Part shown: one piece after another, positions 1-25,727 of the stretch
How the letters are laid out: each line of letters starts with the position of its first letter
Numbering within the stretch: position 1 is the first letter of the stretch
Source: a bacterium
GTDB lineage: Bacteria; JAJVIF01; JAGGVT01
Length of the DNA: 25,727 bases
NCBI GenBank assembly: GCA_021157815.1
Contig: JAGGVT010000189.1
Span: 1 to 25,727 of the forward strand
Direction: 5' to 3'
Notes under the pieces: model-generated
The model's database searches: none
Told to the model about the DNA's origin: nothing
What the model saw: the letters and a program-made list of their open reading frames with translations, nothing else
Program-made: the position numbers and the translations under genes

Positions 1-497
1 AGGGATTCAACCGGATGAATATTTCCGGTCTCGTTGTTTGCCCACATTATTGATGCCAGTACGGTATCCTTGCGAATCGATTTGAGCAACTCATCAGGAT
101 CAAGATTACCTTTTGAATCGACATCCAGGTATGTTACTTCATAGCCTCGACGTTCAAGGTATTTCGCTACATTCAATACTGCCGGATGTTCAACCTTTGT
201 CGTGATTATGTGTTTTTTATCGGGATAACTTTCCGCGACGCCTCGAATCGCCGCGTTGTCGCTTTCTGTCCCGCAGGATGTAAACACGATTTCGTTTGGT
301 GTCGCGCCAAGAAGATTTGCTGCCTGCTCCTTGGCGTTTTTGATATCGTGCGCAATTTTGCCGCCGAATGTGTACATGCTTGATGGGTTCCCGTATTTCT
401 CATCGAAATAGGGGAGCATGGCATCACGAACCTCAGGCGCGATTCGTGTAGTGGCGTTGTTGTCAACGTAAATAATCTGTTTATCGTCCGATGCCAT
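1..497 (-). CDS. nifS: Cysteine desulfurase NifS/IscS (N-terminal part, cut by window edge)
   Basis: This is a pyridoxal-phosphate enzyme that takes sulfur from L-cysteine and delivers it to the NifU scaffold for Fe-S cluster assembly in the cytoplasm. Reading the minus strand from the ATG at 497, 165 codons stay open to the left edge with no stop, so the C-terminal half, including the PLP lysine and the catalytic cysteine loop, lies outside the window. Visible family motifs are YVDNNATTRI near the N-terminus, KYGNPSS, FTSCGTESDN around residues 73-82, an EHPAV segment with the PLP-stacking histidine, and MWANNETG near the edge. The start lies 10 bases after the nifU stop, so the two genes are almost certainly co-transcribed. 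The family assignment is firm. Whether it serves nitrogen fixation or general Fe-S assembly cannot be told from this fragment. Confidence 0.95.
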   Translation of the reverse strand, partial: MASDDKQIIYVDNNATTRIAPEVRDAMLPYFDEKYGNPSSMYTFGGKIAHDIKNAKEQAANLLGATPNEIVFTSCGTESDNAAIRGVAESYPDKKHIITTKVEHPAVLNVAKYLERRGYEVTYLDVDSKGNLDPDELLKSIRKDTVLASIMWANNETGNIHPVES

Positions 498-507
498 TAT
501 TTATCAC

Positions 508-1371
508 CTAATCCGGCACAACCTCTTCGACTGTGATATCAGAACTGACAAATTCCTTCAGTTTCTTTTCAATGAAATTCTTCAGAGTAACCTGTGCTGA
601 CATGCAACCGGCGCATTGATCTCTGAATGCCACTTTCACAAGGTTGCCCTCGATATCGATTAACTCGATATCACCGCCATCTTTTATAAGTTGCGGACGA
701 ATCTCCTTTTCAACCGTTTCCTGAATAAGATTTATCTTCTGGAGATTTGTTAGCTGCCTGTTCTCTTTTACAGGTTGTGGTTCAGCGGATTTCTTTTTTG
801 ATTCATCTTTCCATAAATCAGTCAGGATGTCCTCTATTTCAGGAATGCATGTCCCGCACGCACCGCCGGCTTTTGTGTAGTTTGTTATATCCTCGACTGT
901 TCTTAGATTGTTCTCAAGCGCGACACTTCTAATCTTGCCCTCCATAATCCCGAAACATTTGCAGACCAGTTTGCCCTCATCCTCATCCACATGTTCGATT
1001 TTTTCACCCTTGTAATCAGCGATAGCCGCCTCCAACGCCTCGCGTCCCATTACGCTGCAATGCATTTTTTCTCTGGGCAGGCCATCAAGGTATTCAGCGA
1101 TGTGTTTATTTGTTATTTTTTCAGCTTCTTCGAGAGGTTTACCCTTTATCATTTCAGTCAACGCGCTTGCTGCCGCGATTGCGCTTCCGCATCCGAACGT
1201 CTTGAATTTGGCGTCTGTGATTATTTTATTTTCATCAACCTTGATATACAACTTGAGCATATCGCCGCACGAGATCGAACCGACCTCGCCGATACCGTCA
1301 GCGTCATCTATATCGCCCATGTTGCGCGGATTGTAAAAATGCTCAAGAACCTTATCCGAATATTCCCACAT
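508..1371 (-). CDS. nifU: NifU, three-domain Fe-S cluster scaffold
   Basis: This is a scaffold protein on which the partner desulfurase NifS builds Fe-S clusters. At 287 residues it has the full NifU architecture. The IscU-like N-terminal domain has Cys35 (SCGD), Cys61 (FGCGSA) and Cys105 (MHCS). The central permanent [2Fe-2S] domain has Cys137, Cys139, Cys172 and Cys175 (CKCFG and ACGTC). The C-terminal NifU/NFU domain has CAGC at 253-256. These positions nearly match the classic Azotobacter NifU. The start is supported by AAGGAG eight bases upstream of the ATG on the minus strand. nifS follows after 10 bases. The same three-domain protein is used for general Fe-S assembly in bacteria without nitrogenase, so the presence of NifU alone does not imply nitrogen fixation. 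Confidence 0.97.
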   Translation of the reverse strand: MWEYSDKVLEHFYNPRNMGDIDDADGIGEVGSISCGDMLKLYIKVDENKIITDAKFKTFGCGSAIAAASALTEMIKGKPLEEAEKITNKHIAEYLDGLPREKMHCSVMGREALEAAIADYKGEKIEHVDEDEGKLVCKCFGIMEGKIRSVALENNLRTVEDITNYTKAGGACGTCIPEIEDILTDLWKDESKKKSAEPQPVKENRQLTNLQKINLIQETVEKEIRPQLIKDGGDIELIDIEGNLVKVAFRDQCAGCMSAQVTLKNFIEKKLKEFVSSDITVEEVVPD

Positions 1372-1385
1372 TTATTTATCTCCTT

Positions 1386-1436
1386 ATCCGCTTGATAATA
1401 ACTGGTACTTGCGGATATATAAAGCATAAGATTATA
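1386..1436 (-). promoter_or_regulatory. Possible nifUS promoter and leader hairpin
   Basis: On the minus strand a TATAAT hexamer lies at 1436-1431, about 60 bases before the nifU ATG, with no convincing -35. Between it and the ribosome binding site is a six-base-pair inverted repeat, ATCCGC/GCGGAT (1386-1391 and 1411-1416), which would form a hairpin in the leader just upstream of AAGGAG. This rests on motif reading only. Confidence 0.35.
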
Positions 1437-1525
1437 ACATATAAGAAAGGTTCTGAATCAGGGGAAGATATTTTTACAAATAAAATTACCTGATGAGTTG
1501 GCTGGATTATTATAGGAATTTTACC

Positions 1526-1570
1526 GGTGTCAGAGCCCTTGATAATGGTATTGTCAAGGGGTCTGACACC
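1526..1570. repeat. Inverted repeat, 17-bp arms with GTGTCAGA core
   Basis: The arms at 1526-1542 and 1554-1570 are inverted copies with one mismatch around an 11-base loop. Each arm starts with GGTGTCAGA. Words of this kind are known from REP-like elements linked to RAYT (IS200-like) transposases in other bacteria. No RAYT gene is in the window, so that link is inference. Confidence 0.65.
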
Positions 1571-1693
1571 TATATCCCAAGTTAATTTTAAATGCCATAT
1601 ATGGTAAAGTTTGTCTACCGGTTTGTTCATGCCTCGCAGCATCATTGTGCAAATAATATGAAAGAGTCCGAGCCCCTACATTAGGACACTCAA

Positions 1694-1706
1694 GGTGTCT
1701 GACACC
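1694..1706. repeat. Near-perfect palindrome GGTGTCTGACACC
   Basis: This is a 13-base palindrome with only the centre base unpaired, sharing its word with the inverted repeat at 1526-1570. It is probably a solo site of the same repeat family. Confidence 0.5.
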
Positions 1707-1845
1707 GTGTGAAAATGAAATTTAGCATTGCCTAAGTTTACCGAACAGGAATCTAAGTGTTGTTTTGGTGATTGTTAAATCAGATGAGAATAATCCGAAT
1801 TATCGAGATTAAATTCTTCAGCCTGGTTCTTATCTTATCTAAAAC

Positions 1846-3681
1846 CTACGCTCGAGTCCGCACCTTTTTTCGAGGTTTTATCTCTTTCAGTGTTTCTATC
1901 GTTTTCTTGAATTTCAGCGTTATAGAGTCAACCTGCGATGCGATTAATCCGCTCGATTTATTCTCTCCAATCTCTTCGAAGTTTTTTTCGTAGAATGTCG
2001 GTGGCTCGTATGTCAAACCTTCAGCAAGGCGTTTTTCCTCTTTCTTAATCTGTGCTAAGACATAGCGCCCACCAATCGCGGATGCCAGCCGTGAAACAAC
2101 CCCAAATTGTTCAAAAAGGGCTTTTTGAATATTTTCCATTCTGGCTTTTATAGCCGGCTTATCCTTATAATACAGAACAGTGGCGCCTACCACAGCGGAA
2201 AACAATATCCTGTAATTGCGCACTTCATATCCAAACCGTCTTCTTATTCGAGCATCCGGATGGTTTTTATATTTTTTCCACCCCATTATTTTAGTTCTAA
2301 TCATCCTTGCGATGCTTGGGCCGTTGACCTCAAAATCTCTGGTGAATGCCCGGATAAGGTATTCGTTTTCTTTGCCGTCTTTAATGTGCGGATGCTCGTA
2401 GTTGAACTTATATTGCCCATGGCTGTCAGATGCGAACTTCTCGACATCATCCCGGAGAATTCCAAGTTTCTTGAATCTATTAAAGAGCGGTGTTCCGGGG
2501 AGTGCTGTATAAAGCATGAACTGGTGAAAGTCGGTATCATAATGGACAGCGTAATCTATTATCTTGTCAATGTTTTCAGGTATGTGATCCTCAAGGCCGA
2601 TTATTGATGAACCCGTAAAACTAATTCCGTGTGACTGGTATTCCTTGATAAGCTTATCAATTTTAATGCCTTTTAATTTTGCAAATTTGCTGTCTTCACT
2701 TTCCAAACCAATCCAAACCCATGAAATTCCAAGCTTTACCAGCTGTTCGGTTGTATATTGTATCAACGCGTTTGCTGAGCTGAAAACATCGAATGCCCAA
2801 CTCTTATCGTGTTCTTCCATTAATTCCAGTAATCGTAGCGCTCGTTCCTTGTATAGCAGGAAGTTTTCATCCATGATGAAAAATTCCTGAACACCCATTC
2901 TCTTTTCCAACTCGCACATGATTTCGAATATTTCATCACCAGTCTCGTAAAAATTAATGAATTTGCCTTTCCCCTGGAACATTGCCGATGTTGAACAGAA
3001 CTCGCACGACATGGGGCAACCGACCGATGGTATCACCGTGGCGACCATATCTTTGGGTTTTCTCATGGCATCTATCCCGGCGCATCGTGTCTTAATTCCT
3101 GAATTTATCACCGGATGATTGATTGGAGCTTCAGTGTCCTCACCCAGGAATTCACGGAACCATCGCACACCATCACCTCGAGCGACATGGTCAGTGTCAA
3201 CTATATCTTTAAGATTTTCAACATTCGAAATATGTCCACCGACTATAATTGTCGCGTTGGGTTGATGCTCCCTGATAAGTTTGCACATTTCCCTGACTTT
3301 CAGGTAATTGGCATATATTGCGCTTATTCCAATTATGTCGTACTCGTTTGTTCTAATTTCCTCTATGAAACGATCATAATCGGGGAAATCAAGAAGAGTG
3401 CATTTGGCGTTGATATTAGCCTGAATCAACATCAATCCCCAACTGCGGTGAAACATTCTTAGTGAAAATGGCCCTTGGACCCGTGTAATCTGGTTGTGAT
3501 ACAGCTCCATCGGGTTGCATTTACGGCTTCCGAATGAGTCGTCCTGCTCATACGGACCGAAAACACTACTCAATAATATCCTGGTTTTGCTGCGTTGTGG
3601 TTGTTCTACATGTGCTGTTCCATGTTTTGCCAGTGAAGCCCTAAATTTTTTCATGTTAGCATAATACAAGGTATATTTCAT
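1846..3681 (-). CDS. Cobalamin-binding-type (B12) radical SAM protein, function unknown
   Basis: This 611-residue protein has the layout of the BchE-like B12-binding/radical SAM superfamily. A Rossmann-like N-terminal domain (about residues 75-185, with DIIGISAIYANY and ATIIVGGHISN) is followed by a radical SAM barrel. The [4Fe-4S] motif CPMSCEFC (Cys222, Cys226, Cys229) would bind the cluster that cleaves S-adenosylmethionine. FIMDENFL, WVWIGLE and SSIIGLED match later barrel strands. The C-terminal 150 residues are basic and helical and end in a Lys/Arg-rich tail. The usual cobalamin DxHxxG lower-ligand motif is not visible, so B12 may bind base-off or not at all. Substrate cannot be inferred. 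The gene is divergent from a glycosyltransferase and flippase, so a lipid or glycan methylation is possible but unproven. A second ATG nine codons in is an alternative start. Confidence 0.85.
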   Translation of the reverse strand: MKYTLYYANMKKFRASLAKHGTAHVEQPQRSKTRILLSSVFGPYEQDDSFGSRKCNPMELYHNQITRVQGPFSLRMFHRSWGLMLIQANINAKCTLLDFPDYDRFIEEIRTNEYDIIGISAIYANYLKVREMCKLIREHQPNATIIVGGHISNVENLKDIVDTDHVARGDGVRWFREFLGEDTEAPINHPVINSGIKTRCAGIDAMRKPKDMVATVIPSVGCPMSCEFCSTSAMFQGKGKFINFYETGDEIFEIMCELEKRMGVQEFFIMDENFLLYKERALRLLELMEEHDKSWAFDVFSSANALIQYTTEQLVKLGISWVWIGLESEDSKFAKLKGIKIDKLIKEYQSHGISFTGSSIIGLEDHIPENIDKIIDYAVHYDTDFHQFMLYTALPGTPLFNRFKKLGILRDDVEKFASDSHGQYKFNYEHPHIKDGKENEYLIRAFTRDFEVNGPSIARMIRTKIMGWKKYKNHPDARIRRRFGYEVRNYRILFSAVVGATVLYYKDKPAIKARMENIQKALFEQFGVVSRLASAIGGRYVLAQIKKEEKRLAEGLTYEPPTFYEKNFEEIGENKSSGLIASQVDSITLKFKKTIETLKEIKPRKKVRTRA

Positions 3682-3736
3682 AATGCCAGCTTAATTCCTG
3701 GAAATCTTTTGATAAAAACAATGAATTGCTTAAAAC

Positions 3737-3745
3737 TGATATAAT
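3737..3745 (+). promoter_or_regulatory. Extended -10 promoter for the GT2-flippase pair
   Basis: TGATATAAT is an extended -10 element with a perfect TATAAT (3740-3745), ending about 50 bases before the GT2 start. No good -35 is seen at the standard distance, which is common for extended -10 promoters. Confidence 0.45.
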
Positions 3746-3796
3746 GTTTTTACTTAAATTTAATCGCAGAATCACAAGGCGCAATTTTTTTATTTT

Positions 3797-4729
3797 ATGA
3801 ACAGCGAAAAAACATATCCAAATGTCAGTATTATTATCCTTAATTACAAAGGCGTTAATGACACAATCGCGCTTTTAAATAATCTATTCCAGCTCAACTA
3901 TCCCAATTTCAATGTCATTCTGATTGAAAACGGTTCGAGTGATAATTCTGCTGAACGATTAAAGGATATTGAACGTAATTATCCAGACTGGCAGTTTATC
4001 TATAATTCTGAAAACCTCGGATTTGCCGGTGGATGCAATCAGGGTATCGAAATTGCTCTTAAAGAAAACTCTGATTTTATCCTGCTTTTAAATAACGATA
4101 CCGTGGTTGATAATTCATTTCTCGAACCGCTTGTTGAGTTATCCAAAAAACACAACGCAATCACAGGCGGATTGATTTATTACTATCCCGATAACGTGCA
4201 GGAAGTATGGTCATTTGGCGGTAATTTCACATGGGGAGCGGTGCCCGGACATCTCGGCATGCTGAATGTTCAAACTCAAGCCGGCAATCTTCCTGAGGAG
4301 CAAATCACCGACTGGGTGCCCGGATGCTGCATGTTGATTCCTCGTGATGTAATTGAGAAAATCGGCGGACTGGATGAGGATTATTTCGCGTATGTCGAGG
4401 ATGTCGATTTCTGCCTTCGGGCTCTGAAGGCGGGATATCCGACTTATATAACATCAAAGTCAGTTATTCATCACAAGGTTGGGCAGGCGACAGGCGGTGG
4501 ATATTCACCTGCCGGACGATTTTTAATCGCACAGTCAAGTGTGATTTTCATTCGAAAGCACGGTGATTTTCTCAAACGTTTGAAGTTCATTTTGATGTTC
4601 CATGCTGGTATCATTATTGCTTTAATACGAGAAGGGCTGAAGGGAAATCAAAACGCTGTTATGGAAAAAATCAAAGGATACAAGTCAGGATGGAAGAAAC
4701 GTCTGAGCCAGCCGCGTAAAATCCTGTGA
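3797..4729 (+). CDS. Family 2 glycosyltransferase (rhamnosyltransferase-like)
   Basis: This is a cytoplasmic, probably membrane-associated GT-A enzyme that transfers a sugar from a nucleotide donor onto a growing polysaccharide or lipid carrier. The 310 residues start with VSIIILNYKG (10-19). NLGFAGGCNQG (73-83) and the metal/nucleotide site LLLNNDT (96-102) follow. Further on are DWVPGCCMLIPR and the acceptor/catalytic region YVEDVDFCLRALKAGYP (ED at 201-202), typical of the WcaA/RfbF-like group. A hydrophobic stretch near 266-285 may tether the C-terminus to the membrane. The downstream flippase gene begins 27 bases after the stop, suggesting one polysaccharide assembly operon. Donor and acceptor sugars cannot be told from sequence. 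Confidence 0.92.
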   Translation: MNSEKTYPNVSIIILNYKGVNDTIALLNNLFQLNYPNFNVILIENGSSDNSAERLKDIERNYPDWQFIYNSENLGFAGGCNQGIEIALKENSDFILLLNNDTVVDNSFLEPLVELSKKHNAITGGLIYYYPDNVQEVWSFGGNFTWGAVPGHLGMLNVQTQAGNLPEEQITDWVPGCCMLIPRDVIEKIGGLDEDYFAYVEDVDFCLRALKAGYPTYITSKSVIHHKVGQATGGGYSPAGRFLIAQSSVIFIRKHGDFLKRLKFILMFHAGIIIALIREGLKGNQNAVMEKIKGYKSGWKKRLSQPRKIL

Positions 4730-4742
4730 TTTTACGTAAAAT
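4715..4742. repeat. Overlapping hairpins at the GT2-flippase junction
   Basis: The word CGTAAAAT/ATTTTACG occurs three times in alternating orientation (4715-4722, 4729-4736, 4735-4742). The middle copy can pair with either neighbour: as a hairpin with a six-base loop, or as part of a perfect 14-base palindrome (4729-4742). It covers the end of the GT2 coding region and the short intergenic gap, and there is no clear Shine-Dalgarno for the next gene. Confidence 0.5.
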
Positions 4743-4756
4743 GTAACACTTAAAAT

Positions 4757-6388
4757 ATGACGGAAGAAACGCAACAGAACGCTAAAACAGTAAAGGGTAC
4801 GCAGCCGATAGGCAAAGGCTCTCTTGCGATTATGTTCGCCCAGATATTTTTCCTCGGATTTAATTTCATCCTTCGAACATATCTTGCACATAATGTCTCT
4901 GCGGCTGAACTTGATATCTATCATCTGGTTGTCTCTGTTTTGATAATGTCATTTCAGAGGATAATCCACTATGGTCTTCCGGTCGCTATTTCAAAATACC
5001 TGTCGGAGGACCCGGCTTATCTTGGCTATTTCATGACCAAAGGCATGAGGCTGCAGATTTATTTCTCGCTGATTCTGTTTGCCATAGCGGTTTCAATAAC
5101 TCCTCTGGTTGTGATGATTGTTAAAAATAATGCGGTGGTTGTGCCGTATTTAATTGGCTGCATTTCGATACCGTTTTTCGCGATCTACAACATACGCCTT
5201 TGTATTCTAAACGGGCTTAGGCGATTTTATCAGGAAGCCTTAACGATGTTCACTTTCGGACTGTTCAGGCTTGTTGCTGTGGTGCTGATTGTCTGGCTTG
5301 TCCTGAGAATGGGTCCTGGATTTACTGATATTTTTCAAAAAGGCGCGGCATACGGATGGGATTCAGTCGCGCTGAACGGCGCCATTTTAGCCAGCACACT
5401 AGCCGCGATTCTCGGGCTGACAATCGCTTGGTCGTTTACAAAAGAGCAGTTTGGCTACAAAGAAGACAAAAATATGCTTCGGGACATAGTTCGTTTCGTG
5501 GGGCCTAATATTATCTCAATCCTGCTTCTTCACCTTTTAATGAATGTAGATATATTTCTTGTCAATCGTTATTTCGCATCAAACCTTGATCCTGCGGGTT
5601 ATTATGCCCAGGCCGCGTTTATCGCGCTTCTGCCATATATTCTTTTCAACGCGCTTTACGCGACAATATTCCCAAATATCGTCCATGAGATTTCAGTTGG
5701 CGCGATTGAAAAAGCGCGTGAGATAGTGATGTTTTCAACGCGGGTTGTGTCGATTGTGCTGATACCATCCTGCCTGATTGTCTGGGCAAGCGCATCCGAA
5801 ATAATTGACCTGTTCAATCCGCCAGAATATCTAGCCGCAAGCCTCGCGTTAAGCATTCTGATTGTAGGAATTTCGTTTTTCACGCTGTTTATGAATCTTG
5901 GCGTAATTACTGTTGCGGGAGGGCATCCGAGAAAATTCACTTTTTCCTTCCTCATTCTCCTGCCATTGGGCGTTGTGTTGAATCTGTTACTTGTACCATT
6001 TTTCGCTCATGTGGGAATTAATCTGCCTTATGGCGATGATTTTATGATGTGGCTTTCGCATAACGGTACTGAAGAACATATCAGCATTGCATGGGCGCTG
6101 GGCGGAGCGGCTGTCGCGGCGGGGATAACCGCGATAGCTGGATGTATCTATCTTGGAGCACATGTGTATAAACGATTTGGCGGATTGTTCAACGTGAAAA
6201 CTGCGCTTAGAGCGCTTGCGGCATCGATTCCAGCTTATATTGCAATCAGGCTGCTCCCATTTGACGGGATATTCATTCTGGTGGATTTAATTGTCGGAAT
6301 AATTGTTTATGCGGTTGCGCTTATCGCGATTGGTGAATTTTCAAAGGATGAGATTGGCGCGATTACTGGAAAGCTTAAAGGCAGATAA
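4757..6388 (+). CDS. MOP-superfamily oligosaccharide/lipid-linked flippase (Wzx/MurJ-like)
   Basis: This 543-residue polytopic inner-membrane protein has about 12-14 hydrophobic segments spread along its length and few long loops. Such proteins flip undecaprenyl-linked saccharides from the cytoplasmic to the periplasmic face. Features consistent with the family are the N-terminal GSLAIMFAQIFFLGFNFILRTYLA segment (glycine start plus first helix), an RIIHYGLPVAISKYL helix pair, VGPNIISILLLHLLMNVDIFLVNRYF in the middle, and a conserved-looking FNALYATIFPNI. Its position directly behind a GT2 enzyme supports export of a surface polysaccharide. MurJ (lipid II) versus Wzx (other polymers) cannot be separated by eye. 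The neighbours favour a Wzx-like role. Confidence 0.85.
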   Translation: MTEETQQNAKTVKGTQPIGKGSLAIMFAQIFFLGFNFILRTYLAHNVSAAELDIYHLVVSVLIMSFQRIIHYGLPVAISKYLSEDPAYLGYFMTKGMRLQIYFSLILFAIAVSITPLVVMIVKNNAVVVPYLIGCISIPFFAIYNIRLCILNGLRRFYQEALTMFTFGLFRLVAVVLIVWLVLRMGPGFTDIFQKGAAYGWDSVALNGAILASTLAAILGLTIAWSFTKEQFGYKEDKNMLRDIVRFVGPNIISILLLHLLMNVDIFLVNRYFASNLDPAGYYAQAAFIALLPYILFNALYATIFPNIVHEISVGAIEKAREIVMFSTRVVSIVLIPSCLIVWASASEIIDLFNPPEYLAASLALSILIVGISFFTLFMNLGVITVAGGHPRKFTFSFLILLPLGVVLNLLLVPFFAHVGINLPYGDDFMMWLSHNGTEEHISIAWALGGAAVAAGITAIAGCIYLGAHVYKRFGGLFNVKTALRALAASIPAYIAIRLLPFDGIFILVDLIVGIIVYAVALIAIGEFSKDEIGAITGKLKGR

Positions 6389-6430
6389 GAATACATTAAA
6401 TGAAATTGCGACAGCAGGTCGAATATTCCA

Positions 6431-6486
6431 TCATTTCCGCGAAAGAGTCTGTCGGAATGACGTAATTTTGGCTTTCGCGGGAATGA
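6431..6486. repeat. REP-like inverted repeat (TTCCGCGAAAG type)
   Basis: The arms at 6431-6445 and 6472-6486 are inverted 15-base copies with one mismatch of the word TCATTCCCGCGAAAG. The same word forms the outer ends of the MITE copies at 8008 and 25601, so it is an independent repeat family in this genome. It lies in the 264-base gap before the response-regulator gene. Confidence 0.6.
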
Positions 6487-6652
6487 CGTAATATTGATCC
6501 TTTTCCTGACTTGGCACTTACCTTGTCTGAAACTTTACATCCTACTATTCCTTTTTTCTTTGTTCATCCTTGCCTCCTAAAACACGAATATATTATGGGA
6601 ATAAAATTCGCATGAGATGTGCTCCAATAACCTTGATTTAGGACAGGGAAAC

Positions 6653-7882
6653 ATGCATATACAGAAAAAGGAAGTCACTTTACTTATAGCCGATGACTCA
6701 CAGGAAATGCGTGAGACATTGAAAACCCTTCTGACTTTCAACGAAACTATCAAGGTGATAGGTGAAGCATGCAACGGCGAGGAAGCTGTTGAGAAAGTCG
6801 CTGATTTACATCCTGACCTTGTTTTGATGGATATAAACATGCCGGGTATGGATGGTTTGAAAGCGACCGAGGCGATTGCGATTAAATCGCCTCATTCCGG
6901 CGTCATCATCATTTCAGTTCAGGAAGAAGTCGAATACATGCGCCGCGCGATGAGCGCCGGCGCGCGCGAGTATCTTGTCAAGCCTTTCGACTCGGATGAA
7001 CTTTTCCGCACGATTAACAATGTAATCGAGAAGGAAATGATTCGGCGGAACTCAATCAGCGAAAGCCCGGTTAGCGGAAGCCTTGAATTGGGACAGATTA
7101 TCAGCCTCTATTCGCCCAAAGGCGGTGTCGGCAAATCAGTTCTGGCGGTTAATATCGCCAGTGAAATCAAGAAAATGATAGATGCCAGGATTTTACTAAT
7201 AGATCTCAATCTTGAATTTGGCGACCTTGCGCTTCTTTTAAATCTCAACGCGACAACAACGATTGTTAATGTCGCCCAGACCGGTATCCAGTCAATAGAC
7301 CATGAATATTTAAAAAGCAACATCATGACCGCGGCTAACGGTTTGGATATACTTCCTGCTCCCTTGAAGCCTGAATATGCTGATATTGTTACACCCGGCG
7401 TAATTCAAAAGGTGCTTGAACTGACAAAAGAGGAGTGGGATTATGTAATCGTTGACACTGCCAGCTCGTTCAGGGGAGAGGTTCTTGCGGCGCTTGACAT
7501 GAGCAGCCTTATTCTCATGGTCTTCGGAGGAGATTTCCTGTCTTTGAAAAATACATCGCTGGCGCTAGGCGTAATGACATCGCTGAATTACCCCATGGAT
7601 CAGGTCAGAATGGTTATGAACAGGGCTTTTGCTCAGGCATCAACGAAAATCCTTGATATTGAGAAAGGTTTGAAAAAGAGAATTGACTACCAGATTCCGG
7701 GAGACATTGAATTAGTGCTGAACTCAATCAATCGGGGCCAGCCTCTTGTTGAGACCAACCCGTCAAGTGACCTGGCAAAGTCAATAAAGTTGATCTGTGA
7801 GGACATTCTCCAAGTTAAGGATGAAGATTCAGAAAAGAAAAAATCAGGGCTTTTCAGCCTGTTCGCCAAGAAAACCGGATAG
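6653..7882 (+). CDS. Response regulator receiver fused to ParA/MinD-like ATPase (CpaE/TadZ type)
   Basis: The 409-residue protein has an N-terminal receiver domain with the acidic pair Asp14/Asp15, phosphoacceptor Asp60 in LMDINMPGMDG, Ser88 and Lys110 in LVKPF. A short linker leads to a MinD/ParA-like ATPase with deviant Walker A SPKGGVGKS (154-162), the switch region IDLNLEFGD from 183, and a Walker B-like DYVIVDTAS. CpaE/TadZ proteins with this layout position pilus secretion machines at the pole. The receiver domain here keeps all phosphorylation residues, which many TadZ proteins lack. I chose the ATG at 6653 because AGGACAGGG lies just before it; an ATG 12 codons upstream has no ribosome binding site. 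No Tad/Flp pilus genes are adjacent, though a pilin-like gene lies about 2.3 kb downstream. Confidence 0.9.
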   Translation: MHIQKKEVTLLIADDSQEMRETLKTLLTFNETIKVIGEACNGEEAVEKVADLHPDLVLMDINMPGMDGLKATEAIAIKSPHSGVIIISVQEEVEYMRRAMSAGAREYLVKPFDSDELFRTINNVIEKEMIRRNSISESPVSGSLELGQIISLYSPKGGVGKSVLAVNIASEIKKMIDARILLIDLNLEFGDLALLLNLNATTTIVNVAQTGIQSIDHEYLKSNIMTAANGLDILPAPLKPEYADIVTPGVIQKVLELTKEEWDYVIVDTASSFRGEVLAALDMSSLILMVFGGDFLSLKNTSLALGVMTSLNYPMDQVRMVMNRAFAQASTKILDIEKGLKKRIDYQIPGDIELVLNSINRGQPLVETNPSSDLAKSIKLICEDILQVKDEDSEKKKSGLFSLFAKKTG

Positions 7883-8304
7883 AGAACATAATAATGAATA
7901 TTCGTAAATAATTTAATAATTGCAGGGGCACAACATAGAATTTGCCTCAGAACCTTCAAACAGCACGAAAAACGTTATATCGAATTACGCGTTATGTAAA
8001 ATTACACGTCATTCCCGCGAACGGGGCTGTTGAAAAAGGGCTGAATGTAGGGGGTAGGTCTCTGTGCCTACCCTAAATATTGGCATAAATACAGGGCAAC
8101 CACAGAGAGTTGCCCCTACGGTCTGGGATATAATGGGCTTTTTCAACAGCCCCGTTCGCGGGAATGACAGAATGACGAACTTATATGTTCTGATGATGTT
8201 CTGAAACAGCCTCCACGTTGTGCCTCTACTTTGTATCCTACTTGCACCTTGCATCCCCACTTGATGCTGTAACCCCGTTATTTTCATGATATACTGCACT
8301 GCTG
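7883..8304. other. Gap of 422 bases occupied mainly by a MITE
   Basis: No gene is visible. Positions 8008-8168 are the complete MITE described separately. The rest is unstructured sequence leading to the secreted AMIN-like protein. A minus-strand open frame across this gap is just the translated MITE: the same peptide appears in the copy near 14830. Confidence 0.6.
8008..8168. mobile_element. MITE family 1, complete copy (161 bp, 31-bp perfect inverted termini)
   Basis: The termini 8008-8038 and 8138-8168 are perfect inverted copies of 31 bases. Each has an outer REP-like word GTCATTCCCGCGAAC and an inner GGGGCTGTTGAAAAAG. Inside are two hairpins, GGGTAGG/CCTACCC (8052-8058, 8067-8073) and GGGCAAC/GTTGCCC (8094-8100, 8109-8115), framed by GTAGGGG/CCCCTAC. 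No coding capacity is present, so it would have to be moved by a transposase encoded elsewhere. Related copies occur at 14831-14960 and 25601-25727, both in the opposite orientation to this one. Confidence 0.8.
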
Positions 8305-9450
8305 ATGATTATGAAATTACGCCTTCCAATTATTCTGCTTGCGATTATCGCGTTCGCCAACACTTATGCGTACGCTGAAACATCGGCAATCACTGAACTT
8401 CAGGTATCGGTTGACAGGGATGGCACCTCCATTTCAGTTAATGTACCGGCTGATTTCACATATCTCGAAAATCCTGAAAATAACGAAATAGAAATAATTT
8501 TCGAAAACTGCACGGTTCGTTTCAGAGGGCATGATTACATTCGAATACCATCGTTTTCACCCATGTTTGAATCGATTGAAATTGCGCGTAACGTTGATAC
8601 TAATTCCTCGTCTTTAAAAATCAAACTCACCAACAATATAATCAAACCGGCTATCTCGGTGATGCCGTCCGAGAACAGACTCGTTTTCAGCTTTTATCCT
8701 CCCGCGCAAACCGAGCATGCCATTGTTGAACCCATTATTTTATACGAGTGTTTAAACATTACATCCGAGGATGATGTATCTGAAATAGCTGATTCGCAAA
8801 CGCAGTTTAATGAATCACTTCCTGTTTGCCTTGATGATGACGCAACGATTACTGGCAATGTGGTGGATGGTCCGGAGTTTCCCACGGTTGATACTCCTGC
8901 CCCGATTGTTCAAATCCCAAAAGTAGAGCCTGTTGAAGATGAGCAGGAGGAACACACATCGGAGGTTGAGCCATCAGAACTGCATGTTGATGAAATAATC
9001 GAAGAAGTTGAGACGGTCGAAGAGGCTGTAGAAACAAAACAAGTTCAAAAGGAAATCGAGCTGTATAAAGCGCCGAATGAGAGTTTTCTCGCTGATGAAT
9101 TTCCGCTGGCAACTCTGGAAGCGATTCACTACTCGCAGGGGCGAGTTGACCGGGACGTTATCACGCTTGAATTTTCCGATGTCTCCCCTCGATTCCATTA
9201 TGAAATTAACAGTTCCGGCTGCGCGGTTTTAACGCTGCATAACCTTGTAACGCCTGAGGAGATTCTTCCCGGTGATGAAATAAAACGCAGTGTAAGAGGA
9301 ACGATAATCAAATCAATTTCATTAATGCGTTTTGATGAAATGAATCTTCCCGCGCTTCAGATTATGTTGGTTGGGAAGGAATCGATTAGCATCGAGATTG
9401 AGGATTTAAAGGGTATGTTGGAAATAGTCCTTCGTGCCGGGGGGGAGTAG
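8305..9450 (+). CDS. Secreted protein with two AMIN-like domains
   Basis: This 381-residue exported protein has a basic and hydrophobic signal peptide (about residues 1-24, likely cleaved after AYA). The mature part has two beta-rich modules of AMIN type, about residues 27-131 and 265-381. The second has the pattern DVITLEFSDVSPRFHYEI followed by alternating hydrophobic strands. They are joined by a long acidic linker (about 195-255) full of Glu, Val and Pro. AMIN domains are known from periplasmic proteins such as PilQ secretins and AmiC amidases, where they bind cell wall or localise to septum or pole. Neither a secretin pore nor an amidase domain is present here. The yqeG-like gene begins at the very next base, and a pilin-like gene follows, so a pilus-related or envelope role is plausible but unproven. 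A second ATG two codons in is an alternative start. Confidence 0.65.
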   Translation: MIMKLRLPIILLAIIAFANTYAYAETSAITELQVSVDRDGTSISVNVPADFTYLENPENNEIEIIFENCTVRFRGHDYIRIPSFSPMFESIEIARNVDTNSSSLKIKLTNNIIKPAISVMPSENRLVFSFYPPAQTEHAIVEPIILYECLNITSEDDVSEIADSQTQFNESLPVCLDDDATITGNVVDGPEFPTVDTPAPIVQIPKVEPVEDEQEEHTSEVEPSELHVDEIIEEVETVEEAVETKQVQKEIELYKAPNESFLADEFPLATLEAIHYSQGRVDRDVITLEFSDVSPRFHYEINSSGCAVLTLHNLVTPEEILPGDEIKRSVRGTIIKSISLMRFDEMNLPALQIMLVGKESISIEIEDLKGMLEIVLRAGGE

Positions 9451-9954
9451 ATGTCTCTAAGGCCAGCGTTTGTAATCCATCGCGTTTCAGAAATCACACT
9501 GGACTGGCTGAAAAAAGAAAATGCCAAAGGACTGCTGATTGATATCGACAACACCCTTACCCCATATCATTCAGAAAAACTCCCGGATGATATCCTCAAT
9601 TGGCTTGAAATGCTTGTAAGCGAGGGAATCCCATTTATTCCATATTCAAACGCGAGAGCTTACCGCATCGATAATTTCTGCAAACGGTTCAACATTAAGA
9701 ATCCGGGAATTGCGGTGAAACCGCTGAATCTGCAGCTTGGTAAAATTCTTAAACAAATCGGTATCCCTAAAAAAAATCTGCTTCTGATAGGCGACCAGGT
9801 CTTTACTGACTCTCTTGCGGGAAAATTCGCAGGTTTGCGTGTGGTGCTCGTTGACCCTGTCTCGACTGCTGAATTCCCAGCGACTAAAGTAATGCGCAAA
9901 ATAGAACATCTGGTGGGACGGCACAGATGGAAATTCGACCGGATTGACAGGTAA
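9451..9954 (+). CDS. YqeG family HAD-IIIA phosphatase
   Basis: This is a 167-residue cytoplasmic HAD-superfamily phosphatase of the YqeG/PGP type. Motif I is LLIDIDNTLTPY (about 29-40), with the nucleophile Asp and general acid Asp. Motif II is the Ser in PFIPYSNARA. The motif III region has the basic VKPL, and motif IV is LLIGDQVFTDSLAGKFAG. Members of this family include eukaryotic and cyanobacterial phosphatidylglycerophosphate phosphatases, so a role in phosphatidylglycerol synthesis is possible, but bacterial YqeG functions are mostly untested. A strong GGGGGGAG lies right before the ATG inside the end of the preceding gene, indicating translational coupling. Confidence 0.9.
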   Translation: MSLRPAFVIHRVSEITLDWLKKENAKGLLIDIDNTLTPYHSEKLPDDILNWLEMLVSEGIPFIPYSNARAYRIDNFCKRFNIKNPGIAVKPLNLQLGKILKQIGIPKKNLLLIGDQVFTDSLAGKFAGLRVVLVDPVSTAEFPATKVMRKIEHLVGRHRWKFDRIDR

Positions 9955-9989
9955 TCTGTTGAAATTTCACCACGTAATAATCGCCATTG

Positions 9990-9998
9990 TGGTATAAT
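9990..9998 (+). promoter_or_regulatory. Possible extended -10 (TGGTATAAT)
   Basis: TGGTATAAT is a perfect extended -10 hexamer about 180 bases upstream of the pilin-like gene, with no clear -35. It is weaker as a candidate than the promoter at 10100-10128. Confidence 0.3.
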
Positions 9999-10099
9999 AA
10001 ATATTGATAACCTCGCAAAGGGACATGTGTCGCATGTTCAGTATCCCCAATAAACCGTTTTCAGTTTCAGATGAATTCGACATAGGGATACAAAGCCCT

Positions 10100-10128
10100 T
10101 TGACATGAGAGCGATGCGGGATTATCAT
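10100..10128 (+). promoter_or_regulatory. Sigma-70-type promoter of the pilin-like gene
   Basis: TTGACA (10100-10105) and TATCAT (10123-10128) are separated by exactly 17 bases. The start point would fall near 10135, giving a leader of about 45 bases that contains AAGGAG at 10164-10169. Confidence 0.7.
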
Positions 10129-10179
10129 TCTATGTGTTATAGATTATTTGCCGCTAAATAACCAAGGAGTTCATTTTAT

Positions 10180-11256
10180 ATGCGTATTACGACGAATCGA
10201 GACGGCTTTACGCTTGTCGAGATGCTTGTGGTCATTACCCTCATAGGCATTCTTGCGGCTATAGCGTTACCTAACTTCCTTAAAGCAAAAGACAAGGCAA
10301 AGGAAGCGGAAACAAGAGCGAATCTGCATGTTATCCAAACCGCGCTTGAAAGATATGCGGTTGATAATATTGGCGAATATCCGACATACCTGATTGGCGG
10401 TGATGAACGGGGATGGCGTAAATGCGACGCGGTTGTGAATCGCGCGCCGGAATTTCAGCCTCCACGCGACCCGCTGCTGCAATACAACTACATGTCGAGC
10501 TATCCTAAAAACCCGTTCGTGGAGGATGGCCTTACTGAAACAATTGAGGGTTCAGGCAATGCGAATAATCTTCGGTACGGCGGCGGCGATGTCAGGTTCG
10601 GTTATGACGGTTCCTCAATGGGCAATACGCTTTCAGACCCGCGTTATCTATGGGTGGCTCCGGGAACGTTGTCGCATCTGCAGTTTACGTTCGCGACCGA
10701 TTCCCTGTATGCCGCCAATGATTCACTTGAGGGCGATTACATCAACCCGTTTTACACAATGGGTGGACTTCCTGACCGCAGTGGCGTGGACGCGAACGAT
10801 AGACAGGGTAGAACGATTAAGGCATTCTGGCCCGGACAGTTTTTCTATCGCTCAACCGGTGAAATTCGCTTGAGAACTGAAACGGATGTCTCAAACATAT
10901 TAACAATTTGGGATGCGAAGTTTTTATCGATTAATCGCTATATCCTGGGCTGCTACGGCGCCATAAGAACATCGGGCAAGGATGTAATCCGTATGACAGA
11001 TGAGTTAGGCGAGGCGATTAACAACGTTGACGGGCAGGATGATGGCGGGGAGTATTCACAAAACAGGCTTTTCCAGCACATTCCATTTGCGTCACCCGAG
11101 GTGTTCGGCGGCGGACGCAAGGGTGTAATGCCGATTTTTCCGTACTACATCGAGGAAAATCAGACAAGGCAATATATCTATGGCGCCCCTGATGGTTACA
11201 ACGATGGCGTAATCATGGTATTCACATCTGAGATGGATGTAACCGGCGAGTTTTAA
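10180..11256 (+). CDS. Type IV pilin / GspG-like pseudopilin with prepilin signal
   Basis: The 358-residue protein begins with a class III (prepilin) signal. A short charged leader ending in Gly9 is followed by mature Phe10 in G|FTLVEMLVVITLIGI, with the conserved Glu at mature position 5 and a hydrophobic helix of about 20 residues. The next segment (KAKDKAKEAETRANLHVIQTALERYAVDN) is the usual amphipathic continuation of GspG/pilin helices. The globular domain of about 300 residues is much larger than classical GspG (about 140 residues), rich in Gly, Asp and Tyr, and has no motif I recognise. It is expected to assemble in the inner membrane after prepilin peptidase processing. It has its own promoter, an AAGGAG ten bases before the ATG, and a hairpin terminator, so it is probably a single-gene transcript. 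Confidence 0.88.
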   Translation: MRITTNRDGFTLVEMLVVITLIGILAAIALPNFLKAKDKAKEAETRANLHVIQTALERYAVDNIGEYPTYLIGGDERGWRKCDAVVNRAPEFQPPRDPLLQYNYMSSYPKNPFVEDGLTETIEGSGNANNLRYGGGDVRFGYDGSSMGNTLSDPRYLWVAPGTLSHLQFTFATDSLYAANDSLEGDYINPFYTMGGLPDRSGVDANDRQGRTIKAFWPGQFFYRSTGEIRLRTETDVSNILTIWDAKFLSINRYILGCYGAIRTSGKDVIRMTDELGEAINNVDGQDDGGEYSQNRLFQHIPFASPEVFGGGRKGVMPIFPYYIEENQTRQYIYGAPDGYNDGVIMVFTSEMDVTGEF

Positions 11257-11284
11257 TCAGAATCCAATAAAGATTTCAATATTT

Positions 11285-11314
11285 CATCCCCCTTAACAGG
11301 GGGATGTTTTTTTT
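11285..11314 (+). terminator. Rho-independent terminator of the pilin-like gene
   Basis: A perfect eight-base-pair stem, CATCCCCC (11285-11292) with GGGGGATG (11299-11306), has a six-base loop and is followed by eight T residues. It starts 28 bases after the stop codon. Confidence 0.85.
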
Positions 11315-11345
11315 CGGGAATCCATTTCCCCGGGCTTGTATATTA

Positions 11346-11849
11346 CTAACAAGCTCTTTCCTGTTTGTTTTCGATAAGCGCGCGCAGAAGCTGTATTCTA
11401 CCTATGTGCAATGCGGTATGAGATGAAGTAATAAATAGCCAGTGAGCTGTGCTCAAGCCCTCTTCCGATGTTTCCGTTACTGTGTGAAAATCATCATCTG
11501 AAAGTGAGTCGATGTAATTGTGGCTTTCCTCACGCACCTTCTTCACCCAGTCAAGAACCTCCTGCACAGACCCGACAGACTTGCGAATCTCATCAACAGA
11601 ACACCAGACTGGACCAAATACTTCGAATTGGGAAGGTATTAGATTTCCCTGTAAGCCTTGCAGGAATTGCCCGATGTGTATGCGCTCTCTGTGGGCGATA
11701 TGTCCCACATGCCAGATGATTGGAAGGCTATTTGGATCGGGAATCCAGAATAGCTGTTCATCTGTCAGTCCATCAATCTCCCGGAGCGGGTTAACATACC
11801 AAAAGCCTCGACCATAAAGAAAATGTGCAAGTTCTTTTAATTCAGACAT
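11346..11849 (-). CDS. DinB-like four-helix metalloprotein
   Basis: This 167-residue cytoplasmic protein has a DinB/YfiT-like fold signature. WHVGHIAHRE holds His47 and His50 in the second helix, and SSHTALHIGRIQ holds His144 and His148 in the last helix, together forming the typical three-histidine metal site. Family members include thiol-S-transferases and DNA-damage-induced proteins of unknown activity. The N-terminal LREIDGLTDEQLFW is also typical. Substrate and thiol partner cannot be deduced. The gene follows thioredoxin on the same strand, but a terminator between them (11907-11930) suggests mostly separate transcription. Confidence 0.8.
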   Translation of the reverse strand: MSELKELAHFLYGRGFWYVNPLREIDGLTDEQLFWIPDPNSLPIIWHVGHIAHRERIHIGQFLQGLQGNLIPSQFEVFGPVWCSVDEIRKSVGSVQEVLDWVKKVREESHNYIDSLSDDDFHTVTETSEEGLSTAHWLFITSSHTALHIGRIQLLRALIENKQERAC

Positions 11850-11906
11850 TTGATTGTCCTTCCGTGATTTGATTTCGAAAAAAAGTGAGTGTTCCCTTTA
11901 ACACAG

Positions 11907-11930
11907 AAAAAACCCGCTTGATGGCGGGTT
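11907..11930 (-). terminator. Rho-independent terminator of trxA
   Basis: On the minus strand the stem AACCCGC/GCGGGTT (11930-11924 with 11917-11911) has a six-base loop and runs into a T tract formed by the A residues at 11907-11912. It begins about 28 bases after the thioredoxin stop. Confidence 0.85.
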
Positions 11931-11958
11931 TGGTTTTCAAAAAGATGTTTCTGTCTTC

Positions 11959-12285
11959 TCACAGCAGCTCATCGATTTTCCTTTTCAGGTTGTTTTTCTG
12001 TGTGTAACCAATGATTCGATCAACTGGCTCGCCATCGCGGAAGATCATGAGTGTCGGGATGCTCATAATGCCGTACTTCATGGCGGTTTCAGGGCTTTCA
12101 TCGGTGTTCATCTTGACGAACTTGACCTTTTGGCCATATTCATCAGAGAGTTCCTCTACGAGTGGTGAAATCATCTTGCATGGCCCGCACCATGGCGCCC
12201 AGAAATCGATGAGAACCGGGGATTCCTTTGATGGTATAAGCACTTCAGTGTCGAAAGTCTGGCTGTTAATTACGGTTACTGACAT
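11959..12285 (-). CDS. trxA: Thioredoxin
   Basis: This is a classical 108-residue thioredoxin, a cytoplasmic disulfide reductant. The active site is WCGPC with Cys33 and Cys36. The N-terminal strand reads VLIDFWAPWCGPC, and the cis-proline Pro77 is in SIPTLMIF. The length matches Escherichia coli TrxA. GGAGG lies eight bases before the ATG on the minus strand. A palindrome about 45 bases upstream and a hairpin terminator downstream suggest a single-gene unit. No thioredoxin reductase is nearby. Confidence 0.97.
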   Translation of the reverse strand: MSVTVINSQTFDTEVLIPSKESPVLIDFWAPWCGPCKMISPLVEELSDEYGQKVKFVKMNTDESPETAMKYGIMSIPTLMIFRDGEPVDRIIGYTQKNNLKRKIDELL

Positions 12286-12330
12286 TCCAGAACCTCCATT
12301 CCTTTGTTTAGTAAATTAAGATCCATTTTG

Positions 12331-12344
12331 CTGACAGCTGTCAG
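12331..12344. promoter_or_regulatory. Perfect 14-base palindrome upstream of trxA
   Basis: CTGACAGCTGTCAG is perfectly self-complementary and lies 46 bases upstream of the trxA start. A half-related TGACAGGTTGACA is found at about 12383-12396. It could be an operator for a dimeric regulator. No promoter hexamers pair with it convincingly, so this is tentative. Confidence 0.35.
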
Positions 12345-12492
12345 TAATCGGATTTTCTATTTAACTATGACCTTGAAATGTACTGACAGGTTGACATTGG
12401 TCATAATAATTAACGATAAAACCTGGGCTGTCAAGAAGCTAATTGGACCCCGACTGGTCCAAAGTGGGTACCTGACTGGCTGACTCGCCAGG

Positions 12493-12672
12493 GCTTAAAA
12501 GCCTACCGTCTAATGGGATTCCGTCTTAATAATTCCCGGAGGAATTACCCGTGTCTTGAACCGAAGTTCGCGAACGGCCTTCACGCCAACGGCAGAACAG
12601 GTTCCCAAGGGATAAGTGTTGGAGCAAATTACACTTCTTGAACATCCCAGGTTTACCCAGCCTAAGCTGGAC
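12493..12672 (-). ncRNA. ssrS: Probable 6S RNA
   Basis: On the minus strand, starting about seven bases after a TATAAT, lies a structured non-coding stretch of about 160-180 bases. A closing stem pairs GGGAT (12648-12644) with ATCCC (12519-12515) in the contexts CTGGGATGTTC and GACGGAATCCC, both characteristic of 6S RNA ends. Inside are two side hairpins, AAGTGT/ACACTT on the 5' side and TAATTCC/GGAATTA on the 3' side, flanking an apical arm in which CCC, CTTG and AACC pair with GGTT, CAAG and GGG. 6S RNA binds RNA polymerase with sigma-70 as a mimic of an open promoter, and this arrangement of closing stem, central bubble and long apical arm fits. The 3' end is uncertain because there is no clear U-tract; hairpins near 12476-12491 and 12443-12462 are candidates. 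Confidence 0.55.
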
Positions 12673-12678
12673 AATGTA

Positions 12679-12709
12679 ATTATATCATAAAAAGCAAGGA
12701 TTTCGTCAA
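12679..12709 (-). promoter_or_regulatory. Promoter of the 6S-like RNA
   Basis: On the minus strand TTGACG (12709-12704) and TATAAT (12684-12679) are 19 bases apart, slightly longer than ideal. The predicted start near 12672 coincides with the 5' end of the structured RNA. Confidence 0.5.
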
Positions 12710-12797
12710 GTATTAGCGATAGTATCCCGAGCATCCCTTTGCCGGGGTATTGCGCGAATTTACCACCATTTTCCCGGGCTACTCAATAGCACAAATT

Positions 12798-12892
12798 AAC
12801 CGAGCCCCGAACGTTAGTGAGGGGTTGGTGCGGAATTAAGTGAGGTTGAATTGTAATTCGGACTACCCCTCACTAACGTTCGGGGCTCGGTT
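12798..12892. repeat. MITE-like palindrome with 28-bp perfect arms
   Basis: The arms 12798-12825 and 12865-12892 are perfect inverted copies of 28 bases, each beginning AACCGAGCCCCGAACGTTAG at the outer end, around a 39-base centre. No coding capacity. It is unrelated in sequence to the 161-bp MITE family and occurs once in the window. Confidence 0.75.
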
Positions 12893-12910
12893 ATAAAAGT
12901 CGCCGTTTTT

Positions 12911-12941
12911 CCCGGGAAATGGATTCCCGGGCTACATGTAG
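12911..12941. repeat. CCCGGGAA hairpin plus CTACATGTAG palindrome
   Basis: CCCGGGAA (12911-12918) and TTCCCGGG (12924-12931) pair around ATGGA, followed directly by the perfect palindrome CTACATGTAG (12932-12941). Similar words (CCCGGGCTAC, CGGGAATCC) recur near 11315-11336, 12766 and 17210-17235, so this is a genome repeat. It lacks a T tract in either direction and is not a good terminator. Confidence 0.5.
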
Positions 12942-12950
12942 TTACTCATC

Positions 12951-13583
12951 CTATGGAGCGTCAGGCTTCTGTTCCTCAGATACATCAGGTTTTTTATCCT
13001 CAGGAGTTTCCTTTTTCGGCTTCTCCTCTTCGAGTGGTTCAGTCTCAGGTGATTCTTCAGGTTTGATAACCTTGACATCCTTCGCGATTACCGTAACAAG
13101 ATCAGGATATTTCTGATCGGGGTATAGTTCCGCTGTCGCTTTTAAAAATCGGGATTTTGAAACCAGTCCGACAATCTCAACCATGTCATCCTGTTTTAGC
13201 TCAGGATATTCCTTCAGGGTAATGACAAATACGGCATTTTCGAGGATGAAAACCTCTGCGCCATGATTTGGCTTGCCAGGGGATATATCCAGCGGGAAAT
13301 CCTTTGTTCCCTTGATATCAGCTTTACCTTTCAGGCGAACGTATTGTCCGAGGATGCCCTCAGGATCATTTTTAATCCTATTGATATCAATATCCGGCGA
13401 TATGAGTTTTTCGATTTCAGATAATTCCATGCTTTTGAGCTGTTCGCAATCACGGCCCAACTGTGTTGCGATTGTGATCATCCTGCCCACGCCGCCGCAT
13501 CCGGTGGAGAGTAGCAGTAAAGACAAGAGAACAAACAGCAACATGGTGATGGAGATAGATTTATTCATACTTCGGCAAGTCAA
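12951..13583 (-). CDS. Predicted lipoprotein with OB-fold-like domain and charged tail
   Basis: This 210-residue envelope protein is probably lipid-anchored. After a basic N-terminus and a long hydrophobic run (MLLFVLLSLLLL) comes STGC, a permissive lipobox. The central part (about residues 80-170) has the rhythm of an OB-fold: GQYVRLKGKAD, then AVFVITLKEYPELKQDDMVEIVGLVSKS. It ends in a low-complexity Pro/Glu/Lys tail. I chose the TTG at 13583 because GGAGGT stands five bases before it; the first downstream ATG (13568) has no ribosome binding site, and an upstream ATG (13613) would put a longer charged leader before the signal peptide. Function is unknown. It is upstream of the 6S-like RNA on the same strand. 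Confidence 0.72.
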   Translation of the reverse strand: MTCRSMNKSISITMLLFVLLSLLLLSTGCGGVGRMITIATQLGRDCEQLKSMELSEIEKLISPDIDINRIKNDPEGILGQYVRLKGKADIKGTKDFPLDISPGKPNHGAEVFILENAVFVITLKEYPELKQDDMVEIVGLVSKSRFLKATAELYPDQKYPDLVTVIAKDVKVIKPEESPETEPLEEEKPKKETPEDKKPDVSEEQKPDAP

Positions 13584-13717
13584 TGCGCACCTCCGAGTGA
13601 TGATTTCCTGCATTTGGATGCTAACCCAAGAATAAATGTATATGATATGAGCCGCAATTTCAAGAAGGGTTTCATATAGAATACACCATATACATCAGAT
13701 TTTGCTATCATATCTCC

Positions 13718-14443
13718 ATGCGGACACTTTTTGCCATATCGATTTTCGTATTGTGCATCATTGCCTGGCTGAATCTATCGCTTGTGCCGTCGCGAAACCG
13801 GCAGGCGAAGGAAATAGTTGACCGCCATCTTCATTCGCTTCCGCTGGCTGATATCGAGGAAGTTACATATACAGGCAACATGTCACTGTTCAGGAATGAT
13901 GTACATGTTGACAATCTGCATGTAAAGGCTAAAAACGCACATTGGAACCATATCCAATACAGCGATATAACTCTGGATGTCGCCCGTATCGATTATGATG
14001 CCACATCCGCTTTCTGGCACAAGCGTTGTACGATAAATGCGATATCGGGGATTAGGTTCAGCGGATTCATGACATATGATGAAATATCCTCACGGCTTGC
14101 TGACGTCAGCGTTAATCTTGTTGATCCTGTACTGCGATACAGGGATGGGCATTTGTATCTTCGAGCGTATTTTTCACCTGTAAAAATGAGTTTGGATTTT
14201 GATGGCGAAATGGTTCTTACTCCAAAAGGGCTGTTGGAATATCGAATTGAGAAAATTCTTGATGTTGACGGGAATGAAATATCTCGAAACATGAACAGGA
14301 CTGTGCTTAACGAACCATTCGATTTTAGTGTTCAAATATTAATAATGCGCAGGGAAATCGCTCTTGATGATATCGAGGCAACCAGCGATGGTGTCAGGAT
14401 TTCAGGATGTTCGATTGATGATGAGGATGCAACTATCGAATGA
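13718..14443 (+). CDS. DUF2993/LmeA-like envelope protein
   Basis: This 241-residue protein has an N-terminal signal anchor (about residues 3-22) and then a beta-rich periplasmic domain. It resembles DUF2993 (LmeA, phospholipid-binding) proteins in the repeated pattern of short strands (IEEVTYTGNMSLFRNDVHVDNLHV, ISGIRFSGFMTYDEISSRL, DGHLYLRAYFSPVKMSLDFDGEMVL) and a final strand with a VRISGCSI word. LmeA-like proteins bind phospholipids or polyprenyl lipids at the membrane. The assignment is by pattern only. The ATG is preceded by TGCTATCAT, possibly an extended -10, so the message might be almost leaderless. The last 11 bases overlap the end of the convergent cysteine-rich gene. Confidence 0.6.
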   Translation: MRTLFAISIFVLCIIAWLNLSLVPSRNRQAKEIVDRHLHSLPLADIEEVTYTGNMSLFRNDVHVDNLHVKAKNAHWNHIQYSDITLDVARIDYDATSAFWHKRCTINAISGIRFSGFMTYDEISSRLADVSVNLVDPVLRYRDGHLYLRAYFSPVKMSLDFDGEMVLTPKGLLEYRIEKILDVDGNEISRNMNRTVLNEPFDFSVQILIMRREIALDDIEATSDGVRISGCSIDDEDATIE

Positions 14444-14747
14444 CACAGCATCCGCCGGGAATGCAGCAGAAATCGCAAATCGCCAGATTACATAAACACT
14501 CACCCAGATTACCTGAACAACATGGACAGCAGCAGCAACTGATCTCGGGTTCCTCGTAATAATCCCCGTGCTCATCCGTGCGTTTCGTTCTAATCCTGAA
14601 GAATTTCAACACAGCGGGATGTGACGGGTCAATAGACAACGCTTTTTCAAAAGCATGTCTCGATTGCAGGTGAAGTCCGCGATTTTGGAGAGTAATCGCT
14701 GAATCGATCAATTGCGAAATATCATTTGTGTTTTCGTATGTAGCCAT
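14433..14747 (-). CDS. Small TPR-like protein with cysteine-rich C-terminal tail
   Basis: The 104-residue protein starts with one TPR-like helix pair (about 10-50: SAITLQNRGLHLQSRHAFEKALSIDPSHPAVLKFF). A charged linker leads to a tail with 13 cysteines in 31 residues (71-101), ending CDFCCIPGGCCVIR. The last 11 residues equal those of the J-domain protein at 14995-15951 (FCCIPGGCCVIR versus LCCIPGGCCVIR apart from the first), and the DNA there is also nearly identical over about 33 bases, so the two are related by duplication. AAGGAGG precedes the ATG by about nine bases, which supports a real gene. Its end overlaps the convergent DUF2993-like gene by 11 bases. Function is unknown; the tail could bind metal or be membrane-associated. 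Confidence 0.75.
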   Translation of the reverse strand: MATYENTNDISQLIDSAITLQNRGLHLQSRHAFEKALSIDPSHPAVLKFFRIRTKRTDEHGDYYEEPEISCCCCPCCSGNLGECLCNLAICDFCCIPGGCCVIR

Positions 14748-14830
14748 TTGTTTGTTGCCTCCTTCTTTTCCCCCCTTAATCCCCCGCGAGCAGGGGAAAC
14801 AATTATCAAATTTATGGTGCAGGCATCTTG

Positions 14831-14960
14831 GGCTTGTTGAAAAAACCCATTATATCCCAGACCGTAGGGGCAACTCTCCGTGGTTGCCCTGTATTTATGC
14901 CAATATTTAGGGTAGGCACAGAGACCTACCTCCTACATTCAGCCCTTTTTCAACAGCCCC
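14831..14960. mobile_element. MITE family 1, degenerate copy with possible target duplication
   Basis: This is inverted relative to the copy at 8008-8168 and shares nearly all of its interior (the GTAGGGGCAAC and GGGTAGGCAC hairpins). The ends are the inner terminus only, GGCTTGTTGAAAAA on the left and TTTTTCAACAGCCCC on the right; the outer GTCATTCCCGCGAA word is absent. ATCTTG occurs immediately on both sides (14825-14830 and 14961-14966), consistent with a six-base target duplication. It lies between the J-domain gene and the small cysteine-rich gene. Confidence 0.7.
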
Positions 14961-14994
14961 ATCTTGCCTGCACCACAACAACATCCTGTATATT

Positions 14995-15951
14995 CTATCT
15001 AATCACGCAGCATCCGCCGGGAATGCAGCATAAATCGCAAAGCATGGCGCAGCATAAGCAGTCTGTCATGCCGGGACAGCATCCGCATGAGAATCCGCGC
15101 CGCTGATAATACTGCTCGCGCATATTCTCCCTCATGTTCTGCTGGTTCATATACATACGCACCGATGGATGATCCGGATTAACTGACTGCGCATGATCCG
15201 CGACACTTCTTGCCCTGATATGCTGTCCGACCATATGCAGAGCGGATGCCAGCCCTATCAGATATTGCGGATTATCGACATCGAGATTAGTCGCTTTTTC
15301 AATATCACGAATCGCCAGACGCGGATTTCGCATCGAAACATAACAAGCGCCGCGATTGAAATGATAAACCGCGTTGTTCGGTTCAATTCGAATCGAGTTG
15401 CCAAGTGAATAGATCGCCCCGCGATAGTTTCCAGTCTCGATATATGCCATCGCCTTGAGGTTATGCGCGCCGGCATCATCGGGAGTCAGCCGTAGAATCT
15501 GGTCGAGTATATTTATCGACTGCGTATATTTCCTGCCGTTAAACAGATTCAGCGCCTTGTCGCGAAGGTCGCGCATTCTTGCCGGGTCAGCGCCGTAGTA
15601 TTCGCTCTGTTCGCCCCAGTCATCCGTATATGCGTAGCCAGTGTCAGCCTGATGATATTGTTTGTAATATGAATCCTGAGGCGGTTGATATGATGGTTGC
15701 GGCGGCGGTTGTGAAGGGGGAGGCGCTCCACGCATTCCGCCTGAATCATACTGGCGTCTGCTCGACGGGTCTTTTAAAGCCGAGTATGCCTCGTTTATCG
15801 ATTTCATCCGCTCCTCAGCCAGATGAGCCAGCGGATTGTCCATGTGGCGGTCTGGATGAAATTCCAGCGCGAGTTTCTTATACGCCGATTCAATCTCGCG
15901 TTGTGAGGCATTTCTGCCGACCCCAAGGATATCGTAATAATCCTCCGCCAC
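14995..15951 (-). CDS. J-domain / TPR protein with cysteine-rich C-terminal tail
   Basis: The 318-residue protein begins with a J-domain (YYDILGVGRNASQREIESAYKKLALEFHPD..., HPD at 32-34), which stimulates DnaK-type ATPases. A Pro/Gln/Tyr-rich linker (about 75-120) follows, then three to four TPR units (about 125-262) for protein binding. The tail has 11 cysteines in 27 residues (289-315), ending LCCIPGGCCVIR. It lacks the zinc-finger and C-terminal substrate domains of true DnaJ, so it is a specialised co-chaperone. It starts at GTG (15951), which overlaps the TAG of the upstream DUF5685 gene by one base, with AAGGAGG ten bases before, so translation is coupled. Client and chaperone partner are unknown. 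Confidence 0.9.
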   Translation of the reverse strand: MAEDYYDILGVGRNASQREIESAYKKLALEFHPDRHMDNPLAHLAEERMKSINEAYSALKDPSSRRQYDSGGMRGAPPPSQPPPQPSYQPPQDSYYKQYHQADTGYAYTDDWGEQSEYYGADPARMRDLRDKALNLFNGRKYTQSINILDQILRLTPDDAGAHNLKAMAYIETGNYRGAIYSLGNSIRIEPNNAVYHFNRGACYVSMRNPRLAIRDIEKATNLDVDNPQYLIGLASALHMVGQHIRARSVADHAQSVNPDHPSVRMYMNQQNMRENMREQYYQRRGFSCGCCPGMTDCLCCAMLCDLCCIPGGCCVIR

Positions 15952-16862
15952 TATATTGCCGCCTCCTTCATTTTGCAGTATTCAGGTTTCTTCCTGCCAA
16001 GCGCTTTGAAAAACGAGAATTCAATCGAACGTCCGTAAATTCCTTTTATAAGCTGCTCGTTTCTTTTTAATTCCAAATTTTGAAGTGAGATCGCAAGGTC
16101 ACATGAAAGCTGTTTGACAAGGTAATCGATATCATCCGATGCGTTTTTACGAATCACCGTTGGTTTTCTTGAGCCGTTGGCGTATATGTGAGCAAGCGGA
16201 TTGAATCGATTGCGCTTTAAATCCGCGGGTAAATCCTCCAGCATGTCGATTAAATCGATAGACCGTCCAAGATTTTCTCCAAGTTTAACCAGCTCAGTTT
16301 CCATATCCTGCCTGCCGGATATATGTGAAATCGATTTGCCTATTTCACCAAACAGTAGCGCGGATGACTCGAGCGATTCATCGAGCCATTTGAAATCGTT
16401 TGTGTTTCGATCAGCGACAAGTTTTTTTGCCAGTTCAAAATCAAAATTGATTTCAAGCATTTTTTGTTTGATTTCTTCATTGTCGATTCTGAAAGCCTTC
16501 TGGAACATTTGTGCCGGAAGACGTTTCAAACCGCGCTCATCATCGAGGTCATCGGATGCTTTCAAATGCATGAGGCATAAATAGAGGTCGATTAAATCAC
16601 TAATCCATTTTTGGTCAAATACGACATAGTTACGTTTCCCGATTCCCTTAAATGGGCATCGCAGCGCTGTTTCCTTAGGGGAGGAATCATCAAGAGAGAG
16701 CAAAAGCGCTGCCGCGGCAGTGAATTCATATGACAGCACAAGACGTCCTTTCGCACCGAATCTGTCCGCCAACGCATTGCACGCGCCGCAATAGACCGAC
16801 TGGTACAGGTTAAGTGAATCCCTGTCGTTTTTGTGGAAATATCCTCGAAGGCGTCCGAACAT
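15951..16862 (-). CDS. DUF5685 family protein, possibly isoprenoid-synthase-like fold
   Basis: This 303-residue mostly alpha-helical protein resembles DUF5685: an N-terminal MFGRLRGYF, then LYQSVYCGACNALADRFG with Cys25 and Cys28, LSYEFTAAAALLL, and RCPF with Cys69. Two acidic helices stand out: SDDLDDERG (103-111) and LIDMLEDLPADLKRNRFNPL (204-223), with Asp206, Asp210 and Asp214 spaced four apart. The second closely resembles the NxxRDxxEDxxxGRxYLP helix of squalene/phytoene synthases, and the first their DDxxD-type helix, so a prenyl-lipid or metal-dependent role is conceivable; this is inference. The family has no established function known to me. It is first in an operon with the J-domain protein, overlapping it by one base. 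Confidence 0.75.
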   Translation of the reverse strand: MFGRLRGYFHKNDRDSLNLYQSVYCGACNALADRFGAKGRLVLSYEFTAAAALLLSLDDSSPKETALRCPFKGIGKRNYVVFDQKWISDLIDLYLCLMHLKASDDLDDERGLKRLPAQMFQKAFRIDNEEIKQKMLEINFDFELAKKLVADRNTNDFKWLDESLESSALLFGEIGKSISHISGRQDMETELVKLGENLGRSIDLIDMLEDLPADLKRNRFNPLAHIYANGSRKPTVIRKNASDDIDYLVKQLSCDLAISLQNLELKRNEQLIKGIYGRSIEFSFFKALGRKKPEYCKMKEAAI

Positions 16863-17293
16863 CCTACTTAATAGACTATCATTGAATCAATTTTGATGCA
16901 TTAAATTTGATTGCGGTTATGTAATTTTTGCCCCCGGGACGGGGGCGACACAGCCGATGGGACGGGGTGTTGAAAAAGGGTTAGGTTTTAACGTAACCCG
17001 GAATGCCTTTATAAAAAAAGCATGAATCAATTCTACAACGTTCGCAGGCATTCCGGGGTTGCGCATATCTACCCACTTCCCCGGCATGCCTGATTCACCT
17101 TATAGATAATTGTTGATTTTATTCGGGACGGCATGACTGGGTTACGGTGTGAACAGATGGTTACTCGGTTTCTCATTAACCGGGGTAATGGGTGGCGATT
17201 TCCAATATTTTCCCGGATAGTGAGAAACCGGGCTACAACTCATCGACATCTAATGATAAAATCATTACGAACCAATTCACGGAGGTTGCGCAA
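16863..17293. other. Gap before hutU, full of degraded inverted repeats
   Basis: No gene is visible. From left to right it holds GGGGTGTTGAAAAAGGG (16964-16980), a solo terminus resembling MITE family 1; an inverted pair AACCCGGAATGCC / GGCATTCCGGGGTT (16995-17007, 17047-17060; one-base indel); and an inverted pair CGGTTTCTCA / TGAGAAACCG (17166-17175, 17221-17230). The hutU ribosome binding site GGAGG is at 17281-17285. No clear promoter was found. Confidence 0.55.
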
Positions 17294-18961
17294 GTGACAT
17301 CAGATACAGAATACAAACCCGTACATCCCCCTCGCGGGAATGAACTAACATGCAAGAACTGGCAGATTGAGGCGCCGTTCAGAATGATTTCCCATAACCT
17401 TGATCCGGAGGTTGCTGAAGATCCGGAAAACCTTATCGTTTATGGCGGATCAGGAAAGGCTGCCCGTAACTGGAAATCCTATCACGCTATTAAAAAAGCG
17501 TTAACTGAACTCGAACCCGATGAAACGCTTCTTGTTCAATCAGGCAAACCTGTAGGCGTTTTCAAAACATTCGAACATTGTCCGCGAGTTCTAATCGCAA
17601 ATTCAAATATCGTACCCCACTGGGCTGATTGGGATAAATTCCGCGAACTCGACAAACTCGGCTTGATAATGTACGGCCAAATGACTGCCGGTTCGTGGAT
17701 TTACATCGGCACTCAGGGAATTATTCAGGGGACGTATGAATGTTTCGTCGCTGCTGGTGAGCAAAACTATGGCGGCGACCTGAAAGGCAAACTTATTTTC
17801 TCCGGCGGACTCGGAGGAATGAGCGGCGCCCAGCCTCTTGCAGGTGTAATGACCGGCGCGACATATCTTGGCTGCGATGTCGATATGAAGCGAATCGAAA
17901 AACGCCTTAAGCAGAAATATCTCGACCATGCGACAGATGATATCGAGGCTGGAATCGACCTTGCGATTAAACTCAAATCCGAAAAGAAAGCGGAGTCGGT
18001 TGGAATCCACGCGAATGTGGTTGATGTCCTCAAACGAATGATTGAGCGAAATGTGATTCCTGAAATCCTGACTGACCAGACATCCGCCCATGATGAGCTC
18101 AACGGATATGTCCCTCACGGAATTCCATTCGAGGATGCGTTGAAACTTCGTGAGGAAAATCCGTCGAAATATATCGAATTGTCATACGCCTCCATGGTTC
18201 AGCACGTACAGTATATGCTTGAGATGCAGTCGCGTGGCGCGGTTACATTCGATTACGGCAACAATCTTCGAGGTCAGGCTGAAAAGGCGGGATTCGATAA
18301 CGCTTTCGGCTACAAGGGATTTGTCCCGCTGTATATCCGACCGCTTTTCTTCCAGGGTAAAGGCCCTTTCAGGTGGGTCGCTTTGAGCGGTGATCCCGAG
18401 GATATTCTCAAAACCGACGATGTTATCAAACGCGAATTCTCCCATAACAAACCGCTTGTAAACTGGATTGAAATGGCGCAAAAGCGAATCTCGTGGCAGG
18501 GGCTGCCATCCAGAATATGCTGGCTTGGCTATGGCGAACGCGCTCATTTCGGCGGAATTATCAATGACATGGTTAAAAAAGGCGAGTTGAAAGCGCCTAT
18601 AGTTATAGGAAGAGATCATCTTGATTGCGGCTCGGTGGCATCGCCGTATCGTGAAACGGAGGGTATGAAGGACGGCAGTGACGCTATCGCTGACTGGCCG
18701 ATCCTTAACGCGCTTTTGAACACAGCATCGGGAGCGACCTGGGTGAGTTATCATCACGGCGGCGGAGTGGGAATCGGATACAGCCTCCACGCCGGAATGG
18801 TTGTCTGCGCGGATGGTACTGACATGATGGCTGAACGACTGAACAGAGTTCTGACAAATGATCCGGGAATCGGCGTGGCGCGTCATGTGGATGCCGGATA
18901 CGATGAGGCAGTTGAATTCGCGAAAGAGAAGAATATCAAGGCACCGATAGGGGATTTATGA
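17294..18961 (+). CDS. hutU: Urocanate hydratase (urocanase)
   Basis: This enzyme catalyses the second step of histidine breakdown, urocanate plus water to imidazolone propionate, using tightly bound NAD as an electrophile in the cytoplasm. The 555-residue product matches the usual family length. The urocanase signature [16 protein letters not shown] is at 401-416 (Phe to Trp at its first position), with Cys409 matching the catalytic cysteine of Pseudomonas. [12 protein letters not shown] is the nucleotide-binding glycine loop, and [15 protein letters not shown] is a C-terminal family block. The GTG at 17294 is preferred because GGAGG stands eight bases before it; the in-frame ATG at 17192 lacks a ribosome binding site and its extra 34 codons translate repeat DNA. 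No hutH, hutI or hutG gene is adjacent. Confidence 0.97.
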
Positions 18962-18994
18962 AAAAGCCAGCTTTACAGAAACAACAAACCCATC

Positions 18995-19060
18995 GTAGGG
19001 GCGCCGCTTGCTGCGCCCCGAATTGACTATGTTTAATGCGGCACACCGGGGCACCCCTAC
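18995..19060. repeat. GTAGGGG...CCCCTAC palindromic element
   Basis: GTAGGGG (18995-19001) and CCCCTAC (19054-19060) frame inner GC-rich inverted words (GGGGCGCC with CGCCCC). The same frame words enclose the interior of the MITE family 1 copies, so the two share a building block. It separates hutU from the following lipoprotein gene. Confidence 0.55.
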
Positions 19061-19104
19061 ATATAATGGTTTATCTGCACAAATCATCGTATGGGAAAAC
19101 TAAA

Positions 19105-19497
19105 ATGAAACATCCATTTATATTAATTATCATATTGCCATTCCTTATGTTGCTGCTTATCACCGGTTGCGATTTGGTGAATCCTCCGCAGGATGCTCTC
19201 AGGCAGTTTTTCAGGGCTGTTAATCTGAGAGACTATGAAAGCGCGAAACTTCATTGCACAGGTAAAATGGCTCAGGGTTATATCCTTGGGCAGGAATTGG
19301 AAAGCTGGTGCGCCGCCGATGATGAAGGCGACATGAACATTAAAATTCTCAATGTGGACATTAAAGATAAAGAAACATATGTTGTGTTTAAGCTGTTTGT
19401 CTTTGGTGAGGATGATGATGAGAAGGAAATTCGATTAGGCGCGCTGCTTGTTAAACGCGAAGGCAAATGGCTGGTTGATGAGATAAACCAGATATAA
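19105..19497 (+). CDS. Small lipoprotein, NTF2-like/DUF4878-type
   Basis: This 130-residue predicted lipoprotein has a hydrophobic signal (MKHPFILIIILPFLMLLLITGC) with lipobox LITGC and lipidated Cys22. The mature part looks like a small NTF2-like fold: an initial helix with QFFRAVNLRDYESAKLHC and a final strand pair ending REGKWLVDEINQI, the pattern of DUF4878-like proteins. Function is unknown. I chose the ATG at 19105, with TGGGA upstream; earlier in-frame ATGs (19036, 19066) lie in or next to the palindromic element and would put a charged leader before the signal peptide. The asymmetric acidic loop FGEDDDEKEIR may face the periplasm. Confidence 0.75.
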   Translation: MKHPFILIIILPFLMLLLITGCDLVNPPQDALRQFFRAVNLRDYESAKLHCTGKMAQGYILGQELESWCAADDEGDMNIKILNVDIKDKETYVVFKLFVFGEDDDEKEIRLGALLVKREGKWLVDEINQI

Positions 19498-19518
19498 GGC
19501 TGTCATTCTGACGTATCT

Positions 19519-19593
19519 GTCATTCTGAACTTGATTCAGAATCCATTCTTTTTTTAGGTTGGGAGATGGATTCCGGGTCAAGCCCGGAATGAC
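19519..19593. repeat. REPIN-like two-hairpin repeat, copy 1
   Basis: This 75-base unit has a left hairpin ATTCTGAA-cttga-TTCAGAAT, a T-rich spacer with TTTAGGTTGGGAG, and a right hairpin ATTCCGGG-tcaag-CCCGGAAT. Ends are GTCATTC and GAATGAC, so the unit as a whole is also an inverted repeat. Confidence 0.85.
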
Positions 19594-19693
19594 ATATATT
19601 TACCCGGGATGATACTGATTTTACCCGGAATGACACTGATTTTACCCGGATGATACTGATTGACTAGGAATGACATTAATTAGATGAAGGGGT
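19594..19693. repeat. Short tandem units after copy 1
   Basis: Three units of about 20-21 bases of the form TTTACCCGGRATGAYACTGAT are followed by a TGACTAGGAATGACATTAAT tail that leads into the next repeat. Each unit repeats part of the right hairpin (CCCGGAATGACA). Confidence 0.75.
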
Positions 19694-19767
19694 GTCATTC
19701 TGAACTTGATTCAGAATCCATTTTTTTTTAGGTTGGGAGATGGATTCCGGGTCAAGCCCGGAATGAC
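19694..19767. repeat. REPIN-like two-hairpin repeat, copy 2
   Basis: This 74-base copy has both hairpins intact, differing from copy 1 mainly in T-tract length. Two tandem 21-base units and the TGACTAG tail follow up to 19847. Confidence 0.85.
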
Positions 19768-19847
19768 ATATATTTACCCGGGATGACACTGATTTTACCC
19801 GGGATGATACTGATTGACTAGTAATGACATTAATTAAATGAAAGGGT

Positions 19848-19923
19848 GTCATTCTGAACTTGATTCAGAATCCATTCTTTTTTTTAGGTTGGCAGATGGA
19901 TTCCGGGTCAAGCCCGGAATGAC
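19848..19923. repeat. REPIN-like two-hairpin repeat, copy 3
   Basis: This 76-base copy is immediately upstream of the nuclease segment. The flank then diverges into AT-rich sequence with two further GGAATGAC-like words before the GIY-YIG gene. Confidence 0.85.
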
Positions 19924-19980
19924 ATTAATATACACGGAGTGAAAATGTGAATGTACACGGAATGACAATGTGTGTCAGAC

Positions 19981-20010
19981 ATGACAAAACAGACGGAAAT
20001 CCATTATAAT
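19981..20010 (+). promoter_or_regulatory. Promoter of the GIY-YIG gene, possibly leaderless
   Basis: ATGACA (19981-19986) and a perfect TATAAT (20005-20010) are 18 bases apart. The start ATG is at 20019, so transcription would begin at or within a base or two of the start codon. No Shine-Dalgarno is visible. Confidence 0.5.
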
Positions 20011-20018
20011 TGACAGTT

Positions 20019-20306
20019 ATGAAAAACTATTGTGTATATATCCTTGCAAGCAAACCAAATGGAACTTTGTATATCGGTATGACATCAGATTTGGTGAGAA
20101 GAGTATATCAGCATAAGAAAAATCTGGCAGACGGATTTACGAAAAAATATAGCGTCCACCAATTAGTGTATTATGAAATTACAAATGATGTTGAAAGTGC
20201 ACTAACACGAGAAAAACAATTAAAGAACTGGAAAAGGCAGTGGAAGATTGAGTTGATTCAGAAAAACAATCCACAATGGAATGACTTATATGAGGATATC
20301 ATTTAG
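20019..20306 (+). CDS. Small GIY-YIG nuclease (COG2827/YhbQ-like)
   Basis: The 95-residue single-domain nuclease has an intact active site. The first motif is the VYIL segment with Tyr7, the second YIG (18-20), then Arg27 in DLVRRVYQHK, and the metal-binding glutamate Glu65 in ALTREKQLKNWKR. Enzymes with this fold make single-strand nicks using one metal ion; cellular roles of this short class are largely unknown. It is AT-richer than its neighbours and encoded inside the palindromic repeat array. Its stop codon TAG ends on the first base of a right-hairpin half-site (20306). The ATG at 20019 starts the canonical MKNYCVYIL; an upstream TTG three codons earlier is less likely. Confidence 0.88.
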   Translation: MKNYCVYILASKPNGTLYIGMTSDLVRRVYQHKKNLADGFTKKYSVHQLVYYEITNDVESALTREKQLKNWKRQWKIELIQKNNPQWNDLYEDII

Positions 20307-20330
20307 ATTCCGGGTCAAGCCCGGAATGAC
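20306..20330. repeat. REPIN-like half-site (right hairpin only)
   Basis: A solo right hairpin, ATTCCGGG-tcaag-CCCGGAATGAC, whose first base is the last base of the nuclease stop codon. The left hairpin is missing, as if the nuclease gene took its place. Confidence 0.8.
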
Positions 20331-20370
20331 ACTGATTTATGCAGAATGATGCTATTTTAGATGAAAGGGT

Positions 20371-20444
20371 GTCATTCTGAACTTGATTCAGAATCCATTT
20401 TTTTTTAGGTTGGGAGATGGATTCCGGGTCAAGCCCGGAATGAC
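20371..20444. repeat. REPIN-like two-hairpin repeat, copy 4
   Basis: This 74-base complete copy lies downstream of the nuclease, in the same orientation as copies 1-3. Confidence 0.85.
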
Positions 20445-20587
20445 ATATATTTACCCGGAATGACACTGATTTTACCCGGGATGATACTGATTTTACCCGG
20501 AATGACACTGATTTTACCCGGGATGATACTGATTTTACCCAGAATGGCACTGATTGACTAGGAATGACATTAATTAGATGAAATGGT
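20445..20587. repeat. Short tandem units after copy 4
   Basis: Five units of 21 bases (TTTACCCGG...ACTGAT) are followed by the same TGACTAG tail, compared with three units after copy 1 and two after copy 2, so the unit count varies between copies. Confidence 0.75.
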
Positions 20588-20615
20588 GTCATTCTGAACT
20601 TGATTCAGAATCCAT
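20588..20615. repeat. REPIN-like half-site (left hairpin only)
   Basis: A solo left hairpin, GTCATTCTGAACTTGATTCA and onward to CCAT, closes the array. Beyond it the sequence is unique. Confidence 0.8.
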
Positions 20616-20684
20616 AGCGGATTTTTAAAACTGAAATATCGTAAAACGTGAACTATTTTTACTCAAAACGACATCTAAATATAT

Positions 20685-20710
20685 TGTGTCAAGTATCTGC
20701 TCTTGACACA
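20685..20710. promoter_or_regulatory. Inverted repeat overlapping a -35, upstream of the ABC operon
   Basis: TGTGTCAAG (20685-20693) and CTTGACACA (20702-20710) are perfect inverted nine-base arms with an eight-base centre. The right arm contains TTGACA, so a protein bound here would cover a -35 element. Confidence 0.5.
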
Positions 20711-20729
20711 GTGGATTGTTTTTTATAAA
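20703..20729 (+). promoter_or_regulatory. Candidate promoter of the Gld-like operon
   Basis: TTGACA (20703-20708) is followed by TATAAA (20724-20729) at 15 bases, or TAAATT at 17. The spacing of the better hexamer is short, so activity may depend on a regulator. The leader would be about 110 bases. Confidence 0.4.
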
Positions 20730-20847
20730 TTTGATATGTAGAAGTTCCGGTTTTTTACTCGTTTTTTCCTGACGCTACCTAATTTGCGGCGGGAATTTTG
20801 ATTTTTACAGATTTAGAAAAGAAATAAGTTATCAGGTGAAATAGCCA

Positions 20848-21795
20848 ATGATAAAAGTCAGGAATCTTGTAAAACGATTTGGCAGCGCTGTCGCCGTGAA
20901 TGATATTTCATTCGATGTAAAAATTGGCGAGGTTGTTGGATTTCTTGGTCCAAACGGTGCAGGCAAATCGACAACGATGAAAATAATCACGTGCTTCATT
21001 TCAGCTACTTCCGGTTCAGCCACTGTAGGCGGTTATGACTCTTTCCGCCAGCCACTTGAGGTACGCCGCCAGTTTGGATACCTGCCGGAGCAGACTCCTT
21101 TATACAACGATATGAACGTTCTTGATTATCTGAATTTCATTGCGGATTCTCACAACATGCCGAGGGAAAAAAAGCGATCGAGAATCGACGAGATGGTCGA
21201 AGTCTGCGGACTCAAACGCATGGTTCACAAGGATATCGGTGAACTGTCAAAGGGATTTCGCCAGAGGGTCGGACTTGCGCAGGCGCTTGTTCACGACCCT
21301 AAAATCCTTATTCTTGATGAGCCGACCACCGGACTTGACCCAAACCAGATTGTAGAGATTCGCGAACTTATAAAACACCTCGGCCAGGAGCGCGCTGTTA
21401 TTCTCAGCACGCATATTCTTCCTGAAGTTGAGGCAACCTGCTCAAGGATTCTAATTATCTCCGAGGGCAGGCTGGTTGGCGAGGGCACACCGGAGGAACT
21501 GAGGCTTCGTAGTGAGGGACAGGAAACTTATGAAATCAGATTAAAGGCTGACAAGAACAACGTGGAATCCGTTTTCATGACACAGGACTGGGTGACGTCG
21601 CATGAATACAGTGGAACGGAGCATAACGGAACGCATCGATTCAAGGTGCATGTTATTTCACCATCGCCCGGTGAGGATTCAGGCGAAAAGTTCTTTGATC
21701 TCGCGGTGAAGAATTCATGGAAACTTCTTGAGCTTAAGCCGTCCGGCGCGACACTCGAAGAGATTTTCAAGGATTTAACAACGCGTGAAGTGTGA
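20848..21795 (+). CDS. ABC transporter ATP-binding protein (GldA-like)
   Basis: This 315-residue cytoplasmic ATPase of an ABC-2-type system energises the membrane protein encoded next. Walker A is GPNGAGKST (34-42), the Q-loop Gln82 is in LPEQTP, the signature LSKGFRQR is at 133-140, Walker B ILILDE at 153-158 is followed by the D-loop, and the switch His189 is in LSTHILPEVE. The C-terminal 90 residues form the extra domain common in GldA/CcmA-like ATPases. First gene of four on the same strand in the order ATPase, permease, GldG-like protein, DUF4340 protein, a widely conserved gene order. In Bacteroidetes GldA/F/G are needed for gliding; in other phyla the substrate is unknown. Confidence 0.95.
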   Translation: MIKVRNLVKRFGSAVAVNDISFDVKIGEVVGFLGPNGAGKSTTMKIITCFISATSGSATVGGYDSFRQPLEVRRQFGYLPEQTPLYNDMNVLDYLNFIADSHNMPREKKRSRIDEMVEVCGLKRMVHKDIGELSKGFRQRVGLAQALVHDPKILILDEPTTGLDPNQIVEIRELIKHLGQERAVILSTHILPEVEATCSRILIISEGRLVGEGTPEELRLRSEGQETYEIRLKADKNNVESVFMTQDWVTSHEYSGTEHNGTHRFKVHVISPSPGEDSGEKFFDLAVKNSWKLLELKPSGATLEEIFKDLTTREV

Positions 21796-21850
21796 TATGG
21801 CTTGATTATTAATTGAACAGTATGAAGACAATTACAGGAGTATAAGCATA

Positions 21851-22570
21851 ATGTTGAAAAATATCATGACGATATTTAAAAAGGAATTTTCGCTCTACTT
21901 TAATTCCCCAATCGCGTATATCTTTATAACGGTTTTTCTTGTCGTCAGCACATGGTTCTATATGAGCCGGTTTTTCGTTGTCGCGCAGGCTGACATGAGA
22001 ATGTATTTCACTATGCTGCCGTGGGTGTTTTTGTTCTTCGTTCCCGCGGTAACAATGCGACTGTGGGCTGAGGAGCGAAAAAGCGGAACTATCGAGGTTC
22101 TTCTCACCCTGCCTTTCAGGGATGCGGAAATTGTAACCGGCAAATACCTTGCCGCATTTGCGTTTCTTGTTCTTACCGTTATCCTGAGTTTTCCGATACC
22201 ACTTACATTAATGCGTCTCGGATCACCTGACATGGGCCCGATAATTGGCGGATATATCGGAGCGTTTCTGCTTGGCGGCGCGTATCTTGCGATTGGATTA
22301 TTTGTGAGCGTGTTCAGTGACAACCAAATTGTGGCTTTTATAATCGCGGTTGTTGCGTCGTTTATCCTGCTTATTATCGGTGAATCATTTGTCCTGCAGT
22401 CGCTGCCGACGGGAATCAAGCCGGTTGTAGCGTACCTCGGTCTGGGAAGCCATTTCCAGAACATTGGAAAGGGTGTCATTGATACACGGGATATCATATA
22501 TTACTTTTCGGTGATTTTTATTTTCATATACGCCACCATGCGGCAGATGGGGTCGCGAATGTGGGCGTAA
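21851..22570 (+). CDS. ABC-2 type permease (GldF-like)
   Basis: The 239-residue inner-membrane protein has six hydrophobic segments: about 20-40, 55-72, 103-125, 135-157, 163-185 and 215-232. After helix 2 the cytoplasmic coupling segment AEERKSGTIEVLLTLPF is a hallmark of the ABC-2 family, which interacts with the ATPase. An AGGAG lies about ten bases before the ATG. It is 55 bases after the ATPase gene and 51 bases before the GldG-like gene, as expected for one operon. Substrate unknown. Confidence 0.93.
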   Translation: MLKNIMTIFKKEFSLYFNSPIAYIFITVFLVVSTWFYMSRFFVVAQADMRMYFTMLPWVFLFFVPAVTMRLWAEERKSGTIEVLLTLPFRDAEIVTGKYLAAFAFLVLTVILSFPIPLTLMRLGSPDMGPIIGGYIGAFLLGGAYLAIGLFVSVFSDNQIVAFIIAVVASFILLIIGESFVLQSLPTGIKPVVAYLGLGSHFQNIGKGVIDTRDIIYYFSVIFIFIYATMRQMGSRMWA

Positions 22571-22621
22571 TGATTTATTAAATTTAGCGCACAATGTCTG
22601 TACTCTCTATGGGACGAATTT

Positions 22622-24283
22622 ATGTATAAAAAATACAAATACGGAACAACATCAGTTATCGACGTATTCCTGATTGTGGGAATTCTTGTTCTGGTTAATA
22701 TCTTTTCTATTGGCAGCTTCAAACGAGTTGACCTGACTGAGAACCGGGAATACACAATCTCGAAAGCAACAAAGAAAATCCTTAGCGAACTGGATGACAT
22801 CGTAAACGTGAAGGTCTTTATGTCCAGCGAACTTCCGCCTGAGTTTCTCTCACTCGACAGGCAGATTCGAGACATGATGGAGGAGTTCAATGCTTATGCG
22901 AACTCGAATTTCCGCCTGAAATTCGTTGACCCGAAAGAGGAACCCAAATACAGGCAGGAAGCTGAGATTGCCGGGATTCCCGAGGTGTCGTTTAAGGTTG
23001 TCAAGGAAGACCAGGTTCAGATGATGAAAGCCTATCTCGGCATTCTTATCGAGCATGAGAACAAAACCGAATCGATTCCATTTATCGGTGGAGTTGACAA
23101 TCTCGAATATGACCTGATGAGCCGTATTGTAAAAGTGCTTCAGAAAGAAAATGACCTTCCGACAATTGGAATACTGCAGGGACACGGAGAGCCGGGAACA
23201 CAGCAGGCAAATCAACAGGCACAAACTCCACCGGGAGAGATGGCTTTGTTTGTCGAAGCGATTCGTGAGCAGTTCAAGGCGATGGATGTCGACCTGGAGA
23301 ATCGCGACAAGGTTCCGAGTACTGTGAATACTCTTGTAGTGGTCAATTCCGGGTCAATTCCCGATTACCAGCTTTGGGCGATTGACCAGTTTGTCATGGG
23401 CGGGGGGAAATTAATCTGCATGATTAGCGGCATGGGGGGAGTTGACAATCTGAATGAACCGCCGGAAATATTCAACAGCGGTTTGGCTGATCTCCTGGCG
23501 AATTGGGGAGTGAAGATTAATAATGATCTTGTTCTGGACCAGAAATGTGAAACTGCGCAGTTCAGGACAGGAGCATATTCCATGATACGGAAGCAGTATC
23601 CATTCTGGGTTAAAATCCAGAAAGACAATTTCAGCGCTGATAATCCAATAACATCATCACTTGAATCAGCCACTTTCCAATGGCCAAGCTCAATTGAAAT
23701 CTTGAAAGACAAGCTTGAGGGCATTACTGTTACAGAGCTTGTTAAATCGTCGGATAAATCGTGGTTGATGAACAAGGATTTTAACACGTCGCCAATGCAG
23801 GATTTTAATGTTTTGCCTGATGGTGAGCAGTTTATTCTTGGCGCTCTTATCAGCGGTAATTTCACGAGTTATTTTTCAGGCAAGGAAAGGCCGCTTAAAC
23901 CATCCGATGGCAAACCCGCCGGCGGAACGGATCCATTCAAGGAGAAAAGCGCCGAAACTGATATTATTGTTTTCTCATCAGGGCAAATCCCGCTTAATCA
24001 TATCTGGGATCCAAGAGGCGGCTCACCTGAGGTTCAGAACCTGCTTCTGAATACGCTTGATTATCTGAATATAGGTGATGAACTGATTGGAATAAGGTCT
24101 CGACACGCTACAAATCGGCCACTGGATTCAGAGAAAATTGAAACAGAAGCGCAGCGTAGAATGATTCGCGCGCTTAATCTTGTCGCTGTTCCTCTTCTGG
24201 TTATTCTCATTGGAGTTTTGAGGTTTGTGCTAAAAGCGGGCCGAAAGAAACGTTTTGAAAAAGAATTAGCTGCAAAGGAATAA
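22622..24283 (+). CDS. GldG-like ABC auxiliary protein
   Basis: The 553-residue envelope protein is anchored at both ends: an N-terminal helix (about 12-34, DVFLIVGILVLVNIFSIGSF) and a C-terminal helix (about 518-538), with a large periplasmic domain between. The region starting KRVDLTENREYTISKATKKILSELDDIVNVKVFMS is the start of the GldG/ABC_transp_aux domain. A middle part (PTIGILQGHGEPG, LVVVNSGSIPDYQLWAIDQFVMGGGKLICMISG) matches the ThuA/GATase-like part of these proteins. A Gln-rich loop near 195-205 is odd but minor. The protein is thought to regulate or couple the ABC permease to a periplasmic partner. Confidence 0.9.
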   Translation: MYKKYKYGTTSVIDVFLIVGILVLVNIFSIGSFKRVDLTENREYTISKATKKILSELDDIVNVKVFMSSELPPEFLSLDRQIRDMMEEFNAYANSNFRLKFVDPKEEPKYRQEAEIAGIPEVSFKVVKEDQVQMMKAYLGILIEHENKTESIPFIGGVDNLEYDLMSRIVKVLQKENDLPTIGILQGHGEPGTQQANQQAQTPPGEMALFVEAIREQFKAMDVDLENRDKVPSTVNTLVVVNSGSIPDYQLWAIDQFVMGGGKLICMISGMGGVDNLNEPPEIFNSGLADLLANWGVKINNDLVLDQKCETAQFRTGAYSMIRKQYPFWVKIQKDNFSADNPITSSLESATFQWPSSIEILKDKLEGITVTELVKSSDKSWLMNKDFNTSPMQDFNVLPDGEQFILGALISGNFTSYFSGKERPLKPSDGKPAGGTDPFKEKSAETDIIVFSSGQIPLNHIWDPRGGSPEVQNLLLNTLDYLNIGDELIGIRSRHATNRPLDSEKIETEAQRRMIRALNLVAVPLLVILIGVLRFVLKAGRKKRFEKELAAKE

Positions 24284-24359
24284 ATTAATCCGCACGGAAG
24301 CACCGTCACTGCCGTACAGGCGTAAGGCGCTCCCGGCATATTTTTGAGGTTTGATAACA

Positions 24360-25409
24360 ATGTCAATAATGCGATCTATATGGAATGAAAAAGGAGCAAC
24401 TCGAACAATAATTCTCGCGGTTGTGTTTGTAGTGCTGCTTATTGCGACTATCAGCCAGAGCGCAAGTAAAAAAAGAGCTGTCAAGGAGCGTGTTGAACTT
24501 GAGAGCGTGGCGCTTGTCGATGTCAACACCGATGACATTTACACGATTGAGATTCAGGAACTCCTTTCCAAAACAGTGCTTGCGAAGCGTGATGGCAAAT
24601 GGTGGGTCGGCGCGGCGCAGGTCATGCCGAACATGAGTGAGGATGAAAAGAAGCAGGAGGAAATCAAGGCGTGGGATTACGCTGACGAGGACGCTGTTCT
24701 TCAGGTTCTGGAAACTGTTCAGGAGGGATTCAACAACTGGGAACTTGTCAGTGTTAATCGTGAAAAGATGATGGATTACAGAATCGGCGCGCTTGGAAGC
24801 AAATTCAGCCTGCTGGATGAAAATGGAAATGAGCTGGCATGTTTCGATGTTGGTGAGAAAGCCGCTAATTTTACCGGGACCTATATCGCGATATGCGGTG
24901 AGGATAAAATCTATAAAATCCCCGGAATGCTCGACATGATTTTCAAGCGTGATGCCGCGGGGTGGCGCACAAAAGTCATTTACGAACTCGAACAGGATGA
25001 TGTTGTTCGATTCGAGATAAATGACCCGAACGATAAAAAACCTGTTGTCCTTGAGAAGGATGATGACGGCAACTGGCTTGGAACATCGCCGTATGATTTT
25101 ATCCCGGGAAAGAAGAAAGTCAGCTCCCTGCTGGCGATTTTCTGCAACTACAAAGCGATGGGTTTTCCCGAAAGAATGAGGCCCGGTGAGGACAGTATCC
25201 AGACGATAACGCTTGAACTAACAGCTACAATGAAGGATGGAAAGGTTAGGAAACTCACGTTTGGCACTACGGAACAGGCTCGCGATACTCTTGTTATGGA
25301 CAACGAACGCGGGATTCTCTACACGGCTAATTACATGGATGTCGATAACCTGAACGCGAAAGTGGATTACCTTTCCGAGCCGGATGATGAAACGGAAGAA
25401 AGCGAATAG
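24360..25409 (+). CDS. DUF4340 envelope protein
   Basis: This 349-residue protein has one N-terminal membrane helix (about 12-33) and a periplasmic beta-rich domain of the DUF4340 kind, with repeated units such as LSKTVLAKRDGKWWVG, NELACFDVGEKAANFTGTYIAICGEDKIYKIPG and VVLEKDDDGNWLG. It is the standard last gene of the GldA-F-G-DUF4340 operon in many phyla and presumably works with the GldG-like protein. I chose the ATG at 24360 because GAGGT stands nine bases upstream; a TTG three codons earlier overlaps that site. The acidic C-terminus (EPDDETEESE) is unusual but not diagnostic. Confidence 0.9.
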   Translation: MSIMRSIWNEKGATRTIILAVVFVVLLIATISQSASKKRAVKERVELESVALVDVNTDDIYTIEIQELLSKTVLAKRDGKWWVGAAQVMPNMSEDEKKQEEIKAWDYADEDAVLQVLETVQEGFNNWELVSVNREKMMDYRIGALGSKFSLLDENGNELACFDVGEKAANFTGTYIAICGEDKIYKIPGMLDMIFKRDAAGWRTKVIYELEQDDVVRFEINDPNDKKPVVLEKDDDGNWLGTSPYDFIPGKKKVSSLLAIFCNYKAMGFPERMRPGEDSIQTITLELTATMKDGKVRKLTFGTTEQARDTLVMDNERGILYTANYMDVDNLNAKVDYLSEPDDETEESE

Positions 25410-25437
25410 GTAATAGTAAACTAAAATATGAACTGCT

Positions 25438-25537
25438 GGGAGCGCCGCAGGCTACTGCGGCGCTTCCGTTATTATGGATGTGACTCGCGCCGCCGCAGCC
25501 TGCATTTCGACAGGCTCAATATTAAGACGGCGCTCCC
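25438..25537. repeat. GGGAGCGCCG nested hairpin element
   Basis: The outer arms GGGAGCGCCG (25438-25447) and CGGCGCTCCC (25528-25537) enclose a strong hairpin AGCGCCGCAG/CTGCGGCGCT (25441-25450, 25455-25464) and a smaller one AGCCTG/CAGGCT near 25498-25516. The word GGCGCTCCCGGC also occurs at about 24326-24337, so it is a repeat. It follows the last gene of the Gld-like operon but has no T tract. Confidence 0.65.
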
Positions 25538-25600
25538 GGCGAGATTATATCAACGAAATCCCCCACACCTGATTTTGCCATTCCAACGAAACAAGATTCC

Positions 25601-25727
25601 GTCATTCCCGCGAAAGCGGCTGTTGAAAAAGCCTATTATATCCCAGACCGTAGGGGCAACTCTCCGTGGTTGCCCTGTATTTATGCCAATATTTAGGGTA
25701 GGCACAGAGACCTACCCCCTACATTCA
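25601..25727. mobile_element. MITE family 1, copy cut by the right window edge
   Basis: This has the same orientation as the copy at 14831-14960 and begins with the outer GTCATTCCCGCGAAAG word, then GGCTGTTGAAAAAGCC and the conserved interior up to CCTACATTCA. The right terminus is outside the window. Confidence 0.75.

Follow-up and report, generated by a model that had tools for sequence, protein, structure and literature searches.

A Cys-rich C-terminal tail is the near-constant partner of DUF5685 proteins, and the J domain that may accompany it is optional. DUF5685 itself very probably has the fold of class I isoprenoid synthases, judging by its predicted structure, and its functional coupling to the tail is close to certain. 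We put at roughly one in three the probability of the reading in which DUF5685 is an unrecognized enzyme family of this fold that forms a unit with the Cys tail, the tail being S-prenylated and the adaptor that carries it thereby anchored to the membrane. A literature search on DUF5685 function found nothing beyond a mention in a domain list. The features of the locus are given in Table 1.

Table 1. Features of the DUF5685 locus. Coordinates are positions in the window, the whole 25,727-nt stretch of contig JAGGVT010000189.1 (GCA_021157815.1) that was analyzed.
Feature	Position	Strand	Details
DUF5685 gene	15951..16862	-	303 aa; PF18937, E 2.2e-36; predicted class I isoprenoid-synthase-fold protein
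C25-x2-C28, invariant	16779..16790	-	each 73/73
C69, third invariant cysteine	16656..16658	-	74/74
First Asp-rich motif D104-x3-D108 (FARM-like)	16539..16553	-	D104 74/74, D108 73/74
Second Asp-rich motif D206-x3-D210-x3-D214 (SARM-like)	16221..16247	-	D206, D210 74/74; D214 68/74
N221, invariant	16200..16202	-	74/74 sequences
AAGGAGG ribosome-binding site of J gene, within DUF5685 gene	15962..15968	-	sequence
J-domain/TPR/Cys-tail gene	14995..15951	-	318 aa, GTG start; DnaJ E 7.7e-23, TPR_2 E 1.2e-13
J domain with HPD motif, residues 4-69	15745..15942	-	Pfam PF00226
Cys-rich C-terminal tail of J protein	14998..15087	-	...CLCCAMLCDLCCIPGGCCVIR; sequence
MITE-like element between J gene and small gene	14812..14978	.	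33-nt terminal inverted repeats, 82% complementary
AAGGAGG ribosome-binding site of small gene	14758..14764	-	sequence
Small TPR-like gene with Cys tail	14433..14747	-	104 aa; TPR_1 E 0.037
Cys-rich C-terminal tail of small protein	14436..14537	-	...CLCNLAICDFCCIPGGCCVIR; sequence

Linkage of DUF5685 to a Cys-rich tail

DUF5685 was found in many gut Clostridia, in Coriobacteriia-like and Streptomyces-like actinobacteria, and in other phyla. Of 80 clostridial loci, 73 had DUF5685 adjoining a J-domain/TPR protein, with a Cys-rich C-terminal tail on 72 of these partners, and three more had it beside a TPR-Cys protein lacking the J domain, which gives an adjacent Cys-tailed partner in 75/80 (72 with and 3 without a J domain). 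Elsewhere in the genome, a J-Cys gene was located for two other clostridial loci and a Cys-tailed partner for two Coriobacteriia-like genomes. At least four cysteines within the last 35 residues were present in 72/73 clostridial J partners, compared to 34/773 other open reading frames of the same loci. Among 249 sampled genomes, full-length J-TPR-Cys proteins occurred in 12, every one of which contains DUF5685 (12/12), and in none of the 223 genomes without it. Four DUF5685 genes (G053, G733, G836, and G904) had no tail nearby.

The preliminary description had linked DUF5685 to a J-domain protein and a Cys tail, and this link withstood both refuting conditions set for it, rarity of J-domain neighbors and absence of Cys tails from other genomes. 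A J-domain neighbor proved to be near-universal in Clostridia and occurred in some of the Coriobacteriia-like genomes as well, and Cys tails were found in Clostridia, Actinobacteria, and other lineages. The J-protein did not hold up as the core partner. TPR-Cys proteins without a J domain were encoded in seven clostridial-type loci, and the tail was fused in cis to DUF5685 in 10 actinobacterial loci as well as in L016-L018, L020-L022, and L211. Both arrangements rule out the J domain as an essential partner, and since it is dispensable, the core partner is the tail. Its near-constant presence, either on DUF5685 or on a partner chaperone, suggests that the enzyme works on or through the tail.

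An origin of DUF5685 as a viral or plasmid gene was rejected, with no relatives in viral_contigs and none in plasmids; two "phage" matches were unannotated gut contigs with ordinary bacterial neighbors.

Predicted fold and conserved residues of DUF5685

The window protein scored 126.1 bits on PF18937 (gathering cutoff, 26.7), which was its single Pfam match at an E value of ≤1, with no other family above the cutoff. Its AF2/AlphaFold model (pLDDT, 90.4; pTM, 0.89) retrieved isoprenoid or terpene synthases in all of the best 50 Foldseek rows, headed by MoeN5 (probability, 1.00; E, 3e-3), with E values above 0.001. The best 50 VIA rows were likewise all isoprenoid synthases, at a Z score of 16.2 and an rmsd of 3.4 across 249 residues, where unrelated helical folds may reach a Z of about 14. 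In the model, the first Asp-rich motif is at the C-terminal end of helix 84-108, and the second lies close to the end of helix 185-216. Across the 74 homologs compared, both motifs, N221, and the three cysteines are invariant or nearly so (Table 1). Profile-profile comparison of DUF5685 with SQS/PSY aligned the two Asp motifs of each in register and gave a P value of 8.5e-4, compared to 0.22 to 0.31 for reversed profiles and at least 0.036 for seven unrelated families. Searching the DUF5685 profile against PDB sequences returned just spurious helical matches, among them designed helical repeats, and SQS_PSY (PF00494) was absent from the families listed for 64 DUF5685 homologs.

DUF5685 thus resembles trans-IPPS, SQS/PSY, and MoeN5 in its predicted fold, in the order of its Asp motifs at helix ends, and in a near full-length structural alignment. 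It differs from class I isoprenoid synthases in having no SQS_PSY or polyprenyl_synt Pfam match, in its N-terminal YCGxC helix and the beta-hairpin that bears the third invariant Cys, and in its near-constant Cys-tail partner. The preliminary description of an uncharacterized alpha-helical protein was correct as to the helices but fell short of the predicted fold and its Asp motifs. Because of these two features, DUF5685 does not look like a mere helical client awaiting maturation, as had been proposed; it is more likely an enzyme, with the tail as its substrate or partner. We consider the predicted fold, the conserved Asp motifs and cysteines, the rule that the tail is supplied in cis or in trans, and the co-occurrence to be supported.

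Possible roles of the enzyme and its tail

In the mechanism that we propose, the tail would reside either in cis, as part of DUF5685, or in trans, on a separate TPR adaptor that may or may not include a J domain. The two Asp-rich motifs would bind Mg2+ and a prenyl diphosphate, and the thiolate of a tail cysteine would attack the allylic carbon, possibly with activation by a metal held at C25, C28, and C69. Once S-prenylated, the tail would hold the TPR/J adaptor at the membrane, and Hsp70 would be recruited there by the J domain of the adaptor. We infer that DUF5685 is active, that it uses a prenyl diphosphate with the tail as acceptor, and that membrane anchoring follows. The tail as prenyl acceptor is a tentative assignment, and it is rather doubtful that DUF5685 founds a bacterial family of protein cysteine prenyltransferases that S-prenylate a string of C-terminal cysteines, whether in a J/TPR adaptor or in DUF5685 itself. 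Membrane targeting, already suggested in the preliminary description, is plausible. If the tail is prenylated, this would be, to our knowledge, the first cysteine prenylation system for bacteria's own proteins, and lipid-anchored J-proteins would have evolved independently in bacteria. Even without prenylation, an unrecognized isoprenoid-synthase family that has its own dedicated co-chaperone is a new finding, and DUF5685 can now be tested as an enzyme family whose partner is defined.

A precedent for a polypeptide partner encoded beside the enzyme is ComQ/ComX. We know of no Cys-modifying enzyme of the isoprenoid-synthase fold, which counts against prenylation of the tail. In favor of such a reaction, the trans-IDS-like enzymes ComQ and PalQ prenylate a polypeptide; against it, the characterized trans-IDS-like peptide prenyltransferases all modify Trp (PMC13290415). 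In enzymes of the ComQ/PalQ/ChrPC type, the second Asp motif is directly preceded by a Gln (PMC13290415). DUF5685 is similar to them in its predicted isoprenoid-synthase fold and its polypeptide partner, but the corresponding position 205 is hydrophobic, not Gln, in 11 aligned diverse sequences, and the partner tail is Cys-rich, whereas these enzymes are Trp modifying.

It is also possible, if far from established, that DUF5685 acts as an isoprenoid synthase on small molecules, for example by coupling prenyl chains like MoeN5 or SQS/PSY, in which case the tail would serve only as its membrane tether or scaffold and the J/TPR protein as its dedicated chaperone or adaptor. The closest fold matches (MoeN5, polyprenyl-PP synthases, and CrtM) and the intact Asp motifs are in line with such an activity, as is the finding that half of the clostridial loci encode, downstream of the cassette, a membrane protein similar to the S components of ECF transporters (RibU at a Z of 9.8). 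In L211, a polyprenyl synthetase is encoded two genes downstream. However, a small-molecule synthase leaves unexplained why a Cys-rich tail, in cis or in trans, is retained across phyla over other anchors and why full-length J-TPR-Cys is not found without DUF5685, and the neighborhood survey found no other conserved pathway genes around the cassette. IspH occurred near the cassette in a few loci and was not used as evidence, because these belonged mostly to one related group with synteny conserved through an AAA gene. A 386-aa neighbor in G130/G266 was rejected as a second isoprenoid synthase (P, 0.006 to DUF5685 and 0.21 to SQS; no Pfam match).

Somewhat unlikely is a metal or Fe-S site formed by the tail, acting together with the three invariant DUF5685 cysteines in metal delivery, redox chemistry, or stabilization, with no lipid involved. 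A metallothionein-like appearance is seen in cis tails such as CDCGNCCDCGNCCDC, the mean Cys content of clostridial tails is 7 per 35 residues, and a zinc-ribbon membrane protein is encoded upstream of the cassette in 25 loci. Yet the clostridial tails contain abundant Leu, Gly, and Met and hardly any Lys or His, their Cys spacing varies more widely than a defined site would lead one to expect, and a metal-binding tail alone does not account for the conserved Asp motifs. The cis tails of Streptomyces-like actinobacteria are long, rich in Asp and Gly, and more suggestive of metal binding than of lipidation. In L017/L018, the tail is preceded by a likely transmembrane stretch and could be extracellular; L016/L022 already have such a stretch. 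These metal-like tails, the possibly extracellular ones, and the tail-less genes count against cysteine prenylation.

That DUF5685 is a noncatalytic pseudo-enzyme, binding a lipid or prenyl chain and recruiting the tail protein, is improbable: D214 is replaced by N in 6/74 sequences, but the active-site-like residues D104, D206, D210, and N221 (74/74) and D108 (73/74) are retained. The weakest alternative, a J-protein gene that is a coincidental operon neighbor, could appeal to the presence of DUF5685 in just one of the four genomes searched from the window's own phylum but has a negligible probability, being contradicted by a linkage that spans Clostridia, Coriobacteriia-like genomes, and the window's phylum and by tail gene fusions and strict co-occurrence.

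The J-domain protein

The HPD motif is present in the window J protein and in 70/73 clostridial J partners. As had been described earlier, the window protein lacks DnaJ substrate domains; Pfam gave DnaJ and TPR-type families only, with neither the class A/B zinc finger (CxxCxGxG) nor the C-terminal substrate domain. In this it resembles bacterial class C J-domain proteins, to which it adds conserved TPRs, the Cys tail, and a fixed genetic association with DUF5685. Lipidated J-proteins of eukaryotes include the cysteine string protein CSPalpha/DNAJC5 and the farnesylated Ydj1/DNAJA1. J-TPR-Cys shares with them a J domain plus a Cys-rich or C-terminal Cys region, in its case a putative lipidation site, but is bacterial, has TPRs between J domain and tail, and carries the tail at its extreme C terminus; evidence of homology is limited to the J domain. 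CSPalpha has a palmitoylated cysteine string; a Cys-rich tail is present in the window protein. If Cys prenylation holds, DUF5685/J-TPR-Cys would be a bacterial equivalent of the J-proteins that are farnesylated or bear a cysteine string.

Organization of the locus

An open reading frame check and Pfam confirmed the three genes, all on the minus strand, and the one-base overlap in which the last base of the DUF5685 stop codon TAG is the first base of the J-gene GTG. Two earlier statements stood in part. Strong ribosome-binding sites lie about 10 nt upstream of the J and small genes, but none such precedes DUF5685; and tight linkage applies to the overlapping pair but not to the small gene, which is 247 bp away from the J gene. 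The MITE-like element is an insertion separating these two genes. It is a terminal-inverted-repeat element of about 160 bp with approximately 40 near-full-length copies across the genome. An Rfam search had no match within the window. The J and small proteins end, as previously noted, in the same tail (both CDxCCIPGGCCVIR). Since these are the only two tails of this type in the genome and their DNA is identical at 38/42 positions across the final 14 codons, the small gene, whose product has a single degenerate TPR (Pfam E, 0.04), is probably a duplicated 3' end of the J gene.

Gene arrangement in the window

All three genes of the preliminary description were found where it had placed them, on the minus strand. 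The stop codon TAG of the DUF5685 gene and the start codon GTG of the J gene share one base, as had been claimed, and tight linkage holds for this pair, but the small gene lies 247 bp from the J gene, with a MITE-like element in between. About 40 near-full-length copies of this repeat, with 90 to 98% identity, occur in the genome. Strong ribosome binding sites were borne out in part: AAGGAGG is located upstream of the J gene and of the small gene, but not ahead of the DUF5685 start in the window sequence. Over their final 14 codons the two tail genes are identical at 38 of 42 positions, and the tail pattern was absent from the rest of the genome.

Locations of features in the window (forward-strand positions) and at other loci carrying DUF5685 or partner genes (L numbers)
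Feature	Location	Strand	Remarks
DUF5685 gene	15951-16862	minus	
J/TPR/Cys-tail protein gene	14995-15951	minus	
Small TPR-like protein gene	14433-14747	minus	same tail as J protein
MITE-like repeat, ~160 bp	14812-14978		terminal inverted repeats, 33 nt
Second copy of MITE-like repeat	8023-8152	minus	
Conserved ~180-aa membrane protein, weakly DUF2232-like	L053:7699-8241 (example)		downstream of J gene
Small two-helix membrane protein, C-terminal zinc ribbon	L010:401-796; L126:2749-3198		upstream of DUF5685

Predicted fold of DUF5685

An AlphaFold model built from a 64-sequence alignment reached a pLDDT of 90.4 and a pTM of 0.89. The 50 best Foldseek rows and the 50 top VIA rows were all isoprenoid or terpene synthases, including MoeN5, polyprenyl diphosphate synthases, CrtM, and squalene synthase. 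Because Foldseek E-values were weak and helical folds have a high background in VIA (top row, Z 16.2, rmsd 3.4, 249 residues), more weight falls on the agreement among all rows and on the motifs than on the scores. Among homologues, D104, D206, D210, and N221 were conserved in 74/74 sequences, D108 in 73/74, and D214 in 68/74; C25, C28, and C69 were invariant too. In the model, each Asp motif occupies the C-terminal end of its own helix, an arrangement shared with the isoprenoid synthase superfamily. Profile-profile comparison with squalene/phytoene synthases brought both motifs into register (P = 8.5e-4; reversed profiles, 0.22 to 0.31; seven unrelated families, 0.036 at best). The literature searched offered no account of what DUF5685 does, and we class it as an apparently new family whose predicted fold is known and whose partner is of a new kind.

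Distribution of DUF5685 and the Cys tail

A genome scan yielded at least 542 relatives, the best 80 of which, all clostridial-type, were inspected. The neighborhood survey proposed in the preliminary description revealed a J-domain protein directly after DUF5685 in 73 of these loci, mostly overlapping or abutting. At least four Cys residues within the final 35 were present in 72 of the 73 J partners versus 34 of 773 other ORFs at these loci. Three loci (L049, L061, L104) had no J domain; directly upstream of DUF5685 they encoded a ~130-aa TPR-Cys protein. Two others ended at contig ends. For the last two (L038, L111), and likewise in two Coriobacteriia-like genomes, the full-length J-TPR-Cys gene was found at another genomic site (E, 4e-73 and 4e-63 for L038 and L111). 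In the genome of L038, this gene and a 587-aa Hsp70-family gene lie side by side at L172:3656-6139. Clostridium sp. DSM 8431 has two DUF5685 copies (L036/L043), one with a partner, possibly decaying, that has a degenerate HPD and a poor tail.

In a less biased sample of 249 genomes drawn evenly from one phylum, 26 carried DUF5685. Full-length J-TPR-Cys (E < 1e-30) occurred in 12 genomes, all DUF5685 positive; the 223 genomes without DUF5685 had none. Reading of the other loci gave, for the 26, 17 with J-TPR-Cys, 4 with TPR-Cys lacking J, 1 with a cis tail, 3 where none was seen, and 1 fragment. Among Actinobacteria, DUF5685 was present in 18/296 genomes, with J-Cys partners in small-genome, Coriobacteriia-like members and with the tail fused to it in large-genome, Streptomyces-like ones; these two labels were assigned from the size and content of the genomes. 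Tails in cis also occur in other lineages of a 385-genome sample (L016-L018, L020-L022); no full-length J-TPR-Cys protein was detected in cis-tail genomes G308, G334, G248, G130, and G266. Since J-less TPR-Cys partners and cis tails occur, the near-constant companion of DUF5685 is the Cys tail, in cis or in trans, rather than the J domain. Genome G053 has neither a tail nor a J-Cys partner for DUF5685; its locus (L028) contains ftsA and ftsZ. DUF5685 is also present in Thermotoga maritima.

Possible role of the Cys tail

The predicted fold, the conserved active-site-like Asp motifs, the cis/trans rule, and the co-occurrence are computational results. DUF5685 may use a prenyl diphosphate as substrate, with the Cys tail as acceptor; the prenylated tail would anchor the protein that carries it to the membrane, and Hsp70 might be recruited. 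We put the probability of an S-prenylated tail at about 0.3. Polypeptide-prenylating trans-IDS-like enzymes exist (ComQ, PalQ), but every known one modifies Trp, and a Gln preceding the second Asp motif is common to them all (PMC13290415); DUF5685 lacks this Gln. Eukaryotic Cys prenyltransferases work through a Zn-activated thiolate (PMC13290415), and C25, C28, and C69 could, speculatively, serve similarly. Some cis tails follow a likely transmembrane stretch, counting against S-prenylation. About as probable as S-prenylation is that DUF5685 is a small-molecule synthase, with the tail as a scaffold; a metal-binding tail is less likely than either. Some cis tails look metal binding, which also counts against S-prenylation.

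Other neighbors of the cassette

The ~180-aa membrane protein follows the cassette in 40/84 clostridial-type loci; the structure predicted for it (pLDDT 92.7) is similar to those of ECF transporter S components, with Z 9.8 to RibU and 7.3 to ThiT. The zinc-ribbon protein lies upstream of DUF5685 in 25 loci, and ahead of it in a Coriobacteriia-like genome too. Immediately upstream of two Cys-tailed DUF5685 genes is a 386-aa protein (L026:3252-4412, L027:7515-8675) that matched no Pfam family and has an Asp-rich stretch similar to the second motif. A Cys-tailed DUF5685 in genome G829 is followed, two genes on, by a polyprenyl synthetase gene (L211:4617-5564).

Follow-up and report, generated by a model that had tools for sequence, protein, structure and literature searches.

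A gene for a small GIY-YIG nuclease lies intact within a cluster of short hairpin repeats in the bacterial DNA analyzed here, a stretch of 25,727 nucleotides (the window), and this raises the question of whether the nuclease and the repeats that surround it belong to one system. The repeats are of the CGTC-REP type, among the commonest short-repeat families of bacterial genomes and of previously unknown source. CGTC-REPs 'apparently lack a dedicated transposase' (Di Nocera, De Gregorio and Rocco 2013, PMC3733652) and are defined by a CGTC, TGTC or CCTC head, a stem of 8-9 bp that begins with AT, a loop of 4-5 nt and a CCA tail (PMC3733652). As the most plausible answer, to which we assign a probability of roughly three in four, the gene and its flanking hairpins form one small mobile unit, and the two-hairpin repeats are its internal-deletion derivatives, spread in trans.

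On the forward strand of the window, the gene is surrounded by four left-right dimers, one solitary right half, and one solitary left half (Table 1). The preliminary description of this DNA had reported an array of this make-up, with four two-hairpin repeats and two half-sites in one orientation around an intact nuclease gene, and each of these elements is confirmed. The left half, TGTCATTCTGAACTTGATTCAGAATCC, and the right half, GGATTCCGGGTCAAGCCCGGAATGACA, each contain an 8-bp stem and a 5-nt loop and can be parsed as TGTC-ATTCCGGG-CTTGA-CCCGGAAT-CCA and TGTC-ATTCTGAA-CTTGA-TTCAGAAT-CCA, respectively. Their head, stem, loop, and tail, as well as the occurrence of dimers and heterodimers, match those of the CGTC-REPs, including neisserial dRS3 and rickettsial RPE-4 and RPE-6. 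Compared with shuffled sequence, a window dimer folds with a z-score of -4.8 and the two solitary halves with -3.3 and -4.9, and folding indicates that a four-way structure is possible for the dimer. The left partner of the gene itself is absent or degenerate in the window. Across the 3.2-Mb genome to which the window belongs, 114 right halves are detected at up to 3 mismatches, while a reversed control pattern gives 0; where a partner is found, the left half nearly always precedes the right, with starts 41-51 nt apart. Copy number is thus high and dimers prevail, as expected of CGTC-REPs.

Table 1 Features of the hairpin array around the GIY-YIG gene, in window coordinates
Feature	Position	Strand	Basis and remarks
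CGTC-type REP dimer 1, complete	19518-19594	+	pattern match
21-bp tandem sub-repeat CCCGGAATGACACTGATTTTA, first array	19583..19675	+	grown out of the distal right half
CGTC-type REP dimer 2, complete	19693-19768	+	pattern match, fold
21-bp tandem sub-repeat, second array	19757..19815	+	grown out of the distal right half
CGTC-type REP dimer 3, complete	19847-19924	+	pattern match
Possible degenerate left-half remnant	19975..20006	+	weak; only the 3' AATCCATT part matches; fold z -0.43, no stable hairpin
GIY-YIG nuclease gene, intact	20019..20306	+	ATG at 20019, stop at 20304-20306, 95 aa; in-frame TTG at 20010
Solitary right-half hairpin	20305-20331	+	adjoins the 3' end of the gene and shares its stop codon; 1 mismatch to the consensus
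CGTC-type REP dimer 4, complete	20370-20445	+	pattern match
21-bp tandem sub-repeat, third array	20434..20569	+	grown out of the distal right half
Solitary left-half hairpin	20587-20613	+	pattern match, fold

An Rfam scan of the window repeats gave no family above its gathering score, with only weak matches to WsnRNA46 and to microRNA models. Among the latter, mir-1954 reaches 41.8 bits on two dimers (19694-19767 and 20371-20444), below its cut-off of 99, and this model may itself be based on a bacterial repeat. Elsewhere in the window, a GTAG-type REP-like dimer of the RAYT-associated kind (GTAGGGGCGCCGCTTGCTGCGCCCC ... GGGGCACCCCTAC, 18995-19062) lies ~450 bp before the CGTC array. A dispersed repeat of ~131 bp, unrelated to the CGTC hairpins, is present at 8023-8173, 14830-14960, and 25596-25727 in copies that are 96-97% identical, and accounts for two spurious ORFs (8009-8299 and 14828-15106).

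The neighborhood of the gene was compared among the best 80 relatives of the window protein (51-75% identity, many phyla), picked by protein similarity alone and with one genome per species. Within 150 bp of these 80 genes, the 8-mer TGTCATTC/GAATGACA occurs at 4.39 per kb versus 0.06-0.08 per kb at 1-6 kb, an enrichment of ~62-fold relative to the 2-6 kb zone, and permuted 8-mers show no comparable rise beside the gene. The hairpins also keep a characteristic geometry, with the left half (TGTCAT..ATCC) ending mostly ~7-50 nt upstream of the start codon and the right half (GGAT..ATGACA) beginning mostly ~4-30 nt past the stop codon, each with its head pointing outward; the nearest upstream half-site is a left half at 36 loci versus a right half at 8, and the nearest downstream one is a right half at 39 versus a left half at 14. 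A motif-free comparison, in which the 160 bp upstream were locally aligned with the reverse complement of the 160 bp downstream, leads to the same picture. The preliminary description had proposed measuring how often hairpin repeats flank COG2827 GIY-YIG genes. In this comparison, 53 of the 80 loci reach a score of at least 16, compared with 1.5% of 476 control pairs farther out at the same loci. In a second sample, an independent draw of Gammaproteobacteria with 31 genes in 29 loci, a correctly oriented half-site lies within 150 bp of 21 of the 31 genes, with both halves at 15, versus 1 of 31 in a control zone at 600-750 bp, and the upstream half-site is a left half at 19 genes and a right half at 1.

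Membership of the nuclease family matters for this arrangement. Of 102 genes that score at least 130 bits against the family model, 86 are accompanied by a half-site on the side where it is expected, compared with 1 of 7 genes below 60 bits and 0 of 11 distant GIY-YIG paralogues in repeat-rich genomes. Under stricter tests, about one third of the close relatives show no recognizable hairpin, and both hairpins are recognized in only about half of the units. The association between the gene and the hairpins is real and widespread. Chance insertion of the nuclease gene into a repeat cluster, which the preliminary description had offered as its alternative, is overturned because of the ~60-fold enrichment across phyla, the fixed geometry, and the genome-level correlation in two independent groups described below. 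That description had also envisaged that the repeats might be equally common without the nuclease and the gene not enriched beside them; the outcome was the opposite.

A likely origin of the repeats is suggested by units in various stages of breakdown. In one gammaproteobacterium (G383), the full unit of 360 bp consists of the left hairpin, the gene, and the right hairpin, and is accompanied by shorter units with identical hairpins that measure 212, 170 (three), 169, 143 (three), 117, and 91 bp. The interiors of these short units match the 3' part of the gene at 87-95% identity, the 5' part being deleted, and the shortest, of 91 bp, has the form of a typical two-hairpin repeat with a piece of the gene as its spacer. 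Since 5'-deleted pieces of the gene lie between the same hairpins in these forms of 91-212 bp, such repeats are best read as deletion derivatives of the nuclease unit, and from these sequences we conclude that CGTC-type repeats are, at least in part, of this origin. Further intermediates include a truncated unit of ~375 bp at three sites in another genome (G227), in 99% identical copies with unrelated flanks; tandem units, part of them truncated, in G072 and G035; an upstream right half with an apparent 3' tail of the gene in Shinella HZN7; and a unit with an internal deletion retained in a repeat-rich genome that has no intact close relative of the gene (G459). The genome of the window contains three gene fragments, each adjoining a second hairpin type, CGTCATTCCCGCGAAAGCGGGAATCC, and one of them is an internal-deletion derivative. 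The spacers of the window repeats themselves show no clear gene remnant, because they are too short and T-rich. A further repeat of this genome, GGGCTGTTGAAAAAGGG ... GTTGCCCCTACGG (L003 1627-1760, L004 1201-1470), lies within or next to CGTC hairpins on either side of defunct GIY-YIG fragments. As in the MITEs of insertion sequences, non-autonomous copies here keep the ends of the full unit and have lost its interior; in contrast to MITEs, the ends are single hairpins and the presumed enzyme is neither a DDE nor an HUH transposase. If the repeats are deletion derivatives spread in trans, their relation to the GIY-YIG gene is therefore equivalent to that of REPINs to RAYTs.

The two ends of a unit are matched to each other. 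Among 52 two-ended units, the inner stems of the left and right hairpins of one unit agree at 5.48 of 7 positions, versus 3.89+-0.18 when right halves are shuffled. Different units of one genome can differ in their stems; stems of CCCGGCC-, CCGGGCC-, CGCCCGC-, and GGCCGGG-type occur among the units of an alphaproteobacterium (G053), each with its own partner, and a flavobacterium (G097) contains a CTGCGCAGGCAG unit as well as a CGCACTTGATGCG unit, with repeats of both types elsewhere in its genome. Stem similarity also follows nuclease similarity (Mantel rho 0.30, p 0.001, kinship ignored), a covariation that is suggestive only because shared descent is uncorrected.

Comparison of related strains suggests that the unit moves. 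On Sphingobium plasmids, several strains carry hairpin, gene, and hairpin in the fnrL-regulator interval; TomTYG64 and TomTYG74 have a single hairpin there and lack the gene, and TomTYG72 has neither hairpin nor gene. At the purQ locus, Sinorhizobium K101 has an insertion of ~0.84 kb that comprises the gene and flanking repeats, and S. meliloti Ak57 has one hairpin without this insertion; the K101 insertion is 93.5% identical to the hflX-mazG copy of the same strain, i.e., it is a duplicated copy together with its whole flanking repeats. Presence-absence polymorphism and a new insertion are thus both seen, and some of the gene-less sites keep a single hairpin. No target-site duplication could be defined at the sites compared, and a search for empty sites among Rhizobium tumorigenes-type plasmids, on which the gene has no adjacent hairpins, yielded no informative site. 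At one locus in Flavobacteriaceae, the gene occupies the same place across species, and therefore it can also be inherited vertically, as RAYTs often are.

The single hairpin at the gene-less sites in TomTYG64 and TomTYG74 and at purQ in S. meliloti would also fit a different history, in which the GIY-YIG gene parasitizes, in the manner of a homing gene, repeats that pre-exist and are made otherwise; the nuclease would cut between two hairpins and have its own gene copied in. GIY-YIG homing endonucleases are well known, and the persistence of repeats in genomes without a close homologue of the gene points the same way. We nonetheless regard a homing parasite as unlikely, since the repeats that hold 5'-deleted gene pieces derive from the unit and do not predate it, repeat number rises with the gene, and the stems covary with the nuclease by the Mantel test, in which kinship is ignored. 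The GIY-YIG homing endonucleases of the I-TevI type share with the present family the nuclease fold and the selfish spread of a small gene, but differ in that here no intron or intein is involved and a free-standing gene between hairpins is accompanied by multi-copy gene-less derivatives. Passive carriage of the unit by RecA-dependent recombination or gene conversion between repeats, with the nuclease serving another role such as cruciform repair, appears improbable. Arrays and tandem copies (L166, L208, L102), flanking repeats long enough for recombination, and the duplicated Sinorhizobium copy with its whole flanking repeats speak in favor of such recombination, yet it leaves unexplained the strong conservation of the active site in a selfish-looking unit, the association across phyla, the matched left and right stems of each unit, and the dispersed copies with unrelated flanks in G227.

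At the level of whole genomes, we related the number of repeats to the GIY-YIG gene and to Y1_Tnp genes in 423 genomes (149 Flavobacteriaceae and 274 Gammaproteobacteria), with kinship ignored throughout. In the Flavobacteriaceae, repeat count correlates with gene copies (rho 0.51, p 2e-11, kinship ignored) and shows no correlation with Y1_Tnp genes (rho 0.03). In the Gammaproteobacteria, the median number of repeats is 8 with the gene and 0 without it; at least 4 repeats are present in 38 of 60 genomes with the gene versus 35 of 214 without (odds ratio 8.8, p 6e-12, kinship ignored), and the association of repeats with Y1_Tnp is weak (odds ratio 1.8, p 0.058, kinship ignored). Over these 423 genomes, repeat number tracks the GIY-YIG gene better than it tracks Y1/RAYT transposases. 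Sixteen repeat-rich gammaproteobacteria have no close homologue of the gene: the family is absent from 5, distant paralogues that lack hairpins are its only members in 10, and 1 has a broken unit. Repeats therefore persist without an intact helper, which could be due to loss of the helper, to an incomplete assembly, or to another helper.

The preliminary description had remarked that no RAYT-type gene is visible; this is correct for the window and does not extend to the genome, which has 9 Y1_Tnp genes. Half-sites lie near 1 of the 8 Y1_Tnp loci fetched from this genome. One RAYT-like gene (L299) has inverted hairpins of another type on its flanks, GTAACCCGGGGACG / GTAACCCGGGGACGCTTCCCCGGG, and therefore two REP-type systems seem to coexist in this genome. 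A gammaproteobacterial genome of 1.5 Mb (G254) combines 415 hairpin-pattern matches with one GIY-YIG gene and no Y1_Tnp match, which makes it a good model for the GIY-YIG/hairpin system. That RAYT/Y1 transposases mobilize the repeats and the GIY-YIG gene is incidental is extremely improbable, despite the nine Y1_Tnp genes and the weak gammaproteobacterial association, in view of the absent correlation in Flavobacteriaceae, the scarcity of half-sites at the Y1 loci, the different hairpin of the RAYT-like gene, the repeat-rich G254 and G383 (93 repeats) without any Y1_Tnp match, and the finding that no tyrosine transposase gene is flanked by CGTC repeats (Di Nocera et al. 2013, PMC3733652).

How a mobile unit made of gene and hairpins could work is suggested by the protein. 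The window protein scores 64.6 bits against the Pfam GIY-YIG model PF01541 (cut-off 22.6), and its active-site residues Y7, Y18, R28, H32, and E65, kept in 99-100% of 152 aligned relatives, are the counterparts of the SLX1 catalytic residues, as expected of a member of the GIY-YIG superfamily. Among solved structures, the closest in sequence are the UPF0213 protein 1zg2 and SLX1; the viral contigs searched contain no relatives. SLX1 and UPF0213/YhbQ-type proteins have a corresponding nuclease domain in which Y, Y, R, H, and E match, and distant GIY-YIG paralogues, in the same and other genomes, have no flanking hairpins. SLX1 cleaves branched DNA and Holliday junctions (PMC8287910).

In the proposed unit of ~0.36-0.45 kb, which consists of a left hairpin (YGTCAT-stem-ATCCA), the GIY-YIG gene, and a right hairpin (TGGAT-stem-ATGACR), the two hairpins would serve as inverted ends. 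At replication forks, they would extrude as cruciforms or as single-stranded stem-loops, and the SLX1-related nuclease would recognize its cognate stem and nick or cut there. Repair would then copy the unit, or short derivatives of it, into other sites and into existing hairpins, thereby building arrays like that of the window. We infer this nicking and moving of hairpins by the nuclease from the activity of SLX1 on branched DNA and Holliday junctions and from the ability of the dimer to adopt a four-way structure. If the protein does cut these hairpins, it would be a very small structure- or stem-specific nuclease.

The proposed system parallels REPIN/RAYT, the combination of GTAG-REPs with an HUH tyrosine transposase (TnpAREP). 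Both combine abundant short hairpin dimers with a small helper gene that lies between hairpins of the same kind, here in left-gene-right geometry, and in both the helper is often single-copy and sometimes vertically kept. They differ in that the RAYT helper is an HUH Y1 transposase and the candidate here is a GIY-YIG protein, an unrelated enzyme, from which the tyrosine-DNA intermediate of HUH enzymes is not expected; in addition, the foot of the window hairpins is TGTC/CGTC instead of GTAG. Whereas CGTC-REPs as published have no dedicated transposase, a GIY-YIG gene is bracketed by them here, and its deletion derivatives appear to be such repeats. These comparisons make the GIY-YIG nuclease the strongest candidate for the helper that CGTC-REPs have lacked, and the open-access literature contains no report that links GIY-YIG proteins to these repeats. 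The suggestion of the preliminary description that the nuclease may act on these hairpins as a second type of REP-helper system is thereby supported. We lean, by a narrow balance, toward a broader reading, namely that the CGTC-REPs of many phyla, dRS3 among them, stem from an unrecognized class of prokaryotic transposable elements that end in hairpins and use a free-standing GIY-YIG nuclease as their recombinase; this class would constitute a second REP-helper system, which evolved separately from RAYTs. A helper candidate of ~95 amino acids makes the question of the missing CGTC-REP enzyme directly testable. Such a helper would account for heterodimers and arrays as decayed units, and would suggest at least two origins, within bacteria, of hairpin replicators tamed by a small nuclease.

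The repeat dRS3 is present in about 700 copies per meningococcal genome. A gonococcal relative of the window protein (60% identity) is encoded inside a dRS3 array, with 16 repeats within ~1.6 kb; one dRS3 starts a few bases past the stop codon, and the canonical left-gene-right order is absent. Neisserial CGTC-1 corresponds to dRS3 according to Di Nocera et al. 2013 (PMC3733652). Hairpin repeats were also observed near two further relatives. On a Planktothrix agardhii plasmid (L229), a GIY-YIG relative at 2501-2785 has an MmeI-type restriction enzyme on one side and DISARM drmA on the other and is surrounded by repeats of another hairpin type, TGTCATTCTGAGTGAAACGAAGAATC. In Photobacterium sp. 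GJ3 (L235), a long array of CGTCATTCCCGCGCAGGCGGGAATC-type hairpins extends downstream of the GIY-YIG gene, starting about 0.3 kb past it.
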